From Candidatus Bipolaricaulota bacterium (GTDB lineage: Bacteria > Bipolaricaulota > Bipolaricaulia > Bipolaricaulales > Bipolaricaulaceae), in assembly GCA_025060415.1 (NCBI GenBank), contig JANXBT010000001.1, positions 254,313 to 318,312 of the forward strand: 64,000 nt of DNA, written 5' to 3'. Within the stretch, counting starts at the first letter, position 1, and every line of letters begins with the position of its first letter. The notes beneath the pieces are model-generated. The model had not been told where the DNA came from. It made no database searches and worked only from the letters and a program-made list of their open reading frames with translations. Below, one piece after another: positions 1 through 64,000 of the stretch. The position numbers were made by a program, and so were the translations under genes.

Positions 1-314
1 TCCCCCCGCACCCTGGGGCCCAGGCGGCGCCGGTTGGCGGGATAGGCCTGGGCTTGGGCCCAGCGGTAGAACCGGGAAAGCTCCCGGTCGCAGGGGCGCG
101 TCCCCTCCTCGTTGGGCACAAGGAGCGGGGCGTCCACGGCGATCAGGGCGGACCCCTCCCCCACCCCTTGGCGCACGAAGTCGACGATCTCCTCGTCCGC
201 GCCCAGCCGGTCGTGCCAAGCCTCCAGCACGCCCCCTTCCCCCTCTTTCCGCAGGAGCACGGCCGCGGAGGGGTTGGCCGCGGACCAGGCCAGATCGATC
301 CCCACGAACTTCAC
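1..314 (-). CDS. DUF429 family protein (partial, runs off the window)
   Basis: Only the first 104 codons lie in the window. The GTG start at 312-314 overlaps the TGA of the upstream secreted-protein gene in a GTGA arrangement, so translation is probably coupled. The N-terminus reads MKFVGIDLAWSAANPSA, and a later stretch reads ALIAVDAPLLVPNEEGTRPCD. The GIDLAW and IAVDAPL patterns with conserved Asp residues are typical of DUF429, a family predicted to have an RNase H-like fold and possibly nuclease activity. The function is unknown. The family call is good; the C-terminal part cannot be seen. Confidence 0.75.
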   Translation of the reverse strand, partial: MKFVGIDLAWSAANPSAAVLLRKEGEGGVLEAWHDRLGADEEIVDFVRQGVGEGSALIAVDAPLLVPNEEGTRPCDRELSRFYRWAQAQAYPANRRRLGPRVRG

Positions 315-1354
315 AGGGGCTTCGGCTTCGCCGGCAAAAGGGAGACCTTATAAGGGCCGGAGCCGGAGCGGTGCACGATGCGCAGGAAGAACCCGCAGCG
401 CGGCCCGGTAAAGCACTCCGTGAGCCCGTCGGGGAGGGTCACGCACTGCAGGCCCTCGGCGCACGGGACCTCGATCGTTGTGGGACCGGAAACGCTGAGG
501 CACACGGCGAGGTCCGTGCCGCACGGATCGTGGACGAGGTAGAGGTCCACCACAAGATCGCCCTCCGGCACGAAGGCCAAAACGAGGGCCTCCCCTTTGG
601 CCACGGAGAAGCGGTACCAGTCCTGCCAGTCGCCCTCGGCCATGGTCCCCTGGTAGTGGCCGGGCGCGAGGGCCGCCGCATCCCCCGGCCCCGCGGTTTC
701 GGGGAGCTCGGCGCGGACGGCCAGGTCGAGGTCCAGCCCCGGGGCCCGGCACCCCTCCGGGGGCAGCCCGGGGCGGCAAGCCCAAAGGGGACCGACCTCG
801 CAGAGCCGGGCCGCCGGCGGGGGCGGTGGGGGCGGAGGCGGAGGGGGCGGGGCTGGGACCTCAGGGGGAGGCGGGGGCGCCGCCGGCGCGGGCTCCGGGG
901 CCCAAAGCCAGGCGGACCGGGGGCCGAAGCTCACCCAGGGGTCGCAGAGCACGAAGCGCCGCACGGTGATCCACAGCTCGCCGCCCGGCACAAGCAGGGG
1001 GAGCTCCCCTCGCACCCGGTACCCCGCCGCGCACGGCGCGGGGGGCACGCTGGCCAGCGTCACGAACCGCCAGTTCCAAGCCTCCCCGGGCGCGCTGCGC
1101 CAGAACACTTGGACCAGGACGTCCCTGGCGGGGACGCACTCCGCGCAGGGGTCGAAGGCCAGGCCCTCCAGGACCAGCGTCCAAAGGCCCGAGGGGACCC
1201 CGGTGAAGTGCCAGCTGGCCGTGGCGTAGCGGTGGGGATCGGCAAGCCGGCAAAGGTCGCCCTCCCATGTGCCGGTGCAGGAAAAGCTTTTTGGGAAAAG
1301 TTCCGCCGCCAGGACCTCTAGGCCCACCAGGAGCACCAGCCCAAGACGCTTCAT
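311..1354 (-). CDS. secreted protein with poly-proline linker and PPC-like C-terminal domain
   Basis: This is a 347-residue protein. The ATG at 1354 was chosen because it follows a strong AAAGGGGG ribosome site and begins a signal peptide (MKRLGLVLLVGLEVLAAELF). A Cys-rich N-terminal domain of about 150 residues follows, then a Pro/Ala linker with a run of twelve prolines near residues 180-205. The C-terminal domain contains GTMAEGDWQDWYRFSV and ends PYKVSLLPA, which resembles bacterial pre-peptidase C-terminal (PPC) beta-sandwich domains found on exported enzymes. No catalytic domain is visible. It is probably an extracytoplasmic binding or structural protein. It is followed by the overlapping DUF429 gene. 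The secreted nature is secure; the domain assignment is tentative. Confidence 0.7.
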   Translation of the reverse strand: MKRLGLVLLVGLEVLAAELFPKSFSCTGTWEGDLCRLADPHRYATASWHFTGVPSGLWTLVLEGLAFDPCAECVPARDVLVQVFWRSAPGEAWNWRFVTLASVPPAPCAAGYRVRGELPLLVPGGELWITVRRFVLCDPWVSFGPRSAWLWAPEPAPAAPPPPPEVPAPPPPPPPPPPPPAARLCEVGPLWACRPGLPPEGCRAPGLDLDLAVRAELPETAGPGDAAALAPGHYQGTMAEGDWQDWYRFSVAKGEALVLAFVPEGDLVVDLYLVHDPCGTDLAVCLSVSGPTTIEVPCAEGLQCVTLPDGLTECFTGPRCGFFLRIVHRSGSGPYKVSLLPAKPKPL

Positions 1355-1859
1355 GTCGCCCCCTTTGGGCCATTCTACGGAGCCCCGCTGCGTAGGGCCA
1401 AATCGCGGCCCAGCGCTTCCCAAAGGGCGGAATAATCCGCGCGCGGGTTCCAAAAGAGGTGGCCTCGGCCCCCCCCTCCTCGGCGGCGCGGATCGGCGCC
1501 CGGATGTACGTCGGCAGGTCCACACCGCCCCCGGGCCTCCCCCGCAAGCAGGGTGCGCTTGACCGCCCCGTAGGGATCGGCTTGGAGCTCCGCCTCCACG
1601 AAGTGGGTACTGCCCGATGGGGTCGATTGTCCTGGCGCTCCAGGGCCCCAGCCCCCGGCCAAGACGCCCACGGAGAGGGGGAGGGGGCGCAGGGCGGCCG
1701 CCGGGCGTTCGCGGACGGGCTGGGCGCAAACCCCGAGAGGGCTCCAAGGAGCGCGAACGCGGCCGTCGTGGGGGAAAGGATGAGCGGGCTTAGGAGGGGA
1801 CCTGGGGACTCCGGGCTTCCCGGGGGCGGCCCCTCTGTCCGTGGCGCCCCTATCGTCGC
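1355..1859. other. gene-free stretch with possible decayed minus-strand ORF
   Basis: No convincing gene is visible between the secreted protein and the HAD promoter. On the minus strand one open frame ending with TAG at 1375-1377 reads protein-like for about 90 codons (for example THFVEAELQADPYGAVKRT and LFWNPRADYSALWEALGRD). It has no start codon with a ribosome site, and the preceding hydrophobic stretch (around 1700-1780) is in another frame. It may be a frameshifted remnant of a secreted-protein gene, or chance reading in GC-rich DNA. Confidence 0.3.
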
Positions 1860-1888
1860 TTGTGGCGCCGCGGGGACGCGCGTAGGAT
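1860..1888 (+). promoter_or_regulatory. sigma70-type promoter of the HAD gene (leaderless)
   Basis: TTGTGG at 1860-1865 and TAGGAT at 1883-1888 are separated by 17 nt. The GTG start lies 8 nt beyond the -10 box, so the transcript would start at or next to the start codon. No upstream ribosome site is needed or seen. Confidence 0.5.
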
Positions 1889-1896
1889 CGCAGCCT

Positions 1897-2646
1897 GTGT
1901 CCGTGAGGTTTCGCGCCGGGGACAAGGAATTCCGGGCCTCCGTGTTCCTCTTCGACAAGGACGGGACGCTCATCACCTTCGACCACTGGTTCCGGGTGAT
2001 GGAGGAGCGGGCCCGGCGGCTGGTGCGGAGGCTGGGGCTTACGGCCGGCGAGGCCGCGGCCCTGGCGGATTTCCTGGGCGTGGACCGCGGCCAGCGCAGG
2101 CACTGGGGCATCATCCCCCTCCCCCGGCCGGAGGCGGAGGCGGCCACGGCCCAATTCCTGAGCGAGCTCACCGGGCTCAGCCTGCCGGCTCTAGCGGGCC
2201 TGGTTCGGGAGGTCTTCGCCGAGGTGGACGCGGATTTCCCCTTCGCGCGCCACCTCCGGCCCGTGCCGGGGGCCGAGGCGCTGTTGCGTGCGGTGCGCCG
2301 GGCGGGGGGCAAAGTGGCCGTGGTCACGCACGACCTGGCCTCTGCGGCCCGCCAGCACCTGCGGGCCCTGGGCTGGGAAGAGCTGGTGGACGGGGTGGTG
2401 GGCCTGGACGTGTGCCCCCTGAAGAAGCCTGCGCCGGACCCGCTGCTTTGCGCGTGCGCCCTGGTGGGGCGGCGGCCAGAGGAGGCGGTGATGGTGGGCG
2501 ATATGCCTTGGGATCTGCAGGCGGGCCGGGCCGCGGGCTGCCGGGGGACCGTGGGGGTGCTCACCGGCTTGGGCCGGGCCGAGGAGCTGGCCCCTTGGGC
2601 GGACGTGGTCCTGGCGGACCTGCGGGAGGCCCGCATCGAAAAATAA
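1897..2646 (+). CDS. HAD-superfamily hydrolase (phosphoglycolate phosphatase-like)
   Basis: This is a 249-residue protein with a GTG start just downstream of a predicted promoter. HAD motif I is DKDGT at residues 20-24 (nucleophile Asp20, acid/base Asp22). Motif II is the Thr in VVTHD near residue 142. Motif III is the Lys in KKPAPDP. Motif IV is MVGDMPWD near residue 200. The helical cap inserted between motifs I and II fits the subfamily I phosphatases such as Gph. It probably hydrolyses a small phosphorylated metabolite in the cytoplasm; the substrate cannot be read from sequence. The gene stands alone and ends 4 bp before the 3' end of the opposing tRNA-Ile gene, so the two units converge. 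Confidence 0.85.
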   Translation: MSVRFRAGDKEFRASVFLFDKDGTLITFDHWFRVMEERARRLVRRLGLTAGEAAALADFLGVDRGQRRHWGIIPLPRPEAEAATAQFLSELTGLSLPALAGLVREVFAEVDADFPFARHLRPVPGAEALLRAVRRAGGKVAVVTHDLASAARQHLRALGWEELVDGVVGLDVCPLKKPAPDPLLCACALVGRRPEEAVMVGDMPWDLQAGRAAGCRGTVGVLTGLGRAEELAPWADVVLADLREARIEK

Positions 2647-2650
2647 AAAG

Positions 2651-2724
<74 letters not shown>

Positions 2725-2727
2725 AAG

Positions 2728-2800
2728 CTCCCCGGGGAGGACTCGAACCTCCGACCCGCCGGTTAACAGCCGGCCGCTCTGCCAACTGAGCTACCGGGGA
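2728..2800 (-). tRNA. tRNA-Asn (GTT)
   Basis: This is a 73-nt cloverleaf on the minus strand. The acceptor TCCCCGG pairs with CCGGGGA, the anticodon loop is CTGTTAA, and the T-arm contains GGTTCGAGT. The discriminator is G and CCA is not encoded. It is the first gene of a two-tRNA unit whose promoter starts inside the end of the neighbouring transporter gene. Confidence 0.95.
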
Positions 2801-2809
2801 ACGCGTGTA

Positions 2810-2839
2810 ATCCTACCGAGAAAACGCGACTCCCGTCAA
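2810..2839 (-). promoter_or_regulatory. promoter of the tRNA-Asn/tRNA-Ile unit
   Basis: On the minus strand TTGACG (2834-2839) and TAGGAT (2810-2815) are 18 nt apart. The expected start is within a few nt of the mature 5' end of tRNA-Asn. The -35 box overlaps the stop codon of the substrate-binding protein gene. Confidence 0.55.
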
Positions 2840-5256
2840 CCGCCCGGCCCCACCACCACGAGGTCCAGGCTATCCCAGGCGCACAGGGCCACGGAGCGGA
2901 ACGCTGCCACCACCTCCAGCCGCAGCGCGCCCGTGGGCAGGCCCGCCGTCTCCGCGGGGGTCAAGGTGAGCTGGAAGCCGCGGGGCCCCGGCGGCACCTG
3001 GCCCGCGCGCAACAGCTCCCCTTGGGGCCCGAAGAGGAGGTACTTCACAAAAAGGACGTCCTCCGGCGGCGCGGGCTCCTCCCCGTAGCCCACCTCCACG
3101 AGGAAGGCGGCGGCGGAACCGGGGGCGAGGCGCGCCGGGCCGCTCACCCGGGCCCAGGGGATGCGGGGCTGGGCGTACCCGGCCCAACGCCCGGGGTCCG
3201 GGGGGAGCTCCTTCCCCTGCCGCAGGACAAGGATCTTCTCCACGGGCTTCACCAGGTCCACGAAGTAGGGGCCGTTGCCCACCCAGAAGTGCCCCTTGGC
3301 CGCGGCCCAGCGGGCCAGGGCGGCGTAGCGCGCCCGCACCTCCTGCGGGGGTACAAAGCGGCCCAGCAGGCCAGGGTAGGGGAGGAAGGCCTCCTCCGCG
3401 CAGCGGACGAGGGTCTCCTGGAGCACCGCCAGGCTGGGGCCGGAAAGGAGGCTGGCCCACTCCGTCTTCCGGGCCTGGGCCTTGGCGTTGGACATGCTCA
3501 GCTTTCCTTGGGCCTCCGCTCGGATCAGGAGGGCCAGCACGTGCCAGGGGCCCGGCCCGTATTCGTGCGCGGGGTGGAAGAGCTTGGCCGCTTCCGCCGC
3601 GATCCATTCCGCATCCAACGCGAGGAAATCCGTGTAGACCTCCACGACCAAGGGGTCCCAGCTCCGCACCAGGAGCCCCCGGAAGTGCTGGCGGAGGGCC
3701 TCCGCCCCGGGCACCGCGCTCGCGTCGTAAAGGGGGCTGCTGGGGTGCGCCCGATCCCAAAGGAGGACGAACCGCAGGAGGAAGTCGCCGGGGCTCAGCC
3801 GGCTCCCGTCGTGCCAGGTCTTCTCCCACAGGTCCGGCCGGTAGCGGAGGGTGACCCGGGCCTGGGCGGCGAGGCCCTGGGGGAAGAGCTCGCCGACGGT
3901 CCAGAACCGTTCCCTTTCGGGGTCCCAGGCGAGCCAGGCCTCCGGGGGCACGGGGATCTCCGGCGCGGTGCGCAGGGCCAACCAGGCGGAGGTGGCCTGG
4001 ACCGGTCGGCCCTCCCGCACCACGACCTCCGCCCACTCCACGTCCACGGGGATGTAGAGGCCGTTGTAGGGGTCGGGGAGGAAGGCGGGGTCCACCGTGG
4101 CCCGGATCACGGTCTGGTCGTAGGCGGTGAACGAGCCGGCCACGGGGTTCAGCGGCGCCGCAAGCAGCGTGGGAAGGGCCAGGCGCACCGTGTCCTTTCC
4201 GGAGAGGGAGCGGAGGGTACGGGCCCAGACCCCGGTGCTGAGCCCGGCGGCCAGGTCCACGGCCAGCTCCAGGTCTCGGCTGCGGGGGTAGCAGGCCAGG
4301 CGCACGGCCAGCCAGATTTGGGAGGAGTCGCGCATGGCCTCCGCCAAGGCCTCCACCATGAGGGCCGTGCGCTCCTCCAGGGTGGCGTAGGCCCGCTGGG
4401 CCAGCTTCTGGGCCAGCTCTGCCAAGCGCGGGGAGGGCCGCAGGTCCCGCCAGGGCGCGTGGGGGAAAACCGGCGTGTAGTTTAGGGCGAACGTCCCCGC
4501 CTCGTCCCGCTCGATCGCCCCCACCACAAGGCCGTTGGTGTACACGTGCCAAAGCCCCTCCTCCGGGTGGGCGGAGAGGAGGCGCATGGCCTCGGCGTAG
4601 CCCGCGTAGGTGCGGGTCACGCGGAAGCCGGCCTCCTCCAGCACGCGGGCCACGTAATCGCCCACGGGACGGCGGGCATCGGTGCGGATGAGCACCCGCA
4701 CCTCCACCGGGTTCCCCTGGAAGTGCCACTGGCCCTCCCGGAGCTCGCAGCCCAGCTCCTGCAGGGCGCGGGCCAGGGCCCCCTTGGCCCGCGGGGGATC
4801 CCAGGCGTAGCGGAGCTCCAGGGGCCGCGCGTGCTCCGCAAGCCGCGCGTAGTCCAGGAACACGGGGCGGAGGGGCAGGTACTGGGGGAGGCCCGCGCCG
4901 GCCATGACCTCTTGAACGAGGTACTCCCGATGGATGAGCCAGTTGAGGGCCTCCCGGACGGCGGGGAGGGCGAAGGGGTTGAGCCTTCCGTCGCGGAGGA
5001 GGGGGCCGGCGGGGTTCAGGCTCAAGAACCACACGGCGGTGTACGCAGGGGAGCAGGCGAGTTCTGCGCGGACTTTGCGGAGGAGCTCGGGGTCGGTGAC
5101 GCCGGCGCCGTAGAGGTCCAGGGCGCCGGTGCGGATCATGTCCACCGCTTTGGCGGCCGAGGGCTCCTCCACGATCACAAGCGTTTCCACGCCGCACGCG
5201 GCGGCCCCAAACGCCCAGAGGCCAAGCCCCAGGAGGAAGGCCCGCACGCCTTTCAT
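2836..5256 (-). CDS. family 5 extracellular solute-binding protein, apparently circularly permuted
   Basis: This 806-residue exported protein begins with a signal peptide (MKGVRAFLLGLGLWAFGAAAC; the Cys is only a weak lipobox). Its segments match peptide/nickel-type (SBP_bac_5) binding proteins, but in an unusual order. The segment near residues 40-50 (IRTGALDLYG) and the VREALNWLIHREYLV segment near residue 97 normally sit in the middle of the family. WHDGSRLSPGDF, normally N-terminal, is near residue 482, and GNGPYFV, normally next, is near residue 657. A beta-rich tail follows. The length also exceeds the usual 500-600. The ATG is preceded by GGAGGGTAAGGGG, which overlaps the end of the UPF0047 gene, implying coupling. 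No permease or ATPase gene adjoins it. The role in solute capture is inferred; the ligand is unknown. Confidence 0.75.
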   Translation of the reverse strand: MKGVRAFLLGLGLWAFGAAACGVETLVIVEEPSAAKAVDMIRTGALDLYGAGVTDPELLRKVRAELACSPAYTAVWFLSLNPAGPLLRDGRLNPFALPAVREALNWLIHREYLVQEVMAGAGLPQYLPLRPVFLDYARLAEHARPLELRYAWDPPRAKGALARALQELGCELREGQWHFQGNPVEVRVLIRTDARRPVGDYVARVLEEAGFRVTRTYAGYAEAMRLLSAHPEEGLWHVYTNGLVVGAIERDEAGTFALNYTPVFPHAPWRDLRPSPRLAELAQKLAQRAYATLEERTALMVEALAEAMRDSSQIWLAVRLACYPRSRDLELAVDLAAGLSTGVWARTLRSLSGKDTVRLALPTLLAAPLNPVAGSFTAYDQTVIRATVDPAFLPDPYNGLYIPVDVEWAEVVVREGRPVQATSAWLALRTAPEIPVPPEAWLAWDPERERFWTVGELFPQGLAAQARVTLRYRPDLWEKTWHDGSRLSPGDFLLRFVLLWDRAHPSSPLYDASAVPGAEALRQHFRGLLVRSWDPLVVEVYTDFLALDAEWIAAEAAKLFHPAHEYGPGPWHVLALLIRAEAQGKLSMSNAKAQARKTEWASLLSGPSLAVLQETLVRCAEEAFLPYPGLLGRFVPPQEVRARYAALARWAAAKGHFWVGNGPYFVDLVKPVEKILVLRQGKELPPDPGRWAGYAQPRIPWARVSGPARLAPGSAAAFLVEVGYGEEPAPPEDVLFVKYLLFGPQGELLRAGQVPPGPRGFQLTLTPAETAGLPTGALRLEVVAAFRSVALCAWDSLDLVVVGPGG

Positions 5257-5260
5257 CCCC

Positions 5261-5632
5261 TTACCCTCCTACGTACACGTAGACCACACGGTCCTTGGGG
5301 CCGTCGAACTCGTAGAAGTAGATGCGCTGGTCCTCCCCAAGGACCATCTGCCCGTCCACCACCACGCCCACTTCGGTGGGGGCCACGAGCGCGGCCTTGG
5401 TGTACTCCGGAGCGATGCGGTCGGGGTTCACCGCCTCCAGCATGGCGTCGAGCTTGGGGGCCTCGGCCTCGGCCAGGGTGCGGTGGATGCTGACGGCGGC
5501 CGCGTCGTGCGGCACGTAGATGATGACGAAGCCCTCGCGCACGCCGGATTCCCGGATGACCCGTTGCACCTCCGCGGTGATGTCGACGGCCTCCTCGCGT
5601 TTGGTCGTGCGCACGGGGATCTTGGCCACCAT
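5261..5632 (-). CDS. UPF0047/YjbQ family protein, shortened and divergent
   Basis: This is a 123-residue protein with an ideal AAAGGAGG site before the ATG at 5632. It matches the UPF0047 (YjbQ) fold: FVIIYVPHDAAAVSIH near residues 35-50 and YFYEFDGPKDRVVYVYV at the C-terminus. YjbQ proteins have been linked to a secondary thiamine-phosphate synthase activity. The usual signature is altered: GTWQ reads GEDQ, and the conserved segment with the second histidine (typically a DAHIKASL-like run) is reduced to EYTKAALV. The family normally has about 130-140 residues. It may have lost or changed catalysis. It precedes and is probably co-transcribed with the solute-binding protein gene. Confidence 0.75.
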   Translation of the reverse strand: MVAKIPVRTTKREEAVDITAEVQRVIRESGVREGFVIIYVPHDAAAVSIHRTLAEAEAPKLDAMLEAVNPDRIAPEYTKAALVAPTEVGVVVDGQMVLGEDQRIYFYEFDGPKDRVVYVYVGG

Positions 5633-5683
5633 GGCTTCCTCCTTTCCGCGGGATCTTAGCGGGGGCGGCGAAGCCAAACCAGG

Positions 5684-5711
5684 TTGCACAGGATCCCGTA
5701 AGGGGTAATAT
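5684..5711 (+). promoter_or_regulatory. promoter upstream of the NYN gene
   Basis: TTGCAC (5684-5689) and TAATAT (5706-5711) are 16 nt apart in a locally AT-rich gap between divergent genes. It would give a leader of about 70 nt for the NYN gene. Confidence 0.45.
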
Positions 5712-5787
5712 TGAAGTTTTGGAAGTAGCTCAGCCGCCAAGCAGGGCCTCTCTTGGAAAACCTGCCTGAGCTTCTTCGGTGAAAGCC

Positions 5788-6321
5788 ATGAGAGTGCGGG
5801 CAGCTGTGCTCGTGGATGTGCAAAACATTCAGGAGACGTTCGAGCGCCAGGGGTATGAGGTGCGCTACGACGCCCTCAGGGACTACCTGCTCACCCAGTT
5901 TGGGCTCGATGAGCGGGAGGTGAAGTTCTTGGCGTTCGCACCCTACCGGCGCGAGGACGAGCGCCGGATCCGCCTCATCGATGCCCTTTCCTTCATGGGG
6001 TTCCGGGTGATCGCGAAGCCTGTGCGGGAGCACCCCGACGGCGGCTTCAAGGCCAACATGGACACGGAGCTCGTCCTGGAGGCGGTGAACCTCGCCCCCC
6101 ACGTGGAGGAGTTCATCCTCGTCACGGGCGACTCGGACTTCGTGCCCCTTGTGGACTACTTGAGCCGGCAGGGCAAGCGGGTGACCCTGCTGGGGCCGGG
6201 GCGGGGTTCCACCTCCGTGGAGCTCATCCGCGCCTCCGACCACTTTCAGAACATCGATGAGATCCCCGGGGTCATCCTCCCGCGCCACCTGCCGGAGGGC
6301 GCCGGCGCCCCGGGCCGCTAG
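5788..6321 (+). CDS. NYN domain protein (LabA/DUF88-like putative RNase)
   Basis: This is a 177-residue protein. The ATG at 5788 is preferred over GTG 5779 because GGTGA lies 6 nt upstream. The PIN-like NYN fold is visible: VLVDVQN at residues 7-13, NMDTELVLEA near residue 90 and VTGDSDFVPLV near residues 111-121. These supply the clustered acidic residues expected to bind metal. NYN proteins are predicted or shown ribonucleases; the target here is unknown. It is monocistronic. Its TAG stop overlaps the TAG of the opposing ZIP gene through a shared CTAG. Confidence 0.85.
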   Translation: MRVRAAVLVDVQNIQETFERQGYEVRYDALRDYLLTQFGLDEREVKFLAFAPYRREDERRIRLIDALSFMGFRVIAKPVREHPDGGFKANMDTELVLEAVNLAPHVEEFILVTGDSDFVPLVDYLSRQGKRVTLLGPGRGSTSVELIRASDHFQNIDEIPGVILPRHLPEGAGAPGR

Positions 6322-7085
6322 GCCAGGGCCACGTCCAACACGAGCATCGCCACCGCCCCGGCCAGGAAGCCCCAGGTGGCCAGGCGCTCGCGCCCCTGGC
6401 GGTGCGTCTCGGGGATGATCTCATCGAAGATCACGTAGAGCATGGCCCCGGCAGCAAACCCCATGGCGTAGGGCAGGAGGGAGCGGGCCACGCCCACGGC
6501 CACGGCCCCTAAAAGGGTCAAGGGGATTTCCACCAGCCCCGAACGGATCCCCACCACCCCGGCGTAGAACGTGCTGCCCATGCCGGCCGCCAGGGCGCTG
6601 GCGGCCACGGCCAGCCCCTCCGGGATGTTCTGCAGGCCGATGGCCAGGGTGAGCTGAAGGCCCCGCACGAGCTCGCCCGAGCCCAGCCCCACCCCGACCG
6701 CCAACCCCTCGGGCATGTTGTGGAGGGTGATGGCCAGGATGAAGAGCCATACCGCGCGGATCCGCTCCCCATGGATCCCCTCCCGGCCGCGCTCTAGGTG
6801 CAGGTGGGGCACTACCCGGTCCACCAGGGTGAGGAAGAGGGCGCCCAGGGCGAGGCCCGCGATGACGGGCAGAAGCCCCCCGTGCGCGATCCCCGGCAGA
6901 AGAAGGCTGGTGAAGCTGGCGACGAGCATCACCCCGGCGGCGAAGCCGAGCATGGCGTTCACCGCCCGGGCCGGCGGCCGCGGCCACACCCACACCAACA
7001 GGGCCCCCACGGCGTTGAGGGCGGTGATGGCCAAGCCCCCCAAAAGCCCCAAGGCCCAGGTAGGCAGGCTCTCCGCCCAGGCCAC
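6318..7085 (-). CDS. ZIP family divalent metal transporter
   Basis: This is a 255-residue membrane protein with a GTG start behind AAAGGAGG. About eight hydrophobic helices are visible. Helix 4 carries LHNMPEGLAVGVGLG and helix 5 carries GLQNIPEGLAVAAS, the metal-site motifs of the ZIP family. A His-rich loop (HLHLERGREGIHGE) lies between helices 3 and 4. It is expected to import zinc or another divalent metal across the inner membrane. The gene ends in a 4-bp convergent overlap with the NYN gene. No zinc-responsive operator was recognised. Confidence 0.9.
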   Translation of the reverse strand: MAWAESLPTWALGLLGGLAITALNAVGALLVWVWPRPPARAVNAMLGFAAGVMLVASFTSLLLPGIAHGGLLPVIAGLALGALFLTLVDRVVPHLHLERGREGIHGERIRAVWLFILAITLHNMPEGLAVGVGLGSGELVRGLQLTLAIGLQNIPEGLAVAASALAAGMGSTFYAGVVGIRSGLVEIPLTLLGAVAVGVARSLLPYAMGFAAGAMLYVIFDEIIPETHRQGRERLATWGFLAGAVAMLVLDVALA

Positions 7086-7214
7086 CCCTTCCTCCTTTTA
7101 GAGGCCCGTAGTTTACCGGGCCCCCGGGGCCCGGGAAAAAGGGCGGCGTGAGCTTCTTGTCCCCTTCCCCTTTAGGCCCCTTGGGGATCGCCTCGCCTTT
7201 TGGCCGACCCAGGC

Positions 7215-8078
<864 letters not shown>

Positions 8079-8111
8079 GGGGCCTCCTTTTCCCGATGGT
8101 ACCCGGTTCGG

Positions 8112-8139
8112 TTGCGCTAACCCCAATCCCCCTTAAACT
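8112..8139 (+). promoter_or_regulatory. promoter of the GreA-like gene
   Basis: TTGCGC (8112-8117) and TAAACT (8134-8139) are 16 nt apart, in the divergent gap between panB and the GreA-like gene. The leader would be about 26 nt. Confidence 0.4.
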
Positions 8140-8171
8140 CGAAGGCTGACCCCGCGAGGAGGTGGCGAGCC

Positions 8172-8417
8172 ATGGCCGACATCCAAAACTGGGACAAGGT
8201 TTTGACCCGAGAGGGTTACGAGCGGCTCAAGAGGGAGCTGGACTACCTCATCCGCGTGAAGCGGCCGGAGATCGCGGAGAAGATCCGGCGGGCCCGGGAG
8301 TACGGCGACCTCTCGGAGAACGCCGAGTACCACGCGGCCAAAGAGGAGCAGGCCCTGGTGGAGGGCCGGATCGCCGAGCTGGAGCGCCTCCTGCGGGGGG
8401 CCCGCATCATCGATTGA
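8172..8417 (+). CDS. GreA N-terminal coiled-coil domain protein lacking the FKBP domain
   Basis: This 81-residue protein has a strong AGGAGGTG site 7 nt before the ATG. It aligns with the complete N-terminal antiparallel coiled coil of the transcript cleavage factor GreA, including the tip motif [14 protein letters not shown] (residues 45-58) whose acidic residues position Mg in the RNA polymerase active site. GreA normally continues with an FKBP-like domain to about 158 residues. Here a TGA comes right after GARIID, at the domain boundary, and the last 11 bp overlap the opposing peptidase gene. No frameshifted continuation is visible. It could be a working secondary-channel regulator or a truncated gene. 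Confidence 0.85.
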
Positions 8418-9426
8418 CGCGGAACACAGGCGGACTCGTTCCTTCCCTTCCCGCAAGCGGGGTCGCCGCCAAAAGCGCGGAATAGATGGCCTCCTGCGTG
8501 GCCTCCGCCGCGGCCCGATAGAGCCCGCCCAGGAGGCGCGAGCGGTCCGGAATGAGCTCGGTCGAAACCCGCTCCGCGTCCCGGGGGAAGCGGAGGGCGG
8601 TGGAGAAGGCGAGGAAGAAGTCGCCGCTCCCGGTGTCGGCCGGGGCGCCGGTGCGGGCCGCGCCCAGCGCCGCCCGCCGGCATAGCCGCCCAAGCTGCCC
8701 CGGCAGAAGCGGCGCATCCGTGGCCAACACCACGATCAGCGAGCCCCCTCCCTCCGACGAGGGGGAGGGCGCCGCAACCCCTGTCCCCACCCCTTGCGGG
8801 GGCGCGGGGGAGGGGGGCACGAAGTCCTCGGGCCGGCCCATGTTGGGCAGGGCTAGGACCCCAAGCGTGAAGGGCCCCACCACGCGGGAGGCCGTGCCGA
8901 TCCCGGATTTGTAGCCGAACGCGATCATCCCCGTGCCCGCGCCCACACACCCCTCCGCCACCTCTTCCCCTGCCGCCTCCAAGGCGCGAAGCGCGTGTTC
9001 CAGGCGCACGGGGCGGAGCTCGATGGCGGAAAGCCGGCCGTCGTTGCACTCCAGGACCACTGGGTTGATGGACCGGGCCTTGGGATGGCGCGTCAGGGTC
9101 CAGGTGAGCAGGGCCTCGGCGCACACGTACACGGCCAGGGTATTGGTGAGGAGGATAGGGGTTTCCAGCTCGCCCACGTCTTGGACCTGCCAGAGCCCCA
9201 CGGCCTTTCCGTGGCCGTGGAGGACGAAGACCCCGGCCGCGCAGGGCGCCGCGTAGGGATCACCGGGCGGGACGATGGCGGTGATCCCGGTGCGGATGGC
9301 CCGTTCCCCCTCGCCTTCGCAGAGGGTGCAATGGCCCACGCGCACACCGGGGACGTCGGTGATCGCGCCCCGAGGCCCTGCGGGGATGCGACCCAAGGTC
9401 AGGCCTGCGCGGCGGAAGGCGTTCAT
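8407..9426 (-). CDS. P1 family (DmpA-like, S58) peptidase/amidase
   Basis: This 339-residue protein belongs to the N-terminal nucleophile family that includes DmpA L-aminopeptidase/D-esterase and beta-aminopeptidases. The N-terminus has [11 protein letters not shown], and the middle has NTLAVYV and [12 protein letters not shown]. The autoprocessing and nucleophile segment is [15 protein letters not shown] with Ser229, followed by [19 protein letters not shown]. The precursor should self-cleave before Ser229. A Pro/Gly/Ser-rich insert of about 25 residues sits just before that site and is encoded by a GC-rich palindromic element. The ATG overlaps the glutamine synthetase-like stop (ATGA), so the genes are coupled. 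The substrate is unknown. Confidence 0.85.
8744..8818. repeat. GC-rich palindromic element inside the P1 peptidase gene
   Basis: This stretch is built of C-runs facing G-runs (CCCTCCC ... GGGAGGG, then CCCC ... GGGG arms). It is translated as a low-complexity insert unlike the rest of the protein. It resembles small dispersed palindromic repeats seen in many genomes. Only one copy was noticed in this window, and its edges are approximate. Confidence 0.45.
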
Positions 9427-10775
9427 GCGTACAGCCGGAACTCGTAGGGGTGGGGCCGCGCCGCCACCTCATCCGCCTCCTTTTCCTTTTCCCGTAGCCA
9501 GAGCTCGAGGAGTTCCTCGGGGAAGACCCCGCCCACGGTAAGGAACTCGTGGTCCCGCCGCAGGGCCTCCAGGGCCTCCTCGAGCGAGCGCGGAAGGAGG
9601 GGGACGCGCTTTTTCCGCCCCGGCCCCCAACCCCGGGCCACGGGGTCCAGGCCTTGGCGGATCCCGTCGATCCCGGACATGAGGCAGGCCGCCAGGGCCA
9701 GATAGGGATTGCAGGTGGGATCAGGGGGTCGGTACTCCACCCGCATCTTCTCCGGCCGGAGGTAGCCGGGGATGCGCACGGCGGCCGTGCGGTCCGCAGG
9801 GCCGAAGAAGAGCTCCACCGGTGCCTCGAATCCGGGCCGCAGCCGCCGGTAGGAGTTGGTCGAGGGCGAGACCAGGGCGGAAAGGGCGCGGCCGTGGGCC
9901 AAAAGCCCGCCCACGTAGGCGAGCCCTACCTCCGAAAGCCCCTCCTCCCCGGCGAAGAGGTTTCCGCGCGGCCCTACCAAATATTGATGCAAGTGCAGCC
10001 CACTCCCCGGCTGGTTGTAAAGGGGCTTAGGAAGGAAACAGGCCACGAGGCCCTCCTCGGCGGCCACGCGCGCCACGAGGTCCTTGGCCAGCACGGTCCA
10101 ATCCGCCACGGCCTTGAGGCTTCCCAGCCCGAGCTCAATCTCCATTTGGCCCAGGCCTCCGGCCTCGTGGTGGTGGTAGCGCACGGGGATGCCCCAGCGG
10201 GTGAGGACGCTCACGACGCGGTCGCGTACCGCTTTGCCCGCGTCCCCCACCCCCGCGGCGTGGTAGGCGGAACAAGCGCGGGGAAGCGCGTTGCCCCACA
10301 GGTCCACTTGGCCCTCGATGGGCAGGACCTCCACGCCCTGGGCCAGAGGGCCATCGGCCACGTGGAGCTCCTCAAAGAGGTAGAACTCCAGCTCCACGGA
10401 AAAGCGGGCCTCTTGGGCGATGCCTGCGTCGCGCACGAAGCGCTCGGCTGCTGCGGCCACCGTGCGCGGCGCCAACGGGCTTGGCCCCTCCCCCGGCTTC
10501 CCGAGGTCACACAGGATCAAAACCGTTGGGGGTTCCACCAAAGGGTCGAGGTAGACCGCGTTCAGATCGGGAAGGAGGACCCAGTCGCTCTCCTCTGCGC
10601 GGGCCAGGCCGTAGTGGGCGCCGTCCGCGCCCACCCCCTCCCGCACCGCCTCCTCCGTGAGGGCCTCCGCAGGGATGGTCAGCCCCCGCAGCCTTCCCAA
10701 GAGGTCCACGGCCCGCAGCTCTACGGAGCGAACCCCCTCCTCCTGGATAAGGGCCACGAGTTCGGCAAAGGTCAT
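9423..10775 (-). CDS. glutamine synthetase family ligase (type I-like)
   Basis: This 450-residue protein has an AAGGAGAAG site before the ATG. The catalytic motifs of the GlnA fold are present: VELEFYLFE, HHHEAGGLGQMEIEL, GSGLHLHQYL, STNSYRRLRPGFEAPV, AAVRIPGY and RVEYRPPDPTCNPYLA. Several differ from standard GlnA: the FDGSS loop reads GADGAH, and NGSGMH carries an extra Pro (NQPGSGLH). It could be true glutamine synthetase or a gamma-glutamyl-amine ligase. It sits 12 nt after a U32-like gene and overlaps the P1 peptidase gene, an unusual context for glnA. No PII or amt gene is near. Confidence 0.75.
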   Translation of the reverse strand: MTFAELVALIQEEGVRSVELRAVDLLGRLRGLTIPAEALTEEAVREGVGADGAHYGLARAEESDWVLLPDLNAVYLDPLVEPPTVLILCDLGKPGEGPSPLAPRTVAAAAERFVRDAGIAQEARFSVELEFYLFEELHVADGPLAQGVEVLPIEGQVDLWGNALPRACSAYHAAGVGDAGKAVRDRVVSVLTRWGIPVRYHHHEAGGLGQMEIELGLGSLKAVADWTVLAKDLVARVAAEEGLVACFLPKPLYNQPGSGLHLHQYLVGPRGNLFAGEEGLSEVGLAYVGGLLAHGRALSALVSPSTNSYRRLRPGFEAPVELFFGPADRTAAVRIPGYLRPEKMRVEYRPPDPTCNPYLALAACLMSGIDGIRQGLDPVARGWGPGRKKRVPLLPRSLEEALEALRRDHEFLTVGGVFPEELLELWLREKEKEADEVAARPHPYEFRLYA

Positions 10776-10787
10776 GGCTTCTCCTTT

Positions 10788-11738
10788 CTAGGGCTTCGGG
10801 ACGGCCAAATCCGTGGGGCCCCAGCCCGAAAGAACCGCTTCCGGGAAGGTTGCGGACACCAACTCTCGGATGATCTCCGCGTGCTTGACCTTCTCGCGCC
10901 CCCAATCGGCCAGGGTTTTTCCGGGCACCCAGGGCTTGTAGAGGGCGCCGGGTCCCACCACGCAGGCCGGCCCGGGCTCGAGTTTGAAATAACACGGCGC
11001 GCAGACCCGCGCCATCTCCGGCGCGTCGTAGAGGCGGTGGAAACCGCCGAAGGAATCCGTGAGGGTCACGTGGAGGTCCAGGGGAATCCTTACAGCCTGG
11101 CGGATGGCGGCGAGCTCGGGGAGGTCCAGATCGGCCACGGGGTTGAAAGTGTTTGCCCCCAGCATTTCCAGAACCTTTGCGCCCGCGGGGTTCCCGTGCC
11201 CTGCGAAAATGGAGACCTTGAACACCGTGTCCTTGGGAAGGTCGCCCTTTTCGCGCATCTGGGCCAGGAGCCAAAGGAGTCCCTCGTCGAGCACTAGAAA
11301 GCCCCGGAACCCGAGCTCCACCGCGCGCAGGATGTCCGCCACCACGTGGCGGATCTGATCGGCTCCGCGGAAGCGTAAGCCAGACAGGGATCCTTCAGGG
11401 GTGAGGAGCTGCCTTCCCGTGTCCCATCCGGAGCGAGGGCCCGGGGTGAGGATCACCTCCACCTTCGCCTCGGCAGCGATTTGCGCGAAGTGCTTGAGTT
11501 CGCTGCGGGTGAGGAGGGTCGCGCCCATGACCACGGAGATCACCCGATGCACGGGCACGCGGCGCTTTTGGGCTTCATCGACCACGGCCTCGAGGACTTC
11601 GGGCCGTTCCACCCCAGAGATCTCGATGCGATAGTGGGCGCCGTCGGGGAAGCGTAAGGGGCTATCGGGAAGATCGTAGGCGTCACGTCCGGGAATCCCA
11701 TATCGCTCCAAGAGCTTCTGGACTTTCCGCTGGTCCAT
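10788..11738 (-). CDS. U32-peptidase-like TIM-barrel protein
   Basis: This is a 316-residue protein with AAAAGGAGG before the ATG. It resembles a conserved family usually annotated as U32 peptidase. The N-terminus reads LLERYGIPGRDAYDLP then FPDGAHYRIEISGVERP; later segments include VEVILTPGPRSGWDTG, GFRGFLVLDEGLLWLL and CYFKLEPGPA. Alternating strands and helices fit a TIM barrel. U32 proteins include collagenase-like peptidases and tRNA- or ubiquinone-hydroxylation enzymes, so peptidase activity is not assured, and the Cys clusters of the RNA/ubiquinone members are absent. It is the first gene of the operon with the glutamine synthetase-like and P1 peptidase genes. Confidence 0.65.
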   Translation of the reverse strand: MDQRKVQKLLERYGIPGRDAYDLPDSPLRFPDGAHYRIEISGVERPEVLEAVVDEAQKRRVPVHRVISVVMGATLLTRSELKHFAQIAAEAKVEVILTPGPRSGWDTGRQLLTPEGSLSGLRFRGADQIRHVVADILRAVELGFRGFLVLDEGLLWLLAQMREKGDLPKDTVFKVSIFAGHGNPAGAKVLEMLGANTFNPVADLDLPELAAIRQAVRIPLDLHVTLTDSFGGFHRLYDAPEMARVCAPCYFKLEPGPACVVGPGALYKPWVPGKTLADWGREKVKHAEIIRELVSATFPEAVLSGWGPTDLAVPKP

Positions 11739-11807
11739 GGCCGCCTCCTTTTCCCACCAACACCGCAGGCGCATGGTACCACAAGGCGTGGGACGTGGAG
11801 AAAAGGA

Positions 11808-12356
11808 TCAGCGGCGAACCATGCGCCGGGCCAAAAAGGCCGCGGCACCCAAGCCCAGAATCACGTCGCCCGGGCTGAACGCCGAGCTTAAGAGCATCCA
11901 TGCGGGTAGGTAGAGCCAATCGCCCAGAAAATTGAGGCGCGTGTTCTCGGTCATGAGAACCGTGTTTCCCGAGCGGCTTCCTGCTTCCAAAGCTTGGGCC
12001 ACTGATTCCAGGCCCGCCCGGCGCAGGGCCTCCGCCGAGGCCGGCATGTAGCCGCCATTGGCGACGATGGCCAAAAAGTTAAAAATGAGACCTGTACCCA
12101 TCACGAGGAGCTCAGGAATCCGCCAGTTCCTCGCTAAAAAAGCAAGAAGGAAAAGGTAGGAGAGGATATGCCAATAAGGGGTACCCCAAGGGATCACCGG
12201 CTCGCGACCTCCCAAGGGGAAAATTAGGAGCTGCAGGATCAAAGATGGCAAAAGAAGCCAAGCCCAGCGAAGCTGCAAGGCGGCGAGATTTCTAAGCCGT
12301 CCGCCCCGCAGATACCCCAAGACCAGACCTACAAGGACCGCCCAGAGGAGGGGCAT
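11808..12356 (-). CDS. DUF5317 family membrane protein
   Basis: This is a 182-residue protein with five or so hydrophobic segments. The family pattern NGGYMPAS lies near residue 100, followed by TVLMTENTRLNFLGDWLYLP and FSPGDVILGLGAAAFLA, which fits DUF5317. The function is unknown. Its start overlaps the HD-GYP stop: either ATG at 12356 (TGATG) or GTG at 12359 (GTGA). The ATG is chosen here. Coupling to the HD-GYP gene suggests a joint role in membrane signalling. Confidence 0.75.
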   Translation of the reverse strand: MPLLWAVLVGLVLGYLRGGRLRNLAALQLRWAWLLLPSLILQLLIFPLGGREPVIPWGTPYWHILSYLFLLAFLARNWRIPELLVMGTGLIFNFLAIVANGGYMPASAEALRRAGLESVAQALEAGSRSGNTVLMTENTRLNFLGDWLYLPAWMLLSSAFSPGDVILGLGAAAFLARRMVRR

Positions 12357-13627
12357 CACTCTACGATTTTGAGGAAAAGTTCCACAAGCTTGGGATCCAG
12401 CACTTTTCCTGCCATATCTTGCATGATCTTTCGCGCCTCCCCTTTGGTGTAGGCCCGGCGGTAGGGCCGCTCGGAGAGAAGGGCATGCCAGACATCGGCC
12501 ACGGCGATGATCCGGGCGCCCAAGGGGATTTCTTCGCCCTTGAGGCCATCGGGGTAACCGCTTCCGTCCCAGTGCTCATGTTCGTGGCGAATGAGGTCGA
12601 CGCAGTTCTTGTAAATCTCCAGGCCTTCTAGGATCTCCGCGCTCACTACAGGATGCTTCTTCATGATCTCCCATTCTTTCTCGTCGAGCGGGCCGGGTTT
12701 AAGAAGGATGGCGTCAGGGACAGCGATCTTTCCCAGGTCATGGACGCGGGCTGCAGCCTCGATTTTTTCGATCTCTTCCTGCGACAATTTAAGGGCTTGT
12801 GCGAGTTTCACTGCGAGGTCTGCTACCTCCTCCGAATGTACGCCGATGTAAGGGTCGCGAGCGCTCACAATTTTGGCGATCTTTTCGAAGGCTTGGCGGG
12901 CCTGCTGCCGCAACTTCATGTGTTCGCGCAAGGAAAGTTGGGCGACGAAAAGCGGGCTTAGCATGAGGATGGCGTACCATGGCGAAACGGAGTATAGGAT
13001 GGTTATTAGAACGGCAAGAACGCCGAGGGAAAAAACATGGACATAGCGTGTGCGGAGAATAGCCCAAAGATGCTGCCAGTAATTCACGCCTCGACTAAAA
13101 TGCACTACTCCAGCTACGATTGCAGCGTTTGTAGCAACATAAACGAGAAAAAGCATACCAGCACGTAAAAAGTCAAGGATTTCCTTATATGGAGGCACAA
13201 CATTTTCAAAGACTGGTTTACCTCCCAAACCTCGAAACACCAATCCCGCTATAACAACTGAAATAGCTAGTTGAGTTACATTAAATAAAACTACCGTTGT
13301 ATATTTTAAAAAATCTTTTTTCATAAATGTGCGCCGCAAAAATGCTTCAGCAAAAAGGGAACTTGTAAGTATTACAGACAAGGCGAGTTTTGGGCCGCCT
13401 ATCAAAATTGCTGCAACTCCAACAGCGATAGCAGCTGAAGTTCGATGTCCGAAAAGTAATTCAACTTCATAAACTTCACACAAAAAATCTAGACAAGCAA
13501 GAATTATCCATGCCAATATAAAAGCTGATGAAAGTTGAAGTCCCTGCAGTTGCCACGCCGTTAACGAAAACCCAAGAGTAACGATTCCAAAAACGTAAAG
13601 CCAAACTTTCCTTGTAAAATTAGCCAC
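12356..13627 (-). CDS. membrane-anchored HD-GYP domain protein (putative c-di-GMP phosphodiesterase)
   Basis: This 423-residue protein has about seven N-terminal transmembrane helices (residues 1-230) and a C-terminal HD-GYP domain. The domain shows HSEEVADL, HDLGKIAVPD near residue 294, a KHPVVSAEIL helix, HEHEHWDGSGYPDGLKGEEIPLGAR near residues 345-370 and VADVWHALLSERPYR, so the metal ligands and the GYP motif are intact. It probably degrades cyclic di-GMP in response to a membrane signal. The 5' half (roughly 13080-13627) is distinctly AT-rich compared with neighbours. The GTG start has no ribosome site and directly follows the T-tract of a terminator. It is coupled downstream to DUF5317. 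Confidence 0.85.
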   Translation of the reverse strand: MANFTRKVWLYVFGIVTLGFSLTAWQLQGLQLSSAFILAWIILACLDFLCEVYEVELLFGHRTSAAIAVGVAAILIGGPKLALSVILTSSLFAEAFLRRTFMKKDFLKYTTVVLFNVTQLAISVVIAGLVFRGLGGKPVFENVVPPYKEILDFLRAGMLFLVYVATNAAIVAGVVHFSRGVNYWQHLWAILRTRYVHVFSLGVLAVLITILYSVSPWYAILMLSPLFVAQLSLREHMKLRQQARQAFEKIAKIVSARDPYIGVHSEEVADLAVKLAQALKLSQEEIEKIEAAARVHDLGKIAVPDAILLKPGPLDEKEWEIMKKHPVVSAEILEGLEIYKNCVDLIRHEHEHWDGSGYPDGLKGEEIPLGARIIAVADVWHALLSERPYRRAYTKGEARKIMQDMAGKVLDPKLVELFLKIVE

Positions 13628-13634
13628 AGAAAAT

Positions 13635-13676
13635 TAAAATAAACAAAAGAACAACGGGCTACTAGGCCCGTTGTTC
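13635..13676 (-). terminator. strong rho-independent terminator
   Basis: A perfect 11-bp stem (13649-13659 with 13666-13676) with a 6-nt loop is followed on the minus strand by TTTTGTTTATTTT. It ends the transcript of the small membrane peptide gene and lies just 8 bp before the HD-GYP start codon. Confidence 0.85.
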
Positions 13677-13704
13677 TCAAACTCTCTTACCTTTGTCCTA
13701 CTGG

Positions 13705-13845
13705 TTACCCTGCCCACTTATCATGGGCTCCAGCCAGTAGGAGAAGAGCAACCAAAGTTAAAAGTACATGAATACCCCGCACACCCAAAACCTTCAACGC
13801 CTTCCGGTTCGCCTTCTCCACCACAGGAACCCACTTCATCCTCAT
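13705..13845 (-). CDS. 46-residue membrane peptide, unknown function
   Basis: This small gene has everything a real gene needs. A consensus promoter lies about 75 nt upstream, AAGGAGGGG precedes the ATG at 13845, there is a clean stop (TAA at 13705), and a strong terminator follows 29 nt later. The peptide has a basic N-terminal half (MRMKWVPVVEKANRKALKVL) and one hydrophobic helix (VLLTLVALLLLAGA), ending HDKWAG. It contains no cysteine. I do not recognise the family. It could be a small membrane regulator, a toxin-like or signalling peptide, or the leader of the HD-GYP/DUF5317 transcript. The location in the accessory island favours a variable function. Confidence 0.6.
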   Translation of the reverse strand: MRMKWVPVVEKANRKALKVLGVRGIHVLLTLVALLLLAGAHDKWAG

Positions 13846-13919
13846 CCCCTCCTTTTTAGGCAAATTTTCCCTTCGCCACAAAGTGGCTCGCCCTTAACTC
13901 CCTTCTAGGCGTTACTTAA

Positions 13920-13948
13920 AATATACACCCCTGGGCACAGGGTGTCAA
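13920..13948 (-). promoter_or_regulatory. near-consensus sigma70 promoter of the small peptide gene
   Basis: On the minus strand TTGACA (13943-13948) and TATATT (13920-13925) are separated by exactly 17 nt. This is the closest match to consensus in the window and predicts a start near 13913 and a leader of about 67 nt. Confidence 0.75.
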
Positions 13949-14121
13949 CAGGGGAAAAGGGGACATTTTTCCCCTTTCTGGGGCAAACCAAGGGTTTCTG
14001 GTTCAGACGGTGTTCCGGCCCTGCAGCCGCGATCTAAGCCGCCCCACAATGCACCACCTAGAAGGCGTTTCGCAACCCTGAGCTCGATGGCTAGGCTGAA
14101 GACATCGCGAGAAGACCTATT
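13949..14121. other. spacer between the small-gene promoter and the IS left end
   Basis: No gene was seen. An 8-bp hairpin (AAAGGGGA at 13956-13963 with its complement at 13970-13977) lies just upstream of the -35 box and could be a weak terminator for minus-strand transcription from the right. A 63-codon minus-strand frame here has no ribosome site. Confidence 0.3.
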
Positions 14122-14137
14122 ACCCAACTTTGACACT
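14122..14137 (+). repeat. IS left terminal inverted repeat
   Basis: The 16 bp match the right end (inverted) at 14 positions; mismatches are at positions 7 and 15 of the repeat. Confidence 0.7.
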
Positions 14138-14277
14138 TAACCCCCGCTTTTAGGCCGAACACGCCTCGAAGTTGCCCTGGGATCGCACCATAGTTCGGCA
14201 CCCTGCCAATTTGTAGTGCCTATGCTGTGGAAGATTGGCTTAACTTCCCTAAGGTTTGGCGACATAATGTCTGTGCT

Positions 14278-15942
14278 ATGTACATCGTGAAGCGGTTCGC
14301 CAATAAGGACGGGTCCGTGCGGGAGTACTTGTACATCGTCAAGGCCGTACGGGAAGGCGAAAAAGTCCGGCAGAAGGTCGTGGCCTACTTGGGCCGCGTG
14401 GATGAGCTGCAACAAGAAGGCACGGTGGATGCCCTCGTGGAGGGGCTTGTCCGCTACGCCCAAGCCAAAGAGGTCATTGATGCTGCACAAGATTTGTTCT
14501 GCGAAAACGCCAAGGAATATGGCCCCCTCCTGGTGTTCCGGAAGCTCTGGCGCGATGTGGGCTTGGAGCCGTTCCTCACCCGGTACGTGGCGGAGCGAGG
14601 CTACGAATTCCCCGTGGTGGAGGCGATCTTCGCCATGGTGGTGAACCGCCTTCTTGCGCCCTGCTCGAAGCTTTCGGTGTCCCATTGGATCGAGGAGGTG
14701 GAGGAGCCGGCGTTCCGGGACCTCTCCCTCCATCACTTCTATCGGGCCATGGATGTGCTGTACGCAAACAAGGAGCGGTTGGAGGAGGACTTGTTCCGAA
14801 GGAACCGGGATCTCTTCGCCCAAGAGGTGGACCTAGCGTTCTTCGACACGACCACGGTGAGCTTCCAGGGGGAGGGACCGGAGGGGTTGGCGGAATACGG
14901 GTACTCCCGGGCCCGACGTCCGGACCTGCGGCAGAGCGTGGTGGCGGTGGTGATGACCCAAGGGGGGTTCCCCATCGCCCACGAGATCTTCCCTGGATCT
15001 ACTTCGGATCTGCGGGCGTTTCCCGCGGTGATCCGGAGGGTGAAGGAGCGGTTCCGGCTGGGAAGAGTGATCGTGGTCTCCGACCGGGGCACGGTGTCCG
15101 AGGAAAACCTTGGCCTCCTGGAGGAGCTTGGGCTTCCCTACATCGTGGGGGTGAGGATGCGGAAGGCCAAGGAGGTGGCGGAGGAGGTGCTCTCCTGGCC
15201 TGGCCGGTACCAAGAGGTGGCCAGGAACTTGAAGGTCAAGGAAGTTCGCCTGGAAGACAAACGGTACATCGTGTGTTTGAACGAGGAGGAGGCGGAGCGG
15301 GACAAGAAAGCCCGGGAGGAGACGGTGGCGCTCCTTGAGGAGAAGCTTGCCCGGGAAGGGATCAAGGGCCTCGTGGGGAACAAGGGTTACCGGCGGTTCC
15401 TCAAAATCACGGGAGCTAAGGCCGAGATCAACGAGGAGAAGCTCCAGGAGGAAGCCCGCTACGACGGGAAGTACGTGCTCCTCACGAACACCGAGCTTCC
15501 GGCCACGGAAGTGGCCCTGGCCTACAAGGGGCTGTGGCAGGTGGAGCAAGCGTTCCGGGAGCTCAAGGACCAACTGGAAGTGGAGCCCGTTTACCACTGG
15601 ACGGAGCCTAGGGTTCGTGCTCACGTGGCCATCTGCTTCCTTGCCTTCGTGCTGGAGGTGGAGCTCAGAAAGAGGCTGGAGAAGTTGGGAATCGAGGGGG
15701 GTTTTCGGGAAGTGTTACGGGATCTTCGCCGGGTGAAGGCCGGGGAGCTTAGGGTGAAGGAGCGGGTGCACCGGGTGCGCACGGAGCTTCAGGGTCAGGC
15801 GTACCAGGCGTTTCAGGCCGCAGGGATCGCCCCACCCAAGCGGGTGGTGCCCCTCTCCGTAGTGGCTACGTCTGCCTTGGATGGCCGACCATTCTGTTCT
15901 AAACAGCTTTCTTCTCCCCACCACTGTCAAACTTGGGTCTAA
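14278..15942 (+). CDS. IS1634-family DDE transposase
   Basis: This is a 554-residue protein starting at ATG 14278 (MYIVKRFANKDGSVREYLYIV, typical of the family). The N-terminal part carries KVVAYLGRVDEL. The RNase H-like DDE core has Asp in FFDTTTVSF near residue 189, Asp in VVSDRGTV near residue 270, and Glu in QVEQAFRELKDQLEVEPVYHW near residue 425. It cuts and pastes the element. The frame is intact, so it may be active. The stop codon TAA at 15940-15942 lies outside the right inverted repeat, in flanking DNA, so the last residues depend on the insertion site. A weak promoter (TTAACT, 17 nt, CATAAT ending at 14268) lies close to the start. Confidence 0.9.
   Translation: MYIVKRFANKDGSVREYLYIVKAVREGEKVRQKVVAYLGRVDELQQEGTVDALVEGLVRYAQAKEVIDAAQDLFCENAKEYGPLLVFRKLWRDVGLEPFLTRYVAERGYEFPVVEAIFAMVVNRLLAPCSKLSVSHWIEEVEEPAFRDLSLHHFYRAMDVLYANKERLEEDLFRRNRDLFAQEVDLAFFDTTTVSFQGEGPEGLAEYGYSRARRPDLRQSVVAVVMTQGGFPIAHEIFPGSTSDLRAFPAVIRRVKERFRLGRVIVVSDRGTVSEENLGLLEELGLPYIVGVRMRKAKEVAEEVLSWPGRYQEVARNLKVKEVRLEDKRYIVCLNEEEAERDKKAREETVALLEEKLAREGIKGLVGNKGYRRFLKITGAKAEINEEKLQEEARYDGKYVLLTNTELPATEVALAYKGLWQVEQAFRELKDQLEVEPVYHWTEPRVRAHVAICFLAFVLEVELRKRLEKLGIEGGFREVLRDLRRVKAGELRVKERVHRVRTELQGQAYQAFQAAGIAPPKRVVPLSVVATSALDGRPFCSKQLSSPHHCQTWV
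15923..15938 (-). repeat. IS right terminal inverted repeat
   Basis: This is the inverted partner of the left end. It is also translated, since the transposase frame runs through it. Confidence 0.7.
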
Positions 15943-16126
15943 CAAAAGCAGAGAAAGGCTGTTCCACACAGGGATCGCGGGGAAGGCAAACATCCAACGA
16001 GCCGAACCAGTCCGAGCCAACCCAATAAGCTGAGAAGGACCCGCAGCACATAGCATACCGCCCCTTTCGGTCATGAGTAAGGCCAGGTGTGCGCCAATCT
16101 GATATCTTGTGAGCGAGGTTATTCCT

Positions 16127-16457
16127 ATGCTGAGTGTCCATCCTCTCTCTCAAGATGAGCAGCAGCAACTCTACCACCTGCTCGATCACCCCAATCCCCG
16201 GGTCTGCAAACGAGCCAAGGCCGTCTTGCTCTCCGCTTAGGGTTTGAGTGCTAACGAGATGGTTCCCGTCCTTAACCTCACCGCCAAGTCGATCTGCAAG
16301 TGGCTGCGTCGCTTCAACGAGGAAGGAGTTGCGGGCTTGACCCGCGAGCGCAAATCCCCAGGCCCGTCCCCTACCTTCACCCCCCCAGCAGCGGCAGCGT
16401 GTCCAGGAGCTGGCCCTCACACCTCCACAGCAGCTGGACAAGCCCCCTCATCCTTGA
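16127..16457 (+). pseudogene. decayed IS630-family transposase N-terminal region
   Basis: The ATG at 16127 opens a frame reading DEQQQLYHLLDHPNPRVCKR then AKAVLLSA. It is interrupted by an in-frame TAG at 16238-16240 and continues GLSANEMVPVLNLTAKSICK, WLRRFNEEGVAGLTRERK. After a C-run a second frame carries QQRQRVQELALTPPQQLDKP before TGA at 16455. The helix-turn-helix and GL-TRERK pattern are those of IS630 transposases. The catalytic DDE part is missing. The 184 bp before it, back to the IS, hold nothing recognisable. Confidence 0.75.
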
Positions 16458-16559
16458 CAGCACCGGCATTTCCCATCGAGGTAAGACCCAGGAGCTGGGA
16501 TGGATGCGGGGCAGATTTCCCCCGGCATGTCCGGGGCCATGCTTAGGCTATGGTTGGAC

Positions 16560-16970
16560 ATCCATTACCTCCAAAGACCTCACCTTCTGTGCTCGTAGGG
16601 ATGAATGTGAGCAAGGGATATGCCCCGGATCCCGTCCTGGGGGCCGAGGCTCTTCGTGGGCCAACTCGGCTGGCGTCCTCCTTGCCGATGCCAGTTTCGA
16701 TGCTGCCCAGATCTTTCAGGCGGGAGCCCCGGGGAGGTTTTTCCCCATAATCCGCCTCAGCAAAGGAAGGATACAAAAAGGCGTTCGTGAAGGAGTTCTA
16801 TCAGTTGCGGCCCACAGGGGAGGGAAGTCTTCGGGGCCATCAAAACTAGGTTCAATGGAAATCTTAGGAACCTCTACCTCGCCCTTACGCAGAAGGAGGC
16901 TATGCTCTTGGTGGTGTGCTATGTGCTGCAAGTCCTCCCCCAATTTATGGTGTTGGCTCGCGCTTGTTGA
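16560..16970 (+). pseudogene. decayed DDE transposase (IS4/IS5-like) C-terminal region
   Basis: Fragments in different frames read like the end of a DDE transposase: LLADASFDAAQIFQAG, GRFFPIIRLSKGRIQKG, then EVFGAIKTRFNGNLRNLYLA continuing LTQKEAMLLVVCYVLQVLPQF and a TGA at 16968. The catalytic Glu region (EVFGAIKTRF) is recognisable but no single frame is open, so it is dead. The exact family is uncertain. It lies directly upstream of the sucD promoter. Confidence 0.6.
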
Positions 16971-17051
16971 GCTAGTTGTATGCCTGACCTCTCCGCGATT
17001 CTCATGTGGAATAGTCTTCCTTAGCTTTTGTAGGGCAAGCCCAGCACCACC

Positions 17052-17081
17052 TTGCCTGGGGAGGCTCGGAAGGTCTATTCT
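17052..17081 (+). promoter_or_regulatory. promoter of sucD (leaderless)
   Basis: TTGCCT (17052-17057) and TATTCT (17076-17081) are 18 nt apart. The GTG start lies 6 nt beyond the -10 box, predicting a leaderless mRNA; no ribosome site stands at a usable distance. Confidence 0.4.
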
Positions 17082-17087
17082 TGCTCC

Positions 17088-17957
17088 GTGGCCATTCTCA
17101 TTCACGAACGCACAAGGGTTTTGGTGCAGGGCATCACCGGGACGGAGGGCTCCTTCCACACCCGGCAGATGGTGGCCTACGGAACGAAGGTGGTGGCGGG
17201 CGTCACCCCCGGCAAGGGCGGGCAAAGCCTCGACGGCATCCCCGTCTACGACACGGTGGCCGAGGCCTGCGCCCATCATCCCATCGATGCCTCCGTGATC
17301 TTCGTGCCCGCGGCGTTCGCGCCAGAAGCGATCCTCGAGGCTGCGGACGCCGGCATCCCCCTCATCGTGTGCATCACCGAAGGTATTCCCTTGCACGCCA
17401 TGCTCCGCACCTACCACCTCCTTCGGGCCTATCCGGTGCGGTTGATCGGCCCCAACTGCCCTGGCCTTATTGCTCCCGGAAAGGCTAAGCTCGGGGTGAT
17501 CCCCCACGCGCCCTTCACGCCCGGCCCGGTGGGGATCGTGTCCCGCTCCGGCACGCTCACTTACGAGATCGCGGCCCACCTCTCCCAGCGGGGGTTAGGG
17601 CAGTCCACGGTGGTGGGCATCGGCGGGGATCCCATCGTGGGCACGACCTTTGTGGAGCTCCTCCCCCTGTTTGAGGAGGACCCAGAGACCGCCGCGGTGG
17701 TGATGGTGGGCGAGATTGGGGGCACGGCGGAGGAGGAGGCCGCGGCCTACGCCCGGCGGCACATGAAAAAGCCGCTGGTCGCCTATATCGCGGGCTTTTC
17801 CGCGCCGCCGGGGAAGCGGATGGGCCATGCCGGGGCCATCGTCACCGGGGGCGAGGACACGGCCCAGGCCAAGGCCCAGCGCCTGGAGAAGCTCGGGGTG
17901 CCCGTGGCCCGCACGCCTGCGGAGGTGGCGCGCCTCGTGGAGGAGGTCCTTCAGTGA
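17088..17957 (+). CDS. sucD: succinyl-CoA synthetase (ADP-forming) alpha subunit
   Basis: This is a 289-residue protein. The GTG at 17088 gives the family N-terminus ([20 protein letters not shown]). The CoA-binding Rossmann part has [15 protein letters not shown] and [11 protein letters not shown]. The phosphohistidine is in [13 protein letters not shown] near residue 246, as in well-studied SucD. It interconverts succinyl-CoA and succinate in the TCA cycle with SucC. No sucC adjoins it; the upstream DNA is transposase debris. It could also be the alpha subunit of a related acyl-CoA synthetase, but length and motifs favour SucD. It is coupled by GTGA overlap to ychF. Confidence 0.93.
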
Positions 17958-19036
17958 GCCGGACCTTCGGCCTGGTGGGGCTTCCCAATGCCGGGAAGTC
18001 CACGATCTTCAACGCCCTCACCGCGGCCGGGGCCAGGGTCGAGCCCTACCCCTTCTCCACCCTGCAGGCCCAAAAGGGGGTGGCGCCCGTCCCCGACCCC
18101 CGCTTGGATCGCCTCCACGCCCTCTTCCCCGAGAAAAAGAAGGTCCCCACCACCATCGAGGTGGTCGACATCGCGGGCCTGGTGGAGGGCGCCTCCCGCG
18201 GGGAGGGCTTGGGGAACCAGTTCCTCGCGGACATCCGCAACGTGGAGGCCATCCTCCACGTGGTGCGCTGCTTTGAGGACCCGGACATCGCGCACCCCAT
18301 GGGCGCGGTGGACGTGCGCCGGGACGTTGAGGTCGTGGAAACCGAGCTCCTCCTCAAGGACCTGGAGACCCTGGAGGGCCGGCGGGAGCGGATCGCCAAG
18401 GCCGCGCGGATCGGGGACAAGGAGGCGCGGGAAGAGCTGGCCCTTTTGGAGCGCCTCCTCGAGGCCCTGAAAAAGGGGATCCCGATCCGCCAGGTGCCCC
18501 TCTCCCCCGAGGAGCGGGAGCGCCTGAAGGGCCTGGCCCCCCTCACCCTAAAGCCCGTGCTCTTTGTGGCCAACGTGGGCGACGCCGGGGAGAACGAGCA
18601 TTCCCGGAGGGTGGCGGAGCTGGCCCGGGAGCGGGGCGCCGGGTGGGTGGTCATCCGCGGCCGCCTGGAGATGGAGCTGGCGGAGCTTCCGGAGGCAGAG
18701 CGCCGGGAGTTCCTCCGAGAGTATGGGCTTCAGGAGCTCGCGGTGGAGCGGCTGGTGCGCGAGGCCTACCGGCTCCTCTCCGTGATCACGTTCTACACGT
18801 TTGTGGGACCGGAGGTGCGGGCCTGGACCGTCCCCATGGGCACCAAGGCCCCCGACGCCGGGGCCGTCATCCACACCGATTTCCGGGACCGCTTCGTCCT
18901 TGCAGAGGTCATGCGGCTGGAGGACCTTGAGCACTACCGCTCCGAAAGGGCCCTGCGCGAGGCCGGGAGGATCGTGCGGGCCGGCCGGGATTACGTGGTC
19001 CAGGACGGGGACGTGATCCACTTCGTCGTCGCCTGA
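17954..19036 (+). CDS. ychF: redox-regulated ATPase YchF (Obg family)
   Basis: This 360-residue protein starts at GTG 17954, overlapping the sucD stop. G1 is GLPNAGKST (residues 9-17), and G3 lies in [23 protein letters not shown]. The specificity motif reads ANVGDAGE where most YchF proteins have NVNE-like residues. A coiled coil (residues 125-175) and a C-terminal TGS domain ([19 protein letters not shown]) follow. YchF hydrolyses ATP rather than GTP and associates with ribosomes and proteasome-like complexes under stress. The family call is secure. Confidence 0.95.
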
Positions 19037-19887
19037 TGGCCGCCCTCGCCCTCCTCCTCATCACCGCCGTTTGGGGCTGGACCTTCGTGCCGGTGAAGGA
19101 GGCCGTGGCCGAGGTCGGCCCCTTTTGGTTTTTAGCCCTGCGCTTTTCCCTGGCCTTCCTCTGCACCCTGCCCCTCTGGCGCCGGGGCGCTCCGCCCTGG
19201 CGGGAGGCCCTGCTTTTGGGCCTTTTTCTTTTCGGGGGCTACTTCTTCCAGACCTGGGGCCTGCGCTACACCACCGCCCAAAAATCCGGGCTCATCACCG
19301 GCCTCTCCGTGGTCCTCGTCCCCGTGGTCGCCCACTTCCTGGGCGAACGGATCTCCGCCCGTTTGGGGCTGGGGGTGGCCTTGGCGACCCTGGGCGTGGT
19401 CCTCCTGGCCCTTGGCGGGGAAGGGGATCTCGCGGGAAGCCTTTTTGGCGACGTGCTCACGGCGATTTGTGCCCTCGCTTTTGCTGCGTACATCGCCCTT
19501 TTGGCCCGCTACGCCAAGGCCAAGCCCGTGGGCCCGCTCCTTCCGCTCCAGCTCCTCACGGTGGCCGGGCTCTCGGGGATTGGGGCAGTGGCGGCGGGCG
19601 AGGTGCGGTGGCCCCTCTCCCCCCGGGTCTGGGCGGCCCTGGGGGTCACCGGCGTTTTGGCCTCGGCCGTGGCGTACTATGTGCTGGCCTGGGCGGAGAG
19701 CCGGGCCACGGCCACTCAGACCGCGGTCATCCTGGCCATGGAGCCCGTGTTCGCCGCCTTCTTTGGCTGGGCCCTGCTGGGGGAGAAGCTGGGCGGCCTG
19801 CAGCTTGTGGGCGCGGGGCTGGTGCTCGCGGGGATCCTCGCGGTGAGCACCGTTGACCCCGCGCGGGGCCGCCCGCATAATCGCTGA
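19036..19887 (+). CDS. EamA/DMT family transporter
   Basis: This 283-residue membrane protein has ten hydrophobic helices in two EamA repeats, with the hallmark N-terminal AVWGWTFVPVKEAV and C-terminal AVILAMEPVFAAFFGWALLGE. Members export or import amino acids and other small metabolites; the substrate is unknown. The ATG overlaps the ychF stop (TGATG). The 3' end contains the promoter of the downstream tRNA genes. Confidence 0.9.
   Translation: MAALALLLITAVWGWTFVPVKEAVAEVGPFWFLALRFSLAFLCTLPLWRRGAPPWREALLLGLFLFGGYFFQTWGLRYTTAQKSGLITGLSVVLVPVVAHFLGERISARLGLGVALATLGVVLLALGGEGDLAGSLFGDVLTAICALAFAAYIALLARYAKAKPVGPLLPLQLLTVAGLSGIGAVAAGEVRWPLSPRVWAALGVTGVLASAVAYYVLAWAESRATATQTAVILAMEPVFAAFFGWALLGEKLGGLQLVGAGLVLAGILAVSTVDPARGRPHNR
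19853..19881 (+). promoter_or_regulatory. promoter of the tRNA-Ser/tRNA-Arg unit
   Basis: TTGACC (19853-19858) and CATAAT (19876-19881) are exactly 17 nt apart. The predicted start is 3-4 nt before tRNA-Ser. It is embedded in the last codons of the EamA gene. Confidence 0.65.
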
Positions 19888-19891
19888 GCCG

Positions 19892-19978
19892 GGAGGGATG
19901 TCCGAACGGCAAGGAGCCGGTCTCGAAAACCGGTAGGGCCTTTTGGCCTTCGGGGTTCGAGTCCCCGTCCCTCCGCCA
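19892..19978 (+). tRNA. tRNA-Ser (CGA)
   Basis: This is a class II tRNA with a long variable arm. The acceptor GGAGGGA pairs with TCCCTCC, the anticodon loop is CTCGAAA and the discriminator is G. CCA at 19976-19978 is encoded, or is fortuitous, because the next tRNA begins at the very next base. Confidence 0.93.
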
Positions 19979-20051
19979 GCGCCCGTAGCTCAGCGGATAG
20001 AGTGCCGGCCTGCGGAGCCGGAGGCCGCAGGTTCAAATCCTGCCGGGCGCA
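19979..20051 (+). tRNA. tRNA-Arg (GCG)
   Basis: This is a 73-nt tRNA directly abutting tRNA-Ser. The acceptor GCGCCCG pairs with CGGGCGC. The anticodon stem is CCGGC/GCCGG with loop CTGCGGA, giving anticodon GCG. The D-loop has GGATA, placing A20, the arginine identity base. The discriminator is A and CCA is not encoded. The GCG anticodon is unusual for a bacterium. Confidence 0.93.
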
Positions 20052-20052
20052 T

Positions 20053-20664
20053 TTATTTTTTGCGCGGCTGGATCACCTCGTCCACGATCCCGTAGGCTCT
20101 AGCCTCCTCCGCGCTCATCCAGAAGTTCCGGTCCGTGTCCCGCTCGACCTTCTCCTTGGGCTGGCCCGTGTGGTGGGCGAGGATCTCGTTCACCCGGTTG
20201 CGCAGCTTGATGATCTCGTCGGCCTCGATCTTGATGTCCACCGCTTGGCCGCCCACCACGCCCCAGGGCTGGTGGATCATGATGCGGGAGTTGGGGAGGG
20301 CGTAGCGTTTGCCCTTGGCCCCGCCGGCGAGGATGAGGGCTGCGGCGGAGGCGGCGATCCCCACGCAGATCGTGCGCACCGGGCAGCGCACGTACTGCAT
20401 GGCGTCGTAGATGGCCAGCGCCGCCTGCAGGTCCCCGCCCGGGCTGTTGATGTAAAGCTGGATGTCCTTTTCCGGGTCCTCGGCCTCAAGACAAAGGAGC
20501 TGGGCGATGATGTTGTCCGCCGCGCCCGAATAGATCCCGCCCCCGGCGCTGGCCACGATCTCCCCGGAAAGGAAGATGATGCGGTCCTTAAAAAGGCGGG
20601 CGAACGCCCGCTCCCAGTAGCGCATCATGCGCAGTTCCTCTTCCTCAAAGTACTGGAACCTCAC
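20053..20664 (-). CDS. clpP: ATP-dependent Clp protease proteolytic subunit
   Basis: This is a 203-residue serine protease. The catalytic triad is Ser106 (GIAASAAAL), His131 (IMIHQPWG) and Asp176 ([11 protein letters not shown]). [16 protein letters not shown] and the handle helix are intact. The region after GEIVAS carries [11 protein letters not shown], somewhat different from the usual GXIDDXXAN. It forms the tetradecameric chamber fed by ClpX or the ClpC in this window. The GTG start overlaps the trigger factor stop (GTGA), giving the tig-clpP pair common in bacteria. It converges on tRNA-Arg with one base between. Confidence 0.95.
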
Positions 20665-21764
20665 TTCGGCCTCCTCAGGTTTTCCAAGATCCAGTCGGCC
20701 ACGCGTTCGAAGGAGAGCCGCGCGTGGAGGGCTTCCTCGTTTTCCCCTTCCTCTTGAGCCAGGCGCCGCACCTCCTCCGGCGAGGGCGCCAGGCCTTTCT
20801 CCTCGCTTAGGCGGTGGACGAGGATTTCCCGGCGCAGGCGGCGGGCCACCACCCGCTCCACCTCCGCCCGCACCCCTTCCTTTTTGGGGAGGCGCGCCAG
20901 CTCCTCCTCCACGGCGCTGGCCAGGAGGCCCGGCGGGACGGGGATGTTCAGGGCCTCCGCCAGGGCGTCCAGGGCCCGGCGGCGCAGCTCGTCCCGGCGC
21001 TGGGCCTCCGCCCGGCGCAAAAGCTCCCGCCGCACCTCCTCCCGCAGCTCCTCCCAGGAGGCCTTGCCGTAATGGCGGGCGGTCTCCTCCTCGCTGGGGA
21101 GGCTCAGGGTGTACACGCCCACCACCTCGAACTCCTCGGCGTGGCCCTCCTCGTCGGTGAGGACCACCCGAGTGCCCGCCCGGGTGCCCAGGAGCTGGCG
21201 GCCGATGGGGCGCTGGGCGGAGGCCGTGCCCTCCCAGATGCGCTCGCCCCGCTTGATGTGCACGATGTCGCCCTCCGCCGCCGGCCCGTCCTTGGGGAGG
21301 AGGGAGCCCGCCTCCCGCCGCAGGTCCGCCAGCACCGCCGCCACCTCCTCCTCCCGCACCTCCGCCGGCGGGGGCTCCTCCACCGCGAGCGTCAGGCCCT
21401 CCGGGATGGTGAACTCCGGGAGGACCTCGAACTCCGCGCGGAAGCGCAGGGACTCGCCCCGCACGAACTCCACCGTCTCCACCTTGGGCGCGGTCACCGG
21501 GTGCAGGGCCAGGTCGCGGATGGCCCGCTCCAGCCAGTCCTGGATGAGGTCCTCCCGCACCTCCTTCCAGAAGGCCTCCTCGCCGAAGCGGCGGAGGAGG
21601 AGGTGCCGGGGGGCCTTGCCCGGCCGGAACCCGGGGATGCGCAGCTCCTGGCTCAGCGCCCGCAGGAACTGCTCCTCCTTGGCGCGGATGGCCTCCTTGG
21701 GCACGGCCACCTCCAGCCGCACCCGCGTCCCGTCGCGCTCCACGTGGATGTTCTCGTCGCTCAC
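20661..21764 (-). CDS. tig: trigger factor with reduced PPIase region
   Basis: This is a 367-residue ribosome-associated chaperone. The GTG at 21764 begins [20 protein letters not shown]. The ribosome-docking signature [14 protein letters not shown] is at residues 45-60. The C-terminal helical chaperone domain has [16 protein letters not shown]. The central FKBP-like part ([20 protein letters not shown] to VVGVYTL) is only about 50 residues and lacks much of the usual prolyl isomerase domain. The length is well under the usual 430. It binds nascent chains at the tunnel exit. It is coupled to clpP. Confidence 0.9.
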
Positions 21765-21787
21765 GGCCTTACCGGCATTATACCGGC

Positions 21788-22468
21788 TCACCACCAGAGG
21801 CCGGAAAGCAGGGCCCAATCGCGTCCGATGAGGTGGACCGCGAGGGCCTCCGCCCCCCGTACCACCACCTCCAGCGCGCCCAAAAGCAGGAGCGCCGCCA
21901 CGATGAGGATCCCAAACTGCTCCAAGCGGAGAAGCTGCAGGCGCCAGCGCAGGGGGAGGAAATACCCAAGGAGGCGGGAGCCGTCGAGGGGCGGCACGGG
22001 AAGGAGGTTGAACAGGGCGATCACCAGGGAGATGAGGACGAGGAGGGCCAGGAACAGGAAGAGGTAGCGGTGGCGCAGGCCCAAAAGGAGGAGGAGGCGG
22101 CCCACAAGGGCGGTGAGCCCGGCGAGGAGGAAGTTCGTGGCCGGCCCGGCCAGCCCCACCCACACCATCCCCCGCCAGGGGTCGCGGAAGTAGTAGGGGT
22201 TGATGGGCACGGGCTTGGCCCAGCCGAACACCACCAGGGGGAGGCCGGTGAACCGGCGGAGCAGAAGGAGGGCCAGGGGCAGGAGCACCGAGCCGATGGG
22301 GTCCAGGTGCCGCAGGGGGTTCAGGGAGAGCCGGCCCGCGCGTTTGGCCGTGGGGTCGCCCAGCCGGAAGGCCACAAGGCCGTGGGCCACCTCGTGGGGG
22401 ACTACGCAAACGAGGAGGGCCGCGACGGCGAAGATCGCTTGGAGGACCGTTTCGCTCAGGGGGATCAC
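21788..22468 (-). CDS. site-2 protease family (M50) membrane metalloprotease
   Basis: This 226-residue protein has about six membrane helices. The zinc motif is HEVAH at residues 25-29, and the third ligand lies in NLLPVPPLDGSRL near residue 160. GWAKPVPINPYYFRDPWRGM and GLAGPATNFLLA match the compact rhomboid-like/S2P group (FPN-type, no PDZ). It cuts membrane-embedded substrates; the target is unknown. The GTG overlaps the rqcH stop (GTGA), so the two are coupled. Confidence 0.9.
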   Translation of the reverse strand: MIPLSETVLQAIFAVAALLVCVVPHEVAHGLVAFRLGDPTAKRAGRLSLNPLRHLDPIGSVLLPLALLLLRRFTGLPLVVFGWAKPVPINPYYFRDPWRGMVWVGLAGPATNFLLAGLTALVGRLLLLLGLRHRYLFLFLALLVLISLVIALFNLLPVPPLDGSRLLGYFLPLRWRLQLLRLEQFGILIVAALLLLGALEVVVRGAEALAVHLIGRDWALLSGLWW

Positions 22469-23904
22469 GGGCCACGCTCCCCGGAAACCACGATCACTTC
22501 CTCTTTGAGGAGCACCACCGCGCCCGGCGGGCTCCCCTTGGGCTTGCGCACATAGCGGGCCTCAGTGTAGCTCACGGCCACTTTGCGTTCACCTCGGGCC
22601 TGGGAGAACCAGGCGGCGAGCTCCGCGGCCCGCCGCAGCACCTCCTCGGGCACCCGCCGCCCCCCGTTCTTGATGAGCACGTGGGCCCCCGGCACCCCCC
22701 GGGCGTGGAGCCAAAGGTCGTTGGGGCTGGCCCGCCGCACGAGGAGGTCGTTTTCTTGCGCGGAGCGGCCCACAAGGACAGTGAACTCCCCCACCCGGAA
22801 CTGCCGGGGCTGGCGGGGCTCCTCCCGTTCCCCCGCGGGCTCCGCCTCAGGCACGAGGTAGGGCGCGAGGTCCGGCCGGCGGCGCAGGAGGGCGATCTCC
22901 TCCAAGAGCCTGGCCACCTCGGCCTCCAATTGGGCGCGCCGCGCCGGGATCTCCTGGGCCCGCCGCCGCAGCTTCCCCGCCCGCCGGTACAGCTCCTGCG
23001 CGAACCGCGCCGGGGGCAGGGCGGGGTCCAGCTCCAGCTCCACGGGGGTCCCGTCGAACCCCTCCACGGTCACCCGGGCTGCGCCCCGGGGGATCTCGGA
23101 GAGGCGGGCCAGGATGAGGTCGGCCTGGGCCTGGAGGGCCGGCCACCCCTGGGCCTCCTTTTCGGCGGCCTCGAGCAGGGCCAAGGCCCGGCGGCACCGC
23201 GCCAGCGCCCGCTCCAGCTCGGCGATGCGCCCCGCTGCCAGCTCCCCAAACACCCGCCCCTCGAGGACCCGGTCCAGGGCCTGCCAGTACGCGGGAAGGA
23301 CCGCCTGGGGCTCCCCCCAATCCGGGCGGGGGAAGAACGAGGCCCGCAGGCCCTGGGGGGTGGCGTAGAGGAGGCCCTGGGCGGGTTGGGCCCAGAGTTC
23401 CTCGGCCCAGGCCCGCAGCTCCTCCGGGGCCGGGGGGCGCCCCAGCCGGGCCGCAAGCGCCCGGCGCAGCTCCGGGCCCAGGCCCTCCCTAGGATCCCCC
23501 GGGCCGAACGCGGCCCCCTGGAAGAGGCCCTCGTGCAGGGCGGCGGTGCGGCCGTCGCGGAAGGCCACAAAGAGATTCCCGCGCCGGGGGCGCAGGTCCA
23601 GGAGGAGCTCCCCCCCAGGGAAGCGAAGGCGCACCACGCGGTCGAACCCGGCCTGCTCCAGGTCCAGGAGGGGTTGCCCCTCGAACGCGCGCAGAAGCTG
23701 GCAGAACGCGGGCGGCCTGGGGGGCGTGGGCGGCCGCAGCTCCGTGCGGTGGAAGGCCTTCCCTTTTGGGTCCAAGGCCAACGCCCCAGGAGGATCGAAA
23801 AAGCGCAGGAAGAACACCTCGCCCACCTGGTGGACCTTGCTCAGCTTGGCGCCCACCAGTTCCCGCGCCTCCCCCAAGGCCTTGGCCAATTCCAATCCCT
23901 CCAT
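22465..23904 (-). CDS. rqcH: NFACT family ribosome quality control protein RqcH
   Basis: This is a 479-residue protein. The N-terminal NFACT-N domain (residues 1-190) has FDRVVRLRF, carrying the Asp-Arg pair needed for tRNA-dependent tailing. A coiled coil spans about 220-350. The C-terminal NFACT-R (DUF814) domain shows NDLWLHARGVPGAHVLIK and AVSYTEARYVRKPKGSPPG. RqcH binds obstructed 50S subunits and adds Ala tails that mark nascent chains for ClpP-type proteases. Older annotations call it fibronectin-binding protein. It heads the minus-strand run rqcH-M50, followed by tig-clpP. Confidence 0.92.
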   Translation of the reverse strand: MEGLELAKALGEARELVGAKLSKVHQVGEVFFLRFFDPPGALALDPKGKAFHRTELRPPTPPRPPAFCQLLRAFEGQPLLDLEQAGFDRVVRLRFPGGELLLDLRPRRGNLFVAFRDGRTAALHEGLFQGAAFGPGDPREGLGPELRRALAARLGRPPAPEELRAWAEELWAQPAQGLLYATPQGLRASFFPRPDWGEPQAVLPAYWQALDRVLEGRVFGELAAGRIAELERALARCRRALALLEAAEKEAQGWPALQAQADLILARLSEIPRGAARVTVEGFDGTPVELELDPALPPARFAQELYRRAGKLRRRAQEIPARRAQLEAEVARLLEEIALLRRRPDLAPYLVPEAEPAGEREEPRQPRQFRVGEFTVLVGRSAQENDLLVRRASPNDLWLHARGVPGAHVLIKNGGRRVPEEVLRRAAELAAWFSQARGERKVAVSYTEARYVRKPKGSPPGAVVLLKEEVIVVSGERGP

Positions 23905-23990
23905 GGCCGCTCAACCTTACCCCAAGGCGGCCCCGCCTCGGCAGCCCCGGGGCGGATATCCTTGTCGCTGTTCCCACAGGAGGTGGGCCG

Positions 23991-24893
23991 ATGGTCCGCA
24001 TGCTGGTCGTGTTGGGGATAGGGGTGGGGTTGGGGGTAGCAGCCCAGCCCACGGCGGAGGCCCTCCTGACCTGGGCCCAGCGGCACTGGGAGAAGGTGGG
24101 CTTGGGCGCGGTGGAGGCCCTCCTTGCGGACTTCGCGCCCGGGGGCGGGGTGGCGTTCCTCGGCGGGCCCGCCGACGGGCTCTACGCGGGCCCGGCGCTC
24201 GCGACGGGATGGGAGCGGTTCCTGCACGCCGTCGCCCCCCAGGGGCTGCGGATCCTCCCGGAGCCGCGCGCCTTCCCGGAAAGCGGGCTCGTGCACGGTC
24301 TTTTGGAGCTCGCGGGCCCGGAGGGCCCCGTGACCCTGGAGGCCTACCTGCGGTTTTCCCCGGAGGGGCAGCTTCTGGGGGCGGACTACGTCGTGGTGGA
24401 GGGCCTCCTTCCCCGGGGTCCCCAAGCGGATGGGGAGATCGGCGCGGGGGAGTACCCGCAGGGGGTGGAGGACCCGCGCAGCCGGGTGAGCCTGTTTTGG
24501 CGCAACGGCTGGGTGGTGTTCCTGGGGGCCCTGCGGAGCCCGGGCACGGGCTGGGTGGCCGTGGGGTTCGATCCTGTGAACCGCATGCAGGGCGCCAACT
24601 ACCTCATCGCCGCCGTCACCGGCGCCGGCCTCCTGGTGGAGGACCACTACGGGACCGGCCCCACCACGCACCGCCGCGACCGCCGTGAGGACCTCCTCCG
24701 CGCCGCGGGGCGGATCGCCGGCGGGGCCACGGTCGTGGAGTTCGTGATCCCCTTGGACAGCGGGGACCCCGAGGACAAGCCCCTGCGGCCGGGGCGGACC
24801 TACACCGTGCTCTTGGCCTACCATCGCTCCTCCCCCTCCTTTGCCGTCCAGCACACGGCGCGCGGTGCGGTCCAGATCGCCTTGGAGGGGTGA
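23991..24893 (+). CDS. secreted SnoaL/NTF2-like plus DOMON domain protein
   Basis: This 300-residue protein has an ATG behind AGGAGGTGGG and a signal peptide (MVRMLVVLGIGVGLGVAAQP). Residues 20-140 look like an NTF2/SnoaL-type cone fold (ALLTWAQRHWEKVGLGAVEA). Residues 145-300 match DOMON: ADGEIGAGEY, SLFWRNGWVVFLGALRSPGT, GWVAVGFDP, and TVVEFVIPLDSGDPEDKPLRPG near the end. DOMON domains bind heme or sugars outside the cytoplasm and often pair with b-type cytochromes. The next gene, 3 bp away, encodes a small His-containing membrane protein, so an electron-transfer pair is plausible but unproven. Confidence 0.75.
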   Translation: MVRMLVVLGIGVGLGVAAQPTAEALLTWAQRHWEKVGLGAVEALLADFAPGGGVAFLGGPADGLYAGPALATGWERFLHAVAPQGLRILPEPRAFPESGLVHGLLELAGPEGPVTLEAYLRFSPEGQLLGADYVVVEGLLPRGPQADGEIGAGEYPQGVEDPRSRVSLFWRNGWVVFLGALRSPGTGWVAVGFDPVNRMQGANYLIAAVTGAGLLVEDHYGTGPTTHRRDRREDLLRAAGRIAGGATVVEFVIPLDSGDPEDKPLRPGRTYTVLLAYHRSSPSFAVQHTARGAVQIALEG

Positions 24894-24896
24894 GCC

Positions 24897-25121
24897 GTGG
24901 AGGCCTTGCGGACGATCGCCTACTTCCCCCTCGGGCCCTTCCCCCTGGTCTTCTACTTGGGCCTGGTGAGCTACGCCCTGCTTTTGGCCACGGGGGCGTC
25001 CATGGCCCTTCCGGCGCGGCGGAAGCGGCGGCGGCCGCTCCGCGTGCACCACGGGCTGGCCTACGCCACCGCCCTTGTGGCCACCCTGCACGCGCTTTTG
25101 GGGGTGGTGGCGCGGCTTTGA
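24897..25121 (+). CDS. small di-helix membrane protein, putative heme-binding partner of the DOMON protein
   Basis: This 74-residue protein has a GTG start 3 bp after the DOMON gene. There are two hydrophobic segments (about residues 14-38 and 53-74) joined by a basic loop (RRKRRR). The second helix is preceded by His51-His52 and contains His65, a 13-14 residue spacing like that of heme-ligating helices in cytochrome b561/ferric-reductase families. Those families have four or more helices, so this would be a half-module that would need to dimerise. The operon position supports a redox role; the heme claim is inference. Confidence 0.65.
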   Translation: MEALRTIAYFPLGPFPLVFYLGLVSYALLLATGASMALPARRKRRRPLRVHHGLAYATALVATLHALLGVVARL

Positions 25122-25132
25122 GCGCGCGGCCC

Positions 25133-25160
25133 TTGCGAAGGTGGAGGAGGACAGTAAGCT
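25133..25160 (+). promoter_or_regulatory. possible promoter of tRNA-Thr
   Basis: TTGCGA (25133-25138) and TAAGCT (25155-25160) are 16 nt apart, placing the start about 3 nt before the tRNA. The spacing to the tRNA matches the other two tRNA promoters. Confidence 0.35.
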
Positions 25161-25169
25161 TCGCAGGGC

Positions 25170-25244
25170 GCCGGCGTAGCTCAGCGGCAGAGCAGCCGCT
25201 TCGTAAGCGGCGGGTCGGAGGTTCGAGTCCTCTCGCCGGCTCCA
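25170..25244 (+). tRNA. tRNA-Thr (CGT)
   Basis: The acceptor GCCGGCG pairs with CGCCGGC, the anticodon stem is GCCGC/GCGGC with loop TTCGTAA, and the T-arm contains GGTTCGAGT. The discriminator is T and CCA is encoded at 25242-25244. Confidence 0.95.
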
Positions 25245-25271
25245 GGGCTCGGCCCGCGGAGGTGGGGAAGG

Positions 25272-26147
25272 ATGCAGAAGGGCACCTACCGAGTGAAGAC
25301 GGGGTTTGCGGAGATGTTCAAGGGCGGGGTCATCATGGACGTGACCACGCCCGAGCAGGCCCAGATCGCCGAGGAGGCGGGCGCGGTGGCGGTGATGGCC
25401 CTGGAGCGGGTGCCCGCGGACATCCGGGCCCAGGGCGGCGTGGCGCGCATGGCCGACCCCAAGCGGATCAAGGAGATCATGCGCGCCGTGTCCATCCCGG
25501 TGATGGCCAAGTGCCGCATTGGCCATACCGCCGAGGCCCGCATCCTGGAGGCCCTGGGGGTGGACTTCATCGACGAGTCCGAGGTGCTCACCCCGGCGGA
25601 CCCCTTCCACCACATCGACAAGTGGCAGTTCCGGGTGCCGTTTGTGTGCGGCTGCCGCGATCTGGGCGAGGCCTGCCGGCGGTTGGCCGAGGGGGCGGCC
25701 ATGCTCCGCACCAAGGGCGAGGCCGGCACCGGCAACGTGGTGGAGGCCGTGCGCCACATGCGCCTCCTCAACGACCAGATCCGCCGCCTCAAGGACATGT
25801 CCCGCGCGGAGCTCGTGACCTACGCGAAGGAGCTGGGCGCGCCCGTGGAGATCCTGGAGATGATCCAGGAGCTGGGCCGGCTGCCGGTGGTGAACTTCGC
25901 CGCGGGCGGGATCGCCACCCCCGCGGACGCCGCCCTCCTCCGGATGCTGGGGGCCGACGGCGTCTTCGTGGGCAGCGGGATCTTCAAGAGCGAAAACCCC
26001 GAGAAGCGCGCCCGCGCCATCGTCCTGGCCTGCACCTACTACGACGATCCGGAGCTTTTGGCGAAGGTGTCCGAGGACCTGGGCGAGGCCATGCCCGGGC
26101 TTGAGATCGAGAAGATCCCCGAGCACGCCCTCCTCCAGTACCGATGA
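25272..26147 (+). CDS. pdxS: pyridoxal 5'-phosphate synthase subunit PdxS
   Basis: This is a 291-residue TIM barrel. It condenses ribose 5-phosphate, glyceraldehyde 3-phosphate and ammonia into PLP in the DXP-independent route. Signatures are [40 protein letters not shown], the catalytic Lys in VMAKCRIGH near residue 80, [19 protein letters not shown] and [15 protein letters not shown] with the phosphate loop. Twelve copies form a double ring decorated by PdxT. The stop overlaps the pdxT start (ATGA). Confidence 0.98.
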
Positions 26148-26710
26148 AGATCGGGGTCCTGGCGGTGCAAGGCGCGGCCCGGGAGCACCTGGTGGCCTTC
26201 GGCCGGTTGGGGGTGGCCGCGGTGCCGGTGCTGCGGCCGGCGGACCTCGCGGGCCTGGATGGGATCGTCCTCCCCGGGGGGGAGTCCACGGCCCAATGGC
26301 GCCTCCTTTCCCGGGCCGGGCTGGGGGAGCCCCTGCGGGCGGCCCTCCTGGAGGGGCTTCCGGCCTTCGGAACCTGCGCCGGCCTCATCCTCCTGGCCCG
26401 GGAAATCACGAACTGGCCCGAACGCTACTTCGGCGTCCTCGATGTGGCCGTGGAGCGCAACGCCACGGGCCGGCAGGTGGACTCCTTCGAGGCGCGGGTG
26501 CGGGTAGACGGGCTGGGCGAGGTCCCCGCCGTGTTCATTCGGGCCCCGGCCATCCGGCGGGTGGGGCCGGGGGTGGAGGTCCTCGGGACCCACGCGGGCG
26601 AACCCGTGCTGGTCCGCCAAGGCTCCCTGCTCGGCGCAACCTTCCACCCCGAGCTCACCGAGGACCTGCGGGTGCACGAGCTCTTCCTGGGGATGTGCCG
26701 AAAGGGGTGA
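26144..26710 (+). CDS. pdxT: pyridoxal 5'-phosphate synthase glutaminase subunit PdxT
   Basis: This is a 188-residue class I glutaminase that hydrolyses glutamine and passes ammonia to PdxS. The oxyanion and ESTA loop is [15 protein letters not shown], the nucleophile Cys is in [11 protein letters not shown] near residue 78, and His/Glu of the triad are in FHPELTED. PdxT family features such as [12 protein letters not shown] and FIRAPAI are present. It is translationally coupled to pdxS and 3 bp upstream of gap, whose product makes and uses the shared substrate glyceraldehyde 3-phosphate. Confidence 0.97.
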
Positions 26711-26713
26711 AGC

Positions 26714-27766
26714 ATGGTGCGCATCGCCATCAACGGTTTTGGGCGCATCGGGAGGGTGACGCTGCGCGTGCTGGCCAAGCGCGGCTGGCCCCTGGAGCTT
26801 GTGGCCATCAACGACCCCTTCCTCTCCCCCCAGACCGCCGCCCACCTGCTGAAGTACGACACCGTCTACGGCCGGGCGCCGTTCCCCGTGGCCGCCACGG
26901 AAAAGGCCCTCCTCGTGGACGGCCGGGAGATCCGGTTCTTCGGGGATAAAGACGGCTACAAGGATCCGGCCGCGCTGCCCTGGCGGGATCTGGGGATCGA
27001 GGTGGTGATCGAGTCGAGCGGTGCGTTCACCGACCCGGCCCTGGCGGGCGGCCACCTCAAGGCCGGGGCCAAGCGCGTCCTCATCTCTGCCCCGCCCCGC
27101 GGCGAGGAGTCCGCCGACGTCCCCCAGATCCTCTGGCGCATCAACGAGCACCACTTCGATCCCGCCAAGCACCCCATCGTGTCCGCCGCCTCCTGCACCA
27201 CCAACTCCCTGGGGCCGGTGGTGAAGGTCCTCCACGAGGCCTTCGGCCTTGAGCACGGCTTTTTGACCACGGTGCACGCCTACACGGCGGACCAGAGGCT
27301 GGTGGACGCGCCGCACCGGGACCTGGCGCGGGCGCGGGCTGCGGCGGCCAACATCGTCCCCACCTCCACCGGAGCGGCCCGCTCCATCCCCATCATCTTC
27401 CCCGAGCTCAAGGGGAAGATGGACGGGATCGCCATGCGCGTCCCGGTGCCCTCGGGCTCCGTCTCCGACTTCGTCGCCAAGCTCAAGCGGCCCGCGGGCG
27501 CCACCCCCAAAGAGGCCATTGAGAACGTGAACCGGGCGTTCGAAGAAGCCGCCAAGGGCCCCCTGGGCGAGGTCATGGCCGTGACCCGCGACCCCATCGT
27601 CTCCTCCGATGTGCTGGGCGACGACCACTCCGCGGTGGTGGCCCTGGCCTACACCATGGTCCTCTCCGCCGCGCTGGACGTGGTGAAGGTCCTGTCCTTT
27701 TACGACAACGAGTGGGGCTACTGCTGCCGGCTGGTGGATGTGGCCCAGTACATCGCCGGCCGCTAG
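26714..27766 (+). CDS. gap: glyceraldehyde-3-phosphate dehydrogenase, type I
   Basis: This is a 350-residue enzyme. The Rossmann N-terminus is INGFGRIGRVTLR. The Asp of AINDPF suggests NAD preference. The catalytic Cys161 is in SAASCTTNSLGP, with the His in TVHAYTADQRLVDAPH, phosphate-site residues in PTSTGAARS and the C-terminal YDNEWGYCCRLVD. It makes 1,3-bisphosphoglycerate in glycolysis or the reverse in gluconeogenesis. The aldolase and phosphofructokinase genes are about 10 kb downstream on the same strand. The loop after ISAPPRGEESADVPQILW is slightly longer than usual. Confidence 0.97.
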   Translation: MVRIAINGFGRIGRVTLRVLAKRGWPLELVAINDPFLSPQTAAHLLKYDTVYGRAPFPVAATEKALLVDGREIRFFGDKDGYKDPAALPWRDLGIEVVIESSGAFTDPALAGGHLKAGAKRVLISAPPRGEESADVPQILWRINEHHFDPAKHPIVSAASCTTNSLGPVVKVLHEAFGLEHGFLTTVHAYTADQRLVDAPHRDLARARAAAANIVPTSTGAARSIPIIFPELKGKMDGIAMRVPVPSGSVSDFVAKLKRPAGATPKEAIENVNRAFEEAAKGPLGEVMAVTRDPIVSSDVLGDDHSAVVALAYTMVLSAALDVVKVLSFYDNEWGYCCRLVDVAQYIAGR

Positions 27767-28448
27767 GGGGCTGGCGGGGTGGGTTGGGCTCCTTTTCCCG
27801 CCCCATTGCCTGATTTGCGGACAGGAGGTGGACGGGCTTTCCGCGGTCTGCGCGGACTGCTTTGGTGACATCCCCCGCTGGGCGGCGGTCTGCGGGATCT
27901 GCGGGGTCGGAGTCGCGCCGGGCCTGGACCTCTGTGAAGCCTGTGCGGTAGAGGCCCGGCCCTACCTTTGGGCCCGGTCCCTCGGGCCCTACGAGGGGGT
28001 GCTGCGGGCGCTCGTCCTCCTGGTGAAGTACGGGGGCGAGCGGGCGGTGGCCCGCCTCCTGGGGCGGGCGATGGCGGAGCTGGTGGTGGGGGAGGTGGCC
28101 GTGGTGGCGTGGGTGCCGCCGGATCCCGTGCGGCTCAAGCGGCGCGGCTTCCACGGGGCGGAGCTTTTGGGGCGGGAGGTGGCCCGGGCCCTGGGGCTTC
28201 CCGCGCGCGCCCTCCTCCGCAAGGTGCGGCCCTCGCCGGAGCAGGTGGGGCGGCCGCGGGAGGAGCGGGTCCGCGCCATGCACGGCCTGTTCGTGGCCAC
28301 CCGCAAGGGGCATGGGGAGACCGTGCTCCTTGTGGACGACGTGCTGACCACGGGGGCCACGGCGGCCGAGGGGGTGCGGGCCCTTCAGGAAGGGGGCTTC
28401 GGCGCGGTGGCTGTGCTCACCTGCGCCCGCACGGTGGGGCAGGACTGA
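27738..28448 (+). CDS. ComF family phosphoribosyltransferase-like protein
   Basis: This is a 236-residue protein. The only start before the first Cys pair is ATG 27738, a 29-bp overlap with gap. The N-terminal zinc ribbon has CLICG, CADC, CGICG and CEAC. The PRTase domain has FHGAELLGREVA, EERVRAMHGLF and the PRPP loop VLLVDDVLTTGATA. ComF proteins contribute to DNA uptake and recombination in competent bacteria; the biochemical role is not settled. The stop overlaps the next ATG (TGATG). Confidence 0.88.
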   Translation: MWPSTSPAARGLAGWVGLLFPPHCLICGQEVDGLSAVCADCFGDIPRWAAVCGICGVGVAPGLDLCEACAVEARPYLWARSLGPYEGVLRALVLLVKYGGERAVARLLGRAMAELVVGEVAVVAWVPPDPVRLKRRGFHGAELLGREVARALGLPARALLRKVRPSPEQVGRPREERVRAMHGLFVATRKGHGETVLLVDDVLTTGATAAEGVRALQEGGFGAVAVLTCARTVGQD

Positions 28449-29050
28449 TGGAGATCAAGAAGTTCGTGGTGGGCCCCCTGTTCACCAACGCCTACCTCCT
28501 CGTGGCCGGGGGGGAGGCCGCCCTCATCGACCCGGGCGGCACCTCCGTCCCCCTGGAGCGGGCCCTCGCCTCGGTGAAGCTGCGCTACATCCTCCTCACC
28601 CACGGCCACTTCGATCACGCCGACTATGCCGAGCTCTTCCGGGCCCGCACCGGCGCGCCCATCCTCTACCACCCCGAGGAGAGGACCACGTTTTGGGCCA
28701 TGGGCCGCACCCCGCCCCCGTTGGACCGGGCCCTCCAGGACGGGGATCGCCTGCCCCTGGGGGAGGAGGAGCTTTTGGTCTGGCACCTGCCGGGCCACTC
28801 CCCCGGCTCCCTGGCCTTCCTGTGGGAGCGGCAGAAGACGGCGTTTGTGGGGGACGTGCTCTTTGCGGGCTCGGTGGGCCGCACCGACCTCCCCGGCGGC
28901 TCCTGGGAAGAGCTTTCCCGGTCCCTGGCCCGTCTCCTTGCCTTGGGCGAGGGGTGGCGGATCCTCCCCGGCCACGGCCCGGCCACGGAGCTGGCCCACG
29001 AGCGGGCCCACAACCCCTTCCTGCGGGAGCTTGCCCATGGGCGCGCTTGA
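28448..29050 (+). CDS. metallo-beta-lactamase fold hydrolase (glyoxalase II-like)
   Basis: This is a 200-residue protein. The metal motif THGHFDH holds His52, His54, Asp56 and His57. GHSPGSLAFLW supplies the next His, FVGDVLFAGSVGRTDLPGG the bridging Asp and ILPGHGPATE the last His. The metal site is therefore complete for a binuclear hydrolase of the glyoxalase II/YcbL type, which cleaves thioesters such as hydroxyacylglutathione-like compounds. The substrate is unknown. The 3' end overlaps dnaG by 14 bp. Confidence 0.9.
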   Translation: MEIKKFVVGPLFTNAYLLVAGGEAALIDPGGTSVPLERALASVKLRYILLTHGHFDHADYAELFRARTGAPILYHPEERTTFWAMGRTPPPLDRALQDGDRLPLGEEELLVWHLPGHSPGSLAFLWERQKTAFVGDVLFAGSVGRTDLPGGSWEELSRSLARLLALGEGWRILPGHGPATELAHERAHNPFLRELAHGRA

Positions 29051-30743
29051 GGAGATCAAGGCGCGGGTCAACCTCGTGGACCTGATCGGCCGGTACGTGG
29101 TGCTCAAGCCGGCCGGCAAGAACTACAAGGCCCGCTGCCCCTTCCACCCCGACGACACGCCCTCCCTCATGGTCTCCCCGGAGAAGGGGCTGTGGCACTG
29201 CTTCGGCTGCGGGGCCGGCGGCGACGCCATCGGCTTCCTCATGCGCATCGAGCGCCTCTCCTTCGCGGAGGCCCTGGCCAAGCTGGCCCAGGAGCTGGGG
29301 GTGGAGGTGCGCGGCGGGGAGGGCCGCTCCCGCCTCCTTCAGGTGAACCAGGAGGCCCTGCGCTACTTCCAGCGCGGCCTCCTGGGGCCCGAGGGGGAGA
29401 AGGCCCGGGCCTACCTCCTTTCCCGGGGCCTGGGCGAGCGCCTGTGGGAGCGGTGGGGCCTGGGCTACGCCCCGCCGGCCTGGGACGGGCTCCTGCGGGC
29501 CCTGAGCCGCTTTGGGGTGCAAACCCTCCTGGAGTTGGGCCTGGCCGTGGCCGGCGAGCGCGGCCCCTACGACCGCTTCCGGGACCGCGTGATGTTCGCC
29601 ATCCGCGACGAAGGGGGGCGGGTGGTGGCCTTCGCCGGAAGGGCCTTCGAGGGCGAGCCCAAGTACCTGAACACCCCCAACACCCCCCTGTTCACCAAGG
29701 GCACGGTCCTCTACGGGCTGGATCTGGCCAAGGAGGCCATACGCCGGCGGGGCCAGGCCGTGGTCGTGGAGGGCTACACCGACGTGATCAGCCTGCACGC
29801 CGCCGGGATCGAGGAGGCCGTGGCCTCCATGGGCACCTCCCTCACCCCCGATCAGGCCCGCCTCCTTTCCCGCTACGCCGAGGAGGTGGTGATCGCCTAC
29901 GACCGGGACGCGGCCGGGGAGGCCTCGGCCCTGCGGGGGATGCTCATCCTGCGCCAGGCCGGGCTGCGGGTGCGGGTGGCCTCCCTCCCCCCCGGGGAGG
30001 ACCCCGACTCCTTCGTGCGCCAGGCCGGGGGAGAGGCCATGCGGGCCGTGCTCGGCCAGGCCCAGCCCTTCCAGAAGTTCTTCCTCGCGGCCCTGGCCTC
30101 CCGTCACGACCTTTCCCGCACGGAGGGGAAGGAGGCGGCCCTGCGCGAGGCCCAGGCCCTGTGGCCGGAGATCACCAGCCCCGCCCTGCGCCTGGAGCTC
30201 CTCACCGGGCTCGCCTCCCTTCTTTCCCTGCCGCCGGAGGAGGTGCAGGAGGCCCTGCGGGGGGTGCGCCGGCCCGTGCCCGCCCCGGAGCGCGAGCCCG
30301 CGGAACCCCTCCTCACCCCCGAGGACCTCGTGGTGCGCTTCCTTCTTGAGGGGAAGCTGCCCGATCCCGTGGTCTCCGAGCTTTTGGCGGAGGAAGAGCG
30401 GTTTTGCCCGGCGTATCGGGAGGTGGTGCGGCGGTGGGCGGAGGCCCGCGCGGCTGGGGAGCGCCCGGCCCCGGCGGACCTCCTGACGGGGGTATCCCCC
30501 GAGGCCGCGGCCCGCACGGCCCGCGCCCTCCTCACGGAGCTCCGCGTCCCCGACGAGGCGCGGGTCCTGGAGGAGGCGCTCGCGCGCTTCCTGTATCTCC
30601 CGCGCCTCACCCGCCGGATGGAGGAGGTGCGGGCGGCCCTCCGGGAGGCGGAGGCCCGGGCGGACGGGGAGGCCGTGCGCCGGCTGAGCTTGGAGTTCCA
30701 GCACCTGTGCCGGCAGCGCCTGGAGCTTTTAAGGAAGCGATGA
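29037..30743 (+). CDS. dnaG: DNA primase
   Basis: This is a 568-residue primase. The CHC2 zinc finger is Cys34, His37, Cys55 and Cys58 (RCPFHPDD and WHCFGCG). The RNA polymerase core has [21 protein letters not shown] and [14 protein letters not shown]. The TOPRIM fold shows [13 protein letters not shown] and [11 protein letters not shown]. The C-terminal helicase-binding domain is present but divergent. It lays down RNA primers for replication. The start sits inside the end of the metallo-hydrolase gene and the stop overlaps rpoD (ATGA), giving the classic dnaG-rpoD order. Confidence 0.96.
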
Positions 30744-31786
30744 GCCAGCCCGCGGATTTCCGGGAGAAACGGGAGGAGTGGGAGGGCGAGGAGGACCTCC
30801 TCAGCCTCCTTCCGTTCCTCGTGGAGATGATGGAGGCCGAGCCCGAGGAGCCGGAGGAGCGCGTTCAAGACCCCATCCGCACTTACCTCCGGGAGATCGG
30901 CCGCGTCCCCCTCCTCACCAAGGAGGAGGAGGTGGAGCTGGCTCAGAAGATCGAGGCCGGGCGGGAGGCCGCCCGCCGCCTGAGCACGGAGAAGAACCTC
31001 TCCCCCGAGGAGCGGGCCCGCCTGGAGGAGCGGGTGCGGGAGGGCCAGGCCGCGCGGGAGCGCATGGCCACGGCCAACCTCAGGCTGGTGGTCTCCATCG
31101 CCAAGCGCTACATGCACCGCGGCCTCTCCTTTTTGGACCTCATCCAGGAGGGCAACATCGGCCTCATGCGGGCCATCGAGAAGTTCGACTGGCGCAAGGG
31201 CTTCAAGTTCTCCACCTACGCCACCTGGTGGATCCGGCAGGCCATCACCCGGGCCATCGCGGACCAAGCCCGCACCATCCGCGTGCCCACCCACACCATG
31301 GAAGCCGTGCAGGAGCTGCACCGCCTGCGCCAGGAGTTCGTGCGGGAGCACGGGGTGCCCCCCACCTACGAGGAGCTCGCCGAGCTTCTGGGGACGAGCG
31401 TGGAGCGCGTGAAAAAGCTGGAGCAGGCCCTCATGTCCACCACCTCCCTGGAGCGGCCCCTGTCCGAGGACGAGGAGGAGACCCTGGGCGACTTCATCCC
31501 CGACGAGAGCGCGCCCTCCCCGGTCCGGGAGGCCCTGCGGGCCAAGCTCCGGGAGGACCTCCTCCGGGCGCTGCAGGAGCTGGAGCCGCGGGAGCGGGAG
31601 ATCCTGGAGCTGCGCTACGGCCTCAAGGACGGGCACCCCCGCACCCTAAAGGAGGTGGCCAGCCAGTTCGACATCACGCGGGAGCGCGTGCGCCAGCTGG
31701 AGCTCAAGGCCCTGGAGAAGCTGAAGTACCCGGCACGGCAGCGCTCCCTGCGCTACCTCTATAGCCTCCTCCTCTCCGAGGAATGA
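30740..31786 (+). CDS. rpoD: primary sigma factor RpoD/SigA
   Basis: This 348-residue sigma-70 factor lacks region 1.1. Region 1.2 is [20 protein letters not shown]. Region 2 is nearly invariant ([52 protein letters not shown]). Region 3 follows, and region 4.2 is [20 protein letters not shown]. It directs RNA polymerase to TTGaca/TATaat promoters, consistent with the promoter-like pairs seen in this window. AAGGAAG precedes the ATG, which overlaps the dnaG stop. Confidence 0.97.
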
Positions 31787-32700
31787 CGGTCCTCCTCATC
31801 CTCGGCCCCACGGCGGTGGGGAAGACCCGGGTGGCCGCGTACGTGGCGGAGCGGGTGGGGGCCGAGGTGATTTCCGCCGATGCCCGCACGATCTTCCGGG
31901 ACCTTGTGGTGGGCGCGGACCGGCCGCCCCCGGAGATCCTGGCCCGCGTCCCCCACCACCTCGTGGGCGTGCTCCCCCCGGAGGCCCGCTACGACGCCGC
32001 CCGGTTCCGGGCGGACTGCGAGCGCCTCCTTCCGGAGATCCTCGGGCGGGGGAGGCGCGCCGTCATCGTGGGCGGGAGCACCCTGTACATTCGGGCCCTC
32101 ACCCGCGGCCTCTTCCCCGGCCCGGCCGCGGACCCCCAGCTCCGGGCCGAGCTCTCCCGCTGGCCCACGGAGGCCCTGCGGGCCGAGCTCCTGCGCGTGG
32201 ACCCCCAAAGCGCCCACCGGATCCACCCCAGGGACCGGGTGCGCCTGATCCGGGCCCTGGAGGTGTTCCGCCTCACCGGCAAGCCCCTCTCCGCCCAGTG
32301 GGGGAGCGAGCGGCCCTTCCCCTGGCCCCTGGTGAAGGTGGGGCTCACCTGCGCCCGGGCGGAGCTGTACCGGCGCATCGAGGCCCGGGTGGAGCGCATG
32401 TTCCAGGAGGGCCTGGTGGAGGAGGCCCGCCGCCTCTGGGAAAAGAACCTTCCCGCGGACGCCCCCATCCTCCGCACCATCGGCTACCGCGAGCTCTTCG
32501 GCTTTTTCCGGGGCGAATACGACCTAGCGCGCGCGAAAAAGCTCATCGTGCGCCACACCAAGGACTACGCGCGGAGGCAGTTGGCCTTCTTTCGGGCCGA
32601 AAAGGACGTGCACTGGCTGGACGTGACGGGGCGGACGCCCGAAGAGGTGGGCGAAGAGGTGCTGGCCCTTTGGCGGGCGCGCGACCCCAGCCTACAATGA
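31783..32700 (+). CDS. miaA: tRNA dimethylallyltransferase
   Basis: This is a 305-residue enzyme that adds the dimethylallyl group to A37 of tRNAs reading UNN codons. The P-loop is GPTAVGKT at residues 8-15. ISADART replaces the more usual [43 protein letters not shown] and TIGYRELF are family signatures. It is coupled to rpoD (ATGA) and to the following nnr gene (ATGA). Confidence 0.95.
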
Positions 32701-34253
32701 GGGCCATGCTTCCCGTCCTTTCCGCGGAGGCCGTACGGGAACTGGATCGGCGCGCGGAGGAACTGGGGGTTCCCGCCCTCCTCCTCATGGAGTCCGCGGG
32801 CCGTGGTGCGGCCGAGGAGATCCGCCGCTGGCTTTTGGACCTCAAGGGCCGGCGCATCCTGGCGGTGGCCGGCCGGGGCGGGAACGGCGGCGATGCCCTC
32901 TGTGCCCTGCGCTTCCTGGGCCTGTGGGGGGCGGAGGTGCGGGCCGTGGTCCTGGGCGAGCCCGCGGGCCCCGCGGCCACCGAGCTCCAAGCCCTCTCCG
33001 CCTCCTTCCCCGGCCGGGTGCAGGTGGTCCGCACGGAGGCGGAGCTTCAGGCGCTGGAGGAGGGGCTCTCCTGGGCGGAGGCGGTGCTGGACGGGATCCT
33101 GGGGGTGGGGGTTCAGGGCCCGGCTCAGGGGCTGGCCCGGGCGGCCATCGAGCTCCTCCAAGGCTTTTCCGGCCTGGTCGTGGCCATCGACCTCCCCTCC
33201 GGGCTCCTGGCCGATAGCGGCCGCATCCCCGGCCCCGCGGTGCGCGCCCACCTCACCCTGGCCATGGGCGCCCTCAAGCCCTGCCACCTCCTTCCGCCCG
33301 CGGCCGAGCGGTGCGGGGAGGTACGGGTGGTGGAGGTGGCCTATCCCCCGGCCGCATGGGCGTCCGTCTCCCCCGTGGCCCACGTGCTCACCCCGGAGCA
33401 CTGCGCCTCCCTTCTTCCAGGGCGGCCGCGGTTTGGGCACAAGGGCACGTTCGGCCGGGTGCTGGTGGTGGGCGGCGCGGTGGGGATGGCGGGGGCCGTG
33501 GCCCTGTGCGCCGAGGGGGCCTTGCGCGCCGGGGCCGGCCTCGTCCACGCCCTTGTGCCGGAGCCCATCTTCCCCGTCGTGGCCGGGCTCGTGCCCGAGG
33601 CCCTGGTCCACCCCGGGCCGGCGGATCCGAAGGGCACCTTCGCCCCGGAGGCCGCGGAGGAGGCCCTGCGCCTGAGCGCGGAGATGGATGTGGTCGTGGC
33701 CGGTCCGGGCCTGGGCCGCGCGCCCGGCCCGGCCGAGGTCGTGCGCGCCCTCCTCGCGGAAAAGGTCCCCAAGCTCGTCCTCGACGCCGACGCCCTCTTC
33801 GCCCTGGCCCAGGACCCCAAGCTCCTGACCCGGGCGCACGGGGAGCTCGTGCTCACGCCCCATCCGGGCGAGTTCTCCCGGCTGGTGGGGGCCCGTCCGG
33901 AGGAGGTCGTGCCCGAGAAGATCCGCTGGGCGCGGGACAAGGCGCGGGAGTGGCGGGCCGTGGTGGTGCTGAAGGGGCCGCCCACGGCCATCGCCGATCC
34001 CCAAGGGAAGGTCTTCCTCAACACCACGGGGAACACGGCCCTGGCCCACGGCGGCTCCGGCGACGTTCTGGCGGGCCTCATCGCCGGCCTCTGGGCGGGC
34101 GGGATCGCCCCCGTGGAGGCCGCGGCCCTGGGGGTGTTCGTGCACGGCCGGGCCGCGGAGGTCCTCACCCTCGACCACTCCGCCCGCGCCGTCCTCCCCA
34201 GCGACCTCTTCTCCGCCCTGGCCCAAGTCTTCCTAAGCCTTGAGCGCCAATAA
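32697..34253 (+). CDS. nnr: bifunctional NAD(P)H-hydrate epimerase / ADP-dependent dehydratase
   Basis: This is a 518-residue fusion. Residues 1-215 are the epimerase (YjeF-N: LLMESAGRGAAEEI, VAGRGGNGGDALCALRFL, AIDLPSGLLAD). Residues 230-518 are the ribokinase-like dehydratase (KGTFGRVLVVGGAVGMAGA, AGPGLGR, LVLDADALFALA, LTPHPGEFSRL, NTTGNTALAHGGSGDVLAGL). It repairs hydrated NADH and NADPH. The ATG overlaps the miaA stop; ATG 32706 is an alternative. Repair of hydrated cofactors suits a hot habitat, since heat promotes the damage. Confidence 0.95.
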   Translation: MRAMLPVLSAEAVRELDRRAEELGVPALLLMESAGRGAAEEIRRWLLDLKGRRILAVAGRGGNGGDALCALRFLGLWGAEVRAVVLGEPAGPAATELQALSASFPGRVQVVRTEAELQALEEGLSWAEAVLDGILGVGVQGPAQGLARAAIELLQGFSGLVVAIDLPSGLLADSGRIPGPAVRAHLTLAMGALKPCHLLPPAAERCGEVRVVEVAYPPAAWASVSPVAHVLTPEHCASLLPGRPRFGHKGTFGRVLVVGGAVGMAGAVALCAEGALRAGAGLVHALVPEPIFPVVAGLVPEALVHPGPADPKGTFAPEAAEEALRLSAEMDVVVAGPGLGRAPGPAEVVRALLAEKVPKLVLDADALFALAQDPKLLTRAHGELVLTPHPGEFSRLVGARPEEVVPEKIRWARDKAREWRAVVVLKGPPTAIADPQGKVFLNTTGNTALAHGGSGDVLAGLIAGLWAGGIAPVEAAALGVFVHGRAAEVLTLDHSARAVLPSDLFSALAQVFLSLERQ

Positions 34254-35016
34254 CCCGCGGCTCTTCGATACCCACGCCCACTTGGATTTCCCCCAGTTCG
34301 CGGGGGACCGGAACCTCCTCCTCTCCGCCATGCGGGACCAGGGGGTCTGCGCCCTCAACGTGGGCGTGGACCTCCCCAGCTCCCGGGCCTCCCTGGCGTT
34401 GGCCCGGGAGCATCCCCACGTGTTCGCGGCCTGCGGGATCCATCCCCACGAGGCGAAGACCGCGGACGCGGCCGCGTTAGCCGAGCTGCGGGAGCTCCTC
34501 AAGGGGGGTGCGGTGGCGGTAGGGGAGTGCGGCCTGGATTTCTACCGGGACCTTTCCCCCCGCCCTAAACAGATCGAGGTGTTTCGCGCCCAACTCCGGC
34601 TCGCCCGGGAACTGGACCTGCCTGTGGTCCTGCACGAGCGGGCAGCCTGGCCGGAGTTCGTGCAGGTGTTGCGCGAGGAGGGGCCGGTGCGCGGCGTCCT
34701 CCACGCCTTCGCGGGGGATCTGGCCCGGGCCCAGGAGGCCCTGGCCCTGGGGCTGTATTTGGGGATCGGTGGCCCCGTGACCTACCCCAAAAACGCGGCC
34801 CTGCGGGAGGCCCTGCGCCGGGTCCCGCCCGCCCGCGTCCTCTTGGAGACGGACTGCCCCTATCTCCCCCCGCAGCCCTTCCGCGGCCAGCGCAACGACC
34901 CCCTTAAAGTCCGCTACGTGGCCAAGGCCCTGGCCCGCCTCTGGGGCCGCCCTTTGGAGGAGGTGGCGGAGCTCACCGCCGCCAACGCCCGGAAATTCCT
35001 GGGGGTGACGCCGTGA
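34240..35016 (+). CDS. tatD: TatD family metal-dependent deoxyribonuclease
   Basis: This is a 258-residue TIM-barrel hydrolase. TTG 34240 is the only usable start before the first motif and overlaps nnr by 14 bp. Metal ligands are in DTHAHLDF, AVGECGLDFYRD, VVLHERAAWPEF, GVLHAFAG and LLETDCPYLPP. TatD-type enzymes are 3'-5' DNases or D-amino-acyl hydrolases linked to DNA repair. The stop overlaps the GH57 start (GTGA). Confidence 0.93.
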   Translation: MSANNPRLFDTHAHLDFPQFAGDRNLLLSAMRDQGVCALNVGVDLPSSRASLALAREHPHVFAACGIHPHEAKTADAAALAELRELLKGGAVAVGECGLDFYRDLSPRPKQIEVFRAQLRLARELDLPVVLHERAAWPEFVQVLREEGPVRGVLHAFAGDLARAQEALALGLYLGIGGPVTYPKNAALREALRRVPPARVLLETDCPYLPPQPFRGQRNDPLKVRYVAKALARLWGRPLEEVAELTAANARKFLGVTP

Positions 35017-36491
35017 CCGAAGTCCATGTGGCGTTCCTTTGGCACATGCATCAGCCGTGGTACCTCCTGCCGGAGGCGCGGGAGGCCGTGCTCCCTTGGG
35101 TGCGGCTGCGCGCCGCCAAGGACTACTACGACATGGCCCAGCACCTGCGCCGCACGGGTTTTCCCTGCACCGTGAACTTCACGCCTTGCCTTACGGAACA
35201 ACTTCGGCTTCTCGCCGCCGGGGAGATCCGCGATCCCTTTGTGCCGGACGGCTCAAGGGAGGCGGAGGAGCTCGTGCGGGCAGGGCATATCCCTCTTCCC
35301 CTGGCCCGCCGCGGGCTCCCGGAAGCGCCTAACCTGGCGCGGCCTGAGGACCTTTGGGCCTGGTTCTTCTTGGCCTGGACGGCGCAAACCGCGCTCGAGG
35401 AGGATCCCCGCGCGGCGCGGTTCCGCGCGCCCTTCTCCGCCACGGAGGGGGACGTGGAGGCCCTGCAAAGTTGGCAGGGGGAGCTGGTCCGCGCGGTGCT
35501 CCCCCTCTACCGCGCGCTGGGCGATTCCGGACAGATCGAGCTCACCACCACGCCCTTCTACCACCCCATCCTGCCCCTCCTTTTGGACACGGAGGTGGCC
35601 CGGCGCGCCCGTCCCATGGACTCCGTCCCCGCGTTTCGTGCGCCGGAGGACGCCCGGGCTCAAGCGGAGCGGGCGCTTGGCCACCACGCCGAGGTCTTCG
35701 GAGCAAGGCCCCAAGGGATGTGGCCGGCGGAGGGCGCGGTGAGCCCCGAGGCCCTCGCGCTTCTGGCCGATTTGGGCGTGGCCTGGGTGGCCACGGACGG
35801 GGAGATCCTCGCCCGGACCCTGGGCCGGCCGCCCGCGCCCGAGGAGCTCTACCAGCCTTGGCGCCTGCGCCTCGCGGGCCAGGAGATCCTCGTGGTCTTC
35901 CGCGACCCCGTGCTTTCCAACCTCCTCAGCTTCACCTACGGCGCGTGGCCGGTGGAGGCGGCGGTGGAGGACTTCCTTTCCCGGGTGGCGGCGGTGGCCC
36001 GGAATTGGCGGGGCTCGGCGCCGCCCCTCGTGCTCATCGCCATGGACGGGGAGAACGCCTGGGATCACTACGCCCAGAACGGCCGGCCCTTCCTCCTTCG
36101 GCTCTACCAGGAGGTGCAGCGGCGCTTCCGCCCCACCTCCGTGGGGGACTACCTCGCGCGGTTTGGCCCGCAGCGGGAGCTTCCCGGCCTCTGGTCGGGC
36201 TCCTGGATCGACGCGGACTTCCGCACCTGGATCGGCGAGCCCCTGCAGAACCGGGCCTGGCAGGCCCTGGCCGAGGCCCGCGCGGCCGTCCAGGAGTGTC
36301 CGGATCCCGAGGGGCGAGCTCGGGCCTTGGCGCACGTGCACGTGGCGGAGGGGAGCGACTGGTTTTGGTGGCGCAGCTCCCGAAACCCCACGCCCCTTGC
36401 GCCCCATTTCGCCCGAATCTTTCGGGAGCACGTGGCCGCGGCCTGGCGGGTCCTGGGGCGCACGCCCCCGGAACACCTCGCAACCCTGTGA
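35013..36491 (+). CDS. glycoside hydrolase family 57 protein
   Basis: This is a 492-residue protein. Region 1 is FLWHMHQPWYLL, region 2 lies near VNFTPCLTEQL, the nucleophile Glu is in QGMWPAEGAVSPEA near residue 240, and the acid/base Asp is in VLIAMDGENAWDHY near residue 344. A final motif is WSGSWIDADFRTWIGEP. GH57 enzymes are amylases, 4-alpha-glucanotransferases or branching enzymes and are typical of thermophiles. Substrate is not certain; no signal peptide, so a cytoplasmic glycogen-type glucan is likely. It is coupled to tatD. Confidence 0.92.
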   Translation: MTEVHVAFLWHMHQPWYLLPEAREAVLPWVRLRAAKDYYDMAQHLRRTGFPCTVNFTPCLTEQLRLLAAGEIRDPFVPDGSREAEELVRAGHIPLPLARRGLPEAPNLARPEDLWAWFFLAWTAQTALEEDPRAARFRAPFSATEGDVEALQSWQGELVRAVLPLYRALGDSGQIELTTTPFYHPILPLLLDTEVARRARPMDSVPAFRAPEDARAQAERALGHHAEVFGARPQGMWPAEGAVSPEALALLADLGVAWVATDGEILARTLGRPPAPEELYQPWRLRLAGQEILVVFRDPVLSNLLSFTYGAWPVEAAVEDFLSRVAAVARNWRGSAPPLVLIAMDGENAWDHYAQNGRPFLLRLYQEVQRRFRPTSVGDYLARFGPQRELPGLWSGSWIDADFRTWIGEPLQNRAWQALAEARAAVQECPDPEGRARALAHVHVAEGSDWFWWRSSRNPTPLAPHFARIFREHVAAAWRVLGRTPPEHLATL

Positions 36492-36528
36492 GGGAAGCGT
36501 AAGATTCCTGTGTTTAAGGAGGGGAAGG

Positions 36529-37527
36529 ATGCCATTCCTTGGGGGGAAGGAGTTGGCTCAGGTCTATGCCAAGGCCAAGCGCGAAGGCTTCGCCCTCTTG
36601 GCCAACAACTTTGCGGAGCCCAACGTCCTTTTGGGTCTATTGGCCGCCCACGCCGCGAAGCGCAGCGATCTCCTCTTGCAGATCTCCCAAGGGGCGGCGA
36701 AGTTCGCGGGCGGCGGCCACGCCCTGGCGGGCCTGCGCGCCCTTGTGGCCTACGTGCGCAGCCTCGCCGCGGACTACAAGATCGGGGTGTTCATCAACCT
36801 CGACCACGTGACCCCGGACGCCATCGATTCCTTCATCGTGCCCGCTCTAAAGGAGGGCCTCTGCTCCTCCGTGATGATCGACGCCTCGGACCGCCCGTTT
36901 GAGGAGAACGTGGCCATCACCCGGAGGGTGGTGGAGCTGGCCCGCCCCTATGGGGTGCTGGTGGAGGGGGAGCTGGGCCGCATCAAGGGCGCGGAGGAGC
37001 ACGTCGTCTCCGACGAGGCCTTCTACACCGACCCCGACGAGGCGGTGGAGTACGTTTCGCGCACGGGCGTGGACCTTTTGGCCATTTCCGTGGGCACCCA
37101 GCACGGGGTCTCCGCCGGGCGGGAGCTCAAGCTGCGCGTGGACTTGGCCCAAAGGATCGACGAGAAGCTGAAGAGGGCGGGGCTGGAGCGGCCGCTTGTG
37201 CTCCACGGGGCCTCCGGCCTCACCGCGGAGCAGGTGCGGGCCCTGGTGGCCGCGGGCGTGTGCAAGTTCAATAAGGACACGACTTACCAGTACGTGTACG
37301 CCCGCACCGCCGCCACCTTCTACATCGCCCAGCGCGCGGAGATCCTCCCCCCCGACGGCGTCCTCTTTGACCCCATCACCTTCGAGGCCCAGGGCGCTAA
37401 GTGGTCCCCCAACAAGAAGCTCTTCGATCCCCGCGTGTTGGGGAAGGAGGTCCAGGCGGCCATCCAGCGGGTGGCCGAGGAGATGATCGACCAGGTGGGA
37501 TCGGGAGGGAGGTCGCTGTATGCCTGA
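36529..37527 (+). CDS. fba: class II fructose-bisphosphate aldolase
   Basis: This is a 332-residue enzyme with an AAGGAGGGG site before the ATG. Class II features are an early FALLANNFAEPNVLLGLLAA, INLDHVTP with Asp/His (catalytic and zinc), VEGELGRIKGAEE, AISVGTQHGVSAG (zinc His), LVLHGASGL (zinc His) and VCKFNKDTTYQYVY. It interconverts fructose 1,6-bisphosphate with DHAP and GAP. The gene overlaps the phosphofructokinase gene by 8 bp, making a two-step glycolytic unit. The sequence belongs to the longer class IIB-like group; sugar-phosphate specificity could be broader. Confidence 0.93.
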   Translation: MPFLGGKELAQVYAKAKREGFALLANNFAEPNVLLGLLAAHAAKRSDLLLQISQGAAKFAGGGHALAGLRALVAYVRSLAADYKIGVFINLDHVTPDAIDSFIVPALKEGLCSSVMIDASDRPFEENVAITRRVVELARPYGVLVEGELGRIKGAEEHVVSDEAFYTDPDEAVEYVSRTGVDLLAISVGTQHGVSAGRELKLRVDLAQRIDEKLKRAGLERPLVLHGASGLTAEQVRALVAAGVCKFNKDTTYQYVYARTAATFYIAQRAEILPPDGVLFDPITFEAQGAKWSPNKKLFDPRVLGKEVQAAIQRVAEEMIDQVGSGGRSLYA

Positions 37528-38602
37528 GCTCAAGAGGATTGGGATCCTCACGGGCGGCGGGGATTCCGCCGGCATCAACGCGTGCCTGCGGGCCATCGTC
37601 CGCCGCGCCCACAAGGAAGGGATCGAGGTCCTGGGCTTCCGCGACGGCTGGCGCGGCCCCATCGAGGACGACGCCGTCCCCCTGACCCCGGACAGCGTCT
37701 CCGGAATCCTCCCCCAGGGCGGCACGATCCTGGGCACCTCCCGCACCAACCCCTTCCGCAAGGTGCAAAAGGACGGGGGGACGGTGTGGGAGCCCACGGA
37801 GCGCGTGGACCGCATCCTCCAGAACCTGAACAAGCGGGGGATTGACGCCCTCATCCCCATCGGCGGAGACGACACCCTGGGCGTGGCCTGGCGGCTTTAC
37901 GAGAACTACGGGGTGAAGGTGGTGGGCATCCCGCAGACGATCGACAACGACGTGGCGGGAACGGACTACTGCCTGGGCTTTCACTCGGCGCTGGCGGTGG
38001 TCACCGAGGCCCTGGACCGCCTGCACACCACGGCCCAGTCCCACCACCGCGTGTTCGTGGTGGAGGTCATGGGCCGCGACTCCGGGTGGATCGCCCTCCT
38101 TGGGGGCATTGCCGGCGGCGGCGACGTCATCCTCGTGCCCGAGGAGCCCTTCTCCGTGGACGAGGTGGTAAAGGGGATCCAGGCGCGCCTGGCCCGGGGC
38201 CGCACCTTCTCCATCATCGTGGTGGCCGAGGGCGCCCGGCCCGTGGAGCTGGGGGGGAAGCAGGTGGCCCAGGCGGGGAAGGTGGACGCGTTCGGCCACG
38301 TCCAGCTGGGCGGGATCGGCTACTGGCTGGCGGACCGGCTCGCCGAGCGGGGGATGGAGTGCCGGGTGGTGGTGCTGGGCCACCTCCAGCGCGGCGGGAT
38401 CGCCACCCCCTTCGACCGCCTGCTGGCCACGCGCTTTGGGGTCGCCGCGGTGGAGTTCGCGCTAGCGGGGCGGTTCGGGGTGATGGTGGGCCTGCACGGG
38501 CACGAGATCGTGGCCATCCCCCTCCGGGAGGCCCTTCCCCAAAGCCCAAAGCCGGTGGACCCGGTCTTCCTAGAACTTGCCCGGGCCATCGGGGTGAGAT
38601 AA
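37520..38602 (+). CDS. 6-phosphofructokinase, probably PPi-dependent
   Basis: This is a 360-residue group A PFK. GILTGGGDSAGINACLR and GTSRTNPF are the N-terminal signatures. At the donor-discriminating site the sequence is IGGDDTLG, with Asp118 where ATP enzymes have Gly (G104 in E. coli numbering), as in PPi-PFKs. The second discriminating site reads PQTIDND (Gln139), neither the Gly of ATP-PFK nor the Lys usual in PPi-PFK. The catalytic Asp is in TIDND and VEVMGRDSGWIALLGG follows. It fits a PPi-using enzyme with an unusual Gln. It pairs with the upstream aldolase. Confidence 0.9.
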   Translation: MPELKRIGILTGGGDSAGINACLRAIVRRAHKEGIEVLGFRDGWRGPIEDDAVPLTPDSVSGILPQGGTILGTSRTNPFRKVQKDGGTVWEPTERVDRILQNLNKRGIDALIPIGGDDTLGVAWRLYENYGVKVVGIPQTIDNDVAGTDYCLGFHSALAVVTEALDRLHTTAQSHHRVFVVEVMGRDSGWIALLGGIAGGGDVILVPEEPFSVDEVVKGIQARLARGRTFSIIVVAEGARPVELGGKQVAQAGKVDAFGHVQLGGIGYWLADRLAERGMECRVVVLGHLQRGGIATPFDRLLATRFGVAAVEFALAGRFGVMVGLHGHEIVAIPLREALPQSPKPVDPVFLELARAIGVR

Positions 38603-39736
38603 ATGCGCAAAACCTTGGCGTTGCTAGTGCTTTTGGGCGTGGTGAGTTTCGGCGCGGGCCAAACCGCGGCCCTCTTCCAGCCCCTGGACCAGGTCTACGA
38701 AGCCATCCGCAGCTACTTCCTCTGGGCCGACCAGGTGACGGACACCCAGCTCCTCTACGGGGCCCTCAAGGGCATGGTCCAGAGCTTGGGCGACCCCCAC
38801 TCCGTGTTCTACACGCCCGAGGAGTACGAGAAATGGGAGCGGTCCCTGGCCGGCGAGTACACCGGGGTGGGGATGGAGATCACCATCCGCAAGGGCTGGG
38901 TCACCGTAGTCACGCCCCTGCCGGGGACGCCCGCGGAGGCCGCGGGGATTCGCCCCGGCGACGTGATCCTCGAGGTGGACGGCGAGTCCACCGAGGGCTG
39001 GACCTTGGAGCAGGCCTCCATGCGCATCCGCGGCCCGGAGGGCACCCCCGTCACCCTTAAAGTGCGCCACCCCGACGGGAAAATCGAGGTCCTCACCTTA
39101 ATCCGCGCCCGCATCCGCGTGGAGTCCGTGCGCTCCCGCTACCTGGCGGAGGAGCGGGTGGGCTACGTGCGGGTGTTGCGCCTGGACGCGGAGACCGGCC
39201 GCCTCCTCGGCCAGGCCCTCAGCGCCTTCCCCTTGGGAGAACTGCGCGGGCTTGTTCTGGACCTACGCAACAACCCCGGGGGCTACCTCTCCGCCGCCGT
39301 GGAGGTGGCCAGCTTCTTCGTGGACCGGGGCGTGATCGTGCGCACCCGCGGCCCCTCCTTCGGGGAACGCCTCTACCACTCCCGCGGCAACAACCTCCCC
39401 AACCTGCCCCTCGCGGTGCTGGTGAACGAGGGCACGGCCTCCGGCGCGGAGATCGTGGCCGGCGCCATCCAGGATCACGGGGTGGGCGTCCTCGTGGGCC
39501 GCAAGACCTTCGGCAAGGGCCTCATCCAGCAGGAGTTCGTGCCCCGGCTCCCCGAGGGCGGGGTGCTGAAGCTCACCACCGGGGAGTACCTGACCCCGCA
39601 GGGCCGCAAGGTGCATGAAGTGGGGCTGACCCCGGACATCGAGGTGAAGCGGGTGGAGGAGGCCGAAGAGGACCTGGACCTGAAGGCGGCGCTGGAGTGG
39701 ATCGCGGCCCGGACCCCGGCGGGGGTGAAGCCGTGA
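38603..39736 (+). CDS. ctpA: S41 family carboxy-terminal processing protease
   Basis: This 377-residue protein has a signal peptide (MRKTLALLVLLGVVSFGAG). A PDZ domain spans about residues 88-165 (GVGMEITIRKGWVTVV, GIRPGDVILEVDG). The S41 core has LDLRNNPGGYLSAAVEVA, Ser in NEGTASGAEIVAGA near 281 and Lys in GRKTFGKGLIQQEF near 306. It trims or degrades proteins outside the cytoplasmic membrane. The ATG directly follows the phosphofructokinase stop. The stop overlaps the M20 start (GTGA). Confidence 0.94.
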   Translation: MRKTLALLVLLGVVSFGAGQTAALFQPLDQVYEAIRSYFLWADQVTDTQLLYGALKGMVQSLGDPHSVFYTPEEYEKWERSLAGEYTGVGMEITIRKGWVTVVTPLPGTPAEAAGIRPGDVILEVDGESTEGWTLEQASMRIRGPEGTPVTLKVRHPDGKIEVLTLIRARIRVESVRSRYLAEERVGYVRVLRLDAETGRLLGQALSAFPLGELRGLVLDLRNNPGGYLSAAVEVASFFVDRGVIVRTRGPSFGERLYHSRGNNLPNLPLAVLVNEGTASGAEIVAGAIQDHGVGVLVGRKTFGKGLIQQEFVPRLPEGGVLKLTTGEYLTPQGRKVHEVGLTPDIEVKRVEEAEEDLDLKAALEWIAARTPAGVKP

Positions 39737-40896
39737 AGGACCAGGTTTGGCAGGAGATCGACCGGCGGGCGGAGGAGCTTTGGGATCTGGCCCTACGGAT
39801 CCACGCCAACCCGGAGCTGGGTTTTGCGGAGCACAAGGCCGCGGCCTGGCTCACGGAGATCCTCGAAGGGACCGGCTTTCGGGTGGAGCGGGGTGTGGGC
39901 GGGCTGCCCACGGCCTTCCGGGCCGTGCACCCCGCGGAGCGGCCCGGGCCACGGATCGCCATCCTCGCCGAGTACGACGCGCTTCCTGAGCTGGGGCACG
40001 CCTGCGGCCACAACCTCATCGCCGCCATCGCCGTGGGCGCGGCCCTGGGCCTGGCGCCCTTCAAGGCGCAGCTCCCCGGCGCCCTTCTCGTGCTGGGGAC
40101 CCCGGCTGAGGAGGGCGGCGGGGGGAAGATCAAGCTCATCCAGGCCGGCCTCTTCCGCGACGTGGACGCCGCCCTCATGGTCCACCCCTCCGACCAGACC
40201 CTGGTGGACCGCGGCTCGCTGGCCATCACCGAGGTCAAAATCGAGTTCCACGGGAAGGCCGCCCACGCCTCTTCCGAGCCGGAAAAGGGGATCAACGCCC
40301 TGGACGCGGTGATCCAGACCTTCGTGGCTCTCAACGCCCTGCGCCAGCACATCAGGGACGGCTCCCGCATCCACGGGATCATCACCCACGGGGGCGTGAA
40401 GCCCAACATCGTCCCTGAATACGCTGCGGCCCTCTTCTACGTGCGGGCCCCCGACAACGCCTACCGCGACGAGCTCGTGGAGAAGCTCCGGAAGTGCGCG
40501 GAGGGCGCGGCCCTGGCCACCGGGGCCCGGCTCACCTTCACCAAGGTCGGCCACGAGTACAAGGCGATCCGCCCCAACCGGACCATGGCCCAGGTCTTCG
40601 CCCGCTACCTTGAGGAGCTGGGCTATCCCGTGGAGGAGCCCAAGGGCGGCCTGGGCTCCACGGACATGGGCGACGTGTCCTGGGAAGTGCCGGCGATCCA
40701 CCCTTACATCCGCATCGGGCCGGGCGAGATCCCCGGACACTCCCGGGAGTTCGCGGAGGCCGCGCGGAGCGAGGGCGCGCGGAGGGCGATGCTGGCGGCG
40801 GCCAAGGCCGTGGCCGCCACCTGCCTGGAGCTCTGGACCGATCCCGAGCTCTTCCGGAGGGTGCGGGAGGAGTTCCGTCAGGGCACGGGATCGTAG
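39733..40896 (+). CDS. M20 family amidohydrolase (AbgB-like)
   Basis: This is a 387-residue metal-dependent amidohydrolase starting at GTG 39733. The core motifs are [67 protein letters not shown] and [18 protein letters not shown]. The DMGDVSW pattern resembles the p-aminobenzoyl-glutamate hydrolase group. It removes an acyl or aroyl group from an amino acid; the natural substrate is unknown. The 3' end overlaps the opposing yidD by 19 bp. Confidence 0.9.
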
Positions 40897-41087
40897 CCGC
40901 CGGGGTGCCAGGGGCCGCAGCGCAACAGGCGCCGCAGCGCCAGCCACCCGCCCCGAAGGAGGCCGTGTTTGAGGAGGGCCTGGGCGGCGTACTCCGAACA
41001 GCTGGGGTAGAACCGGCAGCGCCGGGGCAACAGGGGCGAAAGCAGGCGCTGGTAGGCGCGGATGGGCCAGACCCAAAGGCGCCTCAC
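40878..41087 (-). CDS. yidD: membrane protein insertion efficiency factor YidD
   Basis: This 69-residue protein has the YidD core [20 protein letters not shown], then [20 protein letters not shown] and [12 protein letters not shown]. It has an amphipathic N-terminus and three conserved cysteines. It assists YidC-dependent insertion of inner-membrane proteins. It usually sits between rnpA and yidC; here it instead follows and overlaps (GTGA) a gene for an exported barrel-like protein. Confidence 0.93.
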
Positions 41088-42169
41088 CACAGCCGCCACC
41101 CCGCGGCGATGAGGAGGTCCTGGGTCCAGCTGGGGGCCTCCGCCACCTTGGAGAACCCCACCTGCAGGGTCACGCTGGCCCCGCCGATCCGGAAGACGAG
41201 CTGGAACGTGGCGTTCTGGGTCCCGGCGGGGAGCTGCCCCCGCGGCTTCACCTGGCGCAGGGCGTACTGGGCGAGGAACGTGGCCAGCTCGTTCAGGCGG
41301 AAGCTGTAGCTCGCGTTCAGGTTCCACGTGTACTCCTCGAACACCTGGTACGGCCCGGAAATCTCGGACTTGAAGAGGATTTGGGAGCGGGGATCCGGGG
41401 CCACGGCCCCCTGCAGGGCCAGGTGGAACGTGAGCTCCGCCCCCGCTTGGGGGCGGAGGAGGGCGTAGCCCAAGCCGAACTGCACCACCCAACCGCAGTA
41501 CCGCTCGAGGTCGGCTTCGGCCAGGACCTCCTCGATGAGGAAGAGGCTTTTGGGATCCAGGGTCACGCGGGCCTCGGCCTCCAGGAGGCGGGCCAAGGCC
41601 GTGGCCAGCTCGGCCCGCGAGGGGTAAAGCCGTTCCCTTCCGATCTCCTGGGCCAGGCGCAGGAGGGCGCTTTCCCGCAGGGAGGCGAGGAGCACCCCCC
41701 GCTGGAGGAGCTTCTCCTCCAGGCGCAGGGCCCGCACCATGGGCGTCACGTCGGTGAACCGTCCGTAGCCCACCCCCGCCCGCACCTCCAGCCCCGGCCG
41801 GGGCAGGCGCGTGTCCAGAAAGCCCTCCACGCCCCCGAACACGAAGTACGCGATCTGGGGGAAGGGGTACTGGCGGAAGGTGCCCGAGGCCTGGGCGGCG
41901 GCGGTGGCCAGGGCCAGTTGGTGCAGGGCGAACTCCCCGCCGAAGGTGAGGCCCACCCCCCGCGCGGGGGAGTCCACCAGCCACTCCCCGCCGAGGGCCA
42001 ACCGCCCCGTGCTCATGTCCGGACCGGCCGTCAGCGGGTCGTCGTAGTAGCGGTAGTTGAAGGTCGCCTCGCCCCGCAGGAGGTTCGTGGTGGGCGCCTG
42101 ATACTGACAGATGGGGAGGGCCCAGCCCAGCGCGCCCCCGATAAGGAGAAGGACGGCAACGTGTTTCAC
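41084..42169 (-). CDS. exported beta-rich protein, possible outer-membrane barrel
   Basis: This 361-residue protein has a signal peptide ([19 protein letters not shown]). The mature part is rich in alternating hydrophobic/polar strands with aromatic and Gly residues ([65 protein letters not shown]) and ends in an aromatic residue (AAGWRLW), as outer-membrane barrels often do. A helical stretch of about 90 residues interrupts the middle. I do not recognise a family. If it is a barrel, the cell is diderm. It is translationally coupled to yidD. Confidence 0.6.
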
Positions 42170-42198
42170 ATCCCTAAGCGTACCGGATTGCCCCCGCT

Positions 42199-43341
42199 TC
42201 AGCCAGGGCAGGGGAAGCCCAGCGCCTGGGGCCCGTGCTTCTGGCGGACCTCTCCGATCACCTGCCCCAGCCGCTCTTCAGCGAAGAGGGGCAGGGCACG
42301 GAACCGGGCGGGAACGAGGTTCGCCACGCCCACCCCCAACAGCCTCACCCCCTGGCCCTCGGGGAAGGCCACGCGGGAAAGGAGCCCCACGGCCTCCCCC
42401 GCGAGGAGGCACGGGTGATCGGTGGGCTCGGGAAGGCGCGTCTGGCGGGTGACCGTGGTGAAGTCGGAGAAGCGCACCTTGATCTGCACGGTTTGGGCGA
42501 GCAGCCCCTCGGCCCGGAGCCGGTCCACCACGAGGAGGCCCAGGCGCCGGAGCTCCGCCTTGATCCGCTCGGGATCAAAAAGGTCCTCCGGGTAGGTGGT
42601 CTCGTGGGAGAGGGATTTGGCTGGGCGCACCGGGACCACGGGGTCGTCGTCCAGGCCCCGGCACCAGCGCCACAGGAATTCCCCGCCCTTGGGGCCAAAC
42701 CAGGATTGCAAAAGTTGAAGATCCACGGCCCGGAGCTCGGCCACTGTATGGATGCCCTTTTCGTGGAGGCGGGCCGCGGTCCTCGGCCCCACCCCCCACA
42801 GCTCCTCCACGGGAAGCGGGGCTAGGAAATCTAGGACCTCCTCGGGGCGCACGATCCGCAGGCCCCCGGGCTTGGCGGAGTCGGAGGCGAGCTTGGCCAC
42901 AAGCTTGTTGGGCCCCAGGCCCACGGAGCAAGAAAGCCCTGTTTCCTCCGGGATCCGGCGGTGGACCTCCTGGGCCACCCGCTCGGGCGGGCCGTGGAGG
43001 AGCTCGGTCCCCGTGAGGTCCACGAAGGCCTCGTCCAGGGAGATCGGCTCCACAAGGGGGCTGAAGCTCCGCAGGATCGCCCGCACCTTTTCCGCCATCT
43101 CCTCGTAGCGGTCGAAGCGGGGCGGGAGGAAGATCCCTTGAGGGCAGAGGCGGCGGGCCTGGGCTGTAGGCATGGCCGAGCGGACGCCGAAAGCCCGGGC
43201 CTCGTAGGAGGCGGTGGCCACCACGCCGCGGGGACCTAGCCCAGCCACGATCACCGGCTTCCCTCGCAGCTCCGGCCGGTCGAGCTGCTCCACGGCCGCA
43301 TAAAAGGCGTCCATGTCCACATGGAGGATCCAGCGGCCCAT
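42199..43341 (-). CDS. dinB: DNA polymerase IV (Y-family)
   Basis: This is a 380-residue translesion polymerase. The palm motifs are [15 protein letters not shown] (first metal Asp), ASYEARAFGVRSAMP and SLDEAFVDLTG (Asp-Glu). The helix-hairpin-helix is LWGVGPRTAARLHEKGIHT. The little-finger domain includes KSLSHETTYPEDL. The ATG at 43341 lies 7 nt beyond a -10 box, so the mRNA should be leaderless. A truncated copy of its first 33 or so codons with the same promoter occurs at 44750-44860. No LexA box was recognised. Confidence 0.96.
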   Translation of the reverse strand: MGRWILHVDMDAFYAAVEQLDRPELRGKPVIVAGLGPRGVVATASYEARAFGVRSAMPTAQARRLCPQGIFLPPRFDRYEEMAEKVRAILRSFSPLVEPISLDEAFVDLTGTELLHGPPERVAQEVHRRIPEETGLSCSVGLGPNKLVAKLASDSAKPGGLRIVRPEEVLDFLAPLPVEELWGVGPRTAARLHEKGIHTVAELRAVDLQLLQSWFGPKGGEFLWRWCRGLDDDPVVPVRPAKSLSHETTYPEDLFDPERIKAELRRLGLLVVDRLRAEGLLAQTVQIKVRFSDFTTVTRQTRLPEPTDHPCLLAGEAVGLLSRVAFPEGQGVRLLGVGVANLVPARFRALPLFAEERLGQVIGEVRQKHGPQALGFPCPG

Positions 43342-43348
43342 CGCTTCT

Positions 43349-43376
43349 ATCCTAAGGTTTTCGTGAAGAGACGCAA
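43349..43376 (-). promoter_or_regulatory. promoter of dinB (leaderless, conserved in the duplicate copy)
   Basis: On the minus strand TTGCGT (43371-43376) and TAGGAT (43349-43354) are 16 nt apart, 7 nt before the ATG. The same boxes with the same spacing survive upstream of the truncated dinB copy (TTGCGC, 16 nt, TAGGAT), while the spacer has changed. Confidence 0.65.
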
Positions 43377-43511
43377 CGCGAAGGGATGATGGATTGCCCC
43401 GCCGGGCCTTGCTCAGCGCCGACAAGCTCCCTAAGCACCCAATGGGAGGGCCTGGGTCTTCGCCCTAAAGACGCGTCAAGGGTCCCCTCGGCACCGTTTT
43501 GGCGGGCCAAC

Positions 43512-43517
43512 TATAAT
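43512..43517 (+). promoter_or_regulatory. -10 box upstream of the WD40 gene
   Basis: There is a perfect TATAAT 30 nt before the ATG. No clear -35 box stands at 16-18 nt. GGGAGG serves as ribosome site 6-7 nt before the ATG. Confidence 0.35.
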
Positions 43518-43547
43518 GTTTTAGCGCTTTAGCCCGGGAGGCGAGCT

Positions 43548-44600
43548 ATGAAGAGCCTATTTATCCTTCTGGTCCTCGGGTGGATGACGTGCGGGTGGGG
43601 GGCAGAAGGACTTCCTGCCGCCCCTTTGGATACCGTTCAAATCCTTCCCATTACCTGCTATTCCATGGTCCGGTTTGTCGATGACCGCCGCTTGGCCTTC
43701 GTCAACGCCTTTATCGGGGTAGCGGCGGGAATGTACGACATCGAAACGGGAACGAAGCTCTACGAAACGAAGTTTCGCGGTCTTACCTTTCACGGATTGG
43801 CCCTGAGCCCGGATCGCGAGCGGCTGGCCACCCTCATCGATGGCCGCGGAATCGTCGTGTGGGAAGCGAGGACCGGCTCCCTGGTCGTGGAGATCCCCTT
43901 CCCCGCCGCTGCAGGCGATGTGGCCTTCTCCCCGGACGGCAAGCTTCTTGTGGGCACAAGCCTTTCGGATCGGATGCTCAAGGTCTGGTGCACCCAAACC
44001 TGGGAGGAACGGGCCACGGTGGCGCTGCCGGCAAATCCGGACGCTGTGGCGTTCAGCCCCGATGGCAAGCTTATCGCTACGGGTGTCTGGGACGCGTTCA
44101 TGATCGTGGACGCCGAAAGATGGGACGTTGTGCGCGTGGTAACCCTGCCTGCACGGGACCAGTGGATCGCGCCGCTCGTGTTCAGCCCGGATGCGGAAGC
44201 CCTGCTAGTGGGATGCGCGGATGGTGCCGTCCGCGTCTATCGATGGCGGGAGAACATCCTCGACGTTCTAGCCGTAGGACATAAAAGCCAGGTCCTATGT
44301 TTGGCCTTCAGCCCGGACGGAAGGTTCCTCGCTTCCGGAGGGGCCGACGCTACGGTTTTGATTTGGGAATGGCCCATGGGCACGCCGCTTTATCGCCTCG
44401 ATCTTTGGGACGTTTTCGAGTTGGAAAGGCGGATTCCGGAAGAGCAAAAGCCCTTCGCACGTTTCGCCGCCCGAGTTTATTGGATCAACTTCTCCCCTAG
44501 CGGCCTGCGGCTGGCCGCCGTTGGGGTCAACGTGCCCGACCGAGGCTGCGTCCACATCTGGCAGCTTCCTTCCTTGCTAAAAGGGCACGGCTCTCCCTGA
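43548..44600 (+). CDS. secreted WD40-repeat protein
   Basis: This 350-residue protein has a signal peptide (MKSLFILLVLGWMTCGWG). At least five WD40/beta-propeller blades can be read, marked by FSPDGK- or FSPDGR-type turns (GDVAFSPDGKLLVGTS, DAVAFSPDGKLIATG, PLVFSPDAEALLVGC, LCLAFSPDGRFLASGGADAT, WINFSPSGLRLAAVGV) with W-W/W-E ends. It is likely an extracytoplasmic protein-protein scaffold. Base composition looks lower in GC and codon use less biased than flanking genes. It lies exactly between dinB and a scrambled duplicate of the dinB/spoVS region, suggesting insertion. Confidence 0.8.
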   Translation: MKSLFILLVLGWMTCGWGAEGLPAAPLDTVQILPITCYSMVRFVDDRRLAFVNAFIGVAAGMYDIETGTKLYETKFRGLTFHGLALSPDRERLATLIDGRGIVVWEARTGSLVVEIPFPAAAGDVAFSPDGKLLVGTSLSDRMLKVWCTQTWEERATVALPANPDAVAFSPDGKLIATGVWDAFMIVDAERWDVVRVVTLPARDQWIAPLVFSPDAEALLVGCADGAVRVYRWRENILDVLAVGHKSQVLCLAFSPDGRFLASGGADATVLIWEWPMGTPLYRLDLWDVFELERRIPEEQKPFARFAARVYWINFSPSGLRLAAVGVNVPDRGCVHIWQLPSLLKGHGSP

Positions 44601-44712
44601 AGTTGCGGGCTACATCGGGTAAAGGGGACGCCAAAACCTGGGTGGGGTTGTGAGTTAGCCTTTGCCGATAGCATGGCAATGCCCATCCTTTGTCCAAAAG
44701 CCAGGGGGTCTC

Positions 44713-44748
44713 ATGTAGATCTGCAAGGTCGCAACTGCTTCCGGTGAG
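44713..44748 (+). pseudogene. 5' stub of a duplicated spoVS
   Basis: The sequence ATGTAGATCTGCAAGGTCGC matches the real spoVS start (ATGCAGATCCTCAAGGTCGC) with a TAG in place of codon 2. The 30 bp before it also match the spoVS leader (CCAAAA then a G-run before the ATG). It breaks off after about 12 codons next to the dinB stub. Confidence 0.6.
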
Positions 44749-44749
44749 G

Positions 44750-44860
44750 TTAGCTGGATCCGGCCTCGATCGCCGGTTTTCCCCGCAGCTCCGGCCGGTC
44801 GGGCTGCTCCACGGCCGCGTAAAAGGCGTCCATGTCCACATGGAGGATCCAGCGGCCCAT
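44750..44860 (-). pseudogene. 5' stub of a duplicated dinB
   Basis: The 36-residue frame reads [19 protein letters not shown] followed by [10 protein letters not shown], nearly identical to dinB codons 1-30. It then diverges and stops (TAA at 44750-44752). The polymerase domains are missing, so it is dead. Its promoter boxes are intact. Confidence 0.85.
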
Positions 44861-44919
44861 CGCGCGATCCTAAGGTTTTCATGGGGCGGCGCAACGCCGG
44901 GATTGCCTTGGCCGGGCCG
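44761..44919. repeat. duplicate of the dinB start and upstream region
   Basis: This block aligns, in the same orientation, with about 43245-43411. It is nearly identical over the first dinB codons and then weaker through the intergenic promoter region (GATTGCC then CCGGGCC in both). The spoVS -35 box lies in the conserved end. Confidence 0.75.
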
Positions 44920-44931
44920 GACCGTTAGAAT
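44903..44931 (+). promoter_or_regulatory. promoter of the spoVS operon
   Basis: TTGCCT (44903-44908) and TAGAAT (44926-44931) are 17 nt apart. The leader is about 30 nt and ends in an AAGGAGG ribosome site. It is probably shared by argS and ftsY. Confidence 0.55.
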
Positions 44932-44968
44932 GGCGCGGCAAACCTTGACCAAAACCAAGGAGGCCAGC

Positions 44969-45229
44969 ATGCAGATCCTCAAGGTCGCAGCCACGTCCAA
45001 TCCCAAAGCGGTAGCGGGGGCCATCGCCGGGGCGTTGGAGGAGGACGGCATCGTCGAGGCCCACGCCATCGGGGCCGGCGCCGTGAACCAGGCCGTGAAG
45101 GCCATCGCCATTGCCCGCCGGCTCGTGGAGCGGGAAGGCGAGGCGGAGATCAAGGTCACCCCCGGCTTCATCGACGTGGAGATCGGGGGCGAGATCAAAA
45201 CCGGCATCCGCTTCGTCATCGAAAAGTAA
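44969..45229 (+). CDS. spoVS: stage V sporulation protein S family
   Basis: This is an 86-residue protein. The whole sequence matches SpoVS: MQILKVAATSNPKAVAGAIA, then HAIGAGAVNQAVKAIAIARR and FIDVEIGGEIKTGIRFVIEK. The AlbA-like fold is thought to bind nucleic acids. In Bacillus it affects spore coat assembly and septation. It is also common in non-sporing thermophiles, and no other sporulation gene is present here. argS starts at the base after its stop. Confidence 0.95.
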   Translation: MQILKVAATSNPKAVAGAIAGALEEDGIVEAHAIGAGAVNQAVKAIAIARRLVEREGEAEIKVTPGFIDVEIGGEIKTGIRFVIEK

Positions 45230-46870
45230 ATGCGCCTGGAGGCCCTGGTCCAGGAGTCCATCAAGGAGGCCCTGGACCGCCTGGGCCTGGCCCCCCCGGC
45301 CGAGATCCCCGTGGAGCGCCCCCCTCGGCCGGAGCTGGGGGACTTCACGTCGCGGGTGGCCTTCCTGCTCGCCAAGGAGACGGGAAGGTCCCCTCAGGAC
45401 TTGGCCCAGGCCCTGGCCCAAGCCCTGCGCCCCTTCCCCGCCTTTCGCGCGGTCCACGCGGTCCAAGGGTTCCTGAACTTCTCCCTGCGCCCGGAGACCC
45501 TGCACGGGGTCCTGCGGGCCATCCTGGCCGAGGGCCTCGCCTACGGGAAGAGCGGGGAAGGCCGGGGCCGCCGCCTCCAGGTGGAGTTCGTCTCCTCCAA
45601 CCCCACCGGCCCCCTCACCATCGGCCACGGCCGCCAAGCCGCCCTGGGCGACGTGTTGGCCAACCTCTTTGCGGATCTGGGCTTCCAGGTCATCCGCGAG
45701 TACTACCTCAACGACGAGGGCCGCCAGATCGAGCTCCTGGCGCAATCCCTCTGGGCCCGCTACCGCCAGGCCCTAGGCGACCCCCAGCCCATCCCGGAGG
45801 GCGGCTACCACGGGGACTACCTCGTGCCCATCGGCCAAGAGCTCGCCGAAAAGTTCGGCAACGCCTACCCCTGCTGGGATGCCCAGGCCAAAAGGGTTTT
45901 CCGGGACGAGGTCGTGCCCCGCATGCTCCGCCTCATCGAGGAGGACCTCGAGGCCATCGGCGTGCGCTTTGACGTCTGGACGCGGGAGGGGGAGATCATC
46001 CGCCGGGGCCTGGTGGACGAGGTCCTGCGCCTGTTGCGCGCGCGGGGGGCCCTCTACGAGAAGGACGGGGCGGTTTGGCTCTCCGCCAAGGCCCATGGGC
46101 TCGGCCGCGATCCCGTGCTCATCCGCTCCGACGGCACCCCCACCTACCTCATGGTGGACATCGCCTACCACCTGGACAAGTTCCGGCGGGGCTTCGACTG
46201 GGTGGTGGACGTCCAGGGCGCGGACCACGTCGAGGAGCAGCAGCAGGTGAAGCTGGCCCTCCGGCTTTTGGGCCTCCCCGAGGGCTTCCTCAGCTACTGC
46301 CTCCACCAGTTCGTGACCCTAAAGGGGGCGGAGGGGATCGAGAAGATGTCCACGCGGGCCGGCCGCTTCCTGCGCCTCAAGGACCTCGTGGACGAGGTAG
46401 GCCGCGACGCCACCCGCTACTTCATGGTCATGCGCAAGCCCGAAAGCCACCTCGTGTTCGACTTCGAGCTCGCCAAAAGGCAGAGCCTGGAGAACCCCGT
46501 CTACTACGTGCAGTACGCCCACACCCGCATCGCCTCCGTGTTCCGGGAGGCGGAGGGCCGCGGGGAGATGCCCGCGGACCTCCTCGCCGTGGACCTCGCT
46601 CCCCTCACCCAGCCCGAGGAGCTCCTCCTCATCCGCGAGCTCGACCGGTTCCCCGACGTGCTCAAGAAGGCCGCCTACGACTTCGCCCCCCACCTCCTCT
46701 GCGAATACCTGGAGGGCTTGGCCGGGATCTTCCACCCCTACTACGCGCGGGTGCGCGTCCTCGGGCAGGGGCCGGCCACGCCCGCGCGCCTGGCCCTCCT
46801 TGCGGGGGTGAAGCTTGTGCTCTTCCGGGGCCTCTCCCTCCTTGGGGTGCGCGCGCCCGAGCAGATGTGA
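45230..46870 (+). CDS. argS: arginyl-tRNA synthetase
   Basis: This is a 546-residue class I synthetase. The N-terminal additional domain covers residues 1-105. The HIGH-type motif reads PTGPLTIGHGRQAALGD, with Thr where the first His usually stands. YYLNDEGRQIELLAQS, VDVQGADHVEEQQQVK and the KMSK-type loop EKMSTRAGRF follow. The C-terminal DALR anticodon domain has NPVYYVQYAHTRIASVFRE and AGIFHPYYARVRVL. It charges the tRNA-Arg species, including the GCG isoacceptor in this window. The stop overlaps ftsY. Confidence 0.96.
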   Translation: MRLEALVQESIKEALDRLGLAPPAEIPVERPPRPELGDFTSRVAFLLAKETGRSPQDLAQALAQALRPFPAFRAVHAVQGFLNFSLRPETLHGVLRAILAEGLAYGKSGEGRGRRLQVEFVSSNPTGPLTIGHGRQAALGDVLANLFADLGFQVIREYYLNDEGRQIELLAQSLWARYRQALGDPQPIPEGGYHGDYLVPIGQELAEKFGNAYPCWDAQAKRVFRDEVVPRMLRLIEEDLEAIGVRFDVWTREGEIIRRGLVDEVLRLLRARGALYEKDGAVWLSAKAHGLGRDPVLIRSDGTPTYLMVDIAYHLDKFRRGFDWVVDVQGADHVEEQQQVKLALRLLGLPEGFLSYCLHQFVTLKGAEGIEKMSTRAGRFLRLKDLVDEVGRDATRYFMVMRKPESHLVFDFELAKRQSLENPVYYVQYAHTRIASVFREAEGRGEMPADLLAVDLAPLTQPEELLLIRELDRFPDVLKKAAYDFAPHLLCEYLEGLAGIFHPYYARVRVLGQGPATPARLALLAGVKLVLFRGLSLLGVRAPEQM

Positions 46871-47775
46871 CGGAGCGAAGCTTTTGGGAGAAGCTGAGGG
46901 CCGGGTTGGCCCGCACGCGGGAGGGGCTCCTGGGTCCCTTGCGCGCGGCCTTCCGCGGGGAAAAGGACGAGGCGCTCCTCCTGCGCCTGGAGGAGGTCCT
47001 CCTGGCGGCGGACGTGGGGCCGGAGGAGACGGCCCGCGTGGTGGCGGCCGTGGCCGAAAAGCTCCCCGGCCGCTGCGCCTGGGAGGAACTCCTCGCCTTG
47101 GTGGAGGCCGTGCTTCTGGAGGACCTGCGGGGGGCGGAGCGGGAGCTCGCCCTGCCTCCTGGGCTTTCCGTCCTCCTTTTTGTGGGCGTGAACGGCTCCG
47201 GGAAGACCACCACCGTGGCCAAGGTGGGGCGCTGGCTGCGGGCGGAGGGGCGGCGGCCCCTCCTGGTGGCGGCGGATACCTTCCGGGCCGCGGCCATCGA
47301 GCAGCTAAAGGAGCTGGGGGAGGCCGCGGGCCTGCCCGTGCTGGCCCACCGGCCTGGGGCGGACCCCGGCGCGGTGGTGCACGACGCGCTGGAGCACGCC
47401 CAAGCCTCCGGCTATGATGCCGTTTTGGTTGACACCGCCGGGCGGCTTCAGACGAAAAAACCGCTCATGGAGGAGCTGGGCAAGATCCGGAGGGTGGTGG
47501 AGAAGATGACGGGCCGGGCGCCCGCGGAGCGGATCCTCGTGGTGGACGCCACCGTGGGCCAGAACGCCATCTCCCAGGCCCAGCTCTTCCACGAAGCCGT
47601 GGGGCTCACCGGCCTTGCCCTCACCAAATTGGACGGGACGGCCCGGGGCGGCGCGGTCCTCCCGGTGGTGCGGGCCTTGCGCCTCCCCATCCTCTGGGTG
47701 GGCACGGGCAAGGACCTTGAGGACCTGGCCCCGTTCCGTGCCGCCGAGTTCGTCCGGGCCCTCCTTAGGGGGTGA
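46867..47775 (+). CDS. ftsY: signal recognition particle receptor FtsY
   Basis: This is a 302-residue SRP-type GTPase with a short N region (no long acidic A domain). Motifs are GVNGSGKTTTVAKVG (G1), DTFRAAAIEQLKELG, VDTAGRLQTKKPLMEELGKI (G3) and LTKLDGTARGGA (G4), ending in GTGKDLEDLAPF. It docks ribosome-SRP complexes to the membrane translocon. GTG 46867 overlaps the argS stop, and the ftsY stop lies at the ppdK start. Confidence 0.96.
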   Translation: MTERSFWEKLRAGLARTREGLLGPLRAAFRGEKDEALLLRLEEVLLAADVGPEETARVVAAVAEKLPGRCAWEELLALVEAVLLEDLRGAERELALPPGLSVLLFVGVNGSGKTTTVAKVGRWLRAEGRRPLLVAADTFRAAAIEQLKELGEAAGLPVLAHRPGADPGAVVHDALEHAQASGYDAVLVDTAGRLQTKKPLMEELGKIRRVVEKMTGRAPAERILVVDATVGQNAISQAQLFHEAVGLTGLALTKLDGTARGGAVLPVVRALRLPILWVGTGKDLEDLAPFRAAEFVRALLRG

Positions 47776-47777
47776 AA

Positions 47778-50510
<2,733 letters not shown>

Positions 50511-50522
50511 CGCCCCTTCCGC

Positions 50523-51464
50523 GTGCTGCGGTTCCTTCTGATCCGCACGGCGGCCATGGTCGCCACGGGGCTCGTGGTGGCCATGGCCGCCTTCATTGGG
50601 CTCACCGTGATCCCGGGCGATGCCGCCCGGCTCATGGTCGGGCCGGAGGCCACGCCCGAGCGCTACGAGGCGGCCCGCCGCGCCCTCGGCCTGGATCGGC
50701 CCTGGCACGCCCGCCTGGCGGACTGGCTCGGCCGGGCCCTGCGCGGCGACCTCGGCACCTCCTGGCGCTACCCGGGCTGGCCGGTGGCCGCCCTCCTGGG
50801 GCAGGGCCTCCAGGTCACGTTCCCCCTCGCCCTCCTGGCCACCCTCCTCGCCTTCCTTTTGGGCGGGCTGCTGGGGGTGGCGAGCGCGGCCCGCCTGGGC
50901 CAGCCCCAGGACCTCCTCCTTTCGGGCCTGGCCCAGCTCGGGCTCGCCCTCCCCGAGTTCTGGCTGGGGATCCTTTTCCTCCTCGTTTTCTCCGTGCGGC
51001 TCCAGCTCCTGCCCGCCACGGGCTTCCCCGGCTGGGAGGCGGAGCGGGCCTGGGCCCACCTCCTCCTCCCCGGCCTGACCCTCGCCCTCCCCCGCGTGGC
51101 CTACTTCGCCCGCCTGACCCGGGCCGTCCTCGCGGACCTCCTCGCCCTGGAGTTCGTGCGCACCGCCCGCGCCAAGGGCCTCCCCGAGGGGCGGGTGCTC
51201 TTTTGGCATGCCCTGCGCAACGCCCTCCTCCCCCTCACCGCGGCCCTGGGCCTCACCTTCGGCCGGCTTTTGGGCGGCGCCCTCGTGGTGGAGCGCGTCT
51301 TTTCCCTGCCGGGGCTGGGGAAGTACGCCCTCGAGGCGGCCCTGGGCCGGGACCTCCCCCTCCTCTTGGGGGTGGCCGTGCTGGTGGCCGCGGCCGTGAC
51401 CGCGGTCAGCACGGCCGCGGAGATCCTCTACGGGTTCCTGGACCCGCGGATCCGCGCCCCATGA
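50523..51464 (+). CDS. dppB: peptide/nickel-type ABC transporter permease DppB
   Basis: This 313-residue protein has six membrane helices. FLLIRTAAMVATGLVVAMAA, RRALGLDRPWHARLADWLG and the EAA loop FVRTARAKGLPEGRVLFWHA with LVVERVFSLPGLG are typical of DppB/OppB. It forms a heterodimer with DppC to pass oligopeptides or other small solutes inward. The GTG start is 12 bp after ppdK. No ATPase or binding protein gene adjoins; the family 5 binding protein at 2.8-5.3 kb is 45 kb away. Confidence 0.93.
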   Translation: MLRFLLIRTAAMVATGLVVAMAAFIGLTVIPGDAARLMVGPEATPERYEAARRALGLDRPWHARLADWLGRALRGDLGTSWRYPGWPVAALLGQGLQVTFPLALLATLLAFLLGGLLGVASAARLGQPQDLLLSGLAQLGLALPEFWLGILFLLVFSVRLQLLPATGFPGWEAERAWAHLLLPGLTLALPRVAYFARLTRAVLADLLALEFVRTARAKGLPEGRVLFWHALRNALLPLTAALGLTFGRLLGGALVVERVFSLPGLGKYALEAALGRDLPLLLGVAVLVAAAVTAVSTAAEILYGFLDPRIRAP

Positions 51465-52264
51465 GCCGGCTCGTTTTGGGGCTGGGCCTCACGGGCCTGG
51501 GCCTGCTCCTGGTGGTCCTCGGGGCCTTCTGGCTCCCCCACGAGGCGGAGGCCCTTTCCGGGCCTCCCCTGGCCCCGCCCTCCTGGGCCCACCCCTTCGG
51601 CACGGACTGGTTCGGCCGGGACGTCCTGTCCCGGGTCATGGCGGGCGGCCGGGCCAGCTGGGCCGTGGCCACCCTGGCCCTCGCCGCCGGCGGCACCCTG
51701 GGCACCCTCCTCGGCCTGGTCGCCGGCTACTTCCCAGGCCTCGGCGCCTCTCTCCTCCTCCGCGCGGCCGACGCCCTCCTCGCCTTTCCCCCCGTCCTCC
51801 TGGCCCTCCTTCTCGCCGTGCTCCTCGGCCCGGGCGTGCCCGGTGTGGCCGTGGCCCTCGCCCTCTTCAACCTCCCCTATTTCGCCCGGCTGGCCCACGC
51901 GGGAACCCTGGAGCTGCGCACGCGGGAGTTCGTCCTGGCCGCGCGCTCCCTGGGCGCCGGGCCCGGGCACATCCTCCTCCGCCACGCCCTGCCCAACCTC
52001 GCCTCGCCCCTCCTCGTCCAGGCCACCTTCTCCCTGGCCACCTCCCTCCTGGCGGAGGCCGCCCTTTCCTACCTGGGCCTGGGCGTGCCGCCGCCCCACC
52101 CCACGTGGGGGCGGATGCTGGGGGAGGCCCAAACCCACCTCTTTCGCTCGCCCTGGCCCGCCGTCTTCCCCGGGCTTGTGCTCACCGGCTCCGTGCTGGG
52201 CCTGAACCTGCTGGGCGATTTCCTGCGGGACCGGTTGGATCCGCGGCTGCGCCGGCTCCCCTAG
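51461..52264 (+). CDS. dppC: peptide/nickel-type ABC transporter permease DppC
   Basis: This is a 267-residue permease coupled to dppB (ATGA). HPFGTDWFGRDVLSRVMAGG is the DppC/OppC signature, and the EAA loop is FVLAARSLGAGPGHILLRHA. LAEAALSYLGLGVPPPHPTW and LGDFLRDRLDPRLR end the protein, as in the family. It needs two ATPase subunits and a binding protein encoded elsewhere. Confidence 0.93.
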   Translation: MSRLVLGLGLTGLGLLLVVLGAFWLPHEAEALSGPPLAPPSWAHPFGTDWFGRDVLSRVMAGGRASWAVATLALAAGGTLGTLLGLVAGYFPGLGASLLLRAADALLAFPPVLLALLLAVLLGPGVPGVAVALALFNLPYFARLAHAGTLELRTREFVLAARSLGAGPGHILLRHALPNLASPLLVQATFSLATSLLAEAALSYLGLGVPPPHPTWGRMLGEAQTHLFRSPWPAVFPGLVLTGSVLGLNLLGDFLRDRLDPRLRRLP

Positions 52265-52266
52265 TT

Positions 52267-52295
52267 TTGCGCGGCGCCGGAAGCCCGGCTATAGT
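52267..52295 (+). promoter_or_regulatory. promoter of glmU (leaderless)
   Basis: TTGCGC (52267-52272) and TATAGT (52290-52295) are exactly 17 nt apart. The GTG at 52305 lies 9 nt past the -10 box, at the expected start, and no ribosome site precedes it. Confidence 0.6.
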
Positions 52296-52304
52296 CTTTT
52301 TCGG

Positions 52305-53675
52305 GTGAACCCCTCTTTGGACGTTGTGGTCCTGGCGGCGGGCCGAGGAACGCGCATGCGTTCCGCCCGCCCCAAGGTGTTGCATCCCCTTTGCGGCCTG
52401 CCCCTCCTGGCCTACCCCCTGCGGGCGGCCCGGGCCCTGGCCCCCCGCCAGATCCTCGTGGTGGTCGCGCACGGCAAGGACGAGGTCCAAGCGGCGTTCT
52501 CCGCCTGGCCGGTGCGGTTCGTGGACCAGGGCGAACCCTTGGGCACGGGCCACGCCGTGCGTCAGGTTCAGGCGTACCTCGCGGCCCCGCGCTTCCTCGT
52601 CCTCCCCGGCGACGCCCCCCTGGTCCCGCCCGAGGCCCTGCAGGCCCTGGTGGAGCACCACTGCCGTGCTGGGGCCCTTGCCTCCTTCCTCACCTTCGCG
52701 CCCGCCGACCCCGGGCCCTACGGCCGGGTGGTGCGGGACGAGTCCGGCCGCCCGAAACGGATCGTGGAGGCCCGCGAGGCCTCGCCCGCGGAGCTCGCCC
52801 TGCGCGAGGTCAACGGCGGGGTGTGGTGCCTGGAGAACGTCCCCGCCCTCTGGGAGGCCCTGGCCCGGATCACCCCGGACAACGCCCAGGGCGAGTACTA
52901 CCTCACGGACCTCGTGGCCCTCCTCTACCCCCGGGTCGCCGCCCTCCTCTGGCCCCATCCCGAGGACCTCCTGGGCGTGAACGACCGCCGGGACCTGGCC
53001 CGCCTGGAGGGGGTCCTGCGCGCCCGCATCCTCGAGGCCTGGATGCGGGAGGGGGTGAGCGTGCCCGACCCCAGCGCGGTGTACCCCGGGCCGGACGCGC
53101 GCGTGGCCCCCGACGCCCTCCTCCTGCCTGGCACCTTCCTGTACGGGGAGACGGAGGTCGGCCCCAACTGCGTGATCGGCCCGCAGGCCTACCTGGTGGA
53201 CGCCAAGGTGGCGGAGGGGGCGCGCATCTGGTACTCCGTGGTGGAGGGGGCCTGGGTGGGGGCGGGCGCCCAAATCGGGCCCTTCGCCCACCTGCGGGCG
53301 GGGGCGCGCATCGGGGCCCGGGCCCGCATCGGTAACTTCGTGGAGGTCAAGGCCTCCCAAATCGGGGAGGGCACGAAGGCCCTGCACCTGGCGTACATCG
53401 GGGATGCGGAGGTGGGGCCGGGCGCGAACATCGGGGCCGGCGCCATCACCTGCAACTTCCAACCGGGCAAACCCGAGAAGTTCCGCACGGAGATCGGCGC
53501 GGGCGCGTTCATCGGCAGCAACGCCTGCCTCATCGCGCCCCTCCGCATCGGGGAGGGCGCGGTGGTGGGCGCGGGCTCCGTCATCACCGAGGACGTGCCG
53601 CCCTACGCCCTGGCCCTAGCGCGCAGCCCCCAGGTGGTGAAGCCCGATTGGGCCCGGCGCTTGGAGGAACGATGA
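52305..53675 (+). CDS. glmU: bifunctional GlmU: N-acetyltransferase / UDP-GlcNAc pyrophosphorylase
   Basis: This is a 456-residue enzyme. The uridyltransferase domain (residues 1-230) has VVLAAGRGTRMRSARPKVLH, LPGDAPL and LREVNGGVWCLENV. The left-handed beta-helix (residues 255-440) shows hexapeptide rungs and the acetyltransferase residues in GNFVEVKASQIGEGTKALHL, AYIGDAEVGPGANIGAGAIT and NFQPGKPEKFRTEIGAGAFI. It makes UDP-GlcNAc for peptidoglycan and, if diderm, LPS. It is the first gene of a seven-gene run and overlaps prs (ATGA). Confidence 0.96.
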   Translation: MNPSLDVVVLAAGRGTRMRSARPKVLHPLCGLPLLAYPLRAARALAPRQILVVVAHGKDEVQAAFSAWPVRFVDQGEPLGTGHAVRQVQAYLAAPRFLVLPGDAPLVPPEALQALVEHHCRAGALASFLTFAPADPGPYGRVVRDESGRPKRIVEAREASPAELALREVNGGVWCLENVPALWEALARITPDNAQGEYYLTDLVALLYPRVAALLWPHPEDLLGVNDRRDLARLEGVLRARILEAWMREGVSVPDPSAVYPGPDARVAPDALLLPGTFLYGETEVGPNCVIGPQAYLVDAKVAEGARIWYSVVEGAWVGAGAQIGPFAHLRAGARIGARARIGNFVEVKASQIGEGTKALHLAYIGDAEVGPGANIGAGAITCNFQPGKPEKFRTEIGAGAFIGSNACLIAPLRIGEGAVVGAGSVITEDVPPYALALARSPQVVKPDWARRLEER

Positions 53676-54694
53676 GCCTGTCCACGAACCTGCGGATCCT
53701 CGCGGGAAGCGCCAGCCTCCCCCTGGCCCAGGCCATCGCCCTGGAGCTTGGGGTGGAGCTGTGCGAGGCGGATCTTCCGGACCCCAAAAGCGGGGAGCGG
53801 CGGTACACCCCGGGCCGGTTCCCCGACGGGGAGATCCGCGTGCAGATCCAGCAGAGCGTGCGGGGAAAGGACGTGTTCGTCATCCAGTCCACCTGCCCTC
53901 CGGTGAACGACCACCTCATGGAGCTCCTGCTCCTTGTGGACGCCCTCAAGCGCGCGTCCGCCCGCATGGTGTGCGCGGTGATCCCCTACTTCGGGTACGC
54001 CCGGCAGGACCGGAAGAAGACGGGCCGGGTGCCCATCTCCGCCCGCCTGGTGGCCAACCTCCTGGAGACCGCGGGCGTGGACCGCGTGGTGACCCTGGAG
54101 CTCCACGCCGGCCAGATCCAGGGCTTTTTCAACGTGCCCGTGGATCACCTGCGCATCGACCCCCTCCTCCATCGGCACATCCTCGCCCACCACCCCGAGT
54201 GGACGGAGGACCTGGTGGTGGCCGCGCCCGACCTGGGCGGGGTCTGGCGGGCCCGCCGGCTGGGGAAGCTCTTCGACCGCCCGCTGGCGGTGGTGGTCAC
54301 CTACCGCAGCGAGCGGGGGGAGAAGGCCCGGCTCCCCGCGGGCGAGATCCGCCAGCAGGTGATCGGCGACGTGCGCGGGAAGCGCGTCCTCCTTGTGGAC
54401 GACATCCTGGCCACGGGCGGCACCCTGGCGGAGGCGGCCCAGGCCTTGGTGGAGGCGGGCGCGCGGGAGGTCTACGCGGCCTGCGCCCACGGGCTGTTCG
54501 TGGGCGAGGCCCTGAGCACCCTGGAGCGCGCGCCCTTGCGCCAGGTTTTGGTCACCGATAGCATCGCCCTCCGTGACGAGGTGCGGCGGCACCCCAAGGT
54601 GGAAGTGGTGTCCATCGTGCGGTTCCTCGCGGACGCCATCCGCCGCATCTACCAGCACGAGTCCATAACGGAGTTTCTCGCCTACGGTCCCTGA
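53672..54694 (+). CDS. prs: ribose-phosphate pyrophosphokinase
   Basis: This is a 340-residue enzyme, slightly longer than usual. RILAGSASLPLAQAIALELG, FPDGEIRVQIQQSVRGKDVF, PYFGYARQDRKKTGRVPISA, the Mg site LELHAGQIQGFFNVPVDHL and the PRPP loop LLVDDILATGGTL are present. It makes PRPP from ribose 5-phosphate and ATP. The glmU-prs-rplY-pth order is a familiar bacterial arrangement. Confidence 0.96.
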   Translation: MSLSTNLRILAGSASLPLAQAIALELGVELCEADLPDPKSGERRYTPGRFPDGEIRVQIQQSVRGKDVFVIQSTCPPVNDHLMELLLLVDALKRASARMVCAVIPYFGYARQDRKKTGRVPISARLVANLLETAGVDRVVTLELHAGQIQGFFNVPVDHLRIDPLLHRHILAHHPEWTEDLVVAAPDLGGVWRARRLGKLFDRPLAVVVTYRSERGEKARLPAGEIRQQVIGDVRGKRVLLVDDILATGGTLAEAAQALVEAGAREVYAACAHGLFVGEALSTLERAPLRQVLVTDSIALRDEVRRHPKVEVVSIVRFLADAIRRIYQHESITEFLAYGP

Positions 54695-54704
54695 GGAGGG
54701 AGCG

Positions 54705-55367
54705 ATGATCACGGTGCAGGCCAGACCCCGGTCCCGGAAGGAGAAGGCCCGCGCCCTGCGGCGGCAGGGCCTCATCCCCGCCGTGCTCTACGGGGCCCAC
54801 CTCGATCCCGTGCACGTGGCCCTGCGGGAAAAGGACGTGCAGGCCCTCTTTAGCCGCATCACCCGCTCCACCATGGTGGAGCTCCAGGTGGATGGCCAGG
54901 TCTACCGCGTGTTCGTGAAGGACGTGCAGGTGGACCCCATCACCCTGAAGTTCCTGCACCTGGATTTCTACGTGCCCGAGCCGGGCCGGCCCCTGGAGAT
55001 CGCCATCCCCGTGCGGCTGGAGGGCGAGGCCCCGGGCGTCAAGGCCGGCGGCGTCCTGGAGCTGGTGCACACGGAGATCCCCGTGGAGGCCCCGCCGGAA
55101 AAGATCCCGCCCTACCTCACGGTGGACGTCTCCAAGCTTGGCCTGGACGAGGCCATCCTGGTGCGGGACATCCCCTGGCCCGAGGGCGTGCGGCCGCTCC
55201 TGCCGCCCGAGGACGCGGTGGTCGTCGTGGTGCCGCCGAAGGTGGAGGCGGCCGCGGCGCCGGCGGAGGCCGCTCCGGCCGCCCCGGCCGCGCCCACGCC
55301 GCCCCCGACCCCCGCCAAGCCGGAGGCCAAGCCCGAGCCCAAGCCCAAGCCGGAGAAGAAGGGTTGA
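54705..55367 (+). CDS. rplY: 50S ribosomal protein L25/general stress protein Ctc
   Basis: This 220-residue protein has the L25 N-terminal 5S rRNA-binding domain (ARPRSRKEKARALRRQGLIP, VLYGAHLDP) and a second beta domain (RLEGEAPGVKAGGVLEL) as in TL5/Ctc proteins. A Pro/Ala/Lys/Glu-rich tail of about 45 residues follows. GGAGGG precedes the ATG. The stop overlaps the pth start (TTGA). Confidence 0.95.
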   Translation: MITVQARPRSRKEKARALRRQGLIPAVLYGAHLDPVHVALREKDVQALFSRITRSTMVELQVDGQVYRVFVKDVQVDPITLKFLHLDFYVPEPGRPLEIAIPVRLEGEAPGVKAGGVLELVHTEIPVEAPPEKIPPYLTVDVSKLGLDEAILVRDIPWPEGVRPLLPPEDAVVVVVPPKVEAAAAPAEAAPAAPAAPTPPPTPAKPEAKPEPKPKPEKKG

Positions 55368-55930
55368 GGGCGGTCGTCGGCCTCGGCAACCCCGGCCCGG
55401 AGTACGCGGCCACCCGCCACAACCTCGGCTTTTGGGTCCTCAACCGGCTCCTCGCCCAGGGGCGGTGGCGGGTCCAGCGCTTCCCCTGGGGCGAGGTGTT
55501 CCGCCAAGGCGAGGCCGCCCTCCTGCGGCCCCTCACGTTCATGAACCTGTCCGGCCAGGCCGTGGCCGCGCTCCTGCAACGCTTCCCCCTCGCCCCGGGG
55601 GACCTCCTTGTGGTGTACGACGATGTGGACCTGCCCCTGGGCGAGGTGCGGCTGCGCCCCCGGGGCGGGCCGGGCAGCCACCGCGGGATGCAGTCGGTTC
55701 TGGCGGCCCTGGGCACGGAGGAGGTGCCGCGGTTGCGGATCGGCATCGGCCCGGCCCCGCCCGGGCAGGACCTCGCGGCCTTCGTCCTTGCGCCCCCTCC
55801 GCCCGAGGAGGTCCCCGTGCTGGAGCGGGCCTGCGACCGGGCGGCGGAGCTCGCCCGCCTTTTCCTCTTCCAGGGGCTTCGCGCCGCCCTGGACGCCTAC
55901 TCCCGGAACCCCGCGGCCCCCCCGGTATAA
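55364..55930 (+). CDS. pth: peptidyl-tRNA hydrolase
   Basis: This is a 188-residue enzyme starting at TTG 55364, overlapping the rplY stop. [20 protein letters not shown] holds the substrate-binding Asn9 and catalytic His19. [35 protein letters not shown] with the catalytic Asp and GSHRGMQS complete the family. It frees tRNA from prematurely released peptidyl-tRNA. Confidence 0.96.
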
Positions 55931-55931
55931 T
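55926..55931 (+). promoter_or_regulatory. possible -10 box of clpC
   Basis: A perfect TATAAT at the end of pth is followed by AAGGAG and the clpC ATG 22 nt later. No good -35 is seen at 17 nt. It may give clpC its own transcript in addition to the operon. Confidence 0.3.
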
Positions 55932-55952
55932 CGCCCGCAAGGAGCGCCCTCC

Positions 55953-58364
55953 ATGTACGAGAAGTTCTCGAAGGAATCCATGAAGCTTCTGGCCCTGGCC
56001 CAGGAGGAGGCCGCGGAGTGGCGCCACCGCTACGTGGGCACCGAGCACCTCCTTTTGGCCGCCCTGCGCAGCGAGGGCACGCGCATCGCCCGCTTCCTCA
56101 TCAGCAAGGGCCTCACCTACGATCGGGTGGCCCGGTACGTGGAGCGCCAGAAGGGCCGGGGCCGCATCTACGTCCCGCCCGACGAGCTGGAGCCCACCCA
56201 GCGGCTCAAGCGGGTGATGAAGCTGGCCTACGAGGAGGCCCGGCGGGACGGCTCGGAGACCATCGAGCCCGAGCACCTGTTCTTGGCCGTGCTGCGGGAG
56301 GGCGAGTGCACGGCCGCGGAGATCCTGCGGGCCCACGGCATCGACCTGCGCACCGTGCGGGAGTACTTCGCGCCCCGCCGGGGCACCCCCAGGGTGCGCA
56401 CCGCCACCGCCCGCCTGCCCGGGGAACTGGGGGAGTTCGGCCGCAACCTCGTGGAGGAGGCCGCGGCCGGGCTCCTCGACCCCGTGATCGGCCGGGAGCG
56501 GGAGCTGGAGCGCGTCATCGAGATCCTCTGCCGGCGCAAGAAGAACAACCCCGTCCTGGTGGGCGAGGCGGGGGTGGGGAAGACCGCCATCGTGGAGGGG
56601 CTGGCCCAGCGCATCGCCCGCGGGGAGGTCCCCTCCCTCCTGGCCGACAAGGAGATCGTGGAGCTCGATCTGGCGGCCATCGTGGCCGGCACCAAGTACC
56701 GCGGGGAGTTCGAGCAGCGCCTTAAGGCCATCCTCAACCAGGTCATGTCCGCGGGGAACATCATCCTCTTCATCGACGAGCTGCACACCGTGGTGGGCGC
56801 GGGCGGGGCGGAGGGCGCCATCGACGCCTCCGCCATCCTGAAACCGCCCTTGGCCTCCGGGGCCATCCAGTGCATCGGCACCTCCACGCCCGACGACTAC
56901 CGCAAGACCATCGAGAAGGACCCGGCCCTGAAGCGCCGGTTCAAGGTGGTGTACGTGGAGGAGCCCTCGGTGGAGGAGACGTTCCGCATCCTGCAGGGCC
57001 TGCGGCCCCGCTACGAGGAGCACCACGGGGTGCGCATCACCGACGAGGCCCTCTGGCAGGCCGCGCGCCTGGCCGACCGCTACATCACCGACCACTACCT
57101 CCCCGACAAGGCCATCGACCTCATCGACGAGACGGCGGCCCGCATCCGCCTGGAGGCCACCGAGCTCCCCAAGGAGGCCCGGGAGCTGTTGGCGGAGATC
57201 TCGCGCCTGGAGGAGGAGGAAGAGGCCGCGGTGGCCGAGCAGAACTACGAGCTGGCGGCGCGCCTGCGCGACGAGCGCGAAAAGCTCGTGGAGGAGCTGA
57301 AGAAGTTCGAGGAGGCCCAGGTGGAGCCGGTGATCCCGGTGGTGACCGCGGAGCATGTGGCCCAGACCGTCTCCGCCTGGACGGGCATCCCCGTGCACCA
57401 CCTGCAGGAGGAGGACACGGCCCGCCTCCTCAAGATGGAGGAGAAGATCCACGAGCGCCTGGTGGGCCAGGACGAGGCGGTGAGGGCCGTGGCCCGGGCC
57501 ATCCGCCGGGCGTACGCGGGCATCAAGGACCCCCGCCGGCCCATCGGCTGCTTCCTCTTCCTGGGCCCCACCGGGGTGGGGAAGACCGAGCTCGCCCGGG
57601 CCCTGGCGGAGTTCCTCTTCGGGGACGAGGACGCCCTCATCCGCATCGACATGTCCGAGTACATGGAGCGCTTCACCGTGTCCCGCCTCATCGGGGCGCC
57701 CCCGGGCTACGTGGGCTACGAGGAGGCCGGCGAGCTCACGGAGGCCGTGCGCCGCCGCCCCTACTCCGTGGTCCTCTTCGACGAGATCGAAAAGGCCCAC
57801 CCCGACGTGTTCAACATCCTGCTGCAGGTCATGGACGACGGGGTGCTCACGGACTCCCAGGGCCGCAAGGTGGACTTCCGCAACACCGTCATCATCCTCA
57901 CCTCCAACATTGGCAGCAAGCTCATCACCGACAAGACCTCCCTGGGCTTCGCCACCGCGGACGCCGTGTCCGAGGAGGCCTACCAGGACATGAAGGCCCG
58001 GGTGATGGGCGAGGTGCGCAAGGTGTTCAAGCCCGAGTTCCTCAACCGCCTGGACGACATCATCGTGTTCCACGCGCTCACCAAGGAGCAGGTGAAGGCC
58101 ATCGCCGAGCTCATGATCGGGCGGCTGCGCAAGCGGCTGTGGGAGGAGCACCGCATCGAGCTGGAGGTGGCGCCCTCGGCCCTGGAGGTGCTCATCAGCC
58201 GGGGGTACGACGAGAAGTACGGGGCCCGGCCCATGCGCCGCGCCATCGAGCGCCTCCTTGAGGACCCCATCGCCGAGAAGATCCTGTCCCACGAGTTCCC
58301 CGACGGCTGCAAGGTGATCGCCGAGGCCCAAAACGGGGAGATCCTGGTCCGGAAGGCCGAATGA
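55953..58364 (+). CDS. clpC: ATP-dependent Clp protease ATP-binding subunit ClpC
   Basis: This is an 803-residue Hsp100 unfoldase. The N-domain (residues 1-145) has two Clp repeats ([18 protein letters not shown] and [17 protein letters not shown]). AAA1 has Walker A GEAGVGKT near 205 and [20 protein letters not shown]-containing middle region ([20 protein letters not shown]) marks ClpC rather than ClpA or ClpB. AAA2 has [20 protein letters not shown] near 540 and [16 protein letters not shown] ClpP-docking LGF tripeptide lies in [11 protein letters not shown]. It unfolds substrates for ClpP. Confidence 0.96.
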
Positions 58365-59695
58365 GCTTCCGGTGCCAGGCGTGCGGCTACCGCTCCCCCA
58401 AATGGCTGGGCCGCTGCCCCCAGTGCGGGAACTACGGGACCCTCGTGGAGGAGCGGGAGGAGGCCGCGCGCCTCCCCGCGGAGATCGCCGCCCCCGAGCC
58501 CCCTAAACCCCTCCCTGAGGTCCCCGCTCCTCCGGCGGAGCGCCTGTCCACGGGGATGCCCGAGGTGGACCGGGTCCTCGGGGGGCTGGTGCCCGGCGCG
58601 GTGGTCCTCTTTGGGGGCGAACCGGGGATCGGCAAATCCACCCTCCTTCTGCAGATCGCCGCCCACCTGGCCGAACGCCACGGGAGGGTCCTGTACGTCT
58701 CCGGGGAGGAGGCGCCGAGCCAGATCAAACTGCGCGCCAACCGCTTGGGCCTCAACCCCCCCGACCTCTTCCTCCTCTCCACCCAGGACCTTTTGGCCAT
58801 TCTGAACGCGATCGCCCGCCTCACCCCGCAGGCCCTGGTGGTGGACTCGCTCCAGACGGTGCTGGCCAACCCCGAGGGCGGCGAGGTGGGGAGCCTGGCC
58901 CAGGTGCGGGAGGCCGCGGCCCAGCTCGCCCGGGTGGCCAAGGCCGGCGGCATCGTGACCTTCCTCGTCTCCCACATCACCAAGGAAGGAGGGTTTGCCG
59001 GCCCCAAGACCGTGGAGCACCTCGTGGACGTGGCCGTGTACCTGGAGGGCGTGCGCGAGGGGGATTTGCGCCTCCTCCGCTGCGTGAAGAACCGCTACGG
59101 TTCCACCGCGGAGGTCGCCGTCCTGGAAATGGGCCCCAAGGGCCTGGTGGAGGTGCCCAACCCCTCGCTTTTCTTCGTGTCCAAGGAGGCCGTGCCCCGG
59201 GCGGGCGTGGCCATCGTGCCCGTCTTAGAGGGGACCCGCACCCTCCTTGTGGAGGTGCAGGCCCTGGTGACGCCGGCTGGGGGGTACGGTCCGCCCCAGC
59301 GCCGCATGGCCGGGCTCGACCTCAACCGCACCTTGGTCCTCCTTGCGGTCATCGAGAAGCACCTGGGCGTGCACGTGCGGGCGCTGGACGTGTACCTGGC
59401 GGTGGCCGGAGGGCTGGAGGTGACCGAGCCCGCCGCGGATCTAGGGATTTGCGCGGCGACCCTCTCCAGCCTCCGGGACCGCCCCATCCCCCCCAGCACC
59501 GTGGTGCTGGGCGAGGTGGGCCTGGGCGGGGAGCTGCGGCCGGTGCGCAAGGGCCCGGAGCGCCTCCAGGAGGTGGCCAAGCTCGGGTTCGGCCGGGCCG
59601 TGGTCCCCTACCAACCCCTCCCCAAGAAGTTGGCGCTGGAAGTGATCCGGGCGCGCACCCTGCGCGAGGCCATGGAATCCCTGGAACTCCTGTGA
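58361..59695 (+). CDS. radA: DNA repair protein RadA
   Basis: This is a 444-residue protein. The zinc finger is Cys5, Cys8, Cys19 and Cys22. The RecA-like core has Walker [18 protein letters not shown] near 85-95, [27 protein letters not shown] and the KNRYGST motif. The C-terminal Lon-like domain has [18 protein letters not shown]. RadA is a branch-migration helicase that acts with RecA. It is coupled to clpC (ATGA). Confidence 0.97.
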
Positions 59696-59708
59696 GCGGA
59701 GGTCCACG

Positions 59709-60524
59709 ATGGAGTACCTGTCCAGGCTGAAGGAGGCGGCGCAGGCCATCCGGGAGCTCGGCTCGCCCAAGATCGCCGTGGTGTTGGGCTCGGGGCTTTC
59801 CCACATCCTCCCCCTGGCCCGGGAGCGCACGCGGCGGTTTGCGGAGATCCCGGGCTTCCCCGTGCCCACGGTGGAGGGGCATGCGGGCGAGGTGGCCGTG
59901 GGCACCCTCGGGGACCGGGAGGTCCTGGTCCAGCGCGGCCGCATCCACTACTACGAGGGGTACGACCCGGCGGAGGTGGTCTTCCCCGTGCGGGCCTATG
60001 CCCTCGCGGGGGTGAAGATCCTGATCCTCACCAACGCCGCCGGCGGCATCCGCTTCGGCTTCTTCCCAGGCGACCTCGTGCTGATCTCCGATCACATCAA
60101 CTTCTCGGGCGTGAACCCCTTGCGGGGCCCCAACCTCGCCGAGCTCGGCCCGCGCTTTCCCGATCTGTCGGCGGCCTACGACCCGGAGCTGCGGCGGCTG
60201 GCGCGGCAGGTGGGCGCCGAGTTGGGCATCGCCCTCAAAGAGGGGGTCTACCTCATGGCCTCCGGCCCGTCCTACGAGACGCCCGCGGAGATCCGGGCCT
60301 TCCGGGCCTGGGGCGCGGACCTCGTGGGCATGTCCACGGTGCCCGAAGTCCTCGCCGCCCGCCACGCGGGGATGCGGGTCTTGGGGATTTCCGTGGTCAC
60401 GAACTTCGCTGCGGGGGTTGCCCCCCACCCCCTCTCCCACGAGGAGGTCCTGGCGGTCACCCAGGCCAAGGCCGCCGAGCTGAGAAGGCTCCTTTCCGCC
60501 CTCATCCCCCGCCTGCCCGCTTGA
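59709..60524 (+). CDS. punA: purine-nucleoside phosphorylase, type I
   Basis: This 271-residue trimeric-type PNP has GGAGG before the ATG. Motifs are VVLGSGLSHILP (phosphate), VPTVEGHAGEVAVG, RIHYYEGYD, ILTNAAGGI, LMASGPSYETPAEIRAFRA and VVTNFAAGVAPHPLSHEEV with the purine-site Asn. It splits inosine or guanosine with phosphate into base and ribose 1-phosphate for salvage. It is the last gene of the glmU run. Confidence 0.93.
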   Translation: MEYLSRLKEAAQAIRELGSPKIAVVLGSGLSHILPLARERTRRFAEIPGFPVPTVEGHAGEVAVGTLGDREVLVQRGRIHYYEGYDPAEVVFPVRAYALAGVKILILTNAAGGIRFGFFPGDLVLISDHINFSGVNPLRGPNLAELGPRFPDLSAAYDPELRRLARQVGAELGIALKEGVYLMASGPSYETPAEIRAFRAWGADLVGMSTVPEVLAARHAGMRVLGISVVTNFAAGVAPHPLSHEEVLAVTQAKAAELRRLLSALIPRLPA

Positions 60525-60685
60525 GGGGCGCTCCTTTGGTTTGCGCGTCCGGGGCGAAAGCTCGTGGGTTAGGCCGTCCCGCGGGGCGCTGCGCGCCGAG
60601 CCTGTCCCCAAGGGAAGGCCGCGGCGGCCTCCTCCGGGCGAACGGGGCGGGGGCAGCTCGGGGGCCTTGAGCCTGGAACCTTCTC

Positions 60686-61618
60686 ATGGTCGAGGTTTTG
60701 GGCGCGGCGGGCGTGATCCTCGTCCTGATCGGGCTGGGTTACTTTGCCCGCCGGCAGGGCCTCCTGCGCCCCGGGGACGAGCGCGTCCTCAACGCCGTGG
60801 TGTACTACTTCGCCCTGCCCGCCCTGCTCCTTTTGGAGCTCGCCCAAGCCGCGTACACAGGGGACACCCTCCGGTTTTTGGCCGCCGGGGGCTTCCCCCT
60901 CCTCCTCCTCCTCGTGCTGGGGCTGGCCCTCCTACGCCTTGCGGGGCTTCCCCGAGAGGTGTTTTACCGGCTTTCCGTGAGCTCCGTCTTTGGAAGCTTG
61001 GCCTTTTTCGGCATCCCGTTCGTCGAGTACGGGGTGGGGGGCGCGGAGGCGGTGCGGCTGGCCGCCTTGGCCGTGGGCCTTCTGGGGCCCTTCGGGGTGG
61101 GCTTTGTGCTCACCCTTCTTGAGCTCCACGGGAATCGGGGCCAGCCCCTTCCGCGGGCGCTGGCGCGCACCCTCGGGCGGTTGGCCCGCAACCCCTTGAT
61201 CGGGGCCATCCTCATGGGCCTGACGCTTGGACTTATCGGGGTGCGGCTTCCCCGGTTCTTCGCCCAGGTCCTTCGCTATTTGGGCTCGGCCACGGCCCCG
61301 CTGGCCCTCCTGGCCCTGGGGGCCTTCCTGTACGGCCGACCTCGCCGGGCCCTCGGCTCGGCCCTGGGCCTGAGCCTCCTCCGGCTGGCCGTCCTCCCCG
61401 CCCTCACCCTCCTTTTCGCCCGTCTCTTGGGCCTTCCCCCCTTGGAAACAACCGTTCTCGTCCTCATGAACGGGACGCCCTTGGCGGTGAACATGCTCGT
61501 CCTCTCCCAGCGCTACGGGTTTTACGTGGAGGAGATGGCCTCCTTGACCCTCGTTTCCTCCTTGGGCGCCCTGGTTTCCCTGAGCCTTTGGCGTTTCGTG
61601 CTCGGAGCGCGGCTCTAG
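60686..61618 (+). CDS. AEC (auxin efflux carrier) family transporter
   Basis: This 310-residue membrane protein has ten helices in two halves. The N-terminal ILVLIGLGYFARRQGLLRPG and ALPALLLLELA, and the C-terminal LVLMNGTPLAVNMLVLSQRY, fit the AEC family, which exports or imports small organic acids and similar compounds. The substrate is unknown. No clear ribosome site or promoter was found in the 161-bp gap before it. A rho-independent terminator follows. Confidence 0.85.
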   Translation: MVEVLGAAGVILVLIGLGYFARRQGLLRPGDERVLNAVVYYFALPALLLLELAQAAYTGDTLRFLAAGGFPLLLLLVLGLALLRLAGLPREVFYRLSVSSVFGSLAFFGIPFVEYGVGGAEAVRLAALAVGLLGPFGVGFVLTLLELHGNRGQPLPRALARTLGRLARNPLIGAILMGLTLGLIGVRLPRFFAQVLRYLGSATAPLALLALGAFLYGRPRRALGSALGLSLLRLAVLPALTLLFARLLGLPPLETTVLVLMNGTPLAVNMLVLSQRYGFYVEEMASLTLVSSLGALVSLSLWRFVLGARL

Positions 61619-61718
61619 GGCGCGGTCACCACGACGTTGTCGAACGCCTGGCCCCTGCGGCACGGCTTTTCTCGGGCGGGTCGGGTGCGAGGCAGCGTTT
61701 CCGGTGGGCAAACGGAAA

Positions 61719-61758
61719 GGAAGGGCCGGGGAGGGGCCCCGGCCCTCTTCCGCTTTTT
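61719..61758 (+). terminator. rho-independent terminator after the AEC gene
   Basis: The GC-rich stem GGAAGGGCCGGGG (61719-61731) pairs with CCCCGGCCC-T-CTTCC (61737-61751, one bulge) and is followed by GCTTTTT. It lies between the convergent AEC and subtilase genes. Confidence 0.75.
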
Positions 61759-61765
61759 GGTTCCC

Positions 61766-62983
61766 CTATTGCACGGCCCGGTAGGCGTTGACGCGTCGGA
61801 TGGCGGTGGTGAAGCCCGTGGTGGGGTCGCCCGTGGCGAGGAGCCTCTGGGCGATCTGGGCGTTGGTCAGGGCGGGATAGCGGGCCTTGATGAGCGCGGC
61901 CACGCCGGCCACGTGGGGCGCAGCCATAGACGTCCCGCTCAGGTAGCCGTAGTTCCGGACCCCGGTGCGGTTGGTGTGGTTGGGGAGGGTCGAGTAGATG
62001 CTCACCCCCGGCGCGGCGATGTCCACCCACGCGCCGTAGTTGGAGAAGCTCGCCTTGGCGTCGTTTTGGTCCGTGGCGGCTACGGCGATGCACTCGGGGT
62101 AGTAGGCCGGGTAGCTGGGGCTGCTGGTGTTCTCGTTGCCGGCCGCGGCCACCAGCACCACGCCCCGGCTATAGGCGTACCGCACCGCGGCCTCCAGGGT
62201 GCTGGAGGTGGCGGGCCCGCCGAGGCTCATGTTGATCACGTGGGCCCCGTTGTCCGCCGCCCAGACGATGCCGTTGGCGATCCAGCTGTATTGACCGCTC
62301 CCGTTGTCGTCCAAGACCTTCACGTTCATGAGGACGGCGTTGAACCCCACGCCGGCCACGCCCCGGGCGTTGTTGGTGACGGCCGCGGCGATCCCCGCCA
62401 CGTGCGTTCCGTGGCCCTGGCGGTCGTCCACGGTGGGGCTCGTGGTGAAGTTCCGGTTGGCCACAATCTTCGCGCGCAAATCCTCGTGGTCCTGATCAAT
62501 CCCCGTGTCCAAAATGGCGATGCGGATGGCGGAGGAGCCCGTGGTCAAATCCCAAGCCTGGGGGGCCTGGATCTTGGGGAGCGCCCACTGGTAGGCGTAG
62601 CCGGGGTCGTTGGGAACGAGGTAGGCCACGGCCACGTAATCGGGCTCAGCGAACTCCACGAGCTCCTCGAGCAAGTAAGCCCGGACCATCTCGGGAACAC
62701 GGCCCTGGGGGATCCGCACCACGTGGACCTCGATCCCGGGGATGACGTGGATCACCTGGCCGCCTCGGCGAGCGTGCACCGCCGCGGCCCGCTCGGGAAG
62801 CACGCCGGGCTTGAACTTCACCAGGATTTGATCGGGGGCGTGGGCCGCTCCAGGCACACCGGGCGGCGGAGCGAAGGCCTCCAGGGAGCCCGTGGGCGCC
62901 TCGAGGGTTGCGAACCGCGTGCACCCCGCAAGGAGCGCGCTCACCAAAGCCAGCACTAACACCGTCCAGATCCTCTTGCCCAT
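61766..62983 (-). CDS. subtilisin-like (S8) serine protease, lipoprotein
   Basis: This 405-residue protein has AAGGAGG before the ATG. The N-terminus is a lipoprotein signal (VSALLAGC, Cys21). An inhibitor-type propeptide covers about residues 45-120 (DQILVKFKPGVLPERAAAV). The catalytic domain has Asp in RIAILDTGIDQDHEDL, His in QGHGTHVAGIAAAVTNN and Ser in YLSGTSMAAPHVAGVAALIK, so the triad is complete. It resembles thermitase/fervidolysin-type subtilases. It should be membrane-tethered outside the cytoplasm and self-activated. It follows plsC by 23 bp on the same strand. Confidence 0.95.
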   Translation of the reverse strand: MGKRIWTVLVLALVSALLAGCTRFATLEAPTGSLEAFAPPPGVPGAAHAPDQILVKFKPGVLPERAAAVHARRGGQVIHVIPGIEVHVVRIPQGRVPEMVRAYLLEELVEFAEPDYVAVAYLVPNDPGYAYQWALPKIQAPQAWDLTTGSSAIRIAILDTGIDQDHEDLRAKIVANRNFTTSPTVDDRQGHGTHVAGIAAAVTNNARGVAGVGFNAVLMNVKVLDDNGSGQYSWIANGIVWAADNGAHVINMSLGGPATSSTLEAAVRYAYSRGVVLVAAAGNENTSSPSYPAYYPECIAVAATDQNDAKASFSNYGAWVDIAAPGVSIYSTLPNHTNRTGVRNYGYLSGTSMAAPHVAGVAALIKARYPALTNAQIAQRLLATGDPTTGFTTAIRRVNAYRAVQ

Positions 62984-63006
62984 CACACCTCCTTAGGTGC
63001 GCCATT

Positions 63007-63711
63007 TTATGGAGGAGGGGGGCGGGGCGGCCAATCGCGCGGGGGCACGCCCCGGAAAAGGCGGGCCAAGCGCTCGTCCAGGCTCCGCCGGCCCGCAAGG
63101 ATCGGGGAAAAGCCGGAGGGGATCGCGCGCGGGTGGGTCGCCTGGTGGAGGGCATCGAGGGCGGAAAGGAGCGCGCGGAGGGCTTCCTCCAGGCGCGGGA
63201 GCGCAGGCTCCACGGGCTCGCCCACGAGGAGGAAGGCCTCGGGATGTTCGTAGCCCCGCAGCCAAACGCGGCTGCCCGCGGGGAGGAGGGGCACGCGGGC
63301 TTTCTGGGCGAGCCACACGGCGCCGGGCTGAAGCGCGCCCAGGGGGCCGGCGGGGCGCAGCTCCCCCTCCGGAAAGATGGCCACGGCCTCCCCCGCCTCC
63401 AGGCGCCGCAGGGCCTCGCGCAGCCGCCGCGTCGAAAGCGCGCCCGCCGCCGCGAGCACGGGAAAGGCCCGCAGGTTCTCCTCGGAGATGAGCAGGCTTC
63501 CGCGGACCTCGGCATGGCGAAAGAGTAGCCACACGAGGTGCCCGTCGAAGAAGCTGTGGTGGTTCATGGCGAGCACGAAGGGCGGTGGGATGAGCTCGCC
63601 CTTAAGATAAACCCCGCGCAGGCTCCGCTTGAGGCTGCGGAGGAGCACCCGCTCCACGTGCGGCCGCAGGGCACGCCCCAGGAGGCTATCCCGTTCGAAG
63701 TTCCAGCGCAC
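63007..63711 (-). CDS. plsC: 1-acyl-sn-glycerol-3-phosphate acyltransferase family (PlsC-like)
   Basis: This is a 234-residue protein. GTG 63711 is the first start in frame after the neighbouring gene and has GGAGG 9-10 nt upstream. The HX4D motif is NHHSFFDGH, and the second block is AVAIFPEGELRP, as in PlsC-type acyltransferases. LKGELIPPPFVLAMNHHS precedes it. It probably makes phosphatidic acid or acylates a related lipid at the membrane. The C-terminus is proline-rich. It starts 31 bp after the pepF-like stop. Confidence 0.85.
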   Translation of the reverse strand: MRWNFERDSLLGRALRPHVERVLLRSLKRSLRGVYLKGELIPPPFVLAMNHHSFFDGHLVWLLFRHAEVRGSLLISEENLRAFPVLAAAGALSTRRLREALRRLEAGEAVAIFPEGELRPAGPLGALQPGAVWLAQKARVPLLPAGSRVWLRGYEHPEAFLLVGEPVEPALPRLEEALRALLSALDALHQATHPRAIPSGFSPILAGRRSLDERLARLFRGVPPRDWPPRPPPP

Positions 63712-63742
63712 GCGCTTGAGCCTCCGCTTGGGGCCCCACGGG

Positions 63743-64000
63743 CTAGGCGGTGGAGAGGGCCCGGTGCAAGGCCTGGGCCGCCCGGGCCAGGGGTACGGGC
63801 CCGAAGTCGAAGGGCAGCCCGGCGGTGGCGAACAACACAGGAAGAGGCTTGGAACCGCCCAGCGCCAGGGCCCGCACATACCCCTCCAGGGCCTGGGCGC
63901 GGTCCTCCTGGCTCTTCTGCCATAGGGTCAGGGCCCCAAGTTGGGCGATCCCGTACTCAATGTAGTAAAAGGGCGCGAGGAAAAGGTGGAGCTGGCGATG
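63743..64000 (-). CDS. oligoendopeptidase F-like M3 peptidase (partial, C-terminus only)
   Basis: Only the last 85 codons are in the window; the gene enters from the right edge. APFYYIEYGIAQLGALTLWQ, ALEGYVRALALGGSKPLP and LFATAGLPFDFGPV match the C-terminal helices of M3 family PepF proteins, including the conserved Tyr-rich YYIEY segment of the active site. The HEXXH zinc motif would lie upstream, outside the window. The frame ends with TAG at 63743-63745. Confidence 0.85.
   Translation of the reverse strand, partial: HRQLHLFLAPFYYIEYGIAQLGALTLWQKSQEDRAQALEGYVRALALGGSKPLPVLFATAGLPFDFGPVPLARAAQALHRALSTA

Follow-up and report, generated by a model that had tools for sequence, protein, structure and literature searches.

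Solute-binding proteins (SBPs) of the SBP_bac_5 family (PF00496, Cluster C), such as DppA, OppA and AppA, have a fixed canonical order of sequence landmarks, namely HDG - GTGPY - sGeiD - VRqAl. It is common for orphan SBPs to share a permease, and the usual origin of a circular permutant is a tandem duplication whose outer halves are then trimmed. A natural circular permutant of an ABC-transporter binding protein has been described, namely the 'Type Ic/Cluster Bc' glucose-binding protein TpMglB-2 (Tp0684), which despite the permutation retains the bilobed fold, glucose binding and closure, and whose authors proposed a link between the permutation and membrane tethering (PMC4990184). This Cluster B protein is the only natural permutation of an ABC binding protein that was found in the open literature searched, and no report of circular permutation in SBP_bac_5 was found there (most subscription papers were outside the scope of the search).

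Here we consider a gene located in a stretch of 64,000 nucleotides from a Candidatus Bipolaricaulota genome, which will be called the window. The gene product is best explained as a secreted SBP_bac_5 (Opp/Dpp, Cluster C) ABC solute-binding protein with a circularly permuted chain, being an orphan paralog that most likely shares the transporter encoded at another locus of the genome, C22. We estimate the probability of this reading to be ca 0.93. The swapped order, the conservation, the predicted fold, the operon context of the relatives and the recurrence were all established by computation.

Results and Discussion

Gene and landmark order

The gene and its parts are the following (positions in the window; conservation among 26 homologues).

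2836–5256, minus strand: permuted SBP_bac_5 gene, 806 aa; intact ORF with a Pfam SBP_bac_5 match and full-length colinear relatives at 32–80% identity
5194–5256, minus strand: signal peptide, residues 1–21 (end approximate); hydrophobic stretch at 6–29, low-confidence model helix at 1–20, cleavage type inferred
4522–5193, minus strand: canonical second half, first part, residues 22–245; Pfam profile 157–320 at residues 32–214, 7fi3 chain 365–570
4948–4959, minus strand: VREA motif (canonical VRqAl), residues 100–103; R101, E102 and A103 invariant
4189–4521, minus strand: canonical C-terminal region, residues 246–356; the canonical profile reaches position 513–522 in several homologues
3187–4188, minus strand: canonical first half with HDG and GNGPY, residues 357–690; profile match to 7fi3 chain 67–309 (E 2.9e-15), AlphaFold2 and Foldseek of the piece alone
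3805–3813, minus strand: HDG motif, residues 482–484; H482 and G484 invariant, D483 >90%
3265–3279, minus strand: GNGPY motif (canonical GTGPY), residues 660–664; N661 and G662 >90% conserved
2839–3186, minus strand: C-terminal beta-rich tail, residues 691–806; seven strands in the AlphaFold2 model, weak Big_13/FlgD_ig matches in some members

The signal peptide has a possible lipobox, AAAC, but the cysteine is not conserved. Residues 22–245 contain a strand with an sGeiD-like segment and the NPF..VREA motif, and run through to ..YTNG. The canonical N-terminus follows directly after the canonical C-terminal region, with residue 357 onward reading TVRLALPTLLAAPLNPVAGSFTAYDQ (TVRLALPT..LNPVAGS). 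The junction of the old C- and N-termini is thus found at about 356/357. The new termini come from a break just after the GTGPY hairpin, before the sGeiD strand.

The initial annotation had proposed that IRTGALDLYG and VREALNW stand at the N-terminus, with HDG at about residue 482 and GNGPY late in the chain, and the landmarks were located as claimed (IRTGALDLYG at 41–50, VREALNW at 100–106, GNGPYF at 660–665). The order in the protein is sGeiD - VRqAl - HDG - GTGPY instead of the canonical one, and the protein is therefore filed as a permuted subclass and not as an ordinary SBP_bac_5 member.

The Pfam SBP_bac_5 match has 51.5 bits (curated cut-off 32.4) and covers only positions 157–320 of the 368 in the profile. 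In an ordinary member this section is found in the middle of the protein, whereas here it lies at residues 32–214, that is, at the extreme N-terminus. All 26 family members match SBP_bac_5 at E <= 1. The family does not belong to Cluster B (MglB-type), its Pfam matches being to SBP_bac_5 only.

A single-sequence search of the PDB sequences with the window protein yields 7fi3_A in two inverted pieces, with residues 478–674 aligned to chain 104–296 and residues 92–247 to chain 402–570. With the profile of the 26-sequence family, positions 427–702 match chain 67–330 (i-E 1e-14) and positions 53–239 match chain 365–570 (i-E 1e-29). Two inverted matches of this strength mean that the order of landmarks in the initial annotation is right and not due to chance. 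Rotating the family alignment at the 356/357 joint raises its hhalign score against the canonical set from 180.5 to 210.7 and the number of aligned columns from 280 to 314, because the GNGPY element now continues into the second half. The landmark columns align after the rotation in a set of 63 sequences.

Both halves of SBP_bac_5 are thus present, the C-half by Pfam and 7fi3 and the N-half by the 7fi3 profile and the fold. The N-half is diverged, giving short and weak pieces against the general canonical profile, at the expected places, and its strong similarity is to 7fi3 only. For the stretch 236–434 alone, no match was found in the PDB.

Predicted structure

The AlphaFold2 model of the full-length protein, obtained with the 26-sequence alignment as input, is a single compact model with a pLDDT of 91.4 and a pTM of 0.89. 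Foldseek, which is tied to chain order, aligns ca 300–400 columns of it. The alignments span roughly one half of any given Cluster C target, with a TMt of 0.37–0.49; these targets are 7fi3 (E 4e-18), 1xoc, 5f1q, 6ofq and others. The 50 matches listed are peptide-, nickel- and SBP_bac_5-type binding proteins. The canonical first half (residues 357–690) was also modelled alone by AlphaFold2 (pLDDT 92.5), and its single significant Foldseek match is 7fi3, with a TMq of 0.71 over 340 columns. Since this half gives no significant DppA-type match on its own, the DppA-type matches of the full model come from the other half. The bilobed fold is predicted to be intact.

We have also considered that the chain could consist of two partial SBP domains in tandem, each copy lacking the opposite half, instead of one permuted domain. 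The same order of halves would be expected in that case, and the duplication route to a permutant passes through such a state. The two scenarios differ only in the packing of the halves, and the compact single model, with its pTM of 0.89, supports that they pack together. Moreover, each half is present once, and in better-scoring families the two together cover approximately the whole canonical profile with almost no overlap. Tandem partial domains are thus very improbable. The circular permutation that the initial annotation had proposed is supported by the swapped 7fi3 matches, the rotated hhalign comparison, the landmark columns in the 63 sequences and the AlphaFold2/Foldseek results; neither alignment nor predicted structure gave the normal order, and the N-terminal segments did not turn out to belong to a different fold.

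With the fold of the permuted protein predicted to be intact, a ligand (a peptide or similar) would be expected to be captured in the cleft between the two lobes and to be handed over to an Opp-type permease.

Genomic context and transporter

The SBP gene starts 4 bases downstream of another gene on the same strand, and the two are likely co-transcribed.

5261–5740, minus strand: UPF0047 gene (Pfam UPF0047); beside the SBP gene also in L007–L010

No permease gene is found beside the SBP gene, the nearby genes being HAD, NYN, ZIP and panB. The gene order around it is conserved in related genomes (the UPF0047 adjacency in L007–L010), and the orphan paralog is kept in the genus.

Most of the relatives examined head an Opp-type operon with the order SBP-permease-permease-ATPase-ATPase. 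At L011, L012, L021, L029, L034, L036 and C22, permease-like ORFs and then, contig permitting, ATPase ORFs follow on the same strand. C22 is located in the genome of the window itself, and its SBP is 43% identical to the window protein and permuted likewise. In the C22 operon and at L029, Pfam assigns BPD_transp_1 to both permeases and ABC_tran and oligo_HPY to the ATPases; at C22 this covers one ATPase, and a second ATPase was also seen.

It is conceivable, but unlikely, that the orphan copy in the window now serves in sensing or scavenging rather than in transport. It has no adjacent permease, it sits immediately downstream of UPF0047 and, at 43% identity, it is diverged from the paralog in the operon. 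However, the positions that are invariant in the homologues from transport operons are retained, and orphan proteins served by a shared permease are, as noted above, nothing unusual. We therefore favor a role in transport, in which the window copy, having no permease of its own, most likely shares C22, the genome's only transporter of this type. The window gene would then be a genus-level duplicate whose product works with C22.

The OppC-like permease of these operons is 440–490 aa long and has ca 190 extra residues between the first two membrane helices, a feature that is conserved in bacteria and archaea. Examples, all from permuted-SBP operons, are the following.

L004:2749–4092, minus strand: OppC-like permease with insert
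L021:9579–10937: OppC-like permease with insert
L029:9751–11154: OppC-like permease with insert
L034:10040–11515: OppC-like permease with insert
L036:9644–10987: OppC-like permease with insert

The insert is extracytoplasmic and has no Pfam match, nor was a credible match found in the PDB, the best one (E 0.05, to repeat proteins) being treated as chance. The genome of the window has the insert in a single permease. One or two insert-bearing permeases each were found in seven of eight other genomes tested, including a Caldilineaceae genome in which SBP_bac_5 has 71 matches. At L013, permeases of conventional length follow the SBP gene.

Distribution of the window family

A genome scan gave 35 public loci with relatives. 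The bacterial ones are from Bipolaricaulota, Caldilineaceae, Halobacteroidaceae/Clostridiales MAGs, one Lentisphaeria MAG and one Thermoanaerobaculia MAG, and the archaeal ones are named Ignisphaera, Sulfolobales, Desulfurococcaceae and Thermoproteota. According to the half-profiles, all full-length members have the order second half - first half (- tail). In the phylum to which the window belongs, 55 out of 100 genomes have a match at E <= 1e-20. In the phylum of a Desulfurococcaceae MAG (archaea), 115 of 200 sampled genomes have such a match, mostly a single colinear one over both halves. Homologues with the same order are thus present in related genomes, which the initial annotation had suggested as a check, and the order is also kept in distant bacteria and archaea.

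Since the genomes are mostly MAGs, an artefact of assembly or annotation, in which contigs are misjoined or two genes are fused in error, could be suspected. This is refuted by the presence of the same order in dozens of independent assemblies from two domains at 32–80% identity; in addition, the neighbours are conserved in the genus. We consider the probability of an artefact to be negligible.

The initial annotation had also described an extra beta-rich tail. Such a tail is indeed there, with seven strands in the model, and residues 691–806 probably form an Ig-like beta-sandwich, but the tail is optional, being missing from the members of ca 720 aa (L068–L070). One homologue has approximately four or five PKD-like repeats in place of the Ig-like tail, while in the archaeal members the tail is followed by a stalk and a C-terminal membrane helix.

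L071, 1306–4998, plus strand: permuted homologue with PKD-like repeats

No canonical-order close relatives of the family were found: with the 7fi3 N-half as query against 200 archaeal genomes, the 20 loci that were read are all permuted, and a search of plasmids gave nothing. The family plausibly originated by a tandem duplication in which the outer halves were later lost, although none of the loci read shows a duplicated intermediate.

Recurrence of the permutation

A search of archaeal genomes with SBP_bac_5 gave further proteins whose best stretch, at the N-terminus, is limited to the second half of the profile. Two representatives of a second family (L101, L107–L114) are the following.

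L101:148–2391, minus strand: second-family permuted SBP, 748 aa
L107:3074–5296, plus strand: second-family permuted SBP

L101 is permuted also relative to the classical bacterial DppA 5f1q, its residues 474–568, 699–735 and 134–294 aligning to 28–124, 199–235 and 287–445, respectively. L107 lies on the same contig as L035 (G105:C1), where an operon with a permuted SBP of the window type is directly followed by one of the second family.

The break sites were mapped on a canonical profile of 535 positions, on which the control L128 gives one colinear match (8–524). For L101, L107, L110 and L113, the profile order is about 243–463, 459–519 and 46–237, which places the break near 240, where that of the window family also lies. 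For L115–L118, which are close relatives of the L101 family, it is about 459–531 and then 56–447, with the break near 450. A reading of L115–L118 as unpermuted sisters of that family was rejected, as their sequences and the canonical profile show that what stands at the N-terminus corresponds to the canonical C-terminal region. In a third family (L119, L120, L122 and L125) the order is about 304–524 and then 46–282, with the break near 300, just before VRqAl. These proteins have a membrane helix and an Ig-like domain, then start at VRqAl and end at the strand that normally precedes it. There are thus three distinct cut sites in all among the permuted SBP_bac_5 proteins.

In a quick tree of the 63 sequences (SH-aLRT support), the window family groups with 7fi3 (100) and the L101/L115 group forms another clade (100), while the third group is placed beside L127/L128 (97), among archaeal SBPs of canonical order. 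A tree in which all permuted proteins form a single clade is rejected, its log-likelihood being lower by 173 (p-AU 2.3e-6). Taken together, this means that the permutation has at least three origins, and the two break sites within the second group imply a further permutation event there. The canonical-order 7fi3_A is nested among permuted proteins in the same tree, but the alternative in which these form a clade without it is not rejected (p 0.38). 7fi3 may represent the unpermuted ancestral type; a reversion to the canonical order is possible as well, but is not supported by the test.

The permuted arrangement is old, widespread and recurrent. We find it likely that permutation in SBP_bac_5 arose at least three times, at three break sites, that one of these events is old in bacteria and archaea, and that it is linked to a transporter of the Opp type, the OppC-like permease of which has a unique extracytoplasmic domain of ca 190 aa that may have co-evolved with the rearranged SBP. 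Repeated and lasting permutation has thus affected an SBP superfamily that is among the largest. The topologies of one fold that it has produced form a natural series, which makes it possible to ask whether chain order, membrane anchoring and permease docking limit one another. It is important to note that profile and structure searches that follow sequence order detect half of a permuted protein, which means that these proteins are scored as partial matches in many thermophile genomes.

Comparison with known systems

The nearest solved homologue of both halves is the oligopeptide permease A (OppA) of Thermococcus kodakarensis (7fi3), which is of the same size class and whose entry title reports a bound endogenous pentapeptide. 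It has the canonical order, with the N-half at 67–330 and the C-half at 365–570, whereas the window family has the reverse order and the Ig-like tail. DppA, OppA and AppA share with the window protein a homologous second half and the HDG, GTGPY and VRqAl landmarks, and with its relatives the Opp-type operon, but no whole-chain alignment in sequence order is obtained between them and the window protein.

The second and third families are, like the window family, circular permutants of SBP_bac_5, but they are separate families. They have an N-terminal membrane anchor and lack the C-terminal Ig tail. The break site of the L101 type is approximately the same as in the window family, while those of L115–L118 and of the third family are elsewhere. 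Finally, TpMglB-2 is a permutant of the Cluster B sugar-binding fold, with a different break site and an origin unrelated to that of the window family.
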